64,000 nucleotides of DNA from Magnetococcales bacterium (GTDB taxonomy: Bacteria; Pseudomonadota; Magnetococcia; Magnetococcales; UBA8363), in contig JADGCV010000004.1 in NCBI GenBank assembly GCA_015228815.1, positions 40,008 to 104,007 of the forward strand, in the 5' to 3' direction. The translations under genes were made by a program, and so were the position numbers. The notes under the pieces are model-generated. The model was not told the DNA's origin and ran no database searches. It saw only the letters and a program-made list of their open reading frames with translations. Positions 1 to 64,000 of the stretch are shown here, in pieces (position 1 is the stretch's first letter; each line of letters starts with the position of its first letter).

Positions 1-336
1 CAAAACCACTTTGATACAGATCCCGGATCAGCCTCCACTTTGCCTGGTAGCGATCCTCCGTCCGGTGTTTGGTTCTCTTGGCATGTTGATGTGCCAACGT
101 CACAATCGCAGTTGCCATACTTTGACCAGCTCATCCACGCGCCGATCACCAATTACCGCCTCACGTGTAATCCGGGCCAATTCCTTGTCCAGAAATTCGA
201 ACCCTCGCTCCCAATCGATACCATCGTGTGCTCGTGGCAGGAAGAAGGCCAGAAAATCCTTGAAATACAACCTCAGGATTTCCTTCCATGGGGTATCAAA
301 CTCATCGTTTGGACGCTTTTCATCTTTTGTTTCCAA
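1..336 (-). pseudogene. Decayed Rpn-family (PD-(D/E)XK) nuclease, cut by the window edge
   Basis: Reading leftwards from an ATG at 336, the first 78 codons match the N-terminus of long Rpn/DUF4351-type putative transposase-nucleases: DTPWKEILRLYFKDF, then LDKELARI and GDRRVDELVKVW. The frame stops at 100-102. The next recognisable family segment (TLAHQHAKRTKHRTEDRY, then LIRDLYQSGF) lies in another frame from 118 to the window edge. In intact relatives about 80-100 residues separate these segments and hold the catalytic ExQ strand. Here they are almost adjacent, so an internal deletion plus frameshift removed the nuclease core. Rpn proteins promote RecA-independent recombination. Family assignment is from memory of motifs; the pseudogene call rests on the visible deletion. 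Confidence 0.7.
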
Positions 337-779
337 CCGATTCTCCCCTCATTCCCTGTCCAGATCCGAGCAGCCAGAGAATTGTCCTGGATTTCGTTCT
401 TCCAGTCCACGGGAATTTATCAACATTGACGCCAATCGCGTCCAAGATTTGACCGGATAGAGAAAACGGCAATGAGATGCCGCGACATCCGAACCATAGG
501 CCCGTGCGTGTATTTCTCGACCACGCCAAACAATTTGAAAATAATTGCAACGGAACATAACCTTCGCAACAAATCCCCATCGAATCACCATCACACGCAT
601 TCTTGTGATTCTTTGCGACACTGAAAAAAGAAGCGTGACCAATGAATTCTGAATCTTTTCGCTTCATGGTGCATAATAAGCCTCAAGAATCTGGTGGGTT
701 TATCCGATTCGGAACCCCCCACGGACATTCGAGGAAACACCAGGCAACATGAACTGAAAAACGTGGAGGAGCACCGATC
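337..779. other. Intergenic region with no supported gene
   Basis: Open frames on both strands here show no family motif, no convincing ribosome binding site and no repeat. The last bases before 780 carry GGAGGAG, the likely ribosome binding site of the MORN gene. A promoter for that gene should lie here, but I cannot single out a clear -35/-10 pair. Confidence 0.5.
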
Positions 780-1691
780 ATGGCCGCGATTTCGTTACGC
801 TCCAATCGTCCCACCGCGACAGTCTGGGAAGATTCCAGACGCACGGAACGGGGAGGCAAACCATCATCCAGGTCCAGTGGCATCGGTACCCTCTGGGTTG
901 TGGTCAATATGGCGCTTGCCGCCGGCATCACCTTCGGAATCACGTACCAGATGCAAAACAGAAAAATGGACCAGATTCTCCAGGGACGAACCGACTCCCA
1001 GAAGAAACTGATCGAGGCGACACACGCCTCCGAAGAGTTCAAGCATCGACTGACCCAGACCGACAGCATCCTGGAAACCCTGAAGAAGAAGGAGGCCGGG
1101 ACAGGAATGATCATCAACAACCTGATCCATTCGAAAAAAGAGCTCGCTTCACAAATGACCGCCAAGGAAAAGGAATGGCGGGAGGAAAAGGAACTCCTGT
1201 TGAACCGGATCAAGGCTCTGGAGACGACCAATGCCCGGTTTCTGGCGCGACTCGCCTCCTCGGACCAAAGCGCGATCCGAGCGCCGGTGGATGCGGTCAA
1301 GGAATCGCCGGCCATGGAAAGAAACACGGAGAAGTGGTATCTCGACCAGGCACGGAACGTCGAACGATCGAAAGATCGGTCGGGATGTCTCGATGGCGAC
1401 TGCGTCCTCGGCAAGGGAACCTGGCTTTTCGACAATGGCGATGTCTACATCGGTTCGTGGAACAATAGCCTCAAGGAAGGACAAGGGCTGTACCTGTACG
1501 CCCATGGGGCCTATTATTTCGGAGGTTGGTCCCTGGATCTCAAGCATGGCCGTGGAAGTTACCAATATGCCAATGGACACCGTTTCGAAGGGGAATGGCA
1601 GGACGGACAACGTCATGGCAAAGGAAAAGAACTGTTGACCAACGGCAAAACCGTCCGGGGTGTATGGACCAAGGGACGGAAGGATTCATGA
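780..1691 (+). CDS. Membrane-anchored MORN-repeat protein with coiled coil
   Basis: A 303-residue protein. A hydrophobic segment at about residues 36-57 (IGTLWVVVNMALAAGITFGI) should anchor it in the inner membrane. Residues about 60-150 are Lys/Glu/Gln-rich and look coiled-coil. The C-terminal 85 residues hold three full MORN repeats (YIGSWNN..GQGLY, YFGGWS..GRGSY, FEGEWQDGQRHGKGK) and a partial fourth. MORN repeats are protein- or lipid-binding scaffolds without catalytic activity. CLDGDC at about residue 201 could form a disulphide just before the repeats. The start is chosen from GGAGGAG a few bases upstream. The stop lies shortly before the RluA-type gene. The cellular role is unknown. 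Confidence 0.8.
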   Translation: MAAISLRSNRPTATVWEDSRRTERGGKPSSRSSGIGTLWVVVNMALAAGITFGITYQMQNRKMDQILQGRTDSQKKLIEATHASEEFKHRLTQTDSILETLKKKEAGTGMIINNLIHSKKELASQMTAKEKEWREEKELLLNRIKALETTNARFLARLASSDQSAIRAPVDAVKESPAMERNTEKWYLDQARNVERSKDRSGCLDGDCVLGKGTWLFDNGDVYIGSWNNSLKEGQGLYLYAHGAYYFGGWSLDLKHGRGSYQYANGHRFEGEWQDGQRHGKGKELLTNGKTVRGVWTKGRKDS

Positions 1692-1728
1692 TCGTTTGCG
1701 GCGATGGACCATGGCAGGAAGGTTGCCC

Positions 1729-2415
1729 ATGAATCTGTTGGAACGACTGTTGTATCGTGACGGTTTGATGCTCATCATCGACAAACCGGGGGGGTGGGTC
1801 GTTTACGGCGCGGGTGCGGGAGGAAAAAACCTGGAACCATTGTTGACCACCCTTCGGTTTGGCCTTCCCCGGTCCCCCGCGTTGGTCCATCGCCTGGACC
1901 GGGGCACCAGTGGCTGCCTGATACTGGGGCGGCACCCCAAGGCGACACGTCGCTTGAACCGGTTGTTCTCCGAACATCGGATCGAAAAACGGTATTGGGC
2001 CATGGTTCACGGAAAGCCGCCAAACGATCAGGGAATCATCGATGAACCGCTGCGCGAGGTTGAAAAATCACGTACCGGTCCAACCATGGTGGTCGATCCG
2101 GGAGGACAGCCCGCCATCACCCGATACCGACTGTTGGATCGGGTGGATCGGGTATCCTGGCTGGAACTGATGCCCATCACGGGCCGGACCCATCAACTGA
2201 GGGTGCATTGTGCGTATCTTGGTTGTTCCATCATTGGAGATTTTCGTTATGGGAGGGATTCGGGAATCCCCTTGCACCTGCACGCACGACAAATCATTGT
2301 TCCACTCCATCCCAACCGCCCCGCCATCGATGTCACCGCCCCCCCACCGGGACACCTCCGTGAATGGCTGACCCGCATGCCCAACCATCGGGAATTCCTT
2401 GACGACACCCCCTGA
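1729..2415 (+). CDS. RluA-family RNA pseudouridine synthase
   Basis: A 228-residue pseudouridine synthase that isomerises uridine in rRNA or tRNA. The catalytic motif HRLDRGTSG (catalytic Asp) sits at about residue 58, and GRTHQLRVH, typical of RluA/RluC/RluD enzymes, at about 154. No S4 domain precedes the catalytic domain, so it is the short, RluA-like form, and the target nucleotide cannot be told. The ATG at 1729 is preferred over 1711 because AGGAAGG lies six bases before it. It follows the MORN gene by 37 bases and may be co-transcribed. Confidence 0.88.
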   Translation: MNLLERLLYRDGLMLIIDKPGGWVVYGAGAGGKNLEPLLTTLRFGLPRSPALVHRLDRGTSGCLILGRHPKATRRLNRLFSEHRIEKRYWAMVHGKPPNDQGIIDEPLREVEKSRTGPTMVVDPGGQPAITRYRLLDRVDRVSWLELMPITGRTHQLRVHCAYLGCSIIGDFRYGRDSGIPLHLHARQIIVPLHPNRPAIDVTAPPPGHLREWLTRMPNHREFLDDTP

Positions 2416-2486
2416 TCCACGCGAAATAATCATGGAGGCGGAATCATGTCGCCTGAACACACCTTTCACCCGACGGAAACGATCCC

Positions 2487-4607
2487 ATGAAACCGAAACT
2501 GCCGGATGATTCGCTTTTCTTGTCGCCACCGGGAGCCCCATGGAAAAGGGCTGTCGGTCTCCTGTTCCCGGTATTGGCCGTTCTGTTGCCCTTGAGCGCC
2601 AGTCCGGCGGAAGAAAAACAGACACAGGCGGAGCTGCCGGTCGTTGAGGTATCTCTCTACTCCAGCGGCGTCGGTTATTTTCGCCATGCCGGCGACATCG
2701 AGGGTCCAGTCACGGTCTCTCTTCCCTTCAAGGAGGAAGAAATCAACGATGTCCTGAAATCCCTGGTCCTTGAAACACCGGACAACGAGCCAACCGGATT
2801 TGTCGTGTTTCCGTCACAGCAACCGCTGGATCGACTGCTCAAAGGATTTCTGGTCGATCTTTCCGGCCACCCTTCCCTGGCGGAAATCCTGATACAACTT
2901 CGTGGAACACCGATCCGGACCGTTCATCAGGGCAAGGAAATCCAGGGTCGAATCCTGGGAATGGAACAACGCCCCGTGGGTCTGACAGGAAAGGAAAACG
3001 AGGCAACGATCGATTGGTTTCTCAATCTTGCCACCCATGATGGCGTCAAGGCCATCGCGGTTCGTGATCTGGAAGAAATACGCCTGATCCGTGGAGAAAC
3101 ACTTGGCGATCTGTCCAAGGCACTCGACGCCATGGAACAGGCGGGGGGGCATGAACGGAAAAATCTGCAACTCTCCTTTCCCGGATCGGGAAAACGTCGG
3201 GTCGAAGTCGGCTATATCGTCGAGACCTCCCTTTGGAAAAGCGGGTATCGTCTCCAACTTTCCGTGGCATCGGCCCCCTCGTCCCAGGCATCCCTCCAGG
3301 GATGGGCCATTGTGGAAAACCAGACCGACAACGACTGGTCGGACATTCGTCTGTCCCTGGTCAGTGGTCGTCCCATTTCCTTCATTCAGGAGTTGTATTC
3401 CCCGCGATACGCCAATCGTCCACGGGTACACCCACGGGAAGATGACGAACTGGCGCCAGTCCGTCATGAATCTGGAATCTCCTTTTCATCGGTCCAGGAA
3501 AAAACCGTCAACCGTATGGCCAATGCCGCGCCCGCACCGGAGGCACTCGGCGCAACCGCGCAACCACCTCGTGAAGCGGTCCTCGCATCGAACACCGATG
3601 AAACGGGCACTTTTTCCGGAAAGGAAACGCTTCTGGCCTCATTGAGCGATGTCCGGGAAAACGTTTCGGTCCGCTTCGAGGTTGAGAAGGTCAACCTTCC
3701 GCGCCGTCGCGGGGCCATGATCCCCTTTTTTTCCCATTCCATCCCCATGGAACGAATCAGCCTTTTCAATGCCCGCCACCATGCCACCCGTCCATTTCGT
3801 GGTCTTCTCCTGGAAAACGTCAGCCCACGACATCTTCCGGCAGGTCCGGTCACCCTGTTTGAAGGGGAACGGTATGCCGGCGACGCCCTGCTCGACGATC
3901 TTTCCCCGGGACAAAAGGGATTGTTGACTTATGCCCTCGATCATGAGATCCAGGTACTGGTCGCACCGCGTTCCACCTCCGGTCGTCTGACCTCCGGACG
4001 GATCGCCAAGGGAATCCTGAAACTGACACGACGCAACCTTTCCCGTCATGAATATTTATTCAAGAACAACGCCCGTGAATCCCGGGTCCTCCTGATCGAA
4101 CACCCGCGCACCCATCGATGGAATCTTGTCAAACCGGATCATCCCTGCGAAATGACCTCGGACTTCTATCGTTTTCGCATGGAACTGGCCCCGTTGGCGG
4201 AAATGAAAATTCCGGTAGTAGAGGAAATGATTCGGACGCAGGAGATTCATCTGGTCAACAATCTTTCCTCGGTCATCTTCTCTTATGCTTCCGAGGAAGG
4301 CTTTTCCGAGCCGTTGAAACAGACCCTGGAACACGCCTCCCGCCTCCAAGGAGACGTGGAGGAACTTGATCGCAAACTTGATGATCTGACCCGAGAACTT
4401 CGCGCCGATGGCGAGGAACAGAATCGGATTCGGAACAACCTGGGGGCAATCCCTTCCGGGACCGCTTTCCACAACCGCATGATGTCGAAAATGGATGCGA
4501 TGGAAAGCGCCATGGAAGAAAAGGTCGGCGCGGTGAACCGTCTGAAAATGGCTCGGGATCTTGCCCGGAAGCGTCTTGAAACGTATCTTTCGACCGTGGA
4601 ACTATAA
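2487..4607 (+). CDS. Exported DUF4139-like protein
   Basis: A 706-residue protein with an N-terminal signal (hydrophobic GLLFPVLAVLLPLSASPA, about residues 26-43), so probably periplasmic or outer-membrane associated. The middle carries the signature I associate with DUF4139-type proteins: LQGWAIVENQTDNDW followed by LSLVSGRPISFIQELY, about residues 268-304. The C-terminal ~110 residues are charged and predicted coiled coil. The function of this family is not established. It stands alone between the pseudouridine synthase and neuA, with about 70 bases upstream and 190 downstream. Confidence 0.75.
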   Translation: MKPKLPDDSLFLSPPGAPWKRAVGLLFPVLAVLLPLSASPAEEKQTQAELPVVEVSLYSSGVGYFRHAGDIEGPVTVSLPFKEEEINDVLKSLVLETPDNEPTGFVVFPSQQPLDRLLKGFLVDLSGHPSLAEILIQLRGTPIRTVHQGKEIQGRILGMEQRPVGLTGKENEATIDWFLNLATHDGVKAIAVRDLEEIRLIRGETLGDLSKALDAMEQAGGHERKNLQLSFPGSGKRRVEVGYIVETSLWKSGYRLQLSVASAPSSQASLQGWAIVENQTDNDWSDIRLSLVSGRPISFIQELYSPRYANRPRVHPREDDELAPVRHESGISFSSVQEKTVNRMANAAPAPEALGATAQPPREAVLASNTDETGTFSGKETLLASLSDVRENVSVRFEVEKVNLPRRRGAMIPFFSHSIPMERISLFNARHHATRPFRGLLLENVSPRHLPAGPVTLFEGERYAGDALLDDLSPGQKGLLTYALDHEIQVLVAPRSTSGRLTSGRIAKGILKLTRRNLSRHEYLFKNNARESRVLLIEHPRTHRWNLVKPDHPCEMTSDFYRFRMELAPLAEMKIPVVEEMIRTQEIHLVNNLSSVIFSYASEEGFSEPLKQTLEHASRLQGDVEELDRKLDDLTRELRADGEEQNRIRNNLGAIPSGTAFHNRMMSKMDAMESAMEEKVGAVNRLKMARDLARKRLETYLSTVEL

Positions 4608-4800
4608 CGAAACTTCCCATCATGGGATCGAATGGGACCGACGGTTGCCAAACCATTGATGGGTGATCGCCGTCTCGATCCCCTTCAGTTTCGTCAAACA
4701 GACGACATTTCTGGTCCATTACCTGCATCTTCCACGTTCATCCAATCCATGGCCCAACCTTATTGTTGGCGCTTCAATTCGTTCCCAAGAGACGTGCTCC

Positions 4801-5502
4801 ATGTCGAAGGATTCACGGGTACTGGCCATCATTCCTGCCCGCGGTGGTTCCAAGGGGGTTCCGATGAAGAATATCCGGAACCTGGCCGGAAAACCCCTTT
4901 TGGTCTGGACCATCGAGGCGGCCCATGGGTGTCGTGCCATCGACCGGTCGATTCTGTCCAGCGATGATCCGGAAATCATCGCCATTGCCCGCGATCATGG
5001 GTGCGACGTTCCGTTCATACGACCCGCGGCACTGGCGGACGATCAGGCAAAGGCCATCGATGTCGCCCTTCATGCCCTGGAAACCTTGGGAGAAACCTAT
5101 CACATTCTGGTCTGGTTGCAGCCGACCTCACCGCTGCGACAGACGACCGACATCGAGCGAGCGCTGGACCTTCTGCTCCGTGGCAGCCATGACAGTTGCA
5201 CCTCCGTTTCTCCCGCCGCCAAACCTCCCGACTGGATGTACCGGCTCAACGAGGATGGCACCCTGCGTCCCGTCCTGGAGAATCGTCCCCCCTCCGGAGG
5301 CCGTCAAGACCTTCCGAAAGCCTACGTTCTCAACGGGGCGATCTATGCGTGTCGGATTCCCTGGTTGCTTGAAGGAAAACGCTTTGTCGATGAAAAAACG
5401 GTTGCCTACCTCATGGAACCACGGGATGCCATCGACATCGACACCGAGATTGATTTCAACTTGTGCGAACTCCTCATGAAAAATCGACAGGCCACAACAT
5501 GA
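4801..5502 (+). CDS. neuA: CMP-nonulosonic acid (sialic acid type) cytidylyltransferase
   Basis: A 233-residue cytidylyltransferase transferring CMP from CTP to a nine-carbon keto sugar acid. The nucleotide-binding N-terminus IIPARGGSKGVPMKN is diagnostic, followed by WLQPTSPLR and, near the end, IDIDTEIDF. It lacks the C-terminal hydrolase domain found in some NeuA proteins. The next two genes are NeuC- and NeuB-like, so the three make an activated nonulosonate from UDP-GlcNAc or a diamino derivative. Whether the product is Neu5Ac or legionaminate cannot be told. The ATG at 4801 is chosen because the N-terminus then aligns with the family; the ribosome binding site is weak. Confidence 0.9.
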   Translation: MSKDSRVLAIIPARGGSKGVPMKNIRNLAGKPLLVWTIEAAHGCRAIDRSILSSDDPEIIAIARDHGCDVPFIRPAALADDQAKAIDVALHALETLGETYHILVWLQPTSPLRQTTDIERALDLLLRGSHDSCTSVSPAAKPPDWMYRLNEDGTLRPVLENRPPSGGRQDLPKAYVLNGAIYACRIPWLLEGKRFVDEKTVAYLMEPRDAIDIDTEIDFNLCELLMKNRQATT

Positions 5503-5575
5503 TTCCCGATGGGCAAAAAATAAAATGAAGAATCCTGGGCACTCCCTGAATCAATGGTTTTTCTGAAACACGTCC

Positions 5576-6802
5576 ATGGAACCCGACACCCGACGAACCA
5601 TCGCCATCATCACCGGATCACGCGCCGAATATGGTCTCCTCCGTCCCCTGATGACCCGGTTGCGCGATGACCCGGCAATCCATCTTCAGGTCATTGTCAC
5701 GGGCATGCACCTTGATCCACGCTTCGGTCTGACGGTACAGGCAATCCTGGAAGATGGATTTTCGGTTCAAGAACAGGTGGAAATGCTCCTGGACGACGAT
5801 TCCCCGATGGCGGTCGCCCGTTCCATGGGGACAGGACTGCCACGGCTCGCGGCGGCCCTGGAACGCACTCGACCGAAACTCGTCATCCTTCTGGGAGACC
5901 GGTACGAAATATTATGCGCCGCCCAGGCGGCCATGGTCATGAACATTCCCATCGCCCACATCCATGGTGGCGAGGCGAGCGAGGGGGCCATGGATGAAGC
6001 GATCCGTCACGCCGTCACCAAACTGTCGCATCTTCATTTCACCGCTGCCGAACCCTATCGTGCCCGCGTCATCCAGATGGGAGAAGAGCCATCGCGGGTA
6101 TGGAATGTCGGCGCCCTGGGACTGGACGCGATCGCCGCGAACGCTTGGATGAGCAAAGCCGAACTGGAGGAATCGATCGACTTTTCCCTGGGGGAGCGTT
6201 TTTTCCTCGTAACCTTTCATCCGGTAACCCTGACCTCCCCGCCGGCATGCAACCGGACCACGGCTGCCACCGCCATCGAGGAATTATTGGCGGCACTGGA
6301 CTTGTTTCCACGGCATACCCTTCTTTTTACCGGGGTCAACGCCGATCCGGGACACGCGGCCCTCGCCACGGCGATCCGCGACTATTGCCGCGACAATCCG
6401 CAACGGGCCATACTCATCCCATCCCTTGGCCAAAGACGTTACCTTTCCGCCATGAACCATTGCGCAGCCGTCGTTGGCAACTCCTCCAGCGGCATCCTCG
6501 AAGCCCCGGCCCTGAAGGTTGCCACCGTCAATATTGGCATGCGACAACAAGGACGGCTGCGGGCCTCCAGCGTTCTGGACTGCATCGAGGAACGCCATGC
6601 CATCGCCGACACCATCGATCAGGCCATCTCGCCACGGTTCCAGGCATCGCTCCCCCGGACAACCCACCCCTTTGGCGATGGACATGCGGCGGAACGAATC
6701 ATGAACATATTGAAATCATATCCCCTGGACCATCTTCTGATAAAAAAATTTTACAATCATCCATGGAAACCGGACCATGAAAAAAATATTCATCATTGCT
6801 GA
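5576..6802 (+). CDS. neuC: UDP-N-acetylglucosamine 2-epimerase, hydrolysing (NeuC/LegG type)
   Basis: A 408-residue GT-B-fold epimerase that releases ManNAc (or the diacetamido analogue) from its UDP-sugar. The N-terminal ITGSRAEYGLLRPLM is the NeuC signature, followed by VILLGDRYEILCAA and AHIHGGEASEGAMDEAIRH. C-terminal GNSSSGILEAP is the UDP-binding segment. The last 26 bases overlap the start of neuB in a different frame, giving tight coupling. It differs from WecB-type epimerases by the SRAEYG start. The exact substrate, UDP-GlcNAc or UDP-diNAc-bacillosamine, is not resolvable by eye. Confidence 0.88.
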   Translation: MEPDTRRTIAIITGSRAEYGLLRPLMTRLRDDPAIHLQVIVTGMHLDPRFGLTVQAILEDGFSVQEQVEMLLDDDSPMAVARSMGTGLPRLAAALERTRPKLVILLGDRYEILCAAQAAMVMNIPIAHIHGGEASEGAMDEAIRHAVTKLSHLHFTAAEPYRARVIQMGEEPSRVWNVGALGLDAIAANAWMSKAELEESIDFSLGERFFLVTFHPVTLTSPPACNRTTAATAIEELLAALDLFPRHTLLFTGVNADPGHAALATAIRDYCRDNPQRAILIPSLGQRRYLSAMNHCAAVVGNSSSGILEAPALKVATVNIGMRQQGRLRASSVLDCIEERHAIADTIDQAISPRFQASLPRTTHPFGDGHAAERIMNILKSYPLDHLLIKKFYNHPWKPDHEKNIHHC

Positions 6803-7835
6803 GGCGGGCGTCAATCACAATGGCGATCTTCACCGGGCGATCGCCATGGTGGACAGCGCCGCCCTCTCCGGCGCCGATGCGGTCAAGTTCCAGACGTTCA
6901 AGGCAGAACATCTGGTGACCGCGGCAGGACGCAAGGCAGCCTATCAGGAACGGACGACCGGTCCGGGTTCGCAACTGGACATGTTGAAAAAATTGGAACT
7001 GAGTGAACGGGACCATTTCATTCTGGCCCAACGATGCCGTGACCAGAACATTGAATTTCTATCCACCCCCTTCGACCCGCCCAGTCTGCGTTTTCTGGTG
7101 GAAAATGGCTTGGTCCGCCGGATCAAGATTCCTTCGGGAGAGTTGACCAACGGTCCTCTGTTGTTCGAGGCGGCGAAGATGAGAATTCCGATGATTCTTT
7201 CCACGGGGATGGCCAACACCGAGGAAATCGAAATGGCCCTGAGGGTGATTGCCAAAGGAGTCTCCGGAGAGGATCCGTTGACCCTTTCCTTTTCGTTTTT
7301 CCGTCCGACGAACCATGATCATCTGACGGGCAAGGCAATCCTGCTGCATTGTACCACTGCCTATCCCACCCCCATGGAAGAGGTCAATCTTCTGGCGATG
7401 GCGACGATGAAAAAACAGTTTGGACTCGAAGTCGGCTATTCGGACCATACACAGGGGATCACCATCGCCCTGGCCGCTGCGGCCCTGGGAGCGACCGTCA
7501 TCGAAAAACATTTCACCCTGGACCGGACCCTGGAAGGCCCCGATCATCGCGCCTCCATCGAACCCGACGAATTGACCGCCCTGGTCAAAGGAATTCGCGA
7601 CATCGAAAAGGCCCTCGGCGATGGCGCAAAGCATCCCCGCGCCAGTGAACGGGACAATGCCCGAGTGGCCCGGAAAAGCCTTGTCGCCGCCACGGCCATC
7701 ACCAGGGGAACCCTCTTCTCCACCGACAATCTGGCCATCAAACGTCCCGGCGGCGGTCGTTCACCAATGGATTATTGGAACCTTCTCGGAACCCCGGCGC
7801 ATCGCAACTATCAGCCGGACGAATTGATCGACTGA
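6777..7835 (+). CDS. neuB: N-acetylneuraminate (nonulosonate) synthase
   Basis: A 352-residue synthase condensing phosphoenolpyruvate with ManNAc (or a related diacetamido sugar). The N-terminus IFIIAEAGVNHNGD is diagnostic. KFQTFKAEHLVT, YSDHTQGI and EKHFTLDRTLEGPDH complete the TIM-barrel active site. The C-terminal ~60 residues form the SAF (antifreeze-like) domain. It begins inside neuC and ends 14 bases before a convergent gene. No aminotransferase or acetyltransferase of a full legionaminate pathway is adjacent. Confidence 0.92.
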   Translation: MKKIFIIAEAGVNHNGDLHRAIAMVDSAALSGADAVKFQTFKAEHLVTAAGRKAAYQERTTGPGSQLDMLKKLELSERDHFILAQRCRDQNIEFLSTPFDPPSLRFLVENGLVRRIKIPSGELTNGPLLFEAAKMRIPMILSTGMANTEEIEMALRVIAKGVSGEDPLTLSFSFFRPTNHDHLTGKAILLHCTTAYPTPMEEVNLLAMATMKKQFGLEVGYSDHTQGITIALAAAALGATVIEKHFTLDRTLEGPDHRASIEPDELTALVKGIRDIEKALGDGAKHPRASERDNARVARKSLVAATAITRGTLFSTDNLAIKRPGGGRSPMDYWNLLGTPAHRNYQPDELID

Positions 7836-7849
7836 TTACCTTCATCTCT

Positions 7850-8194
7850 TCAACGGGAGGATGGAGAGACCACGGAGGGTGCGGGTAGCGTGGCAGGCAG
7901 GCGCACCTCCTGAGCGGCAGAGGCGGGCGGTACGTATTGCACGGGAATTGGCCATGCTCGCATCAGTCCGAACAGAAGGCCAATTCCCCCAATGATCATG
8001 GCACCCGTTTTGATCACCATGCGAAGCTCAAGTTCTTTGAGATCCCTCTTGAGGTTGGCTTCCACGGCAGCCAGACGGACATCCAGTTCCTCGATTTTGA
8101 TACCCAACTCTTGCCTGGTGGCCAGACCATCCAGACGGCTTTTCACCTGTTCCTTCACAAAGGCCAGCGTATCGAATGGAATGGCGGCACTCAT
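7850..8194 (-). CDS. Small coiled-coil membrane protein, DUF1640-like
   Basis: A 114-residue protein. It opens with IPFDTLAFVKEQVKSRL, continues with a coiled coil containing LKRDLKELELRM, and has one membrane span at about residues 62-80 (IKTGAMIIGGIGLLFGLM). The tail is Pro/Ala-rich. The pattern matches short DUF1640/CCDC90-like bacterial proteins that often occur in several copies near nucleases or toxin genes; function unknown. GGGAG seven bases before the ATG supports the start. It converges on neuB with only 14 bases between stops. Confidence 0.7.
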   Translation of the reverse strand: MSAAIPFDTLAFVKEQVKSRLDGLATRQELGIKIEELDVRLAAVEANLKRDLKELELRMVIKTGAMIIGGIGLLFGLMRAWPIPVQYVPPASAAQEVRLPATLPAPSVVSPSSR

Positions 8195-8300
8195 GGTTCA
8201 TCTCCCGTGTTTTCCACGACCGCTCCTCCTTCTTTTTCGGAAGATTCTACCCCACAAAACACCATAACGTCCACTATGGACACCTGGCATCCAGGAACGT

Positions 8301-8954
8301 TCATTCCTGTTGGCGAAGGCACTGCGCCACCGGGGCGAAGGTGCGGCGATGGTGGGGGGTGATCCCCAGATGGTGCAGGGCGTGACGATGTTCCCGGGTC
8401 GGATAACCCATATTATGTTCCCAGCCGTAACCGGGATGGTTCCGCGCCAGGGAACGCATGATGCGGTCGCGGGCTTCCTTGGCCACCACCGAAGCGGCGG
8501 CAATGCTGGCGGATCTCCGATCCCCCCCCGTCACTGCCTGGGACGAAATGGAAACCTCTTCCAACAGATCACGGCCATCGATCAGCAAGAACGCGGGGAC
8601 CACGGAGAGGGCAAGGACTGCCCGTTTCATGGCGAGCAGGCTCGCACGACGAATGTTGAGGCAGTCGATTTCCGTGACATCCGCCGCTCCGACCCCGACG
8701 GCCAGGGCGACATGATTTATTTTCAGCTCCAACCCCTGCCGCTCTTTCGCGGTGAGCCGCTTGGAGTCGTCCAGACCCGGCAGATCCGATTCCAGTGAAA
8801 GCGTGTGCGGCAAAATCACCGCCGCCGCCACGACCGGACCCGCCAATGGTCCCCGGCCCGCCTCATCCAGGCCGCACACATGAATCAATCCATCCGCCCA
8901 GAGTCCCTTCTCGATCGAAAGGTCGGGACGTGTACGCGGAGGACTACCAGTCAC
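8301..8954 (-). CDS. rnhB: Ribonuclease HII
   Basis: A 217-residue enzyme that cleaves RNA in RNA-DNA hybrids and excises single ribonucleotides. The active site begins at [15 protein letters not shown] (Asp, Glu). [17 protein letters not shown] and the [21 protein letters not shown] segment follow as expected. The start is taken as GTG at 8954, which overlaps the rplS stop by 11 bases. The frame is open farther upstream, but that would run through rplS. It is the last gene of the ffh-rpsP-trmD-rplS-rnhB run; rnhB next to rplS is a common arrangement. Confidence 0.88.
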
Positions 8955-9291
8955 GCTTTTCGCGAATACGGGTCGCCTTTCCGGTACGATCGCGCAGATA
9001 ATACAACTTGGCACGGCGCACGTCGCCCTGACGAACCTTCTCAATCTTGGCAAGCCTGGGCGAATGGAGTGGAAACACCCGTTCCACCCCCTCGCCAAAG
9101 GAGACCTTGCGTACCGTGAAGGTCGAACTGAATCCGGCGTTGTGGCGCCCGATACACACCCCTTCAAAGATTTGAATCCGTTCCCGACCCCCTTCGGCAA
9201 CCTTCACATGCACCCGCAAGGTATCCCCCGCACGAAAAGGGGGCGCGCTGTTTCTGGTCTGGGCCTGCTCAAACTTCAACAATTCATTCAT
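8944..9291 (-). CDS. rplS: 50S ribosomal protein bL19
   Basis: A 115-residue bL19. The family pattern [46 protein letters not shown] and the basic C-terminus [18 protein letters not shown] are all present. The protein sits at the 30S-50S interface. The ATG at 9291 gives the usual [11 protein letters not shown] start; an ATG 18 bases upstream is less likely. It lies downstream of trmD after a 127-base gap with a hairpin (9365-9382) that may tune its expression. Confidence 0.95.
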
Positions 9292-9364
9292 GATTTCCCA
9301 TCCCGCCACTACCGGTCGTTGATCCCGTCCGCATCACTACGGATATAAAGTCAAAAGCAAAACC

Positions 9365-9382
9365 CTGGGGGCAATCCTCCAG
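9365..9382 (-). terminator. Hairpin between trmD and rplS (attenuator or part of a repeat)
   Basis: CTGGGGG (9365-9371), a four-base loop CAAT, and CCTCCAG (9376-9382) form a seven-pair stem with one G-U pair. On the minus strand it is followed by GGTTTTGCTTTTG, a weak U-tract, so partial termination between trmD and rplS is possible. The hairpin belongs to a short repeat also found near 18109. Confidence 0.4.
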
Positions 9383-9401
9383 ACCCCTTTTTTCTTTCAA
9401 T
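9370..9401. repeat. Dispersed repeat copy 1
   Basis: The segment reads GGCAAtCCTC, a short spacer and CCCC, then TTTTTTCTTTCAAT. Its last 18 bases (9384-9401) are identical to 18121-18138, and the preceding GGCAAyCCTC core is shared too. Both copies are intergenic and include one arm of a hairpin. Confidence 0.55.
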
Positions 9402-9418
9402 ATTTTTTCCATTACCTT

Positions 9419-10198
9419 TCAGGTCGTCTCGTCTTCCGGGCTGGCACGGTCCATATCTTCCTTCAGGGCCAGCAGCAGACGTCGTTCCTCCCGGGTCAAC
9501 CGGGCCTCCGTCAACAAATCGGGCCGCCGCAACCAGGTTCGCAACCACGCCTGCCGCCGGCGCCACCCCTCGATGGCACCATGATTACCCGAAAGCAGCA
9601 CCTCCGGAACCCGGACAACCTCATCCCCGCCTGCCACATGCCATGCCGCCGGTCGGGTATAATGGGGGTGATCCAGCATTCCCGTAAAAAATGAATCGTT
9701 GCGAAAACTTTCCGCATCACCAAGGACCCCGGGGACCAGACGTGCCACCGCATCCACCACCGCCATCGCCGCGATTTCGCCCCCTGTCAGGACGAAATCT
9801 CCCAGGGACACCTCTTCATCGACATACCGCGTGACAAAACGTTCATCGATCCCTTCATAATGGCCACACAGAAGGATCAGATGATTCACCCCGCTCAGGC
9901 GTATTGCATCGGCCTGGCAAAACCGCCCCCCCTGGGGCGAAAGACAGACGACATGCGCCGCGTCCCACCCCTCCATGGAGCAGAGCGCCCGCTCCAGGAC
10001 ATCCGCCTTGATCACCATCCCCGGGCCACCGCCGAAGGGGGCGTCATCCACCGTCCGATGCCGATCCCGGGCAAAATCACGCAAGGCGACCAGGGAGATT
10101 TCCAGATGCCGGTTCACGATCGCCCGTCCAAGAATGGAATGGCCGAGCACCCCGGCAAACATCTCCGGGAACAGGGTGACAATGCCGATCCGCATCAT
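9419..10198 (-). CDS. trmD: tRNA (guanine-37-N1)-methyltransferase
   Basis: A 259-residue SPOUT-class methyltransferase that makes m1G37 in tRNAs reading CNN codons and prevents +1 frameshifts. MRIGIVTLFPEMF opens the protein. APFGGGPGMV binds substrate. LLCGHYEGIDERF and SLGDFVLTGGEIAAM form the deep trefoil knot that holds S-adenosylmethionine. DHPHYTRP follows. It starts 15 bases after rpsP; rimM, normally between the two, is missing. Either of two consecutive ATG codons could start it. Confidence 0.95.
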   Translation of the reverse strand: MMRIGIVTLFPEMFAGVLGHSILGRAIVNRHLEISLVALRDFARDRHRTVDDAPFGGGPGMVIKADVLERALCSMEGWDAAHVVCLSPQGGRFCQADAIRLSGVNHLILLCGHYEGIDERFVTRYVDEEVSLGDFVLTGGEIAAMAVVDAVARLVPGVLGDAESFRNDSFFTGMLDHPHYTRPAAWHVAGGDEVVRVPEVLLSGNHGAIEGWRRRQAWLRTWLRRPDLLTEARLTREERRLLLALKEDMDRASPEDETT

Positions 10199-10213
10199 CC
10201 CCCTGGACCGGCG

Positions 10214-10459
10214 TCAGGAGGCCGCTTCCTTGCCTTTCAGCAATTTGGCAATGGGGTCCGAAGGTTGCGCACCCGCACCGAGCCAATGGTTGACCCGTTC
10301 CATGTCCAGCTTGAGCCCATCCGATTCCAGACGGGGATCGTAGGTTCCCAATTTTTCCAGGAACCGGCCATCCCTCGGCATACGGGAATCGGCCGCCACC
10401 ACCGCGTAAAAGGGCTTCTTCTTGGAACCCCGGCGCTGCATCCGTATACGAACCGCCAT
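10214..10459 (-). CDS. rpsP: 30S ribosomal protein bS16
   Basis: An 81-residue bS16 beginning [18 protein letters not shown], with [19 protein letters not shown] and the [18 protein letters not shown] segment. The start at 10459 is fixed by this family N-terminus; an in-frame extension to 10525 has no family support. It lies between ffh (168 bases upstream) and trmD. Confidence 0.95.
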
Positions 10460-10627
10460 GTGATCAATCATCCTCTCGATAATACCGGTTCCGCCATGGA
10501 AACCGTGGTTGCCGTCACGATTCATCGACCTTCAAACCTTGAAACACCCGCCTGGAACACATCGATTCCACGCATGTCAGGATACAAAAACCACGAATTA
10601 TGTTGCGGAAGTACCTCGATGTCAAGT

Positions 10628-12022
10628 TTATCTCTTCGGCCCCATCCCCGGAAATTTCATCCCCCCCAGTGCCCCCAGATTCATCCCCTTGGGCAACCCG
10701 AGCCGTCCCAGCCCCCCCTTGCCGCCCATCTTGCCAAACATTTTCATCATTTTCTGCATTTCGACAAACTGCTTGAGCAAACGGTTGATCTCCTGCACAC
10801 TCGTTCCGGAACCCATGGCGATCCGACGTTTGCGCGAGGCATTGAGCATCTGATGTTTCCTCCGCTCCTGGCGGGTCATCGACAGGATGATCGCCTCGAT
10901 TCGTTTCAGCTCACCCTCGCCCCCGGAGACCTCCTTTCCCTTCATCGCCTGCTTGAGGCCCGGAATCATGGCCATCAGATCGCCCAAAGGTCCCATTTTC
11001 TTGATCTGTTGCAACTGGACCAGAAAATCTTCCAGCGTGAATGATGAAGAAAGAATTTTCTCCTGCAATTTGGCCGTTTCCAGCAGATCCACCTTTTCCA
11101 TGGCCGTCTCGACCAGACTGACCACATCCCCCATTCCCAGAATGCGCGAGGCGATCCTGTCGGGATGAAAAGGTTCGAGACCCGCCAAGGTTTCGCCCGT
11201 CCCGAGAAACTTGATCGGCTTGCCCGTGACATGTCGAATCGAAAGGGCCGCCCCACCCCGCGCATCGCCGTCGGTCTTGGAAAGGATCACCCCGGTTATG
11301 TTCAACCGTTCGTCGAACCCCCGGGCCACCCCCACCGCATCCTGCCCCGTCATCGCATCCGCCACCAGAAGGATTTCCAGGGGATTGACCAGATTGCGAA
11401 TTTCCTCCAGTTCCGTCATCAGGTCGTCATCGATGTGCAGACGACCCGCCGTATCCAAAAACAACAGGTCATATCCACCCCGTTGCGCCGCCTCCAGGGC
11501 CTGCCGCGCCAACTCCCGAGGATCGGCATCGCGCCGCCCGGGAACCACATCCACCCCTGCCCCCCGCCCCACCGTCGCCAATTGATCCATCGCCGCCGGA
11601 CGGTACACGTCAAGCGAGGCCAGCAAAGACCGTTTTTGATGCCGCTCCAGCATGCGTTTGGCCAGTTTGCCCGTGGTGGTCGTCTTCCCTGACCCTTGCA
11701 GGCCCACCATCATCACCACCACCGGCGGTTGTGCCGCCAGATCGAGTTGTTCATTGCGTGTCCCCATGATCGCCACCAGGGCATCATGGACCACCTTGAT
11801 GACCTGCTGTCCCGGAGTCAGCGCGTTGATCACCTTCTGGCCCGTCGCCTCCGTCCGGACCTGATTGATGAATTCCTTGACGACCGTCAGGTGAACATCC
11901 GCCTCCAGCAAGGCCCGACGCACTTCGCGCAGGGCATCTTCCATGTTTTTCTCATTCAACGCCCCCTGCCCCTTCAGGGTCTTGAAGACATGATCCAAAC
12001 GATCCGAAAGGGTATCGAACAT
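10628..12022 (-). CDS. ffh: Signal recognition particle GTPase (Ffh/SRP54)
   Basis: A 464-residue SRP protein that with 4.5S RNA targets nascent membrane proteins to FtsY and the translocon. The N-terminal helical bundle begins MFDTLSDRLDHVFKTLKGQG. The G domain has GLQGSGKTTTTGKLA (P-loop, about residue 106), DVYRPAA, DTAGRL and TKTDGDA-like SKTDGDARGG. The C-terminal M domain is methionine-rich and ends in a Gly/Met-rich tail that binds the RNA and signal peptides. It heads the ffh-rpsP-trmD-rplS-rnhB run. Confidence 0.96.
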   Translation of the reverse strand: MFDTLSDRLDHVFKTLKGQGALNEKNMEDALREVRRALLEADVHLTVVKEFINQVRTEATGQKVINALTPGQQVIKVVHDALVAIMGTRNEQLDLAAQPPVVVMMVGLQGSGKTTTTGKLAKRMLERHQKRSLLASLDVYRPAAMDQLATVGRGAGVDVVPGRRDADPRELARQALEAAQRGGYDLLFLDTAGRLHIDDDLMTELEEIRNLVNPLEILLVADAMTGQDAVGVARGFDERLNITGVILSKTDGDARGGAALSIRHVTGKPIKFLGTGETLAGLEPFHPDRIASRILGMGDVVSLVETAMEKVDLLETAKLQEKILSSSFTLEDFLVQLQQIKKMGPLGDLMAMIPGLKQAMKGKEVSGGEGELKRIEAIILSMTRQERRKHQMLNASRKRRIAMGSGTSVQEINRLLKQFVEMQKMMKMFGKMGGKGGLGRLGLPKGMNLGALGGMKFPGMGPKR

Positions 12023-12067
12023 GCCGGTTCCTCAATGAGAATTTTAAAACCCAAAGAAACACCCGCC

Positions 12068-12916
12068 TCAATCCACCGTCACCGGCAAACCCAACACCCG
12101 CCATTGGGCGATCGAGCCATCATAGAGACGCACTTTTTCATAGCCCAGGTACGTCAGCAACAACCAGGTATGCGCAGCCCGATGAGCCGTCTCGCAATAC
12201 ACGATCAATTCCTTTTCCCGGTCGGTAACGCCAATCCGGGCCAACTGCCGCTCGATCTCCCCCCGATCCTTCAACAGAAAATCCCTTGGCCCACGAAGGC
12301 TGTCGGTCCATTCATAAAGGACCGCACCACGAATATGCCCGCGCGGCGAACGGATCGTCAGCCCCTGATATTCCTTGGCCGACCGGGTATCCACAAGCAA
12401 TCCATCCCGCCGCCCCTCGGAAACGGCCAGTACCTCCTCGCTTTCCGCCAGCCATCGCCTTTCCAGCCGCCAATCAAAACTGGTTTCCCGCACCCGGACC
12501 GTCCCCGATTCCATCGGACGGTCCCGGGAATACCAATCGGCAAGCCCGCCATCCAATACCCCCTTGAACCCCGTATGCCCTGCCGTCGCCAGAGTCCACA
12601 ACAATCGGGCCGCATCCAATCCTCCCGTCAAATCGTAGGCCACGACCGGAGTCCGGACACCAATCCCCATGCGACCGAATTCCCTGGCCAATTCAGCCGG
12701 ATCGGCCAACATTCCTGGAACATCGTCGCGCTTGGTCACCAGTTTCCCATACGACAACTGAACCGCCCCGGGAATGTGAAACTGATGATAATATTTTTCC
12801 CCATCCAACTGGACGATGCACAGATCCGGATCCCTGAGCGTCGATTCCAACCATTCGGCCTCGACAAACCCCATCGATTCCCGATCCTTGAACCGTTCAC
12901 CTTTCGTGGCATTCAT
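12068..12916 (-). CDS. Two-domain rhodanese-type sulfurtransferase
   Basis: A 282-residue protein with tandem rhodanese domains, like thiosulfate or 3-mercaptopyruvate sulfurtransferases. The N-terminal inactive domain ends near residue 130. The C-terminal domain has VDTRSAKEYQG and the active loop IVYCETAHRAAHTW, whose Cys carries the persulfide. The loop lacks the CRKGVT or CGSGVT forms of classic rhodanese or MST, so the donor is uncertain. It lies 45 bases upstream of ffh in the same direction and may be read with it. Confidence 0.82.
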   Translation of the reverse strand: MNATKGERFKDRESMGFVEAEWLESTLRDPDLCIVQLDGEKYYHQFHIPGAVQLSYGKLVTKRDDVPGMLADPAELAREFGRMGIGVRTPVVAYDLTGGLDAARLLWTLATAGHTGFKGVLDGGLADWYSRDRPMESGTVRVRETSFDWRLERRWLAESEEVLAVSEGRRDGLLVDTRSAKEYQGLTIRSPRGHIRGAVLYEWTDSLRGPRDFLLKDRGEIERQLARIGVTDREKELIVYCETAHRAAHTWLLLTYLGYEKVRLYDGSIAQWRVLGLPVTVD

Positions 12917-12932
12917 AAAGATCCATGTTTAT

Positions 12933-14612
12933 TTATTTAAGTTGCGATAACAAGACATCGGTTGGTCGGACACCGGTCCGCACCTCCCGCCAGGTTCCCT
13001 CCGCCGTCGCCCGACCCATGATGTCCAATGACAGATGGAAGACCCCTTTGTCGGGAATCCGGTCCTGAATATCCAGGAAATCGGGAAGATTTTTCAGAAA
13101 GACCTCGACCAGGGCCGGATCGAACAATGTCCCCCGCGATTTTCCGATGAAGGAAACCGCTTCATCCCTTGAACACCCTTTTCTGTAGACGCGATCATGG
13201 ATCATGGCATCGAAAACATCCACCAGCGCGACAATCCGGGCATAAAGATGAATCTCCTCGCCCCGCAGTCCCTGGGGATAACCCCGGCCATCCCACCGTT
13301 CATGATGTTGATGGGCAACCGTCGCCCCGAGACGCATCAGCTTCCGCCTGCTCCCCTTGAGAATTTCAAAGCCAAGGGTGGCATGGCGGCGAATCCGTGC
13401 AAGTTCCTCCGGCTCCAGTGGCCCTGTTTTCCGCAACAACCGATCCTCCAACACCACCTTTCCCAGATCGTGCAGCGCCGCCGCCAGCCACAACGCCTCG
13501 ATCTCCTCCTCCGGCAGACCGATTCCCTGTCCCAACAATCGGGAACTCTCCGCCACCCTCTGGACATGACTGCCGAATTCGCTGGACCGGGCCTCGATCA
13601 GTTCGCCCAAAGTTGCGGTAATGTCGCGTTGGGTTTCGATCACTTCGTGGTGCAGATGCATGTTCTGAAAGGCCATCCCCACATTGGACATGAAAATATG
13701 CAGCAGATTGCCGTCAAGATCGGTAAAATCCCTGTTCGCCTGGAAAAAAAGGATATTTTTCTCCTGATTGTATCCTGGAAAGGGAACGGCATACCGATCC
13801 CCCTCGAAATGGCCCCGCCCCGACGCGATGGCCGCCTGGATCACCATCACCACCGGATTGGCCGCCCCATCGGAAAGATCGCACCCCTCCATGGATTCAT
13901 AAATCCCCGTACCGCCATGGATCCGCCATACCCCCTCCTCCTCCCGGGCGGCAAATCCCGAACATGGTCCCTCGCCACCCATGCCATCAACGCCAAGAAT
14001 TTCGTGCAGACGCTTCAATACCTCCAGCAACAGTTTTTTTTCGGAACGGGGACCGAACAACCCCCCGGTCGCCTCTGCCACCCGAGCCCATCCCATCCGC
14101 CTGCGTTCGACCGAATCCAGATCGCGAAACGAACGCAGCGAGGTAATGATGGCGGTCAACAATTTTTCCTGGGTCAGTTCCGTCTTTTCCCGATAGTCAT
14201 TGATGTCGTAGTTGGAGATCACATCCACTTCCGGGGCCTGTCCCGGCTGTCCGGTGCGCAGGATGATGCGGACCTTCCTGTTGTCGAGGTCCTCGCGCAC
14301 GTAACGGACGACATCAAGCCCCGCATCCTCGCGTTCCATGACCACATCCAGCAACAAAACCGCCGTATCGGGATGTTGGCGCATCAGGGACCGGGCCTCG
14401 GCCCCGGAATATCCTGAAATCAGTTCGATGCCCCGCTCCTCGAACTGGAACCGGCGCAGGATCATCGAGGTAATCTCATGCACCCCCCGATCATCATCGA
14501 CAACGACGATTTTCCAGGTCCCTCGTGTCCGCCGCGCCGATGTTCCCGAAGGCTCTTCGGCAAAAAACAGCGGCACATCCGAATCGGAATTCCCAAACAG
14601 TGTACTATCCAT
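12933..14612 (-). CDS. Response regulator: REC, DUF3369, HD-GYP phosphodiesterase
   Basis: A 559-residue response regulator. The receiver domain (about residues 32-160) has VVVDDD, the phospho-acceptor Asp in LLLDVVM, and Lys in YREKTEL. A DUF3369-like middle region follows (about 165-320). The C-terminal HD-GYP domain has LHDLGKV and HHERWDGRGYPQGLRGEEI, the complete metal and c-di-GMP signature, and should hydrolyse cyclic di-GMP. Its start overlaps the end of the upstream histidine kinase by eight bases, so the two form a cognate pair linking an external signal to c-di-GMP. Confidence 0.92.
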   Translation of the reverse strand: MDSTLFGNSDSDVPLFFAEEPSGTSARRTRGTWKIVVVDDDRGVHEITSMILRRFQFEERGIELISGYSGAEARSLMRQHPDTAVLLLDVVMEREDAGLDVVRYVREDLDNRKVRIILRTGQPGQAPEVDVISNYDINDYREKTELTQEKLLTAIITSLRSFRDLDSVERRRMGWARVAEATGGLFGPRSEKKLLLEVLKRLHEILGVDGMGGEGPCSGFAAREEEGVWRIHGGTGIYESMEGCDLSDGAANPVVMVIQAAIASGRGHFEGDRYAVPFPGYNQEKNILFFQANRDFTDLDGNLLHIFMSNVGMAFQNMHLHHEVIETQRDITATLGELIEARSSEFGSHVQRVAESSRLLGQGIGLPEEEIEALWLAAALHDLGKVVLEDRLLRKTGPLEPEELARIRRHATLGFEILKGSRRKLMRLGATVAHQHHERWDGRGYPQGLRGEEIHLYARIVALVDVFDAMIHDRVYRKGCSRDEAVSFIGKSRGTLFDPALVEVFLKNLPDFLDIQDRIPDKGVFHLSLDIMGRATAEGTWREVRTGVRPTDVLLSQLK

Positions 14613-16560
14613 GGAACTCCTCCGTCGAACCCGGGAAAATAAGGGAAAAGAGCACCCCCTTGCCTGGGCTGCTCTCGCAATGGATGCTTCCCCCCAAGGT
14701 CTGGGTCACAAGATTGAAGACAATGTGCAACCCCAGACCGCTCCCCCCCCTGTTGCGGGCAGTCGTGAAAAAAGGTTCGAATATATGCTCCTTGACCTCT
14801 TCCGTCATTCCCCGTCCCGAATCGGTGTAGGTCATGCGGATGTTGTCGCCTGCCCGTTCGACCTGCAAACGAATTTCCCCCACGGCCTCGGGATCGAAAC
14901 CGTGCTGGAGCGAATTTTCCACAAGGTTGGTGACAATCTGGGAAACGACGCCAGGAAAGCCATTATATTCGAGATCATCGGGACATTCAGTGAAAATAGT
15001 GATCCGGGTTTTCTTGAGGCGGGGTTGAAGGCTTCTGAGAATCTGCTGAATGTATTGGCCGACCTTGAACCGTCTTTTTTCCTCGCTGCTCTGGTCCACG
15101 GCAACCTGCTTGAAGCTGCGAATCAATTCGGCGGCCCGCATCAGGTTGTTCAGGACCATTTCCGAAGATTCCACCGCATCGGCGATGAACGCCACCAGAT
15201 CGGTTTTTCTCAAGCCTCCCTTTTCCATCAGATTCTGAACGTCATGGCATTTTTTTTCGAGGAACGAGGCCGCCGTGATGCCGATTCCGACCGGCGTGTT
15301 GATTTCATGGGCCACGCCGGCCACCAATCCTCCCAGATAGGCCATTTTTTCCGTTTCCAACAATTTTGCCTGGGTCCGTTTGACCATCACCAGCGATTCC
15401 CACAGGGACTTGTTGGCCACGGTCAATTCTCTTTCCCGTTCTTCCAAATGGTTCTGTATCTCGATGATCGAGGCCATCATTGCCGCGAATTGTTTTTCCA
15501 ACGCCGCCAGTTGATCCCCTCCCGGGGAAAGCGGCAACTCCGAACCCAAATATTGTTTTGAAAACGACCGCGCCGCCAGCGAGAGCGAACGAATTCTTCT
15601 TCCAAGCCAATGAATCATCATGATGAACAGCAGCGCCAGAATGCCAAAACCGACCGTCCGGAAACCGCGGTCGGCCTGTTCCACCCGTCGCTGAGATTCC
15701 GAAACCTCCGAAAGGGACATCAAGGTCGCTACCTGAAGCAGATGATCGGAGGTTATTCCATCATCGAGCAGGGGCCGTGACTGGATCAGGTAACGCTGCC
15801 GCAACGCATCCACCGAAGCGCCGACCGCAACCTTGTCGGGCCGCGACGTGGCGGCAATGTCGTACCCGTCCCGGCTCAGCAGCGCCAGAATGGCATCGGA
15901 GTCGGAGGCTTGCAGTATCGAGACAAGAAAATGATTGTCCAAGGGGGTCACCAATACCAGGGCGCCACGACCCCTTTCAACAGAATCGACCCCTTTGACC
16001 CGGGTCAGAAGATAGGCCGCGCCATCGACCATGCGGATGGCGTCATCGCTCTCGACCCGATCCAACCCCTCGGAAAATTCCGCCACGAACCCTCCGGGCA
16101 ATGGCCGCTCCGCCGCCGCATAGGATTCTCGCAGTCGTCCATGGACATCGTACAAAAAAAGAAAGGGGGCATCGATCAGATCCCGCAAAATCCCCTTCTT
16201 CGGCAACCAGGGGGGAATTTTCCGATGACGCACCGGCCATGGTGCGGACGCATCTTCCACCAACCCATTCCATTCGAGGGAGACATGCTCCAGAAAGGAT
16301 TGCCGTTGGACCAACAACCGTGCGATCCGTCTCTGGGAATGAATCCGCTCCGCCAATGCCTGCCAATGGGCGGTCGATCGATGCCGCAACTCCCTGACAA
16401 GCACATCGCGAAACACCGACTCGCTGCGTTTGAGATGATGAAAATCAATGACAAACCACAAAAGGGATCCCATGAGCATCGTCACCAGGACGGCCTTCCA
16501 TCCCAATGACACGCTTCGATCATACCGGTCAAGGAATGTCTGGATCATCGATGGGGCCAT
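14605..16560 (-). CDS. Sensor histidine kinase with periplasmic sensor domain
   Basis: A 651-residue membrane kinase. Membrane spans lie at about residues 20-40 and 300-325, enclosing a ~260-residue periplasmic sensor region, probably Cache-like. A HAMP-like and coiled-coil stretch leads to the HisKA box (GGLVAGVAHEINTPVG, phospho-His about 427) and the HATPase domain (NLVENSLQHG, DSGRGM, GGSGLGLHIV). The loose HEINTP form of the H-box is typical of kinases without fused receivers. It overlaps the downstream HD-GYP regulator gene by eight bases and follows maf by 56 bases. Confidence 0.92.
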   Translation of the reverse strand: MAPSMIQTFLDRYDRSVSLGWKAVLVTMLMGSLLWFVIDFHHLKRSESVFRDVLVRELRHRSTAHWQALAERIHSQRRIARLLVQRQSFLEHVSLEWNGLVEDASAPWPVRHRKIPPWLPKKGILRDLIDAPFLFLYDVHGRLRESYAAAERPLPGGFVAEFSEGLDRVESDDAIRMVDGAAYLLTRVKGVDSVERGRGALVLVTPLDNHFLVSILQASDSDAILALLSRDGYDIAATSRPDKVAVGASVDALRQRYLIQSRPLLDDGITSDHLLQVATLMSLSEVSESQRRVEQADRGFRTVGFGILALLFIMMIHWLGRRIRSLSLAARSFSKQYLGSELPLSPGGDQLAALEKQFAAMMASIIEIQNHLEERERELTVANKSLWESLVMVKRTQAKLLETEKMAYLGGLVAGVAHEINTPVGIGITAASFLEKKCHDVQNLMEKGGLRKTDLVAFIADAVESSEMVLNNLMRAAELIRSFKQVAVDQSSEEKRRFKVGQYIQQILRSLQPRLKKTRITIFTECPDDLEYNGFPGVVSQIVTNLVENSLQHGFDPEAVGEIRLQVERAGDNIRMTYTDSGRGMTEEVKEHIFEPFFTTARNRGGSGLGLHIVFNLVTQTLGGSIHCESSPGKGVLFSLIFPGSTEEFHG

Positions 16561-16616
16561 GCCTCGTCGGGAAGAGGGATTGTTTGGAGAAGGATGCCCT
16601 GAACCAGCCAGTCAGG

Positions 16617-17198
16617 TCAATACAGGGACACCCCCGCCTGTTCCAACATGCGCCCCAGACGAATCAGAGGCAGCCCCATGAGGGCAGTGGGATCGTCCCC
16701 CTCGATCCTTTCGAACAGTGTGATGCCCAACCCTTCCGACTTGAACGATCCGGCGCAATCCAAAGGGGTGTCGCGTTCGACATAGCGGGTGATTCGATCC
16801 TCATCCAGCGTGCGAAAATGGACACGGGTCATGACGACATCGACCTGGCACTCCGCGTCCCGACGCAAACAGCAAATTCCGGTCGGAAAGTCCACCGTCC
16901 GTCGCGAAAAGGCGCGCAACTGACCGATCGCCCGCCCCATCGTGCCCGGTTTGCCGATGATTTCTCCATCCAAAACAGCCACCTGGTCCGAGCCGATCAC
17001 GAGTGCCCCGGGATGATCCAGAGCCACCGACCGCGCCTTTGCCTCGGCCAGTCGGCGCACCAGAGAGCGCGGATCCTCTCCCGGCAGCGGCGCCTCCGAC
17101 ACCTTGGGGCCGATCACCTCGAAGGGAAGCCCGAACCGCTCAAGCAACTGGCGACGGTATACCGAAGTGGAGGCCAGAATGATCGAAGGGGCGATCAT
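16617..17198 (-). CDS. yceF: Maf-type nucleotide pyrophosphatase, YceF (m7GTP) subgroup
   Basis: A 193-residue house-cleaning pyrophosphatase. IILASTSVYRRQLLERFGLPF is the Maf P-loop-like start, with SDQVAVLDGEIIGKP and CAGSFKSEGLGITLFERIEGDDPTALMGLPLI. These last segments match YceF, which prefers 7-methyl-GTP, more closely than dTTP-type Maf. The ATG at 17198 is fixed by the family N-terminus and overlaps the upstream stop (ATGA). Confidence 0.9.
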   Translation of the reverse strand: MIAPSIILASTSVYRRQLLERFGLPFEVIGPKVSEAPLPGEDPRSLVRRLAEAKARSVALDHPGALVIGSDQVAVLDGEIIGKPGTMGRAIGQLRAFSRRTVDFPTGICCLRRDAECQVDVVMTRVHFRTLDEDRITRYVERDTPLDCAGSFKSEGLGITLFERIEGDDPTALMGLPLIRLGRMLEQAGVSLY

Positions 17199-18025
17199 GG
17201 GACAAAATGATGTATTTCGACCCGGGTTGCCACCGATCCGCTCCAGGAGGTCGGCAAATCGGTGGCATCCACCTGGAAGATGCGACTCCCCCCCGGTTTC
17301 AAGGTCTGCACGCGATCGCCGAACAGGCCTCCCGAAATGACCAGGGGATTGACCCTTCTGGATTGAAGGATCGTCCCGCCGGGCTCGGTAAACTCGACCG
17401 TCACTTCGACATGCGCCAGACTTTGATGGCCTTGATTGGCAACCCGTCCGCGAATCACCCTGTTGCCGAACAGATCGACCCCGACGCGCAACCGGTCGAT
17501 GACAACCACCCCATCCCCCTCCCCTTCCCCCCTGGGACCCAGCCACCGGGTTTCACCCGTCGAAAAAATGATGTCGCCATCGGTCGTCCGTTCGATCGAG
17601 TCCTCCTCGGAAGAGGATCCGGACCGTTCCGATTCCGGCTTCCCGGAATCCTCATCCATCTCCGTTTCCTGCTCCCGCCCCAGACTCCTCTTTCCATTTC
17701 CCTGGGCGGCAACGGCCATCGTCTTGACGGAAACCGGGGGAAGATCAGGAATATTCCGGGCAATCCACTGTCCGCGCAGCACCGTTTTACGCGCCTGTTG
17801 TTCCCGCTCCCGGACCTGCTCGGCCAATTGACGTTCCGCCACCGGATCGCTCTTCGTACCGAAAAACACTTTATACAGGGCAAAGGAAGCCACTTCCACG
17901 ACGATGATCATCAGGACGATCACGAGCACCTTTTTTCGACGCGCCCGCCCGCGATCGGATGGAGCCAGCGCCCCTTCTTCCGAGGAATCGTCGTGTTCCG
18001 TTTCATCGTTGCGCGCCACGGTCAC
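17195..18025 (-). CDS. Single-span membrane protein with a C-terminal beta domain
   Basis: A 276-residue protein with an acidic N-terminus, a basic patch RGRARRKK, one membrane span at about residues 33-53, an acidic low-complexity linker (about 110-150) and a C-terminal beta-rich domain. The segment IRGRVANQGHQSLAHVEVTVEF resembles DUF3426 or FxLYD extracytoplasmic domains. The N-terminal zinc ribbon usual in DUF3426 proteins is absent. Its stop overlaps the maf start by four bases, so the two are co-translated; no function can be given. Confidence 0.7.
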   Translation of the reverse strand: MTVARNDETEHDDSSEEGALAPSDRGRARRKKVLVIVLMIIVVEVASFALYKVFFGTKSDPVAERQLAEQVREREQQARKTVLRGQWIARNIPDLPPVSVKTMAVAAQGNGKRSLGREQETEMDEDSGKPESERSGSSSEEDSIERTTDGDIIFSTGETRWLGPRGEGEGDGVVVIDRLRVGVDLFGNRVIRGRVANQGHQSLAHVEVTVEFTEPGGTILQSRRVNPLVISGGLFGDRVQTLKPGGSRIFQVDATDLPTSWSGSVATRVEIHHFVP

Positions 18026-18105
18026 CTCCGCCGCTTCCCGACTCCCAATGGAGCGAATTAATGATAATTAACGAGTCGATACCAAAAACACTAAAAAAAA
18101 AGACA

Positions 18106-18133
18106 CGAGGCAACCCTCGCCCCCTTTTTTCTT
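18106..18133. terminator. Bidirectional intrinsic terminator
   Basis: CGAGG (18106-18110), loop CAAC and CCTCG (18115-18119) form a five-pair GC stem. On the plus strand it is followed by CCCCC and T6; on the minus strand by TGTC and T9. It sits between the Rpn nuclease and the membrane protein gene and best serves the minus-strand Rpn transcript ending at 18219. Confidence 0.6.
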
Positions 18134-18138
18134 TCAAT
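18109..18138. repeat. Dispersed repeat copy 2
   Basis: GGCAAcCCTC, then a short GC spacer, then CCCCTTTTTTCTTTCAAT, which is identical over 18 bases to 9384-9401. The hairpin arm and T-run overlap the terminator at 18106-18133. Confidence 0.55.
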
Positions 18139-18218
18139 GTCATTCAACCGCAACCATTACGGAACCGGTGGAATCAATCCATGGGAAAATCCGCGTCCGG
18201 ATGGGATTCCTGGTCTGG

Positions 18219-19142
18219 CTACTGGAAAATATGCTCGATTTTTTCCGCGCCGAAGATTCTCTTGCTCCATCTCTTCAGAGTGTCCAGATCGGCTGCGGAA
18301 AGTTTGGAACGGGCCCAATCCGGGATGGAACCAAACCGTTCTGCGATCTGGTCAAGCAGCATATCGGCCTTGCCTTTCATCTCGCCGATCTCGATTCCTT
18401 CCAACTTGCCGAGGCCATAGGTGGATTCCACCATGCTGGCCTGGTAGTGGAGATCTTCCTGGTACCGCTCATAAGCCTGCCGCTCGGCTTGGGTAAGCTT
18501 CAGGATGTCCAATTGCTCCTTGGCTTTGTCAAGCCCCTGGGCAGTAAAATTGTCTGGAATTTCCCCGTTCTTGAGAAAATAGACCCACTCGTCCAGAGTG
18601 TCCCGCGCCACGTCGTTGAAGCGATTCACCTTGAGCAAGTAATACTCCGGGAAGAGTCCGGAAATCGAATCGCGGCGAAACAATTTTTTCTGGCCTTCGC
18701 TGAGACACAGTTCGTCGTGGATATGCAGTCCCCGAAACAAGGTGGCTCCATGATAGACATAATCCTGGCCAGACCCCAAATCAAAATACAGAATGCTGAC
18801 GGAAATGACCTTTAGAACTCTTGCATAAGGTTCGCCCTGCTGAACATGCTCGGTAACCGCCTTGGAGGTTCCGTACAAGAGACGCTGCAAATAATCATGT
18901 TCACGTTCATACTGGATTTCGATGAGAACCAGCTCGTCCCTTGCGTTCCTGGCTTTCAGATCCACTTTATTGTGTTTGTCGAACTCGTTTTCTTGGTTGC
19001 TTTCGCTTTCCAGGATTTCCACAATGCGGACCTCTTCGCCAAACAGCACGCTCAGGAATCCTTCGAGGATTCCAAAGTTGGCCTTGCTGCGTAGCAGGCG
19101 TTTCAGGGCCCAGTCGAAGCTGATCAACCGACGTTGCGGCAT
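18219..19142 (-). CDS. Rpn-family recombination-promoting nuclease / putative transposase
   Basis: A 307-residue protein of the PD-(D/E)XK (PDDEXK_2) family. SFDWALKRLLRSKANF at the N-terminus, FNKVD-like HNKVDLKA and DELVLIEIQYE supply the catalytic Asp and the ExQ residues. WVYFLKNGEIP and the C-terminal EKGKxEG-like region (KLEGIEIGEMKGKADML) also fit. Rpn nucleases raise recombination in E. coli; a true transposase role is unproven. The start at 19142 matches family N-termini; the frame is open upstream to 19391 without support. It belongs to a different subgroup from the remnant at the left edge. The terminator at 18106 follows. Confidence 0.85.
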   Translation of the reverse strand: MPQRRLISFDWALKRLLRSKANFGILEGFLSVLFGEEVRIVEILESESNQENEFDKHNKVDLKARNARDELVLIEIQYEREHDYLQRLLYGTSKAVTEHVQQGEPYARVLKVISVSILYFDLGSGQDYVYHGATLFRGLHIHDELCLSEGQKKLFRRDSISGLFPEYYLLKVNRFNDVARDTLDEWVYFLKNGEIPDNFTAQGLDKAKEQLDILKLTQAERQAYERYQEDLHYQASMVESTYGLGKLEGIEIGEMKGKADMLLDQIAERFGSIPDWARSKLSAADLDTLKRWSKRIFGAEKIEHIFQ

Positions 19143-19303
19143 GCTGCAAGAGACTCCATCATGAATACCGACATGTACCCACGGTATATCCGGGCGTGAC
19201 GAAATTCCAGGATAAAACCAACCAGACTCCTTTCGAACTTGCGGATCGCCCGTGGATAAAAGGCTCCCTTGATCCCAATGTGGAAAAATCACATATACCG
19301 TTT

Positions 19304-22300
19304 TCACCCCTGCCGTCCGGCAAGCCAGTCGGCGGCATTGACGAACAAACGCAACCACGGACCATCCTCTCCCCAGGATGACGGACTCCAACTGTTGGTC
19401 ACACGACGCACCACCCGTTCCGGATGCGGCATCAGGATGGTTGCCCGGCCATCACGGCTGGTCACCCCCGCGATTCCCAAAGGTGAGCCGTTTGGATTAT
19501 TGGGATAACGTTCGGTAGGAAGCCCACGCCCATCGGCATAGCGAGCCACCACAAGTTCCTGTTCCAGGCATTCCCCGGCCCCCAGGGAAGGTCGGAAAAC
19601 AGCCCGTCCTTCGCCGTGCGCGACCGGAATCGGCAATACCGAACCTTCCATTCCGGCAAAAAGGATCGAACGATTCCGGGGAATCATCAGGGAGACGAAA
19701 CGGGATTCGAACCGGGCGCTCTGATTATGGTTGAACCGGGGCCAATGTTCGGCTCCGGGAATGAGTTCGGCCAGATGGCTCAACATCTGGCAACCATTGC
19801 ACACCCCGAGGGTAAACGTTCCCGGATCCTGAAAAAACCGGGAAAACGCAGCCCGCAGGCGCGGATGAAACAGAATGGTACGCGCCCATCCCGACCCTGC
19901 CCCCAAGACATCCCCATAAGAAAAGCCGCCACAAGCGGCAAGGCCCGAAAAACTGGCCAGGGATGTGGGATCGGCCAGAAGGTCGGTCATGGTGCAATCG
20001 ACCGCGTCGAACCCGGCGCGGTGAAAGGCCGCAGCCATTTCGACATGCCCATTGACCCCTTGTTCCCGGAGAATGGCGACCCGGGGACGAAAAAATCGTC
20101 TCGTCCCACAACGGGCAGTGCTCCTGGGATCAAACGTCCATTGGACGGTCATTCCGGGATTGTCGGTATCGAGCAACCCTTCGTATTCCTCATCGGCACA
20201 GGCGGGATTATCACGCAACCGGCGCATGCGCCAACTCGTTTCGGACCAGATCCGGTGCAACGCGGTTCGGGTCGCGGCATATAATTCCCGTCCATCATCA
20301 AGGATGTTGATTTCATCTCCTGGATGAGGCGCGCCGAGAACGGTCACCTGTCCCACCCCCGCCAACCGATTCAACACCCGTTCCCGATCCTCCCTGAAAG
20401 ACTGCAACACCGCCCCCGGTTCCTCGTTGAACAGGACCGCCCTGGGATCGTCCTTCAGGGGATGAAGGTCGATCCGCCAACCGCAATGACCGGCGAAAGC
20501 CATTTCCAGGAGGGTGACGAAGAGTCCGCCATCGCCAATATCGTGATAGGCCAGGAGAAGTCCTTCCCGATCGAGGGTTTGAATCGCATCGAAAAAGCGT
20601 TTCAGGTCTTCCGGGTGATCCAGATCGGCAGGAACGGCGCCGACCTCGCCATGGACCTGGGCCAGAGCGGAGCCCCCCAGCCGGTTCCGGCCCCGTCCCA
20701 GATCGACGAGAATCAGATCGGTATCGCGATCCAGGGAGTGCAACTGTGGCGTCCGGGTCCGCCGGACATCGGTCACGGGGGCGAAGGCCGAAACCACCAG
20801 TGAGACGGGAGCGGTCACCGACCGTTCCACCCCCTGGTCGCGCCACACCGTTTTCAACGACAGGGAATCCTTGCCGACCGGAATGCCAACCCCCAGACCG
20901 GGGCAGAGTTCAAGGCCGATGGCCGCCACCGCGTCGAACAGATGGGCATCTTCCCCCGGATGACCTGCCGCCGCCATCCAGTTTGCCGACAGCTTGACCC
21001 GGTCGAGGGAATCGATGGACGCCGCCGCCAGATTGGTGATCGCCTCGGCCACGGCGAGGCGGGCCGAGGCCGCGGCATCGACCAGAGCGACCACCGGTCG
21101 TTCCCCCATCGCCATCGCCTCTCCCACCACCCCTTCATGCCCCCGGGCCAGCACCGCGACATCGGCGACCGGAACCTGCCAGGGCGACACCATCTGATCG
21201 CGACAGACCAGACCGGTCACGGAACGATCGCCGATGGTGATCAAAAACCCCTTGTCGGCGACCGCCGGAAGACGCAACACCCGTTCGATCGCTTCGGCAA
21301 GGGTCAATCGCGGACGAAAAACGGCCACATCCGGGACGCGACGGGACACATCCCGATGCATGCGGGGCGGCTTGCCGAAAAGAAGTTCCATGGGCACATC
21401 GATGGGTGGTGGCCCGCCGCGCGCATCTTCAAGGACAAGATTTTTTTCCTGGGTCATGTGACCGAGAAGGGCGCACGGGCAGCGTTCCCTGCGACAGATG
21501 TCCAGAAACCGGTCATGATCGGTCGCGGCGATGGCCAGGACATAACGTTCCTGGGCCTCGTTGCACCAGATTTCCATGGGAGACATGCCGGGATCGTCGT
21601 TGGGAATCCGGGTCAATTCCAGTCGTCCACCCCGATCGGCGCCATGGATGATTTCAGCCACGGCATTGGACAGACCTCCCGCCCCGACATCGTGAATGGA
21701 GAGGATGGGATTGAGTACACCCAACTGGCGGCACTGATTGATGACTTCCTGGCAGCGCCGCTGCATTTCGGGATTTTCCCGCTGCACCGAGGCAAAATCA
21801 AGATCGGCCCGCCCCGTACCGCTCGTCTGGGAGGACGCAGCCCCCCCACCCAGGCCGATGAGCATGGCGGGGCCACCGAGCTGAAGAATCAGGGACCCTG
21901 GAGGAATCGCCTTTTTCTCCCCATGTCGGCGAAAGACCGTGCCGAGTCCGCCGGCGATCATGATGGGTTTATGATATCCGCGGATCTCACCGGCGAAGGG
22001 TAGTTCGAAGGTTCGGAAATATCCACCCAGGGCGGGGCGGCCAAATTCATTGTTGAAGGCAGCGGCACCCAATGGGCCGTCGAGCATGATGTCCAACGCG
22101 GAAGCGATCCGCTCCGGACGACCGCTGTCGATCTCCCAGGGTTGCCGCGCCTCCGGAAGAAGCAGATTGGAGACACAAAATCCGGTCAGTCCCCCCTTGG
22201 GCAGACCGCCGATGCCGGTAGCCCCCTCATCGCGGAGTTCCCCGCCGGAACCGGTGGCGGCGCCGGAAAACGGGGAAATGGCGGTGGGATGATTGTGGGT

Positions 22301-23179
22301 CTCGACCTTCATGAGAATGTCGATTTCCTCGGCATGGAATCCGTAGGAACGGGTTGCGGCATCGGGGAAGAAGGCCATCCCCGGTCCCCCTTCCATGATG
22401 GCGGCATTGTCCTTGTAGGCGCTCAAGGTTCCCCGAGGCGAAACCGCCTCGGTGTTCCGGATCATCCCGAAGAGCGTCTCGCCGCGAAGGGTGCCGTCGA
22501 TGCACCAGGAGGCGTTAAATATCTTGTGACGGCAGTGTTCCGAGTTGGCCTGGGCGAACATCATGAGTTCCGCATCGGAAGGGTCGCGGCCCAGATGAGT
22601 GAATGCGGTCACCAGATAGTCCATCTCCTCGCGGGACAGGGCCAGCCCCAGTTGCCGATCGGCCTCGATCAAGGCCGCCACGCCCCCCTTCATGATCCCC
22701 ACCCGGGACAACGGACGGGGCGAAGGGAGGGCGAACAGGGACCGAAGCTCCTCCAGGCTCGTGAAGACCTCCTGGGTCATGCGGTCATGCAGCACCCCCG
22801 GGACATGGGCCTCGGGCCTCCAGCCCGCTCCATCCCCTTCCAGGCGATAGCGGATCCCACGTTCGATGCGACGGACCTTTTCCAATCCAATGTTGTTGAC
22901 GATTTCCGTGGCTTTTGTAGACCAGGGGGAAATGGTCCCGCGGCGCGGCACAATCAGAAAATCCCCCTCGCGAAAGAATCCTTCCGGCGTCCCGCCATCG
23001 GAAACCTCCAGCAAGGCATGCAACCGCTCCTTTTCGTCCGTGTCGAGGGGTGCGGTCAGATCGGCAAGGAACAGATGGCGGGAATGAACCAAGCGACACC
23101 CGCCACCGATCCGTGCCAACAGACGTTGCCCCTGGAACGGTGTCAGTACCCCCCCTCCCGGAAGAATCAAGGCTGCCAC
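19304..23179 (-). CDS. purL: Phosphoribosylformylglycinamidine synthase, single-chain
   Basis: A 1291-residue FGAM synthase (fourth step of purine synthesis), with PurS-like, PurL and glutaminase PurQ parts in one chain as in gammaproteobacteria. Seen in order: an N-terminal domain; [12 protein letters not shown] (about residue 213); [28 protein letters not shown]; a second ATP-binding-like half; and C-terminal glutaminase segments GGFSYGD, GVCNGCQ (catalytic Cys about 1128) and PHPERV (His and Glu). The start is GTG at 23179, preceded by AGGAG and only three bases after the purC stop. Confidence 0.96.
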
Positions 23180-23182
23180 CGT

Positions 23183-23914
23183 TCATGCTCCTGGAGGTTG
23201 CATCAACCCCATGCGGAATGCGACTTCGTGATAGGCCTCGGCCACATCGCCCAGATCACGACGAAAACGGTCCTTGTCCAATTTTTTCCCTGTTTTCATG
23301 TCCCAAAGGCGACAGGTATCGGGAGAAATCTCGTCCGCAAGCACCAACGTTTCCGGGTGTGCGCCGAGACGACCGAATTCAAGTTTGTAATCGACAAGAT
23401 GAATCCCGATACTGGCAAAATAGCCCAGAAGAACATCGTTGATGCGCAGCGCCGTTTGTTGGATCCAGGCCATCTCCGCCAGGGAGGCCCAACCGAAAAC
23501 CTCGATATGGTCCAGGGTGATCAACGGATCATCCAGAGGGTCGGATTTATAGTAGAATTCGACGACCGGACGCGGAAGAAGCTCACCCTCCGTCCGCCCC
23601 AGGCGTTTGGCCATGGAACCCGCCACACGATTGCGGACGACCAGTTCCACCGGGACGATTTCGACCCGACGGACCTTCTGTTCCCGTGGACCGATCCGTT
23701 GCAGAAAGTGGACCGGGATCCCGACCACCCCGAGGATGGTCATCAACCGTTCGGTGATCATGTTGTTGATCACCCCCTTGTCGTGAATCGATCCTTTTTT
23801 GACCCCGTTGAAGGCGGTGGCATCATCCTTGAAATATTGGACAAGGACCTCGGGATCATCCGTCGCGAACAACACCTTGGCCTTGCCTTCGTACAATTTT
23901 TTTCTGTTTTCCAT
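23183..23914 (-). CDS. purC: SAICAR synthase
   Basis: A 243-residue phosphoribosylaminoimidazole-succinocarboxamide synthase joining aspartate to CAIR using ATP. KLYEGKAKVLF, KKGSIHDKGVINN, VELVVRNRVAGSMAKRLG, LEFGR and LADEISPDTCRLWD are family signatures. The ATG at 23914 follows AAAGGACG; an ATG 27 bases upstream is less likely. It is co-transcribed with purL (three-base gap). Confidence 0.95.
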   Translation of the reverse strand: MENRKKLYEGKAKVLFATDDPEVLVQYFKDDATAFNGVKKGSIHDKGVINNMITERLMTILGVVGIPVHFLQRIGPREQKVRRVEIVPVELVVRNRVAGSMAKRLGRTEGELLPRPVVEFYYKSDPLDDPLITLDHIEVFGWASLAEMAWIQQTALRINDVLLGYFASIGIHLVDYKLEFGRLGAHPETLVLADEISPDTCRLWDMKTGKKLDKDRFRRDLGDVAEAYHEVAFRMGLMQPPGA

Positions 23915-24140
23915 CGGATCGTCCTTTGGATTACGAAGCAAACATGGTCCGCCCCTTCCGGTCCCCTCCGAAGCGTCCGCACCGGCAAACCGCCCGAGGC
24001 CAATCTATCATGTCTCCCAATGATTGACCATGGTGTGTGATCCCGTCAAAATCCGGGACCCACGCCGGCCAACCCGCTCCATGATTGAAATCGAAGGTCA
24101 TTCGTCCAGGATGAGTTCCCCGAATGAACATCGTGCCGGG

Positions 24141-27100
24141 TCATTGGCCGTGACATGATTTTCTGTCTTCGAACCAGATGCGCATCATTTCGAACAACCG
24201 GTCCATGTCCACCGGCTTGGTCAAATAATCGTTGGCCCCCGCTTCCAGACATTTTTTCTGGTCCTCGGGCATCGCCTTGGCCGTCAGGGCCAGTACGGGA
24301 AGAGTCTGACAGGACTCCAGAGACCGAAGCTGCCGCATCGCCTCGTAGCCATCCATCACCGGCATCATGATGTCCATGAGGACAAGGTCCACCGGTGATC
24401 CCTGGCGCAAATGTTCCAAGGCCTCGGCGCCGTTGCCCGCCATGCGCACCTTCAACCCTTTCCTTTCCAGGCTTCGAGTCATCGAAAAAACGTTGCGCGC
24501 ATCATCGTCCACCAGCAGGACATTTTTTCCCGCGAAGAGTTCCTCGCGGTGGACAACGGAAGAAACCGTCGTCGGAACCACCTCCGGATGATCACGAATG
24601 ACACGGTTCAGGAACAATATGATTTCATCGCGCAACCGGGTTTCAAGATTAGGTCCCTTGACGATGATGCTGTCGGTATAACGCAACAGCAGGTCATGCT
24701 GTTTGCGAGTCAAATCCCGAGCCGAATGGATGATCACCGGGGGCAGACGACCCAGGGCTGTCATCCGTTCCAACAATTCCGTCCCTTCCATGTCGGGCAA
24801 ACCAAGATCCAATACCATGCAATCGAACGAACCTTCCGCCAATCGCTCCAGGGCTTCATCACCGCGTGCCGCCTCCACGACCTCGACCTGCGTGTTGCCG
24901 ATCAGTTCGATGATCGAACGACGCATTTCCGAATGATCCTCCACCAACAGCAAACGCCCCCTTTTTCCCGCGTGTGTCGGCATCATTCGATTCAATATCT
25001 TGAGAACCTCCGCGTCGGCAACCGGCTTGGACAGGAATCCCAGACTTCCCTGCCGGGCTTCCTCCCCAGGATCCTCTCGACCGGAAACGATGTGTACCGC
25101 AATTCCCCGGGTACGGGAATCGCCACGCAAACGCCGGAGCACCTCCTCTCCCGGCATGTCGGGCAGGCCCAGATCGAGCAGAATCCCTTCCGGTCGCATG
25201 CGAACCGCCAAGGCCAAACCTTCACGTCCCGTTCCTCCGATCCATACCTGGAACTTACGGTGTTCGGCAAGTTGCCGAACACTATTCGCGAAGATGGGGT
25301 CATCCTCGATGACAAGGAGACCGCGAACATTTCGGTCACCCTCGGGTGTTGTCCCCATCGGCCAAACAACCTCGGACAGCCACTCGTCGGGAATTCCGTC
25401 CGGTTCCGTCGTCTTCGATGGTGGCGCACAAACCGGTTCGGCGCCAACCGATGTCCCAGGGGGGAGAATGTCCCAGGGAATCCATAAAGAAAAAGTACTT
25501 CCCCGTCCCGGTTCGCTGTGCAGGCGGATCGTACCGGAGATCAACCCCGCCAGTTTCCGGGCAATCGCCAGACCGAGCCCGACGCCACCCCGTGTTCCGC
25601 CCTTTCTGGATCCGACTTGACGAAAGGCCTCAAACACCTGTTCCTGCACCGCGGAATCGATGCCGCACCCCGTATCCGTGACCGAAATGACCCAGAATGG
25701 TCCGCGACCTTGCTCCGCCTCTTCCCGTCCCATCCGCAACACAATCGCCCCTTCATCCGTGAACTTGAAGGCATTGGCGACCAGATTTTTGACGATTCGG
25801 CGAATTTTCTCCTGGTCAACCCAGAAGGAGGCGGGCAGGCGCTCATCGACCGTCACCTGCCACCGCAATCCCTTTTTTCTTGCCAACGGCTCGAACTGCC
25901 GGCGAATCTCCTCGGCCAGTCCCAACGGCTGGGTCTCTTCGGGATGAAGTTCCATCCGGCCCGCCTCGATGCGTGAAAGATCGAGGATTTCGTTGATCAT
26001 CTCCAGCAACTCACGACCGCTCTGATGAATGACCTCCGCATCCTCGACCTGGGCGTCGGTCAGCGTGCCATCGACATTTTTCACGAGCGCATGGGCAAGA
26101 ATGAGGATGCTGTTGAGCGGTGTCCGCAATTCATGGGACATGCTGGCGAGAAATTCCGATTTGTAGCGGCTCGCCCGTTCCAGATCGGCATGGGCGTTGG
26201 CCAACTGCTCATTGCGTCCCTGCAACAGTTGCGATTGTTCTTCCAGAATCTTGTTGCCGGCCTCCAATTCCTCATTCTGATTGCGCAGCAATTCTTCCGA
26301 CAGCCGCAGATCCTGACTGTTCTTTTCCAACTCCAGGTTCATCTGTTCCAGTTCCTGCTGCCCCATTTCCAGTTCGGCTGCCTGGGCCCGGGTCTCTTCG
26401 AGCAATTCCTCGATATGGCCGACCCGCGCCAGATTGTCCAAGGCGAGGCCACCCAGAAGAGAAATTTCTTCGAGCAAGTGCCGTTGCACTGGAGAAAATG
26501 GATGATTCGCCGCGAACACCGCCACGGCGCGTGTCTGTTCCTGATAGTTCAGTGGCAGCGCCAGTAGGGTGAACGGACGCACCGACCCGAGTCCGGTCGT
26601 CAATGTCCAGGTCCCTTCCGGCCACTCATCGAAAATCAGAATCCGCCGTTCCACGGCACAACGGCCAACGATCCCTTCTCCCGGAGCGAATGAAGCCGTT
26701 TCTTCCCTCCGGGGATGCATGCCATCGCCCGCCACCAGCGCATAACGGCCTGTCCCGCGATCTTGCAGGAAAAAAGCTCCCTGCACCGCGACCAACAGAT
26801 TCAGGAGTTCCCGCAACAAGGTTTCGGCAAAGGGTTCGACCCCGCGGATCGAAGGAAACAGCCGGCCCAACCGCGCCATGTTTTCCTTGATCCAATACTC
26901 TTCCTGTACCCTCTGGGCCATGCTGTTGAAAGCCAACCCCATCATGCCCAATTCATCACGGGCGCCAACCGGTACCCGCGCCGACCAATCCCCCGAAGCG
27001 ATACGCCCCGCCGTCGCCGAAAAGCGGACGAGCGGCGCCAGCAATATTTTTCCCGTGGCCACGGCCAGCAGGGAAACCAGCAACAAGGTCATCCAAACCG

Positions 27101-28274
27101 TCATCGTCAACGTCCGGTCCAAGGTATCGATCGGCGCCATCACCTCTTTCAAAGCGCTTCTTCCCTCCAGGCTTCCCGACAACCCATACATGTCCAACGC
27201 GATCCGCGCCCAAAGATAATCCCGACTGGAATGAAATCCATCATTCCCCGAGTTTTCGGTCGTCATCGTTTCCGTGACCGCCTCATCGCCCCCTCCACCG
27301 TCCTTTTTTTCGCCACGTCGTTCATCGCCCGACGTTTTCCCCATGACATCCATCCCATGGCGATCGAGAAAGGTGATCTTGACACTCTTGCCCCGCCCCT
27401 TGCGATCATTCAGGATTTTGTCGATCGATTGAAAATGAATCTGGGTCATGAGAATCCCGACCATGTCGCCCGACCGGAGAACCGGAACCGCCATGAAGGC
27501 AGATGGTGCATCGTAGGAGGGAAAATAGGGGGAAAAATCGACCATGACGGGAGCGGTTTCACCCTTGTTTCCGGCCAGGACCCGACGGTACGCATCGCCC
27601 AGGCCGGTCTGGGCAAACGGACCCGATTTCAGGCTGGTTGCCAGATCGATTTCGTTTTGCACCGCGTAGACCACATGACCCGACTGGTTGTCCACCAGAA
27701 ACAGATCATAATAATCATAACTGGCCAATTGCTGCCGCATCATCGGGTCAAACTGGTCGCGAAAGCGGATGAATTGTTCCACGGAATCACCCATCTCCAG
27801 GGAATCGCTCCCCTGGACACGGTCATCGTGGACAAACATCCGTTCCTGCCAGAAGAGGGCCTTGTCATCCAGCAAGGCGATATAGGTATCCGGTGGGGTT
27901 CGGTTTCCCTGATGTTTCCGGTACTCCGGAACGAACGACAGGTCAAAACGGGCCTTGAGCCGTTCACGCAAGGTTTGCGTGTTGGCTGGAATCGAAACCC
28001 GGTGAAATGCGGCTTTCATCCCCGTCATCCACTCCGCGAAACCATCGCGCAGCGAAAGTTCCTTCAACTGTCTTCCCGTCATGTCCAGGTACTGTTCCAC
28101 CTGCATCTTCTTGAACAACAAGGTACGTGACAACTCCTCCCCTGCCTTTTCCCTCAGGACATGATGGGCCTGGTTCACAGTCAACCAACCCAGCACAAAA
28201 AGGGGAAGGATCCCGATGAGCAAAAACACCACCACCAGTTTGGCCTTGAAGGAAAGCGCTTCCGGCAATGACAT
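24141..28274 (-). CDS. Hybrid sensor kinase: HAMP, GAF, HisKA, HATPase and three receivers
   Basis: A 1377-residue hybrid kinase. A membrane span at about residues 12-33 and another at 388-410 enclose a ~350-residue periplasmic sensor (Cache-like). HAMP (about 411-465), GAF (about 485-625) and a long Glu/Gln coiled coil (630-720) follow. HisKA is SEFLASMSHELRTPLN. HATPase has NLVANAFKFT, DTGCGI and GGVGLGLAIA. Three receivers follow, with acceptor Asp in LLDLGLPDMPG, VLDLGLPDMEG and LMDIMMPVMDG. Only the third has a typical C-terminal LTKPVD Lys segment after ALTAKA. It stands alone; no output regulator is adjacent. Confidence 0.93.
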   Translation of the reverse strand: MSLPEALSFKAKLVVVFLLIGILPLFVLGWLTVNQAHHVLREKAGEELSRTLLFKKMQVEQYLDMTGRQLKELSLRDGFAEWMTGMKAAFHRVSIPANTQTLRERLKARFDLSFVPEYRKHQGNRTPPDTYIALLDDKALFWQERMFVHDDRVQGSDSLEMGDSVEQFIRFRDQFDPMMRQQLASYDYYDLFLVDNQSGHVVYAVQNEIDLATSLKSGPFAQTGLGDAYRRVLAGNKGETAPVMVDFSPYFPSYDAPSAFMAVPVLRSGDMVGILMTQIHFQSIDKILNDRKGRGKSVKITFLDRHGMDVMGKTSGDERRGEKKDGGGGDEAVTETMTTENSGNDGFHSSRDYLWARIALDMYGLSGSLEGRSALKEVMAPIDTLDRTLTMTVWMTLLLVSLLAVATGKILLAPLVRFSATAGRIASGDWSARVPVGARDELGMMGLAFNSMAQRVQEEYWIKENMARLGRLFPSIRGVEPFAETLLRELLNLLVAVQGAFFLQDRGTGRYALVAGDGMHPRREETASFAPGEGIVGRCAVERRILIFDEWPEGTWTLTTGLGSVRPFTLLALPLNYQEQTRAVAVFAANHPFSPVQRHLLEEISLLGGLALDNLARVGHIEELLEETRAQAAELEMGQQELEQMNLELEKNSQDLRLSEELLRNQNEELEAGNKILEEQSQLLQGRNEQLANAHADLERASRYKSEFLASMSHELRTPLNSILILAHALVKNVDGTLTDAQVEDAEVIHQSGRELLEMINEILDLSRIEAGRMELHPEETQPLGLAEEIRRQFEPLARKKGLRWQVTVDERLPASFWVDQEKIRRIVKNLVANAFKFTDEGAIVLRMGREEAEQGRGPFWVISVTDTGCGIDSAVQEQVFEAFRQVGSRKGGTRGGVGLGLAIARKLAGLISGTIRLHSEPGRGSTFSLWIPWDILPPGTSVGAEPVCAPPSKTTEPDGIPDEWLSEVVWPMGTTPEGDRNVRGLLVIEDDPIFANSVRQLAEHRKFQVWIGGTGREGLALAVRMRPEGILLDLGLPDMPGEEVLRRLRGDSRTRGIAVHIVSGREDPGEEARQGSLGFLSKPVADAEVLKILNRMMPTHAGKRGRLLLVEDHSEMRRSIIELIGNTQVEVVEAARGDEALERLAEGSFDCMVLDLGLPDMEGTELLERMTALGRLPPVIIHSARDLTRKQHDLLLRYTDSIIVKGPNLETRLRDEIILFLNRVIRDHPEVVPTTVSSVVHREELFAGKNVLLVDDDARNVFSMTRSLERKGLKVRMAGNGAEALEHLRQGSPVDLVLMDIMMPVMDGYEAMRQLRSLESCQTLPVLALTAKAMPEDQKKCLEAGANDYLTKPVDMDRLFEMMRIWFEDRKSCHGQ

Positions 28275-28350
28275 TCACAACTCCCGACGGTAGGCATCAC
28301 AGTAAAAAAACTCTAATATTTTATAATGCGACGACACTTATGGCCGGAGA

Positions 28351-29049
28351 TCATTCCTGATAAGGCTCGATCCGTTCGGCATCGATGGCATAACCGGCGT
28401 CGCTCATCGCGTTTTCCAATCGTTCGACGGACATCCGCCCGATGATCCAGACGGTATCGTACCAGGATCGGGCCGCCACCGTCCCTTCTCCCACGGCGCG
28501 GACATGGATCACCTGGTTGGCGGGCGGTGGTGGGACATGGATGCAGGCGCCAAAATAGGGAACAAGGAGAAATTCGCGGGTGACCGCCCCATCCATTTCC
28601 AGGGGAACGATATATCCGGGAATCTTCACCCTCTGCCCGTTTAATGCCGCAACGGTCGGCGCCCGTTCCATTTCTGCCCGATAGGCATCCATCATCTTTT
28701 TTGCCTTGGGGTCGGAATCGTCAAGAAGAGACAGTTTGTCATAATCCAACAATTTTTCCGGATGAAAATCCTCCGGAACCAATTCATTCCATTGCAACGT
28801 CCGAATTTCCACCTGTTTATCCAAAGGTGCTTCCTGAGTTCCCCTGTCTTGAGTCGCGGCGGTTGCCGTGGCCGGGATGGTCTCGGAACCTGGCGAAGAC
28901 GCTGTCGCGGATTTCGGGTCCTTGTCCCCGGAAGGCATTGGGACAGAAATGGAATCGACAACCGGACCTGGCCCAAACCAGCCCATTGCGGAAAACATGA
29001 AATACAACGTACCAACCAGCAGCAAAACGACGATAAATACTTTTTTCAT
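28351..29049 (-). CDS. DUF3299-like lipoprotein-size periplasmic protein of a metal-uptake operon
   Basis: A 232-residue protein with one N-terminal membrane anchor (KKVFIVVLLLVGTLYFMF). After a low-complexity linker, the C-terminal domain contains VKIPGYIVPLE and FLLVPYFGACIHVPPPPANQ, the hallmark of DUF3299. Cys and His in GACIHVPP could bind metal. Such proteins accompany ZrgA-type zinc systems. The ATG at 29049 places the anchor at the N-terminus. It lies 125 bases after the permease and is the last gene of the run. Confidence 0.82.
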   Translation of the reverse strand: MKKVFIVVLLLVGTLYFMFSAMGWFGPGPVVDSISVPMPSGDKDPKSATASSPGSETIPATATAATQDRGTQEAPLDKQVEIRTLQWNELVPEDFHPEKLLDYDKLSLLDDSDPKAKKMMDAYRAEMERAPTVAALNGQRVKIPGYIVPLEMDGAVTREFLLVPYFGACIHVPPPPANQVIHVRAVGEGTVAARSWYDTVWIIGRMSVERLENAMSDAGYAIDAERIEPYQE

Positions 29050-29174
29050 AACAAAAAATTCCCGAAACTGATGACAGTTATCAATAAAATGCTGGCGCGT
29101 TGTCCCAAACCCCGTCGGAACCAGGCGCTCCATCCCGGCCCCGGCGATACCCATGATCGTTTATTTGCATCCGC

Positions 29175-30434
29175 TCATATTCTGATCGTCATGCCATCGG
29201 CCAGGGAAAGGCGATAGGCCCGCCAGGCGGGTATGATTCCCACCAACACGCCGGCCACAACCACCAGGCCCAGGAGCTGCCATTCATCCGTTGTCGGCAG
29301 GCCGTCACCCAGGGAAAGACCGAATCGGCTCGCCACCATGGGGGCAAGCAGGAACATGGCCGCATGAAGGAGCCCCATTCCCGATACCGCTCCAACCAGG
29401 GACAAAGTCCCCGCCTCTCCGGCAAGCAGAATTGAAATCTGCCATGGACGCGCCCCGACCGAACGAAGGATGGCCAACTCCCGTCGTCGTTCGTTGAGTC
29501 CGGACAGGATGGCATTGAGCATTCCCGTCACTCCCACCAGCACCACCGCCCAGGAAATGATCCTCAAGGCATTTTCGGCGATGCCCATCAGGTCCCACAA
29601 TTCCTGCAAGGCGACGCCGGGCATGATGGCGGACAGGGCTTCTTCATTGTAATCATTGACGAATCTCTGCACCTGGAACACCGCGACCCTTGATTTCAAC
29701 CCCACCAGGGCCGCAGTGATCGAACGGGGTGTCAGATTCATTTCCCTGGTTTTTTCAGCCGTTATTTGCACACCCGGCGATGGCATTCCGCCCTGCCAGT
29801 CGATATGGATCGCTTCGATGGCCTCCAGTGAAACCAGCACCGTTCGATCGACCGGAGTTCCGGTCCGTTGCAGGATGCCCACCACGCGAAACGGTTTGTC
29901 GGCGTGTTGCACGATGCTGATTTTTCCGGCGCCATGCGCCACCACCATGCCCTGCCCCAACCGGTATCCCAGTTTTTCCGCCACATCCGCACCGATGACG
30001 GCATCATAGAGATCGCTGAACGAATGTCCGGAATGAAACTCAAGAGAACGTCCGCCGGAATAGCGATAATGTTCGAAAAAGGCCGAGGTCGTCCCCAGGA
30101 CCCTGAATCCGTGATGGGAATCGCCCAGGGCCAGTGGGACGGTCCAGGACACCTTGGGATGACGGATGATCTCCTGATAGCTTTTCCAGGAAATGTTGTT
30201 GGTGGCGTTGCCGATGTGGAAGACCGAATAGAGCAGCAACTGCATGGCGCCGCCGCGGGCGCCGACCACAAGATCGGTGGCGGAGATGGTGTTGGCGAAA
30301 CTGTTTCTCGCCTCGGAGCGTATCCGTTCGACCCCCAGCAACAGTGCCGTGCTCAGGGCGATGGAAAACAAGGTCAACATGGCGGTACCGCGACGATTGT
30401 TCAGACTTTTGAGGGTGAGGTGAAGGATTGTCAT
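29175..30434 (-). CDS. ABC transporter permease, FtsX/MacB type
   Basis: A 419-residue permease. The first span is near residues 17-37 (AMLTLFSIALSTALLLG), a ~240-residue periplasmic domain follows, then three C-terminal spans (WAVVLVGVTGMLNAIL, the segment after SVGARPWQISILLAGEAG, and LLGLVVVAGVLVGIIPAW). RRRELAILRSVGARPWQI is the FtsX-family coupling motif. Its ATG overlaps the ATPase stop (ATGA), so the two form one transporter. In ZrgA-associated loci this pair is linked to zinc handling; the cargo here is inferred from the neighbours only. Confidence 0.88.
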   Translation of the reverse strand: MTILHLTLKSLNNRRGTAMLTLFSIALSTALLLGVERIRSEARNSFANTISATDLVVGARGGAMQLLLYSVFHIGNATNNISWKSYQEIIRHPKVSWTVPLALGDSHHGFRVLGTTSAFFEHYRYSGGRSLEFHSGHSFSDLYDAVIGADVAEKLGYRLGQGMVVAHGAGKISIVQHADKPFRVVGILQRTGTPVDRTVLVSLEAIEAIHIDWQGGMPSPGVQITAEKTREMNLTPRSITAALVGLKSRVAVFQVQRFVNDYNEEALSAIMPGVALQELWDLMGIAENALRIISWAVVLVGVTGMLNAILSGLNERRRELAILRSVGARPWQISILLAGEAGTLSLVGAVSGMGLLHAAMFLLAPMVASRFGLSLGDGLPTTDEWQLLGLVVVAGVLVGIIPAWRAYRLSLADGMTIRI

Positions 30435-31192
30435 GATACCCCCCCCCAGGATCCGTTCACGACCACCGCCCGGTTGATTTCGGTCATGGCGACACTGCGG
30501 TCGAACAAGGATTCCAGCGAAGCATCGTGACTGACGAAGACCAGGGTCGTTTTCTGGTTGCGGCATTCGCGTTCCAGAAGTTCGAGGAAATCAAGCCGTC
30601 GATCCCAGTCGAGGGCCGAAGTCGGCTCGTCGGCGATCAGCAATTCCGGGGCCCCGATCAACGCTCGCGCCACGGCGACCCGCTGCTGTTGACCGACGCT
30701 CAGATCGGTGGACTTGCGGACGAGGAGGGTTTCATCCTGCAAACCCAGATGGGCCAGCAGGCGTCTGGCCTCGCTTTCCAACCCCTGCCCCCCCTGTTCG
30801 GCCCGGGACCTTCTGAGCGGCGAAAACCGACACGGCAACAACACGTTTTCGATCGGGGAGAGATAAGGCAGAAGATTGAATATTTGAAACACGAACCCCA
30901 GATGATCGGCACGGAAACGGTCCCGGGCAGCACTGCCCAACCCTCCCAGTGCCTGCCCGAGAATCCGAACCGTCCCCTGTTGCGGAACAAGGACCCCTCC
31001 CAAAAGCCCGAGCAACGTGCTCTTGCCACTGCCGCTGGCCCCCTTGACGAACAAACGCTCCCCCCGATGGACCACAAAGGAGGGAATGTCGAGAACCACC
31101 GGGGTCGCGGTCTTCCAGCGAAACACGACATCGGAGATGGCAACGACCTCTTCATCCTGTTCCATGATTTTCCCCGGAAGAGATTCATTCAA
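30431..31192 (-). CDS. ABC transporter ATPase (LolD/MacB class)
   Basis: A 253-residue ATPase. Walker A is GASGSGKSTL, the Q-loop is FVFQIFNLLPYLSP, the signature is LSVGQQQRVAVARAL, and Walker B is LLIADEPTSALD with switch His in VFVSHD. The class pairs with FtsX-type permeases, as it does here through a four-base overlap with the next gene. An alternative ATG at 31165 would give the usual family length. It follows zrgA by about 30 bases. Confidence 0.92.
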   Translation of the reverse strand: MNESLPGKIMEQDEEVVAISDVVFRWKTATPVVLDIPSFVVHRGERLFVKGASGSGKSTLLGLLGGVLVPQQGTVRILGQALGGLGSAARDRFRADHLGFVFQIFNLLPYLSPIENVLLPCRFSPLRRSRAEQGGQGLESEARRLLAHLGLQDETLLVRKSTDLSVGQQQRVAVARALIGAPELLIADEPTSALDWDRRLDFLELLERECRNQKTTLVFVSHDASLESLFDRSVAMTEINRAVVVNGSWGGVS

Positions 31193-31223
31193 TCCACGCC
31201 CTGATCATAAGGATGGAGTTCAC

Positions 31224-31778
31224 TCAAAATGTCACCCGAAACGCCTCCTCGGTCAGATGTGCCAATCCCTGTCCCTTGGATGAGACAAACCGGGTCTCCA
31301 GCCGTTCGGTCCCCGGGAAAAGTCGAAAGATCAGGACATCCAAATGGGTCAACGCCGCGGGATCGGTACATTGGAAGGAATAGACGACATGAAATTCGCT
31401 GTGCCGTCCATCCCCATCGTGACCATGGTCATGTCCCTTCTCCTCAAGCTGTTCCGAGACGACCTTGCCTTCGACCAACCGGCAATGGGCTTCGGCGGTG
31501 GGGACAAACAGATCCGCTCCCCGGGACAGCCGATCGGCAACTTTTTGTACCTGATCCTTTTCCTCGGCGGTTTTTGGTGCCTGTTCAAAACCGACCACAT
31601 TGGCCGCCGGTGTTTCCAGTTCGATGGACAGGGTTTGGCCATCGATGGCGATGTGCAACTGTCCGATGCCATGGACATGGGCATCGTGCTGCCGCTGTTC
31701 CTGGGCGATCCCGGTACGTGGTTGACACAGCAACAATAACAAGACACAAAAACCAGAAATGGATTTCAGTGTGTTCAT
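31224..31778 (-). CDS. zrgA: ZrgA-like (DUF2796) histidine-rich periplasmic metal-binding protein
   Basis: A 184-residue protein with a signal peptide (hydrophobic ISGFCVLLLLLCQ, then TGIAQ). The mature N-terminus HDAHVHGIGQLHIAIDG and the LSIELETPAANVVGFEQAP segment are typical of DUF2796/ZrgA. A loop KGHDHGHDGDGRH is rich in histidine and aspartate and should bind zinc. Known ZrgA proteins belong to a second, ZnuABC-independent zinc uptake system in Vibrio. Here it precedes an ABC ATPase, permease and DUF3299 gene, the same combination. The ATG at 31778 is chosen to start the signal peptide. Confidence 0.85.
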   Translation of the reverse strand: MNTLKSISGFCVLLLLLCQPRTGIAQEQRQHDAHVHGIGQLHIAIDGQTLSIELETPAANVVGFEQAPKTAEEKDQVQKVADRLSRGADLFVPTAEAHCRLVEGKVVSEQLEEKGHDHGHDGDGRHSEFHVVYSFQCTDPAALTHLDVLIFRLFPGTERLETRFVSSKGQGLAHLTEEAFRVTF

Positions 31779-31866
31779 TAAGACACTCCTCGGTGACAAT
31801 CGACAGAACCGTTCCTGCCCGACGGCAGGACCATCGGCCCAACGTGATGAAGCATCATGGGCCGAT

Positions 31867-32163
31867 TCAAATCATCGGCAACGATTGGAGCGATGGCGGC
31901 GCCCGTGGACGGTGGGAAGAAAAAACCACCATGTCCACGGTCTCCGCGGCAGGAAGGACGGCGACGGCAGCGGGGAACACAGGAGGAACGAACTCGTTTT
32001 CCTCGCAAACACCATGATCAAGGTGCCCAAGGACAAAACAAAGTCCACAAGGATGCCCTGGTTCATGTGCTTCCATGTCCAACTCATGAAGGGGACCTAT
32101 TGCCTGAAGCGACACCAGGACCACGACAATGAGTATTGGAAGGGCCTTTTTCAAGGATGACAT
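31867..32163 (-). CDS. Small exported His/Cys-rich protein, DUF2946-like
   Basis: A 98-residue protein. After a hydrophobic signal or anchor (ALPILIVVVLVSLQAIG) comes a metal-binding-looking stretch HELDMEAHEPGHPCGLCFVLGHLDHG, seen here in pieces: HELD, HEPGHPCGLC and LGHLDHGVC. The CxxC with flanking His recalls DUF2946 proteins found in copper and zinc regulons. The tail has a second hydrophobic stretch. It lies 88 bases upstream of zrgA in the same direction and 31 bases downstream of the 14-nt tandem repeats, so it probably heads the operon. Confidence 0.68.
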   Translation of the reverse strand: MSSLKKALPILIVVVLVSLQAIGPLHELDMEAHEPGHPCGLCFVLGHLDHGVCEENEFVPPVFPAAVAVLPAAETVDMVVFSSHRPRAPPSLQSLPMI

Positions 32164-32194
32164 GGGAAGATACCGAAATCTCAAGGCAACCAGA

Positions 32195-32236
32195 ATTATT
32201 TTCTGGAAACTATTTTCTGGGGACTGTTTTCTGACC
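32195..32236 (-). promoter_or_regulatory. Three 14-nt tandem repeats upstream of the metal-uptake operon
   Basis: Units 32195-32208, 32209-32222 and 32223-32236 read (plus strand) ATTATTTTCTGGAA, ACTATTTTCTGGGG and ACTGTTTTCTGACC, sharing TTTTCTG at exact 14-base spacing. They end 31 bases before the first ATG of the operon, where an operator or promoter is expected. No classical Zur palindrome is visible. Regulator unknown; a multi-site binding protein is an inference. Confidence 0.55.
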
Positions 32237-32383
32237 CAAGGAGACACCCGCCACCATGGGCAACCTTGGTTCGTGAAGTCGAGACTGCCTGGTGCGAGAC
32301 ACAGGGCAAGCGCATTTGAGATTTCTTGACACCAACAGTGTACGTCCAGCCCCTCTCCCTTCGTGTAGGGCGAGGTTTATTAT

Positions 32384-32459
32384 TGGTGAGCCGTGTTGGA
32401 GTCGAACCAACGACCCACAGATTAAAAGTCTGTTGCTCTACCGACTGAGCTAACGGCCC
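32384..32459 (-). tRNA. tRNA-Lys (anticodon TTT)
   Basis: On the minus strand the gene starts GGGCCGTTAGCTCAGTCGG and ends ACGGCTC-A-CCA, so CCA is encoded. The acceptor stem GGGCCGT/ACGGCTC pairs fully with one G-U. The anticodon arm is CAGA-CTTTTAA-TCTG, with TTT in the loop, and the T arm GTTGG-TTCGACT-CCAAC is intact. Length 76 bases including CCA. Confidence 0.97.
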
Positions 32460-32585
32460 CCATAACATCGAAAGGCCGCATTCTAAATCAGACAGGTATT
32501 CCGTGGCAACCCCTCTTTTTGGTGCAAGGCCAGGAACGTCGCGATGCCGAGAAAGAAAAGACGAAATGCCATCGATAAAGATGGA

Positions 32586-32969
32586 TCAGGCGTGGTCGGC
32601 ATCAGAGGGAAGGACCTCCTTTGCCTGACGGGGACGGTCCAGTGTCAGATGCACCTGATCGTCGGTACGTTTGACTTTGGAAGCCCATCCCGCCTTGCGA
32701 TACAACTCCCGCAACTCGGTGACAATGGCCATGAAATAATCATCCGCGTCCAGGAAATCACTTTGGTCTTTCTTGGACATGATTGCTTCGGGGATGGCAA
32801 AGGACACCACATACGGAAGGATCATCCCCTTATGCATTCGGCTGGAAACTTCCCGATCGATCAGCTCCTCCAGCCGTTGCGTTTCCCGGGCAATGGCGAC
32901 CTTCCTCCTTTTGGCAAAGGCCAACCGGTTTCGCTGCAAATCCTCCTCGGAGATCAAATGGACCGCCAT
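32586..32969 (-). CDS. Hypothetical protein divergent from parA
   Basis: A 127-residue soluble, charged protein I do not recognise. The first 45 residues are Arg/Lys/Glu-rich and helical (LQRNRLAFAKRRKVAIARE, then RLEELIDREV). The middle has DYFMAIVTELRELYRKAGW. There is no membrane segment. The start is well supported: AAGGAG lies seven bases before the ATG at 32969. The gene is divergent from parA across about 170 bases, so the two may share a promoter region; it could be a small ParB-like or adaptor partner, but no motif shows this. Confidence 0.6.
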   Translation of the reverse strand: MAVHLISEEDLQRNRLAFAKRRKVAIARETQRLEELIDREVSSRMHKGMILPYVVSFAIPEAIMSKKDQSDFLDADDYFMAIVTELRELYRKAGWASKVKRTDDQVHLTLDRPRQAKEVLPSDADHA

Positions 32970-33143
32970 GACAACTCCTTTTTGTATTCGGATTGTATCA
33001 TTCCGAGAGAAAGCCATACTCTTGAAATCACCACACCTTGCAATCTGGCGTCCCTGGACCGTACCCTTCCTCGAACCTTGCGTGCGACACGATTCGATCG
33101 CGGCAAGGGGGCCGCAACAACCATGGCAACAGTGGCAAGGCCG

Positions 33144-33887
33144 ATGAAAATCTATTCCATTTACAATATCAAGGGTGGGGTTGGCAAGACCACATCCACG
33201 GTCAATCTGGCCTATACCTCCGCATCCCATGGAACCTCTACCCTGATCTGGGACCTCGACCCCCAGGGGGCCACGAGCTTTTATCTTTGTCACAAAATCG
33301 GAGTTCAAGGAGGAGTCAAAGGACTGCTCGAACGAAAGGTTCCCATGCACGAATTGATCCGTTCCACCGGATACCCCAATCTCGACCTCCTTCCTTCCGA
33401 TGCATCCTACCGATATTTTGATCAGTTTTTTCACGAAGCCGACAAACCTGACGGATGCCTGAAAAAACTGATCAAACCGCTTCGTGGATCCCATGATCTC
33501 CTGTTTCTGGACTGCCCTCCAGGGCTTTCCCTGCTGACGGAAAACATTCTGCGGGTCACCGATGTCCTGTTGATTCCTCTGATCCCAACCCCGTTATCGC
33601 TGCGTTCCTACAACAAACTGGTCCATTACCTTTCGAAAAAGAAAAAATGGAAGATGAAGGTGGTTCCCTTTTTCAATATGGTCAACCGCAACAATTCCAT
33701 TCACAGGATTGTCGCAAACAATGTCCGTGATCGTCACCCCATCTTTGCCAAACAGACCATCCCCCACTCCAACACCATCGAAGCCATGGGAATCAAACGC
33801 TCACCCCTGGCAATTTATGCCCCCGACTCCGAGGAAAACCTGGCCATCACCGCTCTTTGGCGGGAAATTATCGAACGCCACGACTGA
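33144..33887 (+). CDS. Orphan ParA-family ATPase
   Basis: A 247-residue deviant Walker ATPase. The N-terminal KGGVGKTTSTVNLA motif, DLDPQGA and FLDCPPGLS are typical of ParA/MinD/Soj proteins. There is no N-terminal DNA-binding domain and no MinD-type amphipathic tail. No parB or centromere-like repeats are seen nearby, so it is an orphan, like those positioning chemoreceptor arrays, carboxysomes or other cargo. The C-terminus contains IKRSPLAIYAPDSEENLA. The ATG at 33144 follows GGCAAGG; an in-frame ATG at 33123 is possible. Confidence 0.87.
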   Translation: MKIYSIYNIKGGVGKTTSTVNLAYTSASHGTSTLIWDLDPQGATSFYLCHKIGVQGGVKGLLERKVPMHELIRSTGYPNLDLLPSDASYRYFDQFFHEADKPDGCLKKLIKPLRGSHDLLFLDCPPGLSLLTENILRVTDVLLIPLIPTPLSLRSYNKLVHYLSKKKKWKMKVVPFFNMVNRNNSIHRIVANNVRDRHPIFAKQTIPHSNTIEAMGIKRSPLAIYAPDSEENLAITALWREIIERHD

Positions 33888-33946
33888 AATCATTGTATCG
33901 CTCATGTTGTAAACTGTGTGACGCCGCATAGAATCCTTCGTCTTGA

Positions 33947-34020
33947 ATCTGCGCGAATCTGCGAAATCCGCGGATCGCGGGTATGTCGTGAATCCGCGGA
34001 TTTCGCGGATGGACGCAGAT
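33947..34020. repeat. Large imperfect inverted repeat between convergent parA and moaA
   Basis: GCGAAATCCGCGGAT (33961-33975) is exactly complementary to ATCCGCGGATTTCGC (33992-34006) with a 16-base loop. The outer bases ATCTGCG and CGCAGAT (34014-34020) extend the stem. A further partial unit AATCTGCGCG lies just left. It looks like a REP-type palindrome; as a hairpin it could block 3' exonucleases or transcription from either side. It ends 14 bases before the moaA stop codon. Confidence 0.7.
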
Positions 34021-34033
34021 TTTTCAAATGTTG

Positions 34034-35074
34034 CTATCCCCCCAGTCGCGACATGGCGTGGGGCGAATTTCCATGCAACTCATCGGCAAACCCATGCCCC
34101 TCGGGCTTGTCCCGAACCGCCTGAAGAACGAGTTCCCGGATCCTGGAATCGCTGTCACCCTTCCGCAAAGGATCTTTCAAGTCCATGCGTCCTGTCCGTC
34201 CAAGACAAAAAACCAACGCTCCCCGGGAAGTCAACCGCATGCGATTGCATGTTTCGCAGAAATTACGCGACTTGGCCGATATGATTCCGATCGTGGTATT
34301 ACTCCCGGTATGAAAAAAATAGTTTGCCGGGCCGTTGCCACTGGGATTGGGTCCTTCCGTTGAAACCTCTTCCGTTCCCAGACTCTCCCGCACCCGGTGC
34401 AAAATCTCCGATGCCGGCATGAACGTTTGCTCCATACGCATTCCTGCCTCGCCGATTGGCATGGTTTCAATGAAACGCAGGATCAACCCTTCCTGGCGGG
34501 CAAAGGCGACCATCGCCGGGATTTCATCATCGTTCACCCCCCGCATGACCACCATGTTCACCTTGACCGGACTCAAACCCGTAGTGACGGCAGCGCGAAT
34601 CCCCCGTAAAACCACATCCAACCGTCCCCCGCGCGTCACCCTGGAAAAGGTTTCCGCATTCAACGAGTCAAGCGATATGTTGACCCGGCGCAATCCGGCA
34701 ACCTTCAACTCTGAGGCAAATCGCTCCAGCAACAACGCATTGGTCGATAGAGACACCTCACCAATGCCCGGAAGATGACTGACCGCATCGACCAGAGCGA
34801 CCAGATTTTTCCGTAATAATGGCTCGCCGCCGGTAAAACGTATCTTCTCGATTCCAAGCTCCGAAAAAATCCGGATCAGACGTGTCAACTCCTCGAAGTT
34901 CAACAATTCATGACTCTCCACCCCCTGACGTTCATCACCGACACGGCAGTACAAACACTTCATGTTGCACCGATCGGTTACCGAAACCCTGAGATAGGTA
35001 ATCGAACGACCAAAGGAATCGATCAAAGCCATGACAAATCCAGTGCCGATGATTGCATCATGGGAACCATCCAT
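34034..35074 (-). CDS. moaA: GTP 3',8-cyclase, molybdenum cofactor synthesis
   Basis: A radical SAM enzyme (up to 346 residues) starting molybdopterin synthesis from GTP. The SAM cluster motif is CNMKCLYC, with FTGGEPLL for SAM binding and the C-terminal second cluster CETCNRMRLTSRGALVFC; the terminal GG pair expected for MoaA is also present (SRLGG). The start may be 35074, or 35032 (MALIDSFGRSITYLR), which fits family N-termini better; neither has a clear ribosome binding site. No other moa gene is here. It directly follows aceE in the same direction, an unusual neighbour. Confidence 0.93.
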   Translation of the reverse strand: MDGSHDAIIGTGFVMALIDSFGRSITYLRVSVTDRCNMKCLYCRVGDERQGVESHELLNFEELTRLIRIFSELGIEKIRFTGGEPLLRKNLVALVDAVSHLPGIGEVSLSTNALLLERFASELKVAGLRRVNISLDSLNAETFSRVTRGGRLDVVLRGIRAAVTTGLSPVKVNMVVMRGVNDDEIPAMVAFARQEGLILRFIETMPIGEAGMRMEQTFMPASEILHRVRESLGTEEVSTEGPNPSGNGPANYFFHTGSNTTIGIISAKSRNFCETCNRMRLTSRGALVFCLGRTGRMDLKDPLRKGDSDSRIRELVLQAVRDKPEGHGFADELHGNSPHAMSRLGG

Positions 35075-35092
35075 GGAAAAAACTTTTTATTG

Positions 35093-37801
35093 TTATCGCC
35101 CATTTTTCTTTCTCCGATCGCGCCAATAGTCCCCGGGAACGGTGATGGGGTTTGGTTTTTCGGGATCAATCCCAAGATTGTCGCAGGCACTGACAACCGT
35201 TTCCATGGTCGTTTCGCCCCGTTCCAGGAGTTGTTCGAGGGCTGCCAGGGCAATGAAGCGTCGATCGACCTCGAAAAACGTGCGCAGCGCGGTCCGGCTG
35301 TCGCTGCGACCGAAACCATCGGTGCCCAGACTGGTCCAGCCATCACGCACCCATCGGGCGACGGAGTCGGGCAGGGCGGTGATGTAATCGGTGGCGGCGA
35401 CCACCGGTCCGGGTTTGTTTTCGAGGCAACGGGTGAGGAAGGGAATCCGCGGTTTTTCTTTTGGGTTCAATCGATTGAGACGTTCCACCTCCAGGGCTTC
35501 GCGACGTAATTCCTTGTAGCTGGTGACCGACCAGACCCATCCTCCGATCCCGAACGTGGCCAGCAGTTCCTGGGCGGCGAGTGCTTCATTGAGTATGGCG
35601 CCACTGCCAAACAAATGGACCCGTGGGGTCCCTTCAGGGAGGGTCGGAGCGCGGAAAAGATACATCCCTTGCAGAATTCCTTCCCGTACCCCTTCGGGCA
35701 TCGGTGGTTGCGGATAGTTCTCGTTCATGACAGTGACATAGTAGAAGCAATCGGCGCGTTCCACGAACATTTGTCGCATCCCTTCCTGGATGATGACCTC
35801 CAGTTCGAAGGCGAATGCGGGATCGTAGGCCCGGCAGGTCGGAACCGACAGCGCCAAAAGATGGCTGGCTCCATCCTGATGTTGCAATCCTTCTCCGGCG
35901 AGGGTGGTGCGTCCGGCCGTGGCGCCGATGAGAAATCCCCGGGCGCCCATGTCGGTCCCGGCCCAGATCAGATCACCCACCCTCTGAAAACCGAACATCG
36001 AATAATAAATGAAAAAGGGAGCCATGGTAACGCCAAAGTTGGCAAACGAGGTCCCGGCGGCAATGAAAGATCCCATGGCGCCGGCCTCGGTAATCCCCTC
36101 TTCAAGAATTTGCCCGTCGCGGGCCTCCTTGTAGTAGAGAAGGGTCTTGGAATCGACCGGTTCGTAGAGTTGTCCGGCATGGGCATAGATACCGCATTGC
36201 CGAAATAACGCCTCCATTCCAAAAGTTCGCGCCTCATCGGAAACAATGGGGACAATCCGTGTACCCACCCCTGGCTCGCGCAACAGTTTTCCCAACAGGC
36301 GGACAAAGGCCATGGTGGTGGAGATGGCATGTTCGCCCGTTCCCTTGCGGTACTCGGAAAACACCGCGGGATCAGGCATGACGATGGGAGCGGCGGGGGT
36401 GCGGCGCAAGGGCAGACTGCCACCCAGTTGTTGACGTTGCTGTCTCAGATAACGCATTTCCTCGCTGTTTTCGGCAGGTCGGAAAAAGGGCATGCGTGCC
36501 GCCTCTTCGTCGGAGAAGGGAAGATCGAAGCGGGCGCGGAATCGTTGCACGTCCGCAACGGAAAGTTGTTTTTGCGTGTGGGTGATGTTCATCGCCTCGC
36601 CCGCGGGGCCCATGCCATATCCCTTGACGGTCTTTGCCAGGATCACCGTCGGGCGCCCGGCATGGGCCATGGCGGCCTGGTAGGCGGCGAATATCTTTTT
36701 GCGGTCATGACCGCCACGGCTGAGTCGGCGCACCTCGTCATCCGACAGCCGTGCCGCCAGTTTTTCCAGGCGTTCATCGCCACCGAACACCTTTCGCCGA
36801 ACATAGTCTCCCGATTCGATGGCGAGTCTTTGATATTCGCCATCGACCAGTTCCCCCAGCCGTTGCCGCAACACCCCCTCCCGATCGCGGTCGAAGAGGG
36901 GATCCCAATCGGAGCCCCAGAGTACCTTGATGACATTCCAACCCACTCCGCGAAAATTGGCTTCGAGTTCCTGGATGATGCGACCATTGCCCCGGACCGG
37001 GCCATCCAGCCGTTGCAGATTGCAATTGATGACGAAAACAAGGTTGTCCAATCCTTCCCGCGCTGCCAGGGAGATGGCTCCAAGGGCCTCGGGTTCGTCC
37101 GTTTCGCCATCGCCGATGAAGGACCAGATTTTGGCATCGTTGCGTTCCTTGAGACCCCGGTCTTCCAGATAACGGCGAAAACGGGCCAGATAGATCGCCA
37201 GAATGGGACCCAGCCCCATGGAAGCGGTAGGGACCTGCCAGAAGTGGGGCATCAGGCGAGGATGGGGATAGGAGGGCAGTCCGCCCCCCTCGCGCAATTC
37301 ACGGCGATAATTGGCCAGGTCCACTTCATCCAGCCGTCCTTCCAGGAATGCCCTGGCATAGATTCCTGGCGAAGCGTGCGCCTGGACGAACACCATGTCC
37401 CCGCCACACGGATGGTCCGGGCCACGGAAAAAATGATTGAACCCGACTTCGAACAAGGTCGCTGCCGAAGCGTAGGTGGAAATGTGCCCCCCAATACCCG
37501 ATTCTTCCTGGTTGGCGCGAACGACCATGGCCATGGCGTTCCAGCGAATCAGGCTTTCGATACGTCGTTCAATATCTGGATTTCCGGGAAAAAGTGGTTG
37601 TTCTTCCGGGGAAATGGTGTTGGTGTAGGAGGTGTTGGCCGAGAATGGAACCCCAACCCCAAGTACCTGGGCCTGGTCCTGGAGCAGATGGAGCAGTTCG
37701 ACGACCCGATTGGCCCCTTGAGTGCGAAATACTTGTTCCAGGGATTCGCGCCATTCACGATTTTCCATTTCCCTTTCGTTTTCGTGAATCAGGGTATTCA
37801 T
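35093..37801 (-). CDS. aceE: Pyruvate dehydrogenase E1 component, homodimeric
   Basis: A 902-residue E1 that decarboxylates pyruvate with thiamine diphosphate and passes acetyl groups to lipoyl E2. TPP motif GDGETDEPE with downstream NCNLQRLDGPVRGN; HISTYASAATLFEVGFNHFF and GGDMVFVQAHASPG are typical of AceE. Length matches the family (~890). The gene is solitary: no aceF or lpd lies nearby, and the next gene downstream is moaA, 18 bases after its stop. E2 and E3 must be encoded elsewhere. A short eroded copy of its 3' end lies at about 48290-48430. Confidence 0.95.
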   Translation of the reverse strand: MNTLIHENEREMENREWRESLEQVFRTQGANRVVELLHLLQDQAQVLGVGVPFSANTSYTNTISPEEQPLFPGNPDIERRIESLIRWNAMAMVVRANQEESGIGGHISTYASAATLFEVGFNHFFRGPDHPCGGDMVFVQAHASPGIYARAFLEGRLDEVDLANYRRELREGGGLPSYPHPRLMPHFWQVPTASMGLGPILAIYLARFRRYLEDRGLKERNDAKIWSFIGDGETDEPEALGAISLAAREGLDNLVFVINCNLQRLDGPVRGNGRIIQELEANFRGVGWNVIKVLWGSDWDPLFDRDREGVLRQRLGELVDGEYQRLAIESGDYVRRKVFGGDERLEKLAARLSDDEVRRLSRGGHDRKKIFAAYQAAMAHAGRPTVILAKTVKGYGMGPAGEAMNITHTQKQLSVADVQRFRARFDLPFSDEEAARMPFFRPAENSEEMRYLRQQRQQLGGSLPLRRTPAAPIVMPDPAVFSEYRKGTGEHAISTTMAFVRLLGKLLREPGVGTRIVPIVSDEARTFGMEALFRQCGIYAHAGQLYEPVDSKTLLYYKEARDGQILEEGITEAGAMGSFIAAGTSFANFGVTMAPFFIYYSMFGFQRVGDLIWAGTDMGARGFLIGATAGRTTLAGEGLQHQDGASHLLALSVPTCRAYDPAFAFELEVIIQEGMRQMFVERADCFYYVTVMNENYPQPPMPEGVREGILQGMYLFRAPTLPEGTPRVHLFGSGAILNEALAAQELLATFGIGGWVWSVTSYKELRREALEVERLNRLNPKEKPRIPFLTRCLENKPGPVVAATDYITALPDSVARWVRDGWTSLGTDGFGRSDSRTALRTFFEVDRRFIALAALEQLLERGETTMETVVSACDNLGIDPEKPNPITVPGDYWRDRRKKNGR

Positions 37802-37954
37802 GAGTACCGCCTCGCTTCAGAATATTTTGATAAGAAAAAATATTGCGGAGGTCACGGGAGGAATCATTATCTCCGGAAATTCAGTGGCAGTATATAATGC
37901 ATGCCTGACCTCCTTTTGCAAGAAAATTGCCCTGTGGCCGCGGGATGTTTTTTC

Positions 37955-37983
37955 TTGACATTCTCTCCGCTCGTTCCTAAACT
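37955..37983 (+). promoter_or_regulatory. Sigma-70 type promoter for the cobalamin riboswitch and cbiMNQO
   Basis: A perfect -35 TTGACA (37955-37960), a 17-base spacer and -10 TAAACT (37978-37983). The start point would be about 37990, about 20 bases before the riboswitch. It faces away from aceE. Confidence 0.6.
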
Positions 37984-38007
37984 TCCCTCCCATCCCTGCC
38001 CGGGTGA

Positions 38008-38225
38008 TGCGAGGAGTTGACTCCCCGCGCTTAAACGGGAAATCCGGTCAACCGCTCCGCGGCCAACCCGGTGCTGCCCCCGCAACGGTGGGCGCGTCAT
38101 GTCCCACCATCGATCTTTCGGCCTCCGGGCCTCAAGCGATGGAGGAACGCGGGGCTTTTTGTGAAAGCCCCAACGCGCAAGCCCTGAGACCGGCCCGAGG
38201 CAACAGGCCTGAACATGTCGCGGCG
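38008..38225 (+). promoter_or_regulatory. Cobalamin riboswitch
   Basis: The conserved core is present in order: TTAAACGGGAAATCCGGT, then CCCGGTGCTGCCCCCGCAAC with the following GGTG, a variable GC-rich arm (38100-38180), and the B12-box region CAAGCCCTGAGACCGGCCC at about 38178-38196. It responds to adenosylcobalamin and here precedes a cobalt transporter, so cofactor excess should lower cobalt uptake. The expression platform lies between 38226 and 38504. Ends are approximate. Confidence 0.92.
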
Positions 38226-38504
38226 GGCGGCATGGGCGAGCGCCGGGATGGTGCGCCCGGTGCGACGTTTCAGGCTTCCACGCTGTTCCCGTCTCATCCC
38301 GCATCATCCCCCGCATCATCCCTGATGCTCGTCCTGCGCTTCCGGTTTTCCCTGTCCGCATGTTCCGGCCTCGTACCCCCGACCAACGAGGAGGAAAACC
38401 ATGTCATTCCACTCCTGATACAATGTCTCGTCCATTTCCGGTGGTCGTCATCGATGAAACACCACCAAACCAACGATGCAAACCCGACTTCATGGAGACA
38501 TGCC
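38226..38504 (+). promoter_or_regulatory. Long leader between riboswitch and cbiM
   Basis: About 280 bases without a family gene. It must hold the riboswitch expression platform: several GC-rich complementary stretches (GCGCCGGGATGG and GGTGCGCCCGG near 38240-38265) could form a hairpin. A very strong ribosome binding site GAGGAGG precedes ATG at 38401, but that frame runs only five codons. The frame of cbiM is open through this region, yet the conserved cobalt-binding N-terminus fixes the start at 38505. Confidence 0.5.
38401..38418 (+). other. Possible five-codon leader ORF (MSFHS)
   Basis: ATG TCA TTC CAC TCC TGA follows GAGGAGGAAAACC, the best Shine-Dalgarno sequence in this leader. It ends 86 bases before cbiM. 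It may be a leader peptide or the relic of an older gene start; no coding evidence beyond the ribosome site. Confidence 0.3.
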
Positions 38505-39188
38505 ATGCATATCATGGAAGGCTTTCTGCCACCGTTGCATGCGGCGGGGTGGATCGCCGCCTCGCTGCCGTTCGTTGTCATGGGGGCCGTGAAGGTGAAA
38601 CGACTGATGAAGGAAAAGCCCGAGATCCGTCTGTTGCTGGGGGCCGCCGGGGCTTTTTCGTTCGTATTGTCGGCCTTGAAGCTGCCCAGCGTCACCGGGA
38701 GCTGTTCCCATCCTACCGGCACCGGGCTGGGCGCAGTCCTGTTCGGCCCGTCGGTGATGGCGCTCATGTCCACCATCGTCCTGGTGTTTCAAGCCCTGCT
38801 GTTGGCCCACGGCGGCATCACCACCCTGGGGGCCAATATTTTTTCCATGGGCGTGGTCGGGCCATGGGTGGCCTGGGTCATCTATCGGGGCGGACGCCAC
38901 ATCGGACTGCCGGTACCCGCGGCAATCCTGGTGGCCGCGGGGTTGGGAGATCTGGCCACTTATGTGACCACCTCCCTGCAATTGGCCGTGGCCTTTCCCG
39001 ATCCGGTCTCCGGCGTCATGGGGGCGTCCCTGAAGTTCCTGTCGGTGTTTGCCCTGACCCAGATACCTCTGGCAATGGTCGAGGCACTCCTGACCGTGGC
39101 CGTGTTCAACTGGCTCGAACGCAACAGTTCGGACGAGCTGCGTCTGCTTGCCGTCGTGAATGACAAGGAGGTTCCCCATGCTGCGTGA
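38505..39188 (+). CDS. cbiM: Cobalt ECF transporter substrate-capture protein CbiM
   Basis: A 227-residue membrane protein. It begins [10 protein letters not shown], the family start whose His2 and the [18 protein letters not shown] segment bind the metal. About six or seven spans follow. GGAG seven bases before 38505 confirms the start. It is followed by cbiN, cbiQ and cbiO with overlaps and is under cobalamin riboswitch control, which supports cobalt rather than nickel. Confidence 0.95.
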
Positions 39189-39486
39189 CAACCGGATCGT
39201 CCTGGGTCTCGCCGTGCTGATCGTGCTGTTGCCCCTGGTGGTACCCCTCCCCTCCACCCAGAATGCCGCGTTCGGCGGCGCCGATGATCAGGCCGGCAAT
39301 GTGATTCTGGAATTGCGCCCCGGCTACACTCCGTGGTTCGAACCCTTGTGGGAACCACCCAGCGGCGAAATCGGCAGCCTGCTCTTCGCGTTGCAGGCAG
39401 CCATCGGCAGTGGGGTGGTCGCCTACTATTTCGGTCTGCGGCGCGGACGGCGGGAACGGTCGGAACGCACCAATGCGCGTGTTTGA
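39178..39486 (+). CDS. cbiN: Cobalt transporter accessory protein CbiN
   Basis: A 102-residue protein with two spans (about residues 7-27 and 69-90) enclosing the conserved [10 protein letters not shown] and [22 protein letters not shown]. It loads metal into CbiM. AGGAGG six bases before the ATG at 39178; the start lies inside the end of cbiM. The C-terminus is basic. Confidence 0.93.
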
Positions 39487-40222
39487 CGCCATCGCGCATT
39501 CCAGTGACTGGCGCGACCGGGGAGATGGCGGCAAGGCAACCTTGTGTCTTGGATTGATCCTTGCCGCCATCGGCGGCCCGGAACCTTACACCGCGCCGTT
39601 GGCCCTGGGATCCGCGGCACTGTTGGCCCTGGGATCGGCACGGGTTCCTCCTGCGGCGTTTCTGGGGGTGCTGATGACCTCCGCCGGATTCCTCGCCACG
39701 GGATTGCCAGTGCTGGCGGTGACGGTCTCCTGGAATGGCGGTCCCGTGTTGTCATGGTCGTCGGATGCCACCTTGACGGCACTGAAGCTGGGAATGCGTT
39801 CCCTGGCCGCGGTGTCGGCCATGGCCTTGCTGATTCTCACCACGCCTCCGGGCCGCTTGATCGGGCTTCTGCCCCGGACCGGACTGTCCGGGGTGGTGGC
39901 GGATCTGGCCATGCTGGTCTATCGTCTGTTGTTTCTGGTAGGCGATACCGCCGCCACGGGATACCGCGCCCAATCCTTTCGCCTGGGTTACCACGGCTGG
40001 CGGCGCTCGATGCGCTCTCTTTCCCTGTTGATCTCCGGTCTGCTGACCATCGCCCTCACCCGCGCCCGGCGGATGGAAACCGGCCTGGCCGCCCGCGGCT
40101 ATCGGGGAAGCCTTCCCGTCCTGCCGGGCAGACCACGCACTTCCATGTCGGAATGGATCATGGCGCTGGGGTTGCCGTCGCTCCTGATGCTCGCCGGATG
40201 GGGACTGAAATGGGGGAACTGA
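39473..40222 (+). CDS. cbiQ: Cobalt ECF transporter T component CbiQ
   Basis: A 249-residue transmembrane coupling protein with about five or six spans. SLAAVSAMALLILTT and the cytoplasmic coupling helices with RAQSFRLGYHG and MARGYRG-like LAARGYRG link the ATPase to CbiM. It starts inside the last 14 bases of cbiN and its end overlaps cbiO. Confidence 0.92.
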   Translation: MRVFDAIAHSSDWRDRGDGGKATLCLGLILAAIGGPEPYTAPLALGSAALLALGSARVPPAAFLGVLMTSAGFLATGLPVLAVTVSWNGGPVLSWSSDATLTALKLGMRSLAAVSAMALLILTTPPGRLIGLLPRTGLSGVVADLAMLVYRLLFLVGDTAATGYRAQSFRLGYHGWRRSMRSLSLLISGLLTIALTRARRMETGLAARGYRGSLPVLPGRPRTSMSEWIMALGLPSLLMLAGWGLKWGN

Positions 40223-41103
40223 TCGTCGAAGCCAGAAACCTGACATATCGTTACCCGACATCGAAGGAAAACACGCTCGACGGCATGAATCTGCACGTCG
40301 TGGCCGGTCGCAAACTGGCGCTCCTTGGGGGAAATGGTTCGGGCAAGACCACGTTGTTGTTGCACTTGAATGGCACCCTGCGCCCTCGCGAAGGCGTGGT
40401 GCTGCTCGACGGACAGCCCGGACGTTACGATGCCGCCGGTCTTGTCGCCTGGCGGCGAACCGTCGGGCTGGTGCTCCAGGAACCGGACGATCAATTGTTC
40501 GCCGCCACCGTGGCCGAGGACGTGTCGTTCGGTCCGCTCAACCTGGGTCTGCCGGTGGATGAAACCATGAGCCGCGTTGCCGACGCCATGGAAGCCTTGG
40601 GAATTTCTTCTCTCGCCGCCCGTCCACCTCATCTGCTGTCCCACGGTCAACGCAAACGGGCCGCCATTGCCGGCATCGTGGCCGTGCGACCTCCGGTGCT
40701 GGTGCTGGACGAACCGACCGCCGGTCTCGACCATCCCGGTCAAAAACACCTGCTGTCATGCCTTTCCCGGCTTAACGCAGCGGGGGCGACCATCGTCTTT
40801 TCCACCCATGATGTGGATCTGGCCTACGACTGGGCCGATGATGTCGCCATTTTCGTCAAGGGATGCGTGGCGGCCCAGGGCGAAGCGACCAGCATTCTGT
40901 CCGATGCCGCCCTGCTTGCGTTGGCCCGACTCAGAACCCCGGTGATGACCACGCTTCGCAATGCGGGCGTCCCTGTTCCCCAGGGATTGCGCAACGTGGA
41001 GAAGTGGCCAAAACAAGACGGGCTGAATGCGACCGGCCCGAAAAAAGAACTGTCCGGGGACCATTTATTCGATCGACCCGCACGAATGAATGTGACAAAG
41101 TAA
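40210..41103 (+). CDS. cbiO: Cobalt ECF transporter ATPase CbiO
   Basis: A 297-residue ATPase. Walker A GGNGSGKTTL, Q-loop VLQEPDDQLFAATVAEDV (typical of ECF ATPases), signature LSHGQRKRAAIAG (H instead of G in the usual LSGGQ, as in some CbiO) and Walker B VLVLDEPTAGLD with STHD. The start overlaps cbiQ by 13 bases. The last ~40 residues extend beyond the usual CbiO end. A T8 run at about 41115-41122 follows and may be a weak terminator. Confidence 0.93.
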   Translation: MGELIVEARNLTYRYPTSKENTLDGMNLHVVAGRKLALLGGNGSGKTTLLLHLNGTLRPREGVVLLDGQPGRYDAAGLVAWRRTVGLVLQEPDDQLFAATVAEDVSFGPLNLGLPVDETMSRVADAMEALGISSLAARPPHLLSHGQRKRAAIAGIVAVRPPVLVLDEPTAGLDHPGQKHLLSCLSRLNAAGATIVFSTHDVDLAYDWADDVAIFVKGCVAAQGEATSILSDAALLALARLRTPVMTTLRNAGVPVPQGLRNVEKWPKQDGLNATGPKKELSGDHLFDRPARMNVTK

Positions 41104-41230
41104 AGGCAAGCCTCTTTTTTTTACAGTTCACGTCATGGATCGTGCAGACATCCAGAAAATCATTGGGACCAGGGAACCGGAAAAATCCGCGTCCATGACC
41201 CCGTTGAACCTCTTTCAAGGAGGGATTGCC

Positions 41231-41503
41231 ATGACCACTCTTGAAATGATTAACAGCCATGTTGCCCGTTTGCCGGAAACATTGCAAATCGAGTTGTTGC
41301 ATTATGCCTTGTTCCTTGAACAACGAATTGCCAAACCCGGTCAAACCATCAAGCACCCCGAGGAACAGCAACGTTTTTTGGCGGAATCCCTGGAAGCCGC
41401 ATCCCGTTTGAATCCGTTCCAGGAAATTTCCAACCCCATGGACTGGCAACGCGCCATCCGCCAGGATCGCCCCTTGTTGGGCCGGGAAGATCACTCATGC
41501 TGA
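41231..41503 (+). CDS. Antitoxin-like protein (DUF2281/VapB type)
   Basis: A 90-residue protein. The N-terminal MINSHVARLPETLQIELLHYALFLEQ resembles DUF2281 antitoxins; the C-terminus (ISNPMDWQRAIRQDRPLLGREDH) would wrap the toxin. AGGAGG eight bases before the ATG. Its stop overlaps the PIN-domain toxin start by seven bases, the usual antitoxin-toxin order. Confidence 0.78.
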   Translation: MTTLEMINSHVARLPETLQIELLHYALFLEQRIAKPGQTIKHPEEQQRFLAESLEAASRLNPFQEISNPMDWQRAIRQDRPLLGREDHSC

Positions 41504-41868
41504 TCGACACCAATTTGATCATCTACGCCGTGCATCCCAACAATCCCCATCTGCGTCGATGGCTGGTCGGGCAAAAACCTGGCTGCTCCGTAATCAGTCG
41601 GGTGGAAGCCCTTGGATACCACCGTTTATCCGAGGCGGGTCACCAATCAATCGAAGCTGTGCTGAACCACATGGATATTTTCTACCCCACGGTGGAAACC
41701 TTCGAAAAGGCCATTCGCCTGCGCCAGCAACGCAAAATCTCGTTGGGGGATGCCCTGATCGCCGCGACCGCATTGGAACAGCGGCAGACACTGGCAACCG
41801 CGAATGCCGATGATTTTCTCTGGATCACGGATCTGACCGTGATCAACCCCCTGAAGATGTCCGCATGA
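41497..41868 (+). CDS. vapC: PIN-domain toxin, VapC type
   Basis: A 123-residue ribonuclease of the PIN family. The acidic active site is visible as Asp in MLIDTNLII, Glu in SRVEALGY, and the Asp pair in ISLGDALIAATAL and TANADDFLWI. VapC toxins usually cut tRNA or rRNA loops. Its start overlaps the antitoxin gene. It sits between cbiO and the convergent acyl-CoA synthetase gene, probably a chance insertion. Confidence 0.87.
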   Translation: MLIDTNLIIYAVHPNNPHLRRWLVGQKPGCSVISRVEALGYHRLSEAGHQSIEAVLNHMDIFYPTVETFEKAIRLRQQRKISLGDALIAATALEQRQTLATANADDFLWITDLTVINPLKMSA

Positions 41869-41991
41869 AACGACTGGTCGCCTCGCGGTGGAAGGAGATT
41901 CCACGAAAACACTTCAATGACGCCATGATTCCTGGAACGTATGCCGTCCCCGGGTTGCGGCTCCAAGGTTTTCAAGTTGGCGGTCATCATT

Positions 41992-44709
41992 TCACCCCTC
42001 CTTGAACGCCTCCCCGGAAAGATCTTCGATGATTCGGGTTGCCTGGAGCAACCCTTCGGACTGGAGAAGCCTCAGGGAAAAGCCGAAACTTTCGACAAAG
42101 CGGACCATTCTGCCATTATCGGGGGAAACCCATCCGACCATGGAATGAATTTTTCTCGATCGGCAATAGTCAATCATCTTTTCCATCATTTTCCGTCCCA
42201 ATCCCTGCCCTTTCAGGTCGGAGCGGATGACAATGGCGAATTCGCAGGAATTGCGCGTTGGATCGGTGAAGATGCGGTTGGCTCCCAGGGTTTCCCGTTT
42301 TGCGGTCTGGGGGTTGACCGCCGAGGCGATGAAGGCCATCTCCCGGTTGTAGTCGATTTGTGTCAGGCGTGCCATCTCGGGATGGGGAAGGAATTTGCGG
42401 ACCGATAGAAAGCGGAACTGAATGTCTTCCTCCGTAAGTCTGCCGATGAATTCATGATGTTCCGGTTCATCCTCGGGACGGATGGGACGCAGGAGGATGT
42501 CCCGTCCGTCGGGCATGCGCCAATGTTCCTCCAGATCGTTGGGATAGGGACTGATGGCGAGTCGGGTCGATTCATCGGCAATGTCGCAGGGACGAAAGAC
42601 GGTCATCCGCGCCCCCACCGCGATGACGCCCTTGTCGTCGGCAAACAGAGGATCGATGTTGAGCCGTGCCAACTGGGGAAGGTCCACGATCATCTGCGAT
42701 ACCTTGAGCAGGGTGGCGCATAAAGTCTCCATGTCGATCGGTTTGCGGTCGCGATAGCCGTTGAGCAGTCGGGAGACCTGGGTCCGGGAAATCAATTCCC
42801 GGGCCAGGGTCACGTTGAGGGGCGGAAGGGCGACCGCGGTATCGGCCAGGACATCGGCGATGGTCCCCCCCTGTCCGAACAGCAGCACCGGACCAAACAC
42901 CGGATCGGTTTCGACTCCGATCCGAAGTTCATGGGCCCCGGGACTGACCACCATCTCCTGAAGCGTAAAACCATGAATTCGCGCTTCCGGTTTTTTGCCG
43001 GCGATCGTTCGGAGCATTTTCCTCGCCGCCGACAAGACCATTTTCGGGCTGTTGAGAAACAGATCGACGCCGCCGACATCGCTTTTGTGGGACAGATCGG
43101 GAGAGAGGATTTTCAAGGCGATGGGAAAACGCATGTGCAGCGCCATGGTTTCCGCCTCTTCCGGGTTCTGGGCGATGTGGGTGACAACGGTGGGAATGCC
43201 ATAGGCGGAAAGAACCGCCAGGACCTCGGCTTCATTGAGGACGGTATGGCCCGAGGCGAGGGTGTTTTCGATGATCAGTTTGGCGGTGGCAGTGGCCGGG
43301 GAAAAATCCTGAAGGATGGCGTTTGGTGTCTCGATGAGCATTTCCTGGTTGCGACGGTAGCGCACCATGTGCATGAACGCGGTGACCGCCAGTTCGGGGG
43401 AATCGTAGGTCGGAATTCCGGCCAGATGAAACAGTCCCCGGGCCTCGGCGACGGCGCCCTCTCCCAGCCACGCGGTCAGGATGTTGGTTGTGGTGTTTCT
43501 GGCAGCGTCGATGACGGCGCGGGCCGCTTCGGTACTGTCGGCAGTGGCGGTCGGGGCGTGCAGGACCAGGATGGCATCGATTTCCCGGGCCGAGGCCAGA
43601 ATTTCAATGACGTTGCTGTATCGGGAACCCGAAGCGTCCCGATTGATGTCCACGGGATTGGTGCGGGACCAGGTATTGGGCAGAACCCGATCCAGGGCAG
43701 CGATGGATGTGGCGGACAAAGACGCCATCCGTCCTTCCATCCGGATCAGGCTGTCTTCCGCCATCACCCCGATGCCGACACCGTTGGCGATGATGCACAA
43801 CCGTTCTCCATCCAGGGGGCGGGCCCGGGCCAGGGTTTCCACTGCGGCGAAAAGTTCGTGGGTGTCATACACCCGCAACATCCCGGCACGGCTGATGGCG
43901 GCGGCATAAACGGCATCCGATTCGACCAGAGGACTCGCGGGAAGATGGTCGGAAGGGATTTCGACCGGTTCCTGTCCCGACTTGATGACCAGAATGGGTT
44001 TGTTGCGCGCCGTGGCCCGGGCCGCGGACATGAAGTTGCGTCGTTGATGAATCGATTCGATGTAAAGCAGAATCGCCTGGACATCACGTTCCATGCCAAG
44101 ATAATCGATCATGTCACCAAAATCGACATCGGCCATGTCCCCCAGGGAAATGAAATGGGAAAAACCAATCCCCTTGGAGCAGGCCCAATCAAGGACCGCC
44201 GTACACATCGCCCCCGACTGGGAGACAAAGGCGATCCGTCCCGGACGGCCCGGGACGTGAAAAAAACTGGCATTGAGGCCAAGTCCCGAGACCAGCATTC
44301 CCAGGCTGTTGGGACCCATGAGGCGCATGCCGACAGCGTGTGCCTGTTCACAAACCACTTCGAGCAGTGTCCGTCCATCGGTGTGTCGCTCCCGTTTCAG
44401 TCCCGAGCTCATGATGATCGCGGCGCGGGTTCCCCTTTGAATCAGTGCCGCGATCAGTTCGGGGATGACGTTTGCGGGGGTGCAGAGGACCGCCAGGTCC
44501 GGGATGATCGGCAGATGGGCAACGTCGGGATAGGCCAATACACCGGCAACGGCGCGATATTTTGGGTTGACCGGCATGATCGGACCGGAAAACCCACCCT
44601 GGAGCAGATTTCTGCACACCAGGGCGCCGATGGATCCCGGCCTCGTGGAGGCGCCGATGACCGCCACCGATTCGGGTTTGAGCAATGCGTCGAGGTTTTC
44701 GATGGACAT
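41992..44709 (-). CDS. ADP-forming acyl-CoA synthetase fused to GNAT acetyltransferase
   Basis: A 905-residue protein. It starts with the CoA-binding fold (VAVIGASTRPGSIGALVCRNLL), has a ligase middle (about 150-460; phosphohistidine region), an ATP-grasp_5 domain (about 490-700; FPIALKILSPDLSHKSDVGGV) and a C-terminal GNAT domain (about 740-900; DLKGQGLGRKMMEKMIDYC). Related proteins either make acetyl-CoA and ADP, or act as protein lysine acetyltransferases (Pat) with a dead synthetase part. SHKSDVGGV is intact, so the synthetase may be active. It follows the phosphotransacetylase gene by 63 bases. Confidence 0.9.
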   Translation of the reverse strand: MSIENLDALLKPESVAVIGASTRPGSIGALVCRNLLQGGFSGPIMPVNPKYRAVAGVLAYPDVAHLPIIPDLAVLCTPANVIPELIAALIQRGTRAAIIMSSGLKRERHTDGRTLLEVVCEQAHAVGMRLMGPNSLGMLVSGLGLNASFFHVPGRPGRIAFVSQSGAMCTAVLDWACSKGIGFSHFISLGDMADVDFGDMIDYLGMERDVQAILLYIESIHQRRNFMSAARATARNKPILVIKSGQEPVEIPSDHLPASPLVESDAVYAAAISRAGMLRVYDTHELFAAVETLARARPLDGERLCIIANGVGIGVMAEDSLIRMEGRMASLSATSIAALDRVLPNTWSRTNPVDINRDASGSRYSNVIEILASAREIDAILVLHAPTATADSTEAARAVIDAARNTTTNILTAWLGEGAVAEARGLFHLAGIPTYDSPELAVTAFMHMVRYRRNQEMLIETPNAILQDFSPATATAKLIIENTLASGHTVLNEAEVLAVLSAYGIPTVVTHIAQNPEEAETMALHMRFPIALKILSPDLSHKSDVGGVDLFLNSPKMVLSAARKMLRTIAGKKPEARIHGFTLQEMVVSPGAHELRIGVETDPVFGPVLLFGQGGTIADVLADTAVALPPLNVTLARELISRTQVSRLLNGYRDRKPIDMETLCATLLKVSQMIVDLPQLARLNIDPLFADDKGVIAVGARMTVFRPCDIADESTRLAISPYPNDLEEHWRMPDGRDILLRPIRPEDEPEHHEFIGRLTEEDIQFRFLSVRKFLPHPEMARLTQIDYNREMAFIASAVNPQTAKRETLGANRIFTDPTRNSCEFAIVIRSDLKGQGLGRKMMEKMIDYCRSRKIHSMVGWVSPDNGRMVRFVESFGFSLRLLQSEGLLQATRIIEDLSGEAFKEG

Positions 44710-44772
44710 GAGCGATGAGGATCGATGTTTTCCGAAGAGATGGGCAAGCCTGTCCGATCTTTTTGCTTGTTT

Positions 44773-45711
44773 TCAGAAGACGGCTTTCCTGGATGCTCCC
44801 TCCGTCCGGGAATCGACCAGACGGGCCGCGACGGCCATGGAGGCCAGACGGGTCCGGGTGTGATCGGAACGGCTGGTCAGAATGATGGGCACCTTGGCGC
44901 CCAGAACAATCCCAGCCCCATCCGCCCTGGCCTGCCACGTCAGTTGTTTGGCCAGCATGTTTCCCGCCTCAAGATCGGGGGCGAGGAGAATGTCGGCAAA
45001 GCCCGCGACCGGACTCGATATGCCCTTGGTTTGCGCCGCTTCGAGACTGACGGCGTTGTCGTAGGCCAGAGGACCATCGACGATGCCGCCAACGATCTGA
45101 CCCCGTTCGGTCATCTTGGACAGGGCGGCGGCGTCCAGGGTCGATTGCATGTCGGGATTGACCGTCTCCACCGCCGACAGAACGGCCACCTTGGGGTTGG
45201 GAATACCCAGGGCATGCGCCAGATCGATCGCGTTTTGGCAAATATCGACCTTGGTAGCCAGGTTCGGGGCAATGTTGATGGCCGCGTCGGTGATCAACAA
45301 CGGTCGTGGAAAATCGGGAATATCCATGATGAACACATGACTGATGCGGCGATCGGTACGCAGTCCGCCGTTTTTCTTGACGACCTCGCCCATGATTTCG
45401 TCGGTATGCAGACTTCCTTTCATCAGTGCCTTGACATCGCCCGCAAGGGCCATGGCAACCCCGATCTCCGCGGCGTGATGGCTGTGCAAGGCGTCGATGA
45501 TGCGGATGGGGCCGATGTCGATGTCCGCCTCCCGGGCGACCCGTTGGATCCGGGCGATCGGGCCGATGAGAATGGGTTGGATCAGGTTCATGTGCGCCGC
45601 ATTCACGATATCCTTGAGCAGCTCCTGATCGGTCGGATGAACGATGGCTGTATGCAATGGCGTTTCTCGTTGTCGCGACTGGATCAGCTGATCGTACCGC
45701 CAATAGTCCAT
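44773..45711 (-). CDS. Phosphate acetyl/butyryltransferase-like protein
   Basis: A 312-residue acyltransferase of the Pta/Ptb family, exchanging acyl phosphate and acyl-CoA. LIGPIARI, ISHVFIMDIPDFPRPLLITDAAINIAPNL and GPLAYDNAVS are recognisable; it resembles the transferase domain found in some bifunctional enoyl-CoA hydratase/phosphate acetyltransferases. The start at 45711 (MDYWRYDQLI) follows an A-rich stretch with AAGAAAG; upstream is very AT-rich, with tandem TTATTATTG units that may hold the promoter. With the following acyl-CoA synthetase it forms an acyl-CoA/acyl-phosphate module. Confidence 0.82.
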   Translation of the reverse strand: MDYWRYDQLIQSRQRETPLHTAIVHPTDQELLKDIVNAAHMNLIQPILIGPIARIQRVAREADIDIGPIRIIDALHSHHAAEIGVAMALAGDVKALMKGSLHTDEIMGEVVKKNGGLRTDRRISHVFIMDIPDFPRPLLITDAAINIAPNLATKVDICQNAIDLAHALGIPNPKVAVLSAVETVNPDMQSTLDAAALSKMTERGQIVGGIVDGPLAYDNAVSLEAAQTKGISSPVAGFADILLAPDLEAGNMLAKQLTWQARADGAGIVLGAKVPIILTSRSDHTRTRLASMAVAARLVDSRTEGASRKAVF

Positions 45712-45925
45712 CGATTGATCTTTCTTATTATTGTTATTATTTATTGTTGTCGAATTCACGGCAGGACTCCTTGTCGCGTCGGACGGTTCATTGCTTTGCC
45801 TGTGCCACATCATCGGCTTCATGGGATCCCGCGGCAAGGGATCATTTCCGGATTGCCTGGTGTGAAATAGCGAATACCGACGTTCCGCGGGTCATCCGAA
45901 GCGTGAATCCGGCGCGAATCGCGTT

Positions 45926-47842
45926 CTATCCGCCGATGGGGCCTCCTCCTTTGCGGGTGATGGCGACGACCGCGGGCCTGGGAGGGAGGGCATCGTCGAA
46001 ATCGGGCCAGCGGGTGCTGGGCCAATCGAAGGTGGAGAGGGGAAAATCGCCTGGATGCTGGACCGAGACGAAAAGCGTGGTATCGTCGGGGGTGAAACAG
46101 GGACCGCTCATTTCGGCATCGCGGGGGCAGGCAAAGAAAAAACGGGTCAGGGCCCGTCCCGGTCCTTCCAGATCGCAGGCGTAAAGGCCGTCGGGAACGC
46201 CACTGACCCGTTGCATTTCGCCCTGATCGGTGGAAATCCACATTCTTCCCTTGCGGTCAAAACAAAGATTGTCCGGAGCGCCGAGCCAACTGCCTTGAAC
46301 CGGGGTATCGGGATGGTATCGCGCCTTGGCATCGGTGAATGGCCCGGCCAGAAGGAAAATTTCCCAGTTGAAGACAGGGGCGTCATGGCGCAAACGGTTC
46401 TGTTCTCCGGGGGGGATCAGTTCGAGGATGTGGCCGTAGGTGTTGGGTCCCCTGGGGTTGGCGGCGTCGCGCCCCTTAGGTTTTCGTTTGCTGTTGTTGC
46501 TCAAGGCGACGTAGACCTTGCCGGTGACCGGGCTCGGTTCGACATCCTCGGGGCGGTCCATGGGGGTGGCCCCCAGAAGCCTGGCGGCACGGCGCGTTTC
46601 GATCAGCACGTCGGCGGGACCGGAAAAACCGTTTTCTGGAGTCAAGGGCCCCTCGCCCCAGATCAGGGGAAGCCATTCGAGACGTCCGTCGGCGAGGAAC
46701 CGGGCAACGCTCAACTGGCCATCGTCAAGCAGAGTACGATTCCCTTGCGGATCCGTGGGGTCCATGGAGCGGGCACTGACAAAGCGGTAGAGGCATTCGA
46801 AACGTTCATCATCGCCACTGTACACCACGACGCGCCCGTCCGGCAGCGTCCAGACCGTGGCCGCTTCGTGTTTGAACCGGCCCAGGGCGGTATGTTTGAC
46901 CGGAACCATGCCAGGGTCGTAAGGGTCCAGTTCCACAACCCAACCGAATCGATTGGCTTCGTTGGGTTCCCTGGTGCAATCGAAGCGATCATAATATCGA
47001 TGCCAACCATGGGCGGGGCGACCCTTGATGCCATGGATACGCAGGTTTTCCTCCTCGTCGAGTCCCGTGGGATCGCCGCCGAAATATTTGTCAAAATTTT
47101 CCTCGGCGAGAAGCAGCGTGCCCCAGGGGGTGACCCCTCCGGCGCAATTGTTGAGGCTGCCGGTGACATGAAGACCGGTTGGATCCTGACGGGTCCTCAT
47201 TCGCGAATTCCCGGCAGCGGGGCCGGCCAGACGAAAAAGGGTATCCCGGGCAGTGATCCGGCGGTTGAAGGGGCTATCGGCGACAACCGACCAGCGACCA
47301 TCCGCGCCCCTCCTGATTTCAATGATCGAATGACCATGGGCCGCCATTTCGATGTCGGCCTGTTCCTGACTGATGCGGCAGGCGCGTTCTTCCTGGACCA
47401 GGCCGGGAAACATGAGTTCGGCGTTGGTGAACTCATGATTGACGCACAACAGGCCATGATCGCTGTTGTTGGAACCTCGGGGAAGGGGCCGGAAGGCGAT
47501 AAAATCATTGTTGTAGCCGAACTGCATCCCCTGGGCACGGGCGCTCTGGTTCAGGGGGGCAAACGGCGGCGCCCCCGGAAGGACCGGATCACCCCAGCGG
47601 ATCACGACCTGGGTCGAATAACCATCCGCCACCCGGTGATCATCTTCGATCGTTTGTGCCAGAGGAGAAAAATCAAGGGTTGAAAGATCCCCGGCAGGTG
47701 TCGCCATGGTTCGAAACGGCACCAGCGCCAGCGCCCCTCCCGCAGCCACTCCCTTGAGCACCTGACGTCGTCCGGTTCTCTGGGTGATCAACTGTTCCAA
47801 CGTCGAAACGGATGGAGGCGGGTCGGTCTTCATCGTATTCAC
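45926..47842 (-). CDS. phoX: PhoX-family alkaline phosphatase (DUF839), Tat-exported
   Basis: A 638-residue protein. A twin-arginine signal (TGRRQVLKGVAAGGALALVPF at about residues 23-43, RRxxLK) exports it folded. The family segments GLLCVNHEFTNAELMFPG, LNNCAGGVTPWGTLLLAEENFDKYF, RFGWVVELDPYDP and the C-terminal PDNLCFDRKGRMWISTDQ are present. PhoX enzymes are calcium- and iron-dependent phosphomonoesterases induced by phosphate shortage. No clear Pho box was found upstream. It is divergent from a poorly supported small gene. Confidence 0.9.
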   Translation of the reverse strand: MNTMKTDPPPSVSTLEQLITQRTGRRQVLKGVAAGGALALVPFRTMATPAGDLSTLDFSPLAQTIEDDHRVADGYSTQVVIRWGDPVLPGAPPFAPLNQSARAQGMQFGYNNDFIAFRPLPRGSNNSDHGLLCVNHEFTNAELMFPGLVQEERACRISQEQADIEMAAHGHSIIEIRRGADGRWSVVADSPFNRRITARDTLFRLAGPAAGNSRMRTRQDPTGLHVTGSLNNCAGGVTPWGTLLLAEENFDKYFGGDPTGLDEEENLRIHGIKGRPAHGWHRYYDRFDCTREPNEANRFGWVVELDPYDPGMVPVKHTALGRFKHEAATVWTLPDGRVVVYSGDDERFECLYRFVSARSMDPTDPQGNRTLLDDGQLSVARFLADGRLEWLPLIWGEGPLTPENGFSGPADVLIETRRAARLLGATPMDRPEDVEPSPVTGKVYVALSNNSKRKPKGRDAANPRGPNTYGHILELIPPGEQNRLRHDAPVFNWEIFLLAGPFTDAKARYHPDTPVQGSWLGAPDNLCFDRKGRMWISTDQGEMQRVSGVPDGLYACDLEGPGRALTRFFFACPRDAEMSGPCFTPDDTTLFVSVQHPGDFPLSTFDWPSTRWPDFDDALPPRPAVVAITRKGGGPIGG

Positions 47843-47904
47843 CAGATTGGTCTCGCGGGAATGGACATCTTAATAAGATTTAAAATTCAAGATCTACAAT
47901 ATTC

Positions 47905-48282
47905 ATGCCAAGAATCAATAATGGAAAGATTCTTCTTATCGACCGGAAAAATTCATTTTTTACCAATATCTTGAAGACGAAATCCAACTTTTTCCTTCCG
48001 GCATCGTCCAACAGTGGCGTCCGAAACAGGCAACGATTCTCTTCTGTATCCCCAAGAAAGTTTCCGCAGGGCGACGCCCTTCATGGGATAAAAAAAGATG
48101 ATTCGTGTCGCTTGCCCAAGGAAACCTTCTATATTACCTTCATTCCAACATGGGATGGAAGGAACCAATACAAGGCTTTGGATCGGATGCGGCAGTCGGG
48201 CCGATCCGATGCGGAAATCATTGAAACGTTTCTTCGGCAGTCTGGTTTGACGGTTCCTCAAGAGCAGAAACCGATCCGGTAA
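47905..48282 (+). CDS. Hypothetical protein, weakly supported
   Basis: A possible 125-residue protein without recognisable motifs. The C-terminal half (ETFYITFIPTWDGRNQYKALD, then RSDAEIIETFLRQSG) looks like normal protein, while the N-terminal part is low-GC and may be spurious. No good ribosome binding site is seen at 47905. It may be a fragment of an older gene. Confidence 0.3.
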   Translation: MPRINNGKILLIDRKNSFFTNILKTKSNFFLPASSNSGVRNRQRFSSVSPRKFPQGDALHGIKKDDSCRLPKETFYITFIPTWDGRNQYKALDRMRQSGRSDAEIIETFLRQSGLTVPQEQKPIR

Positions 48283-48289
48283 CCGTCAC

Positions 48290-48430
48290 ATTTTTCTCTC
48301 CGATCCCGCGAATCATTTCAAGTAGCGGAGTTTTATTTTCCGCGATCCATCCAAAAATTTTCGCAGACCCAGGCAACAGTCTCCATGGCCGTTTTGCCCC
48401 GCTTTCGCAAACCCTCGCCGCCGATTTTTT
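48290..48430 (-). pseudogene. Eroded copy of the aceE 3' end
   Basis: Read on the minus strand, the frame gives LRKRGKTAMETVAWVCENFWMD, which lines up in register with LLERGETTMETVVSACDNLGID of AceE (35093-37801), and after two stop codons DSRDRREK matches the AceE end WRDRRKKNGR. Bases align too: ATTTTTCTCTCCGATCCCGCG against ATTTTTCTTTCTCCGATCGCG at the aceE end. A frame from 48443 with 36 codons is open, but it is more likely a relic. It marks a past duplication at the left border of the glycan cluster. Confidence 0.5.
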
Positions 48431-48443
48431 GCAGGGGACTCAT

Positions 48444-48569
48444 GTTTGCATGCCGTCTATCCATTACTTGCACGATACTTGCATAAACTTTCCATCAATG
48501 ATTCCGATCGCGTCATTCAATCCACGCCCAAGATTCGGATACCCTATTGTTTTCCCTGCCGGAGTCGCC
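48444..48569. other. Leader of the glycan cluster, nothing recognised
   Basis: The stretch from 47843 to 48569 holds only the weak gene at 47905 and the aceE relic. In the last 126 bases I see no motif except GGAG five bases before 48570. A cluster promoter should lie here; candidate TTGCAC/TACTTG elements are not convincing. Confidence 0.4.
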
Positions 48570-50582
48570 ATGCCCGCTGAACACATTCTTTCTCCAAACG
48601 ACCCCCGTTACCGTTTGCTTGAAAAAGAGTTGTTCCACACTCTGGGAACAAACCTCGACTGTCTGGATAAAAACAACCCGGACCTGGCGAAGAAACTGCG
48701 CGCCAAAAAGAAAACGACCCGTCTGGACCTTCGCGTCGTCATGGTCGATGGAAAAATGACCAGCCTGATATTGAATCTGGGAAACTATCAATCCTTCGAA
48801 ATGATGAACCCAAACATGAGGGAGGGCATCGAGGAACGGGTTTCCCAAATGGACATCAAACAAACCGTACCTCTCATCTTCGGCGTCGAATCGGGTTACG
48901 AATTTCTGGTCCTGAACGATTTCACCCGGTTGACCGACAGCATTTCACGGGATTTGAAGATCGAACGGCCCGTCTACGTCGTCGAGCCGGTCATCGAACG
49001 CCTTCTCGTCATCCTGTGCATGTTCGACCTGTGTTCCATCTTTCAGGAAGGGCGTTTTTTCTTCTTCGTGGGAACAAACGCCTTGAAAGAGTTCGCCGAA
49101 TATCTGATTCATCCGGACGTCATGCTGCCAAACACATTCATCTGCGCCAAAAACGATGAAAATCTGGCCAGGATGATCAACGATCTTATCAGGAAATGCC
49201 TTGAATTCCGCAAGGAAAATATTCGCCGACATATCGAGCAGGTCCAATCATATTACCGGTCACTTCAAGACAACCATTGGTCAAGGATCTACCGACATAA
49301 CCCGGACCGCCCTCTGCGCATTCTGGGACTGACCTCCCGTTTCACGACGTTTCTCCAGTATGCCACCCGAGACATGCTCGACGGATTCAAACAACTCGGA
49401 CATGAGACGAAAATTGTCATCGAAAGCCACGGTACCCATCGCATCAACACCCTTTCCACATTCAAGGCATTCTCCGAATTCAAGCCCGACATGATTTTCA
49501 TGATGGATCATTTCCGCTGGGAACACGATTTCCGCTTCATGGATCGGGTTCCCGTGGTCACCTGGATCCAGGATGCCCTGGAAAACATCGTGACCGACCG
49601 CACCGATATCACATTGACCGACAGGGATTTTGTGTTTTGTTTCTCCGACCTGTGGCTCCGGGATGGAACCTTCGACCGTCCCATCTACCGGGGGAAAAAA
49701 ATCCACTTTCTTCCGGTCGGCATCAATACGAACGTTTTTCATCCGGAACCGGAGATCAGCAAGGATATCGATGTTCTTTTCGTAACGCATCTGGTCAATC
49801 CCATCCGAACCCTTCTCCCCTTCCGCAATCCCTCCTGGGACCCGGGCCTGATCGGAAAGGAACCAAAAATCGGCGACCTTGAACTTGATGCAACGACCTT
49901 GAAAAATATTTATTTCAGTCTTATCGCCGCCCTTGATTCTTTTTCCTACCAGCAATTATGCCACCACGTCGTCCGTCCGGAATTGCTCCAGGAACTCGGG
50001 CGCAACATTTTTCAGGCGAATGGAATTGCCCCCCATCTTGTTCCCCCTTCCTTTCTGTCCGGCATCGAATCCCCCATTTGCATGGAGGTGCTCTCCCTGA
50101 TCAAGGCCATCCCGATGATTCACCTTCAAGAACACGGAATCGACGTTCATATCTACGGAAAAAACTGGGAGCGGTTTTCGCAACTCGGTCCCAGACTCAA
50201 GGGACCCGCCAACAATGGTCAGGAACTGAATCGGCTGATGAACCGATCCCGCATCTGCATCAACAACAGCGCCGGGACCTCGCTCCACATGCGGGCCCTG
50301 GAAATTCTCGGTTCCGGAAATTTTCTTCTCACCCGGAGAATTCCCAAGAAATACGATACCGCAAGCATTCTCGACCACTTCACGGAAAATGAAGACTTCG
50401 TGTTCTTCGAAGATGAGGCCGACCTCCTGGATAAAACCCGCTATTTCCTCGAACACGAATCATTGCGCCAAGAGATCGCCACGAAAGGATACCACAAGGC
50501 CTGCCAAACCTTCGGCTACAACTCCCTGGCGCGAAACATTCTCGACGTCATCAACCAGGAGCTGACTCGCGCCTCTCCCTGA
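48570..50582 (+). CDS. CgeB-like glycosyltransferase with large N-terminal extension
   Basis: A 670-residue protein. Residues about 1-230 are not recognised. From about 235 a GT-B-like fold begins (LRILGLTSRFTTFLQYATRDMLDGFKQLGH, VVTWIQDALENI, HFLPVGINTNVFHP). The C-terminus has VHIYGKNWE, NNSAGTSLHMRALEILGSGNFLLTRR and DEADLLDKTRYFLEHE, the CgeB/Glyco_trans_1_2 pattern. These enzymes glycosylate proteins or surface polymers, often near flagellin genes. The start at 48570 follows GGAG. It opens a co-directional cluster with a second such enzyme. Confidence 0.78.
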   Translation: MPAEHILSPNDPRYRLLEKELFHTLGTNLDCLDKNNPDLAKKLRAKKKTTRLDLRVVMVDGKMTSLILNLGNYQSFEMMNPNMREGIEERVSQMDIKQTVPLIFGVESGYEFLVLNDFTRLTDSISRDLKIERPVYVVEPVIERLLVILCMFDLCSIFQEGRFFFFVGTNALKEFAEYLIHPDVMLPNTFICAKNDENLARMINDLIRKCLEFRKENIRRHIEQVQSYYRSLQDNHWSRIYRHNPDRPLRILGLTSRFTTFLQYATRDMLDGFKQLGHETKIVIESHGTHRINTLSTFKAFSEFKPDMIFMMDHFRWEHDFRFMDRVPVVTWIQDALENIVTDRTDITLTDRDFVFCFSDLWLRDGTFDRPIYRGKKIHFLPVGINTNVFHPEPEISKDIDVLFVTHLVNPIRTLLPFRNPSWDPGLIGKEPKIGDLELDATTLKNIYFSLIAALDSFSYQQLCHHVVRPELLQELGRNIFQANGIAPHLVPPSFLSGIESPICMEVLSLIKAIPMIHLQEHGIDVHIYGKNWERFSQLGPRLKGPANNGQELNRLMNRSRICINNSAGTSLHMRALEILGSGNFLLTRRIPKKYDTASILDHFTENEDFVFFEDEADLLDKTRYFLEHESLRQEIATKGYHKACQTFGYNSLARNILDVINQELTRASP

Positions 50583-50642
50583 GCCATCCCCGGACTTCCA
50601 CCATTCCTTCGACCCAAAAACGGCAAGATACGACGATCAACC

Positions 50643-51782
50643 ATGAAAAAACTGGCTATTTTTCTCCCCGCCCCCACGCCTTTCTATAAAACCCTGCTGC
50701 AACAACTGACAACCGCCTTCACCCGCCTCGGGCTGTCGGTTCGCGGCGATACCACCTTGCCTGGGGAAGAGGAACTCATCACCTTTTGCCGTTCGTTCCA
50801 GCCCGACGCCATCTTCGAAATGAATCGGTGCCGCTGGGAAATTCCCGCGCTGCCACCATCGGTCCGTCACATCTCGTGGATCGTCGATACCCTGGGACGA
50901 CCGATGGAACGATTGGGGGGAAGCGACCTGCTCTATTTTTTCGGCCACAACTGGTTTTCCCGTCATCCACGAACCGGAGCGACCATGGTCGATTGGCTTC
51001 CTCCGGGAAGTTGCCAACGGACCTACCATTTCGAGGAATGGCATGAGGGCGTCCACTCCTGCTCCTTTGTCGGACACATTTCCTTTCCCTGGACCCACGA
51101 AGAGTTGCAACGTCCCCTGACAACCGAAACCAATCGGATCACCCGCTTTGATGATTTTCTGCCCGAGTACGAGTCTGCTTTGCAAAAAACCAGGCAACGT
51201 GGATTCGACAACGATGATTATGTCCGCCTGGGCCTGAAGGTGATGACACAACGTTTGGGAATTCGCCCGCAACTCGACAAGGTACTGTGCTATGACATCG
51301 GCTGTCGGGTCATTCGGATGCGCAACCGCCAGCGTCTCCTGAATCTTGCCCTCGCCACAGGCGCCGAACCCGTCTTCCACGGCACCGGAGGGTGGCAAGC
51401 ATGGCCAGAATATCAACCCTTCTTCCGGGGACATCTGGAAAACCCGGACGATGTCCGCCGTCTCTATCAGGATTCACGGGTCAATCTTCACGAGGGGGTC
51501 GGCATTCACTTTAGGTCCATGGATTGCATGTCCTCGGGTGGAATCCTGATGTATCTCGCATCGGAAGATGACGACCAGCCGGGTGGGATCAATACACTTT
51601 TTTCCCCTGGAGTCCATTTTGTTTCGGCCACCGCCGAAAATTTTTCCATAGAGTTCGCGGAAATCATGCATCACCCTGAAAAACGAAGACAAATGGCCTG
51701 GCAGGCGGCGCGGGAAATCCGTGCCCATCATACCTGGGACCATCGCGCCGCCAGAATCCTGGCCGATCTTGGACAATTGTGA
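50643..51782 (+). CDS. CgeB-like glycosyltransferase
   Basis: A 379-residue protein of the same broad family as the preceding gene but without its N-terminal region. KKLAIFLPAPTPFYKTLLQQL opens a Rossmann fold. HISWIVDTLGRPMERL, DLLYFFGHNWF and the C-terminal RVNLHEGVGIHFRSMDCMSSGGILMYL with a following ENFSIEFAEIMHHPEKRRQMA match Glyco_trans_1_2. The sugar donor and acceptor are unknown. The gap to the methyltransferase gene is about 90 bases and contains an 18-codon open frame. Confidence 0.75.
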   Translation: MKKLAIFLPAPTPFYKTLLQQLTTAFTRLGLSVRGDTTLPGEEELITFCRSFQPDAIFEMNRCRWEIPALPPSVRHISWIVDTLGRPMERLGGSDLLYFFGHNWFSRHPRTGATMVDWLPPGSCQRTYHFEEWHEGVHSCSFVGHISFPWTHEELQRPLTTETNRITRFDDFLPEYESALQKTRQRGFDNDDYVRLGLKVMTQRLGIRPQLDKVLCYDIGCRVIRMRNRQRLLNLALATGAEPVFHGTGGWQAWPEYQPFFRGHLENPDDVRRLYQDSRVNLHEGVGIHFRSMDCMSSGGILMYLASEDDDQPGGINTLFSPGVHFVSATAENFSIEFAEIMHHPEKRRQMAWQAAREIRAHHTWDHRAARILADLGQL

Positions 51783-51873
51783 ACACCCAGTCCGCCGTCG
51801 GGAACATGAAACCTGCGAAAAAAAATACCGGACATGACGATGGCGACCCTGGAATATCTTGCCGGCACGAACA

Positions 51874-53001
51874 ATGGCTGCCATGAATGATTTCTACGCC
51901 ACCACCGTTCACAATCGAATCAATGCCGAAAACGATGCGACCCGTGAACGCTACCGTCGAAGGATCGACCGGGAACTGGCCTGGATGGGGTGGCAACCGG
52001 AACGGCTCATCGGCAAGAGAATCCTCGATGTCGGCACCGGTTGGCAGGCCCTCCGATTCATCGAACTGGGGGCAGGAGAGGTCGTGCATCGCGATCTCAG
52101 CCCTGCCCAGGTGGATTGGCTGTCACGGGAAACGGTACGTCTGGGAATCGGCAATCTGCATTCCCGTCCGGCGGATCTTTGCGGCGACTGGGGCGTGGAA
52201 GGACGGTTCGACCTGATTTTTCTCCTCGGCGTCTATCATCACCTGGCCAACCCCGCGGCCATGCTCGACGAGGCAATGAACCGTCTCGAACCCAATGGAG
52301 CGCTGTTTTTGCGCCTCTACCGTTCCGGGACATGGAGCCGCTGGCTGATGGCCCATCTGCGCCGCGTCGCCACCTCGCTGACACCCGCTCTGATGGAAAA
52401 GGCCTATTCCATCCAGTTTCCCCTGGAAAACGATCACGGCTTTCTCGGCAACATGCTGGATGACCTGTTCACTCCAGTCTGGGGCGCATTTCATCCCGAT
52501 GCCTTCGAGCGAAGCGCCCCCCTTCTTGGAGGAACCATCCGTACCGAGGAGGACCGCTTCGCCTGGGATTTTTCCGACAGGGACGAAAATTTTCGCGTTC
52601 TTTTCACCCGGTCACCGGATGGCCCGGACGTTTCCACCAATACCCGCGCCATCCCGCTCCCTTGCGTCCTTCCCGTCGATCAATTCACGCTTCCCCTCGA
52701 CACACCCCAAGCCCGTCGCGTGGCCCGCAAACTTGAAGAAGCGGTCGCATTCCTCCTGGATCTGCACGATGATTTGGAGCGGGCCTGCCGTCTGCTGACC
52801 CTGTGCCGCCTGATCCGGCGGTTCGATGCCTTTTCCTATTACGCACCCCCCGGCGACGGACCAATGAACATCGCCGCAAGCCCGAATCCTGAAATCGCAA
52901 CACCAACAAATGGAAATTCCGAAAGTCCGGATCTTGGATCTTGTCGTCTACAATCCCTTGAAACCATTCTGCAACGTTGGGGAAGTGGTGTATCACGATG
53001 A
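51874..53001 (+). CDS. Class I SAM-dependent methyltransferase
   Basis: A protein of about 375 residues. Motif I is ILDVGTGWQAL, followed by HRDLSPAQVDWL and the motif IV region FDLIFLLGVYHHLANP. The Rossmann fold occupies about residues 45-190; the remaining C-terminal half is unassigned. It may methylate a sugar, as in other glycan clusters. The start is uncertain: ATG at 51874 or 51883, or TTG at 51859. Its stop overlaps the carbamoyltransferase start (ATGA). Confidence 0.82.
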   Translation: MAAMNDFYATTVHNRINAENDATRERYRRRIDRELAWMGWQPERLIGKRILDVGTGWQALRFIELGAGEVVHRDLSPAQVDWLSRETVRLGIGNLHSRPADLCGDWGVEGRFDLIFLLGVYHHLANPAAMLDEAMNRLEPNGALFLRLYRSGTWSRWLMAHLRRVATSLTPALMEKAYSIQFPLENDHGFLGNMLDDLFTPVWGAFHPDAFERSAPLLGGTIRTEEDRFAWDFSDRDENFRVLFTRSPDGPDVSTNTRAIPLPCVLPVDQFTLPLDTPQARRVARKLEEAVAFLLDLHDDLERACRLLTLCRLIRRFDAFSYYAPPGDGPMNIAASPNPEIATPTNGNSESPDLGSCRLQSLETILQRWGSGVSR

Positions 53002-54743
53002 ACGTTCTCGGAATTACCTCAAGCGCGGAAAGCGGCGCTGCCCTTTTTGTCGATGATCTTCCCGTGGCTGCGGTCAACGAGGAACGCCTGTCACGAAAAA
53101 AACTTGATGGTGGCTATCCTCATAAAGCCATCGACTGGTGTCTGCGGACGGCAGGGCTGTCTCCGGAAAAGATCGATCGCATCTGCTATGGGTTCAGTCA
53201 GGGCTTCGTTCCAGGAGAAACCCTGAGCGGACTTGTGGCGCGCGCCGTCGAGGGATATGGCGATGATCCCCTGGCCATGCAAATCATCACCGAACGTCTG
53301 GTCATCGAAGACCGGGTCGATACCGAAGCGCGCGCGGAATTTTTTTCCCAGACACGAAAGAAATTCCCTCATGCCATCCCCATTCACCATTGCAGCCATC
53401 ATGAAACCCATCGGGCCGCCGCGTTTTTTCCGTCTCCCTTCGACGACGCCCTGGTCATCACCGCCGACGGGCGGGGAGATTTCCTGTCGCTGACCCTCGC
53501 CAGGATGACACGCAACCCCAATCGCTCCCAACTCCTCTACCGCGCCTACAGCTGGGAAAGCCTGGGTTATCTCTATGGACGGGTCACCGGTCTGTGCCGG
53601 TTTACCCCCAACCGTCACGAAGGCAAGGTCATGGGCCTTTCGGCGGTCGGCAATCCCGAACCGGCCCGCCCCCTGATGCGCCGCATGATCGATCTCGATT
53701 CCCAGGGGCGGATCAAAAGCCATCCCGGCCCGTTCTACCGTCCCTTCTTCACCAATTTTTCCGATACCCTGATCGAAGAGGCGTCCCGTTTTTCCAGGGA
53801 AGATCTTTCCGCTGCGGTGCAAGTCCACCTGGAATCGATCATCCTCGGGTTGTTGTCGCGTCATATCGCGGAAACGGGGATCGGGCACGTATGTATGGCG
53901 GGGGGTGTTTTTTCCAACGTCAAGCTCAACCAGAAGATTCGCCAACTCCCCGGATGTCATGAAGTTTTCATCTATCCCAACATGACCGACGGGGGAATCT
54001 GCGCCGGGGCGGTCTACGATTGGATGTTCAAAAATGATCGTCCCCCCCATGCCACCTTTCCCAGTCTTTATCTGGGCCCCCGAATCGATCCGGACCGTCT
54101 TTTCACCCTCCTCCGACAGCAACAGTTTCATCCGGTACGCCCCGCCCATTTGATCGCGGATCTCTGTAGCCTGCTCGATGCGGAAAAGGTGGTTGGACTT
54201 GCTCAGGGAGGCGGTGAGTTCGGACCCCGAGCCTTGGGCAATCGCAGCATGATCTGTTCCCCGCGCCATCCCGACAAATGCACGGAAATCAATGAACGAT
54301 TGAGCCGCAGTGAATTCATGCCCTTTGCCCCCTCGATCGCCGAGGAACTCGCCCCGAAGTGTCTCGTCGGCTACACCCCCGATTGCCTTTCGGCGCGGCA
54401 CATGACCTTGAGTTTCCTCGCGACCCCGGAAATGGCCATGAAGGCCCCGGCGGTCGTCCATGTGGATCAAAGCGTCCGACCCCAGGTGGTGCGACAAACG
54501 GACAACCCCTTCTTCCACGAACTTCTGCTGGCGTGGCATCGCAAAAGCGACATTCCGGCACTCCTCAACACATCGTTCAACCGCCATGAAGAGGCCATTC
54601 TCAGTTCTGAAGAAGACGTTGTCGAGGCGGTCCGGGAAGGAATCATGGATGCCCTGGTGTTTCCTCCCTATCTGCTGGTTCTCAAGGGAGCCCCGGAAGA
54701 ACTGGCCGTGCATCGCGATCATCCGGAAAGGGAAGGTCCATGA
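52998..54743 (+). CDS. NodU/CmcH-family carbamoyltransferase
   Basis: A 581-residue carbamoyltransferase using carbamoyl phosphate and ATP. LGITSSAESGAALFVDD and VNEERLSRKKLDGGYPHKAIDW open the Kae1-like domain. HHETHRAAAFFPSPF supplies metal-binding His residues and VITADGRGD follows. GGVFSNVKLNQKI, LAQGGGEFGPRALGNRSM and DQSVRPQVV belong to the C-terminal domain. It should carbamoylate a sugar hydroxyl. Four-base overlaps on both sides couple it to the methyltransferase and the radical SAM genes. Confidence 0.92.
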   Translation: MNVLGITSSAESGAALFVDDLPVAAVNEERLSRKKLDGGYPHKAIDWCLRTAGLSPEKIDRICYGFSQGFVPGETLSGLVARAVEGYGDDPLAMQIITERLVIEDRVDTEARAEFFSQTRKKFPHAIPIHHCSHHETHRAAAFFPSPFDDALVITADGRGDFLSLTLARMTRNPNRSQLLYRAYSWESLGYLYGRVTGLCRFTPNRHEGKVMGLSAVGNPEPARPLMRRMIDLDSQGRIKSHPGPFYRPFFTNFSDTLIEEASRFSREDLSAAVQVHLESIILGLLSRHIAETGIGHVCMAGGVFSNVKLNQKIRQLPGCHEVFIYPNMTDGGICAGAVYDWMFKNDRPPHATFPSLYLGPRIDPDRLFTLLRQQQFHPVRPAHLIADLCSLLDAEKVVGLAQGGGEFGPRALGNRSMICSPRHPDKCTEINERLSRSEFMPFAPSIAEELAPKCLVGYTPDCLSARHMTLSFLATPEMAMKAPAVVHVDQSVRPQVVRQTDNPFFHELLLAWHRKSDIPALLNTSFNRHEEAILSSEEDVVEAVREGIMDALVFPPYLLVLKGAPEELAVHRDHPEREGP

Positions 54744-55924
54744 AACGGTCGGATGGTTCATTACAAGTGCCATTGGAAGCCCCCAGGGAATTGCACCACC
54801 TGGTCACCGATGCCCCCGCTTCCCCCTGCCTGCATCCCTGGTGCGATGTCTGGATCAATGCGGCAGGATGGGTCTCCTGTTGTCCCCAGAACCGAATGCG
54901 CTGGGGAAACATACGCCAGACCCCCTTGGAGACGCTGTGGAATTCGGACCCCGCCCGCAGGGTGCGCCAGCTCATCGGATCGGGAAACTATCAGGAAGCG
55001 GGGTGCGACCGTGAATGCCCGTTTCTGCGCGGATCCTTCCAGGGGCCGGTGCAAACGCCACCGGTGGCGGAGTTGATCAATCCCCCGCTCATCGATCCCG
55101 AAGACAATTCCCCCTGTTCACGAAACTTCAAGGAGGTCGAAACCGCCTATCGGCAACGACAGGAATCCCTGGACTGCCGACCACTCTTCATCGACCTGCA
55201 GACCACCGTCCGCTGCAACTCCGACTGCTTCATGTGTCAACAACCCCACCACGACGACATGCACCTTCCGGTGGAACTCATGGAATCGCTCTTTCCCTAC
55301 CGGGCTACCGCCCTTTTCTTTCGCTGGCAGGGAGGCGAATCCTTCATTCGCAAGGAATTCATCGGCTTCCTGGAACGCTTCGACGACCCAACCCATCCCC
55401 ATTGCCGCCGCTCGGTCATCAGCAATGGCTCTTTCCTTGGCGACAAACTTCTCGAACGCCTCGTCCATGTGGAACGTCCTCCCTTCTTCCTGATCTCCAT
55501 GGATGCGGTCAGCGAGGAACGGTATCGCCAGATCCGCCGAACCACCAACCATGCCCGGGTCATGACCGCCCTCGAAACCCTCGCCCACCTGCAACGGACC
55601 CTCGGACGCAAGGATCTGGTGACCTGGAACTATGTGGTCATGAAATCCAACTTCGAGGAGATGGATCAGGCCATCGATCTGGCGCAACACTGGGGCATCA
55701 ATCTGAATTTTGCCCCGCTCCAGGGACCTTACCATAACGAAAATATTTTTTTATTTCATAATCTTATAAAACATGACATCCTTTGGAAGATCATTGAATC
55801 CCTGGAACGAAACGCATTATCCGCCTCGGTTGCCGTCAGTGGATTCGTCGGCATGCGGCATCGTTTATTGCATCGGGACGCAAGCATCATCGAAAACAAA
55901 CATCAATCACCGATCCCTACGTGA
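54740..55924 (+). CDS. Radical SAM protein with SPASM-like region at the N-terminus
   Basis: A 394-residue protein. The N-terminal ~110 residues look like a SPASM or Twitch domain: CLHPWCDVWINAAGWVSCC, then MRWGNIRQTPLETLWNSD and AGCDREC, together seven cysteines able to hold auxiliary clusters. The radical SAM core follows (about residues 145-365), with CNSDCFMC and WQGGESFIRKEF. Normally SPASM is C-terminal; here no Cys cluster follows the core. It could modify a sugar or a peptide. It is translationally coupled to the carbamoyltransferase gene. Confidence 0.82.
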   Translation: MKRSDGSLQVPLEAPRELHHLVTDAPASPCLHPWCDVWINAAGWVSCCPQNRMRWGNIRQTPLETLWNSDPARRVRQLIGSGNYQEAGCDRECPFLRGSFQGPVQTPPVAELINPPLIDPEDNSPCSRNFKEVETAYRQRQESLDCRPLFIDLQTTVRCNSDCFMCQQPHHDDMHLPVELMESLFPYRATALFFRWQGGESFIRKEFIGFLERFDDPTHPHCRRSVISNGSFLGDKLLERLVHVERPPFFLISMDAVSEERYRQIRRTTNHARVMTALETLAHLQRTLGRKDLVTWNYVVMKSNFEEMDQAIDLAQHWGINLNFAPLQGPYHNENIFLFHNLIKHDILWKIIESLERNALSASVAVSGFVGMRHRLLHRDASIIENKHQSPIPT

Positions 55925-56058
55925 CCGCCAAGGTGTCAAAGAATATTATGTATTGATATTAATTATTATTTTCACGCCAAGAGATGCGACCAGGAAACAA
56001 CCCCAAGGGTTTTGATTTGACTGCTCTCCTTAACCCGCGAACGACAGGAAGATTTTCC

Positions 56059-57192
56059 ATGACCGCCACACCCAAGCCATCCCCGCCACTGCCCCAATGG
56101 AAGGTTCCTTTCATCGATCTCCGGGCGACCTGGGCCCGGGAACGGGAAGACCTGCTGGGCATCATGGACGAAGTGGCCGGAGATGCCCGTTTCATCTTGA
56201 GGCAGGAGGTCGAGGAACTGGAACAACGAAGCGCTTCTTTCCTCGATGTTCCCCATGCCGTCGGCGTCGGCAACGGCACCGACGCCATCACCCTGGGATT
56301 AAGGATTGCGGGGATCGGGGCAGGAGACGAGGTCATCACCGTCGCCCATACCTTTGTCGCGACGGTCGCCAGTATCGTTCATTGTGGCGCCACCCCGGTC
56401 CTGGTGGACATCGGGGAAGATTTTCTCATGAATCCCGACCTTCTCGAACGGGCGATCACCCGTCGGACGCGGGCAATCATTCCCGTCCACATGAATGGCC
56501 GCTGCTGCGACATGCCACGAATCCTCGATGTCGCCCAGCGCCATGGACTCCTGGTCATCGAGGATGCGGCCCAGGCCTTTGGCGCCACCTTGAACGGAAT
56601 ACATGCCGGGGCCTTCGGAATCGCCGCCGCCTTCAGCTTTCATCCCATGAAAGTCCTTTCCTGCTGCGGCGATGGCGGTCTTCTCACGGTCCGGGATGCC
56701 GCCATGGCGGAACACGCCCGACGTCTGCGCCATCACGGACAACGCAACAAGACCGAAATCGTCCATTTCGGCTTCAACAGCCGTCTCGACAATCTTCAGG
56801 CCGCCATTCTGCTGTACCGCCTGCGGAAACTGGAAACGACCCTCGCCCAGCGACGGTCGATCGCGCAAAAATACCATACGGGCCTTGCCAACCACGACAA
56901 GATCAAACTGCCACCCCATTTCGGTCTTCCCGGCGATTCCCATCAGGACATCGTCAGCGGTTTCGTCCTGCGCTTGAGCAAACGGGACGACCTCAAGCGT
57001 CACCTGGCGGAACGGGGAATCGAAACCTTCGCCCACTGGTCACCGCCCATGCACCACTGGGAAGGACTCCATCTGAAAGCCTCCCTGCCGGTCACCGAAC
57101 GCATCAGTTCCGAAGTGCTTTCGCTGCCGGTCTTTCCCGAAATGACCGATGACCAGGTCGATTGGGTCATTGGATCGATTCTCTCCTTTTGA
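56059..57192 (+). CDS. DegT/DnrJ/EryC1/StrS-family sugar aminotransferase
   Basis: A 377-residue PLP enzyme. VPFIDLRATW at the start, GVGNGTDAITLGLRIAGIGAGDEV, VIEDAAQAFGA and SFHPMKVLSCCGDGG, whose Lys binds PLP. The C-terminal NSRLDNLQAAIL is typical. It transfers amino groups to keto sugars. AGGAAG precedes the ATG at 56059. The 134 bases upstream are AT-rich (around 55945-55972) and may contain an internal promoter. It is followed by an epimerase gene after 13 bases. Confidence 0.92.
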   Translation: MTATPKPSPPLPQWKVPFIDLRATWAREREDLLGIMDEVAGDARFILRQEVEELEQRSASFLDVPHAVGVGNGTDAITLGLRIAGIGAGDEVITVAHTFVATVASIVHCGATPVLVDIGEDFLMNPDLLERAITRRTRAIIPVHMNGRCCDMPRILDVAQRHGLLVIEDAAQAFGATLNGIHAGAFGIAAAFSFHPMKVLSCCGDGGLLTVRDAAMAEHARRLRHHGQRNKTEIVHFGFNSRLDNLQAAILLYRLRKLETTLAQRRSIAQKYHTGLANHDKIKLPPHFGLPGDSHQDIVSGFVLRLSKRDDLKRHLAERGIETFAHWSPPMHHWEGLHLKASLPVTERISSEVLSLPVFPEMTDDQVDWVIGSILSF

Positions 57193-57205
57193 GTCAAAAT
57201 GTCCC

Positions 57206-58099
57206 ATGGCCAGGATCCTGATCACCGGTATCGGCGGTTTCATCGGTCGCGTTCTCGCCCGGGCGCTCCTCGCCCGAGGTGATGAAGTGCATGGCATCGA
57301 CCGTATCCGACACCCATCCCTTCCCGAACCGGTCTGTTTCGTCCAGGCCGACCTGGCCCGGGAAGAGACCTGTCCGGACCTCCCTGGCAACCTGGACGGC
57401 ATCATCCATCTGGCCGGAGTCAGTCGGGCAGGCGACGCATGCCGCGCCCCGGTTCCCGCCATGAACGCCAACATCCAGGGTTCGGCCAACCTGCTCGATC
57501 GGGCCGCTCGCGCCACGCCCAGGCCCTGGCTCATCCTTGGTTCCACCCGCGAAGTGGACCGACTTCTGAAAAAACAAACCCTCCCTTCGTTACAGGACAT
57601 CTATGCCCTGAGCAAACAAACCATGGAGTCCATCGCCATCGCCTTCGCCCGCGAAGGGGGCAATCGGCTTCTGATCCTCAGGCTTTCGGATGTCTACGGT
57701 TCCCCCGAGGAACCGGAAGGAAAATTGCTGCCCACCTTCATCCGCCGCGCCCGCGACAACCAACCCCTCCTCATCCACCCCGGAAGCCTGGGGGTTTTCT
57801 TTCATTTCACCCATATCGACGATGTTCTCCGAGTTGTCCTCGAAGGGATCGACCGATTGTCGGCCACCACCACCCCTTTACTGGCCCTGCAACGGGTCTG
57901 GGACGAATCCCAACCCATCGACAGCACCCATCTGGCTCGGCTGATCCAGACCATCGGCACATCCGCTTCCCCCATCACCCTTCCCCCCCCCGTCGTCTCC
58001 CGCTCCTCCGCCATCGAGCCCTCCATCGAGGAAATTCCCTTCATTCCCACCATAACCCTTGCCGAGGGGATCCGCAGGCAATTCGCAAGGTTTTGTTAA
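57206..58099 (+). CDS. NAD(P)-dependent sugar epimerase/dehydratase (extended SDR)
   Basis: A 297-residue extended short-chain dehydrogenase. ARILITGIGGFIGRVLARALLARGDEV gives the GxxGxxG NAD site; catalytic YALSKQ (Tyr, Lys) at about residue 132; HFTHIDDVLRVVLEGI in the substrate half. It probably makes or converts a nucleotide sugar for the cluster. The first Thr/Ser of the triad is STRE rather than SSxxVYG. It ends two bases before the sigma-54-like promoter. Confidence 0.85.
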   Translation: MARILITGIGGFIGRVLARALLARGDEVHGIDRIRHPSLPEPVCFVQADLAREETCPDLPGNLDGIIHLAGVSRAGDACRAPVPAMNANIQGSANLLDRAARATPRPWLILGSTREVDRLLKKQTLPSLQDIYALSKQTMESIAIAFAREGGNRLLILRLSDVYGSPEEPEGKLLPTFIRRARDNQPLLIHPGSLGVFFHFTHIDDVLRVVLEGIDRLSATTTPLLALQRVWDESQPIDSTHLARLIQTIGTSASPITLPPPVVSRSSAIEPSIEEIPFIPTITLAEGIRRQFARFC

Positions 58100-58100
58100 T

Positions 58101-58116
58101 TGGCAAAATTCTTGCT
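58101..58116 (+). promoter_or_regulatory. Sigma-54 type promoter for the ankyrin gene
   Basis: TGGCAAAATTCTTGCT keeps all key bases of the -24/-12 consensus: TGGCA (58101-58105), TTGCT (58112-58116), and GG to GC spaced exactly 10 bases. The start would be near 58127, giving a leader of about 45 bases before the ATG at 58172. No activator site was identified. Confidence 0.6.
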
Positions 58117-58171
58117 TCTTCACGCCAATCGACCCTCAATTCAGTACATTTAACGACAAGGAGCCCAATCC

Positions 58172-59257
58172 ATGCCATGGAATAACGTCAGAACGATGAC
58201 AGGATGGGTGGGAAGATCGGCCTTCATTGCCCTGGCCCTCACGGCAATGGCATCGACAACCGCTACAGGCGCCGCCACGCCAGAAATGACTCGGACGGAT
58301 GAACGACGACCCGTCCAGGAAATGGAAAAAAAATCGACACGGACCCCACTCCACACCGCCATCGAGGAAGGAGACCTGGTTCAAGCGGAAATCCACATCC
58401 GCGCCAAAAAATGGATCAACGACCGTGATGTCTTCGGACAAACTCCACTGCATTTCGCGGTCGTGCGGGAAAACCTATCGTTGATCAAGGAACTGTTGGC
58501 AGCCGGGGCGAACGTATCATTTCCCGACCGGCGGGGAGACACGCCATTGCACATCGTGGCGGCACGACAGGGTTCCCTGGAAATCGCCTGGACCCTCCTC
58601 GACAAAGGCGCCAACATTCACGCCGCCAACGCCAATGGCACAACGCCATTGCACTGGGCCGCGGGGGAGGGCAACCTTGCCCTGGTTGGTTTGTTCCTGC
58701 GCCACGGCGCCAAGGTCGATCCAATCGATGGCAAAGGGGATTCCCCCCTGCACTGGGCAGCCGAATCATCGCGGCTCGATGTGGTCAAATTTCTGCTGCG
58801 CTCGGGCGCCGATCCGGGCAAGGTCAACAAAAGCGGTCGTTCCCCCCTGCATCTGGCGGCAAAAAACGGTCAACTCGAAATTGCCGCCCTCCTGGTCGAT
58901 CGGGGCGTCGATCTCACAACCTCTGGAATTTCAGGCGATACCGCGCTCCACTGGGCCGCAGGCCAGGGACATGCGGACATGGTCCGTCTTCTTTCCAGCC
59001 GGACCCGGCAGGTCGATCCCCGGGCCAAATACGGCGAAACGCCACTCCACTGGGCCGCTTTCCGCGGCCATTACGAAGTCGCGGCCCTGTTGATCGATGC
59101 CGGAGCCAACTGCAACGCCCTGGATGCCCAGGGCAATACCCCCCTGCAACTGGCCCAGGCTCAAGGATACGACAAAATCGTCAAACTCCTGCTGCCCCGC
59201 GCCACGCTCAATACCGTCCACCGGACCCAGAAACAGATACCGGTTCCCAACATCTGA
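58172..59257 (+). CDS. Exported ankyrin-repeat protein
   Basis: A 361-residue protein with a signal peptide (about residues 14-35, [20 protein letters not shown]) and about eight ankyrin repeats of 33 residues from about residue 58, most with TPLHWAA or TPLHFAV cores: [55 protein letters not shown]. It should act in the periplasm as a binding scaffold. AAGGAG precedes the ATG. It has its own sigma-54-type promoter and is not co-directionally coupled to prs. Confidence 0.88.
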
Positions 59258-59475
59258 ACCATTCCCATCCCTCTGGACCGACTTTGAATTTTCAGAGGCC
59301 ATTGCCCGGAACAATTCATGTCGAATGGTTGCCATCGGGCGATGATGGGTGTATGTTTCCCCCGCGACGCTTGGTCGAGAAGAGAAGGCTTCGACAACGA
59401 CAGCCCCACCGAATCGATCCTAAGGGATCGGTGCCCACGCCTTTTCTGTCCCCCTTTATCGAGATTCAACCAACG

Positions 59476-60423
59476 ATGCCGATCGATAAACTGAAAATTT
59501 TTTCTGGCAACGCCAACCCGGAACTGGGACGGCGTATCTGCGAATACCTATCCATGGATCTGGCCAACGCCACCATCCGACATTTTTCCGATGGCGAAAT
59601 ATTCGTCCAGATCGACGAAAATGTCCGTGGCCGCGATGTCTTCGTCGTGCAACCGACCTCCTCCCCGGCCAACGATCACCTGATGGAACTCCTGATCATG
59701 GTGGACGCCCTGCGACGGGCCTCGGCGGGAAGAATCACCGCCGTCATCCCCTACTTTGGCTATGCACGCCAGGATCGCAAGGAGGCAGGAAGAACCCCCA
59801 TCACATCCAAACTGGTCGCCGATCTTCTCCAGGCCGCCGGCGTCGGACGGGTGGTGACGATGGACCTCCATGCCGGCCAGATTCAAGGATTCTTCAACAT
59901 GCCCGTGGACAACCTCTATGCCACCCCCGTCCTTCTCGGGGCGGTCCGGCAGAAGGGGATCAAGAACGGCATGGTCATCTCGCCCGATGTCGGCGGCGTC
60001 GTCCGCGCCCGCTCCTATGCCAAAAGACTCGATCTGGAACTGGCCATCATCGACAAACGGCGCCCCGCCGCCAACGTCGCCGAGGTGCATCACATCATCG
60101 GCGACGTCTCCGGAAAAAGCTGCATCATCGTCGATGACATGGTCGATACCGCCGGCACCCTGGTCAAGGCGGCGGACGCCCTGATCGATCACGGCGCCAC
60201 AAACGTCATCGCCGTCGCCAGTCACGGTGTCCTTTCGGGACCCGCCGTCCGCCGCATCCAGGATTCCTCCTCCCTGGACCGGCTGATCGTCACCGATACC
60301 ATCCGTCTTTCCCCCGAAGGGGAGGAATGCCCCAAGATCGAACGGCATTCCGTTTCCAGCCTTCTGGGAGAGGCCATCCGCCGCATCAGCGACGAAGAAT
60401 CGGTCAGCTCCCTCTTCGTCTGA
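59476..60423 (+). CDS. prs: Ribose-phosphate pyrophosphokinase (PRPP synthase)
   Basis: A 315-residue class I PRPP synthase. [40 protein letters not shown] (ATP site), [15 protein letters not shown] and the PRPP loop [12 protein letters not shown] are intact. It feeds purine, pyrimidine, histidine and tryptophan synthesis. The start is fixed by [11 protein letters not shown] at 59476. The 218 bases upstream hold no tRNA or ispE; I see only a small hairpin at CGATCC/GGATCG (59415-59431). Confidence 0.96.
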
Positions 60424-60579
60424 CCGAAAACAACAATTCTGTCCGCCTGTTCCATGCGGACCCATCGCTCGGACCCCAAATGGTTGGGGTTCTTGAATCG
60501 ACCGGCACCCCTGGAGGCCGGTCGTGATCGGGGATCGTCCCCGCCTTTTCACTTCTTACCCTTTTCATGGAGTCGGATC

Positions 60580-61215
60580 ATGGCAATCATCAAGGCCACA
60601 AAAAGAGACGGGACCGGCAAGGGGGTGGCTCGTCAACTGCGGCGCGATGGTCGCGTTCCCGCAGTGTTGTACGGCGGTCCCAAGACAAAAAGCAACATCA
60701 ACCTTTCCCTGGAATTGCGGGAACTGCTCAAAACCCTCGAAATCGAAGGAACCAACATCCGGGTCAAGGTCATCGACCTGGTCATCGATGGCGTCGGCAC
60801 CGAAAAATCCCTCATGCGTGGATTGCAGCTCCATCCCGTCAGCGGACGACCGGTTCATGTCGATTTCATGCGGTTTGATGCCCATCAAAAAATTCAGGTG
60901 ATGGTGCCCATCCATGTCGTGGATGAAGACCAGTCCCCCGGCATCCGCAGCGGCGGCATCTTGCAACTTGTCCAGCATGAAATGGAAATTCACTGTCAGG
61001 CGGGCGCCATCCCCGAGGCGATCGAGGTTTCCATCAAAGGGCTGGAAATCGGTCATTCGATTCATCTGCGTGACATCCAGCTGCCGGCGGGCACCGAAGT
61101 TCACGGCGATCAGAACATGACCATCGTCACCCTCATCGGCGTCAAGGCGGAGCAAGTCGAGGAAGGGGCCCCCGCGGCGCCGGAATCGGGCGAAAGCCAA
61201 GCCGAAGCCTCCTGA
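60580..61215 (+). CDS. rplY: 50S ribosomal protein bL25, Ctc (general stress) form
   Basis: A 211-residue bL25 with the C-terminal extension. The N-terminal 5S rRNA-binding domain has RDGTGKGVARQLRRDGRVPAVLYGG and HPVSGRPVHVDFMR; the C-terminal TL5/CTC domain has IPEAIEVSIKGLEIGHSIHLRDI, then an acidic Ala/Glu tail. GGAG seven bases before the ATG at 60580. It is followed by pth after 31 bases, a common order. Confidence 0.95.
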   Translation: MAIIKATKRDGTGKGVARQLRRDGRVPAVLYGGPKTKSNINLSLELRELLKTLEIEGTNIRVKVIDLVIDGVGTEKSLMRGLQLHPVSGRPVHVDFMRFDAHQKIQVMVPIHVVDEDQSPGIRSGGILQLVQHEMEIHCQAGAIPEAIEVSIKGLEIGHSIHLRDIQLPAGTEVHGDQNMTIVTLIGVKAEQVEEGAPAAPESGESQAEAS

Positions 61216-61246
61216 ACCTGGGAGGGTCCATGCGGACGTTCCGTTC

Positions 61247-61867
61247 ATGAAACTGCTGGTGGGGCTGGGCAACCCCGGCCCAAATTATCAGGGGACGAGA
61301 CACAATATCGGCTTTGACGCGGTGGCGTGTCTCGTCCGCCAGTTCGGTCTCGGCGCCCGAGTCACCCGGTTCGGGGGGTGGTTCGGTTCCGGACGGATCG
61401 ATGGCGAAACAGTCTCCTGGCTCTGTCCGCAAACCTTCATGAACCTGTCGGGAAACGCGGTCGGAGAAGCGGTCCGGTTCTACCACCTTGAACCGGTCGA
61501 TGTCGTGGTCTTTCACGACGACCTGGATCTGGCTCCGGGTCGCATCAAGGTCAAACAGGGGGGCGGACATGGCGGGCATAACGGCCTCAAATCAATCCAC
61601 CAAGTCCTTGCCTCACCCGAATTCCTCCGTGTCCGCCTTGGCATTGGCCGACCTCCGGGGAAGATGGACCCGGCCCGGTATGTCCTGGAACCCTTCTCGT
61701 CCCAGGAGCAGGTCATCCACGACGCATCCATCGCCCTTCTTCCCCAGGTGCTTCCTTTTTTGCTGCGTGGCGACCCGGCGGGAGCCATGAATCATCTGGG
61801 ACAGATCATGACGCAACAACCCAACGATCCCAGGAAGGGGTCTGGGAACAAAAAGGCAGGAGAATAG
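61247..61867 (+). CDS. pth: Peptidyl-tRNA hydrolase
   Basis: A 206-residue enzyme that recycles tRNA from dropped-off peptidyl-tRNA. LLVGLGNPGPNYQGTRHNIGF includes the catalytic His; FMNLSGNAV, VFHDDLDLAPGRIKVKQGGGHGGHNGLKS and RVRLGIGRP are present. It sits between rplY and ychF with two bases to ychF, a widely conserved arrangement. Confidence 0.96.
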   Translation: MKLLVGLGNPGPNYQGTRHNIGFDAVACLVRQFGLGARVTRFGGWFGSGRIDGETVSWLCPQTFMNLSGNAVGEAVRFYHLEPVDVVVFHDDLDLAPGRIKVKQGGGHGGHNGLKSIHQVLASPEFLRVRLGIGRPPGKMDPARYVLEPFSSQEQVIHDASIALLPQVLPFLLRGDPAGAMNHLGQIMTQQPNDPRKGSGNKKAGE

Positions 61868-61869
61868 TC

Positions 61870-62979
61870 ATGGCTTTGCAATGTGGCATCGTTGGTCTTC
61901 CCAATGTTGGAAAATCGACCATTTTCAATGCACTGACCTCGGCAGGGGCCCAGATTGCCAACTACCCGTTCTGCACCATCGAGCCCAATGTCGGCGTCGT
62001 GACGGTCCAGGATCCCCGACTCGACACCCTGACCCGCATGGCCAAGCCCGCCAAGACCCTGCCCACCGTCATGGAATTTCTCGACATCGCAGGCCTCGTC
62101 AAGGGGGCCTCCAAGGGTGAAGGTCTGGGCAATCAGTTTCTCGGCAACATTCGTCAGGTAGACGCGGTGGCTCATGTGGTCCGTTGTTTTGAAAATATCG
62201 ATGTCACACATGTCCATGGCATCATCGATCCTGCCACCGACATCGAAATCATCGAAACCGAACTGATGCTGGCCGATCTTGCAAGTATCGAAAAACGCCG
62301 GGATGCGGTGATCCGCAAGGCCCGTTCCGGGGACAAGGAGGCCCGTTTTCTCACCTCGGTCTATGACAAAGTCATCCTCGGCCTCAACGAAGGCACGCCC
62401 ATCCGCGCCCTGGGCTTGGGCCCCGAGGAAAAGGTTGTCATGCGCGAACTTTTTCCCCTGACGGCCAAACCGGTTCTTTATGTTTGCAATGTCGATGAAT
62501 CCGCGGCAGCTGCGGCCCAGGTCCCGGGACAACACCCCTTGACCGACGCCGTTCGCGCGCGGGCTGCACGGGAAGGGGCAGAGGTCGTCGTGATTTGCGG
62601 TGCCATGGAAGCGGAGATTGCCCAACTGAAGGCCGAGGAAAAACAGGCCTTTCTCGATGATCTGGGGCTCAAGGAACCTGGACTCGACCGGTTGATCCGT
62701 CAGGCCTATCGCCTTCTGGGATTGATGACCTTCTTCACGGTCGGACCCAAGGAGGTACGGGCCTGGACCGTGGGGAACGGTGCCAAGGCGCCACAGGCCG
62801 CCGGCGTCATCCATACCGATTTTGAACGTGGATTCATTCGCGCCGAGGTCATCGCCTATGAGGATTTCGTCGCCTGTGGCGGGGAATCGGGGGCCAAGGA
62901 AAAAGGAAAGCTCCGAGTGGAAGGAAAGGATTATACCGTCCAGGATGGCGACATCATGCACTTTCGCTTCAATGTCTGA
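61870..62979 (+). CDS. ychF: Redox-sensitive ATPase YchF (OLA1 family)
   Basis: A 369-residue Obg-related ATPase. GLPNVGKSTIFNALT, the DIAGLVKGAS switch and the NVDE in place of NKxD (VCNVDE) explain ATP preference over GTP. The TGS domain follows (KEVRAWTVGNGAKAPQAAGVIHTDFERGFIRAEV). It binds ribosomes and regulates stress responses. It ends 42 bases before the convergent DUF499-type gene. Confidence 0.96.
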   Translation: MALQCGIVGLPNVGKSTIFNALTSAGAQIANYPFCTIEPNVGVVTVQDPRLDTLTRMAKPAKTLPTVMEFLDIAGLVKGASKGEGLGNQFLGNIRQVDAVAHVVRCFENIDVTHVHGIIDPATDIEIIETELMLADLASIEKRRDAVIRKARSGDKEARFLTSVYDKVILGLNEGTPIRALGLGPEEKVVMRELFPLTAKPVLYVCNVDESAAAAAQVPGQHPLTDAVRARAAREGAEVVVICGAMEAEIAQLKAEEKQAFLDDLGLKEPGLDRLIRQAYRLLGLMTFFTVGPKEVRAWTVGNGAKAPQAAGVIHTDFERGFIRAEVIAYEDFVACGGESGAKEKGKLRVEGKDYTVQDGDIMHFRFNV

Positions 62980-63021
62980 TCGGACCATCCAGCAGAATTT
63001 CTCTCCCCCATTGGGGTCGCA

Positions 63022-64000
63022 TCACTCTTCTTCGAACCCAAAAGAAGCGAAGCGCAGGGTGCGGCAATTTTCGGTTACATCGCGGATGGTCTTCTCGCTG
63101 GCCCCGCTCGGCAACTCGGCGCGGATTTCCATCGTCACTTCGACGTTGGCCCCGATATATCTCGACAGATGTTGGATCACCTCGTCGGCAATCCGACTGG
63201 CGTCCCGTCCAGCCCGGAGCGAATCGATCCGCACCGATCCGCGAAATCTTCGATACCCGAGGGCGGCTGGTGGTATGCCGGGGTCCGTTGCAAGCGTTCC
63301 CCCCTTCCCGGTCGATTGACGCCGTGCCACGGTCCGTTCGATGTCCGGGACCGTCGCCGAACCGTTTCCGGCTTTCGTCTCAGCCGCTGCGATATCCCGG
63401 CGCTGTTGTTCGGCTGCCACATCGGGCTTGACGATGATCAATCCCGCTTCGTCCTGAACAGTGGCTGAACCGCCACCCGCAAGGCCTGAATAGCGGCCTG
63501 CGGCATCCCTGGACTGTGCGCCGGCAAACGTGTCCGACTGCCAGGTCGGTCGCGTGATTCCTTCCCGGATGGCCGCGATCAGCACGTCCGAATCGCGAAG
63601 ACGGGGAAGGTACAGGTACGTCGCAAAATCCTCGACAAGCTGCTTCACCGGCACGTCATGACCTCGCCAGAGAGGTACCCGGTCCAATTCAAGGCGCAAC
63701 CGAACTCCACCCATCTGGACGAGGAGCATCTCCTCGCTCTTGAGCTTTTTGGCAGCGCGAAGCGCCAACGAATCCAATCCTTGCAGGCGTGTTTCCGTCC
63801 ATTCCGGCGATCCCCTCGGGTCTGGCTGGTTCGGGACAAGCAGCCACTGGTAGGTCTCGGGAATGCGCACTTTAACCGTTTCATCGCCGTTCTTGCGCTG
63901 CGTATCCGCTTGTTTGGCTTGGAACGGATCAAGATTGAGTTGTTCCCGCTCGTCCCATATGGACTTCCAGGACATGAATTGCCGGACGGCAACCTGAAGC
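63022..64000 (-). CDS. DUF499-type ATPase, C-terminal part (phage-defence associated), cut by the window edge
   Basis: About 325 C-terminal residues are visible; the N-terminus, with the AAA ATPase core, lies beyond 64000. LDSLALRAAKKLKSEEMLL, LRLELDRVPLWRGHDVPVKQLVEDFATYLYLPRL and VLIAAIREGITRPTW match the C-terminal region of DUF499 proteins, followed by a low-complexity linker and a beta domain (FRGSVRIDSLRAGRDASRIADEVIQHLS, IPSG). Such proteins lie beside DUF1156 methyltransferases and helicases in anti-phage loci, with a link to PglY. Identification is from memory of the family. Confidence 0.7.
   Translation of the reverse strand, partial: LQVAVRQFMSWKSIWDEREQLNLDPFQAKQADTQRKNGDETVKVRIPETYQWLLVPNQPDPRGSPEWTETRLQGLDSLALRAAKKLKSEEMLLVQMGGVRLRLELDRVPLWRGHDVPVKQLVEDFATYLYLPRLRDSDVLIAAIREGITRPTWQSDTFAGAQSRDAAGRYSGLAGGGSATVQDEAGLIIVKPDVAAEQQRRDIAAAETKAGNGSATVPDIERTVARRQSTGKGGTLATDPGIPPAALGYRRFRGSVRIDSLRAGRDASRIADEVIQHLSRYIGANVEVTMEIRAELPSGASEKTIRDVTENCRTLRFASFGFEEE

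Follow-up and report, generated by a model that had tools for sequence, protein, structure and literature searches.

Genes at the window edge and their surroundings

The window, a stretch of 64,000 nucleotides (G000:C4:40008-104007), ends inside a gene of the minus strand. An open frame of 325 residues (63022-63999), convergent with ychF, is cut short by the window edge. In the extended contig, this gene reaches C4:106337, outside the window (L002:2030-5338), and its frame is open throughout 1102 codons, counted from an ATG. The next gene upstream is also open throughout, over 928 codons. The features considered below are the following:

63022..64000, minus strand: C-terminal part of hmaC (residues 778-1102 of the full-length protein, plus the stop codon)
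63259..63402, minus strand: variable low-complexity linker of HmaC (visible residues about 200-247)
63025..63258, minus strand: conserved C-terminal block of HmaC (visible residues 248-325, from an alignment of 20 sequences)
61870..62979, plus strand: ychF, which flanks the inserted pair on the left in convergent orientation and is no part of the system
L002:5369-8155, minus strand, outside the window: hmaB, a DUF1156 adenine methyltransferase gene, next upstream of hmaC
L002:8212-9018, minus strand, outside the window: pssA, beyond hmaB

Pfam detects two domains in the full-length HmaC protein, HEPN_Swt1 (PF18731, residues 12-121, 9e-36) and DUF499 (PF04465, residues 290-793, 6.7e-30), and the PADLOC model PDLC00662 (HmaC) matches residues 164-1101 with 1108.7 bits. 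When the C-terminal piece of 325 residues is examined alone, the PADLOC HmaC match persists (3.8e-63) and no Pfam model is matched, as the DUF499 model of Pfam covers the upstream part of the protein. The NCBIfam equivalog model DUF499_antiphage gives a score of 209 for a cut-off of 1200, which places HmaC in the broad family and outside this narrower equivalog. Judged by its domain matches, the product of the gene is a Swt1-HEPN-fused DUF499 AAA+ ATPase, named HmaC in PADLOC. The original prediction, made from the visible residues, was that the C-terminal part of a DUF499-type ATPase lies at the window edge on the minus strand, convergent to ychF, and both the frame and the matches of the full protein bear it out. 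A further claim, that a low-complexity linker differs from the conserved flanks, also held: in the alignment of 20 sequences the linker is poorly conserved and gapped, with conserved flanks on either side, and in a structure model of the visible piece confidence is lowest at residues 213-248 (pLDDT below 50) and at the C-terminal end (residues 314-325). An RRM/ferredoxin-like domain has been described in DUF499 ATPases at the position of the conserved C-terminal block (PMC12839542); the model of the visible piece has a low confidence, with a pTM of 0.44. Among solved structures, searches by sequence identified no usable relative of HmaC or HmaB.

HmaB contains DUF1156 (PF06634, 1.2e-21) and is matched by PADLOC model PDLC00660 over residues 2-926 (959.5 bits). 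Beyond hmaB lie, in this order, pssA, psd, ilvC, ilvN, ilvB and gltA, whose names were read from their translations. The hmaB-hmaC pair is the tail of this same-strand housekeeping run, which meets ychF head-on, and 56 bp separate the pssA stop codon from the hmaB start. Judging solely by spacing and orientation, hmaB and hmaC are probably expressed with the ilvB-ilvN-ilvC-psd-pssA run, as its last genes. A search for a promoter or terminator of their own between pssA and hmaB gave one promoter-like match, with totals at chance level.

In a congener (G002) the site is empty, and intact ychF and pssA genes lie about 75 bp apart. The two genomes are homologous up to the ychF stop codon and again from the final pssA codons onwards; these breakpoints indicate that the insert is made of hmaB and hmaC, and nothing else. 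A foreign base composition of the pair was considered and rejected, as its GC content (0.58-0.61) is that of the flanks.

Loss of the helicase-nuclease and of the HEPN arginine

Antiphage activity of HmaA, the helicase-nuclease of Hma, was reportedly described by Liu et al. in 2024. Hma and Type-1 BREX-related (BR) systems are defined by a helicase, a methyltransferase and an ATPase (PMC8565338; PMC12839542). The methyltransferase and the ATPase are found here by profile, at full length and in the usual order of Hma as described in PADLOC (PMC8565338), but HmaA was not found at the locus in the extended contig. Elsewhere in the genome, which is 99% complete, the HmaA model gave nothing above 42 bits, while it gave 1250-2160 bits in seven further genomes from the order. 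The NOV_C/DUF3883 domain, present in HmaA of the closest relative (G035), had no match in the genome, and neither the locus nor the genome was found to encode an Snf2 helicase with a PD-(D/E)XK nuclease. That HmaA was overlooked elsewhere in the genome was rejected by the searches with the HmaA model, with NOV_C and with whole helicase proteins.

We surveyed 80 relatives on genome contigs. For 42 of these loci, the sequence upstream of the methyltransferase start could be followed over 4 kb or more, and HmaA lies there in every one, never more than 6.3 kb away from the methyltransferase; the five loci without HmaA show at most 2.5 kb of upstream sequence. Across 397 sampled genomes of the phylum, a strong HmaB match occurs in 11, nine of which also have a strong HmaA match. 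The remaining two are the genome under study and a congener (G006).

These data bear on the possibility that a complete defence island begins just beyond the window, helicase and additional defence genes included. Such an arrangement holds, as far as the helicase is concerned, in the 42 relatives that could be judged. It is hardly credible here, however, as housekeeping genes border the pair on both sides of an uninterrupted contig and HmaA is lacking in the genome; for the neighbourhood the idea is refuted, unless the junctions are misassembled. The original prediction of a defence island, to be checked by looking beyond position 64,000 for a DUF1156 methyltransferase, helicase, PLD nuclease or Pgl genes, was thus right about the methyltransferase, which is the next gene (Pfam, PADLOC), and wrong about the helicase partner, missing from locus and genome; past the methyltransferase, the extended contig shows housekeeping genes and no Pgl genes. 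A DISARM or Pgl island was also discarded, given that the locus holds no such genes.

A different explanation is that the pair is still active in defence and borrows a helicase-nuclease in trans. Candidates exist in the genome: the two best matches to the HmaA model are a ZorD-type helicase on contig C49, which joins an SNF2 helicase to an Mrr-type nuclease domain and thus has broadly the layout of HmaA, and a DpdE-type helicase on C51; an unassembled partner of a second DUF499-DUF1156 pair on C44 might also serve. Their HmaA-model scores are, however, generic (at most 42 bits in the genome search and 61 bits with whole proteins), their matches to other systems are much stronger (ZorD, 1419 bits; DpdE, 605 bits), and the HmaA of relatives is encoded close to the methyltransferase. 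We consider this explanation improbable.

The HEPN domain of HmaC is also altered. HEPN RNases carry an Rx4-6H motif whose arginine is needed in PrrC and RNase L, and the Swt1-type HEPN family fused to DUF499 is classed as active (PMC3710099). The usual motif in the family of HmaC is R-N-x-W-A-H, with arginine in 80 of 82 aligned proteins (two copies of one G035 contig are included in this number). In the protein under study the motif reads HNRWAH instead of RNxxxH: residue 92, a predicted catalytic position of the RNase, is encoded by CAT, a change supported by a single base of a draft assembly, and the motif histidine is kept. The other exception, L137, has WNKWNQ and has lost both the arginine and the histidine. 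One might still imagine abortive infection, with HmaB and HmaC sensing phage DNA and a HEPN domain that cleaves RNA with histidine in the place of arginine. Retention of the motif histidine would agree with this view, and some HEPN families without the canonical arginine may use other basic residues (PMC3710099). Yet the arginine is essential in the two RNases studied and kept in every relative but one, which makes abortive infection of this kind very unlikely.

Conserved motifs elsewhere are preserved. HmaC departs from its relatives at two of 275 near-invariant columns only (R92H and P166S); the Walker A motif GGGKTH, invariant in the alignment, is present, and Walker B is intact. HmaB keeps motifs I (DPFSGGGS) and IV (TDPPYYDN) and departs at one of 150 conserved columns, with a conservative change. 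The losses thus hit the two predicted effectors, HmaA and HEPN, and spare the modification side.

Constraint on the remaining genes and loss of HmaA in congeners

Selection on the ATPase was compared with that in the closest relative, G035. G035 belongs to the same order; its ATPase is 88-89% identical and its helicase is intact. When lineage-specific changes were counted using L094 as outgroup, the ATPase showed 67 amino-acid changes in the lineage under study and 20 in that of G035, an excess of about threefold. Nonsynonymous and synonymous changes were 69:88 and 25:90, respectively (odds ratio 2.8, p = 1.7e-4), and branch dN/dS values were about 0.14 and 0.05 for the ATPase core and 0.24 and 0.09 for HEPN. 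HmaB shows a mild shift similar to that of HmaC, over about 300 comparable residues. Hence, constraint on the ATPase is relaxed and purifying selection persists, a pattern compatible with reduced function and with early decay alike.

Decay would mean that loss of the helicase was followed by that of the HEPN site, and that two genes without present function are drifting towards pseudogenes. The excess of amino-acid changes and the higher nonsynonymous share agree with such a relic, as does a deletion of five residues in the HEPN domain relative to the four nearest relatives. On the other hand, both frames are open over their entire length, conserved motifs outside HEPN are intact, and branch dN/dS remains well below 1. 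On these data we regard a relic as a serious but unlikely alternative, and congeners provide arguments on both sides.

A second Hma lineage, without HEPN and near a miaA-like gene, is found in the same genus. In G001, an intact HmaB gene of 964 codons is followed, up to the contig end, by an HmaA gene of which only residues 1-33, 306-347 and 549-573 are left. In this HmaA pseudogene (L079, G001:C122:1-430), which comes directly after the intact HmaB, two large internal stretches are deleted, a case of helicase decay next to a methyltransferase that is preserved; a real pseudogene of this kind speaks for the relic. In G006, HmaB is intact at a contig end and no HmaA was found in a genome 97% complete. 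HmaC is intact in both genomes, on contigs separate from HmaB; in G006, intact HmaB and intact HmaC lie at contig ends (L080 and L081, on G006:C104 and C132), and the C-terminal remains of a second, frameshifted HmaB gene stand before HmaC. Contig ends blur the exact layout of both loci, and the G001 genome is only 75% complete.

Between G001 and G006, dN/dS of HmaB is 0.15 at dS 0.28, while the neighbouring miaA is looser (0.27 at 0.23). Thus, HmaB is constrained in two genomes without an intact HmaA, which argues against decay. HmaC has a dS of 1.04 between the same genomes and was therefore probably not inherited vertically in both. HmaA is still intact in G007, so three of the four Hma-bearing genomes observed in the genus keep HmaB and HmaC without intact HmaA. 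Loss in G001 and G006 may have been one shared event.

A candidate modification module and its relatives

Since HmaA is missing and the HEPN arginine is replaced, an intact defence function is unlikely, and the label of a complete Hma or BR defence system does not apply. By family the locus derives from HEPN-fused Hma/Type-1 BR, a kind already known, of which it represents a reduced form. Like other members (PMC12839542), it has an N-terminal Swt1-type HEPN, a DUF499 core and a DUF1156 methyltransferase; unlike them, it has no Snf2 helicase-nuclease, and histidine replaces the HEPN arginine. Ava_2192 (PMC3710099) represents the HEPN-fused DUF499 ATPase type to which HmaC corresponds. The view of the locus as phage defence was therefore correct as to family, given the HmaB and HmaC matches in PADLOC, and incorrect as to intact function: the locus is better described as a relic of a defence system or as a pair confined to modification.

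Between these two, we lean towards a HEPN-fused Hma reduced to HmaC and HmaB, that is, a modification-only pair deprived of both predicted effectors, and on the sequence evidence we hold this to be somewhat probable. With the helicase missing and the key HEPN residue lost, the pair would probably only mark DNA and not destroy phages. A working analogue that we propose is BrxX-BrxC of Type I BREX, which likewise combines a large adenine methyltransferase with an ORC/Cdc6-like AAA+ ATPase; there, BrxX binds BrxC, and methylation needs BrxB, BrxC, BrxX and BrxZ together (PMC11842806), a multi-gene requirement similar to that found for BREX methylation in other work (PMC9122589). DUF499 ATPases are described as homologues of BrxC, and BR methyltransferases as homologues of that of Type-3 BREX, both distant (PMC12839542). 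By analogy, the two large proteins HmaB and HmaC may form a complex that would methylate adenine site-specifically in the DNA of the cell itself. Deprived of HmaA and of HEPN activity, the pair would no longer restrict phage and would be left as an orphan DNA-modification module, which might serve epigenetic regulation or make the cell immune to incoming Hma elements that share its site. A difference from BREX is that PglZ/BrxZ, BrxB and BrxL are absent among the neighbours, as read from translations. BREX methylation requires BrxB and BrxZ as well, for which no counterpart is known here, and this counts against the modification-only reading.

Orphan DNA methyltransferases derive from restriction-modification systems in which the modification enzyme is kept and the restriction component is lost. 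The present locus differs from them in that it also keeps a large AAA+ partner, as expected if this partner is needed for methylation in the manner of BrxC. With two lineages of one genus in a similar state, a tentative generalization, to which we give appreciably less credit, is that Hma/BR systems repeatedly collapse to a helicase-free HmaB-HmaC module, in which HmaC might be obligatory for methylation like BrxC and which might survive by an epigenetic function or by protection against Hma elements of the same specificity.

Hma/BR systems are widespread, and the division of labour among their parts has hardly been tested. Natural copies without helicase and HEPN arginine point to HmaB and HmaC as the modification half and to HmaA and HEPN as the attack half, and these reduced copies are ready-made constructs with which the respective roles can be tested directly. 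A practical corollary is that a lone DUF499-DUF1156 pair annotated as phage defence can be mislabelled.

Additional loci were observed in the same genome and in relatives:(i). The second DUF499-DUF1156 pair mentioned above (L085:10783-15441, G000:C44) is distant, and the contig end cuts its methyltransferase. The SNF2 helicase of ZorD type (Zorya) with an Mrr nuclease (L086:2783-6559, G000:C49) and that of DpdE type (L087:8966-13327, G000:C51) point to other defence loci in the genome.

(ii). G035 carries a complete Hma operon (L078:634-14382, G035:C262), in which three additional genes, matching PADLOC PDC-S06, PDC-M38A and PDC-M38B, separate helicase and methyltransferase. At 47%, the identity of the G035 methyltransferase to that of the genome under study is far below the 88% of the ATPase. 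In 50-residue blocks, identity is 22-58% over the first 700 methyltransferase residues and about 90% over most of the ATPase, which suggests that G035 exchanged its methyltransferase.

(iii). In L094, from a Neomarinimicrobiota relative, a frame of 613 amino acids with the P-loop GPNNAGKT lies between HmaB and HmaC (L094:885-2726). Read by eye, it resembles an OLD-like AAA ATPase, and may mark a variable cargo position inside the operon.

(iv). L125 encodes a HEPN-DUF499 ATPase with no methyltransferase or helicase detected within the 10 kb shown on either side, and is possibly a solitary ATPase.
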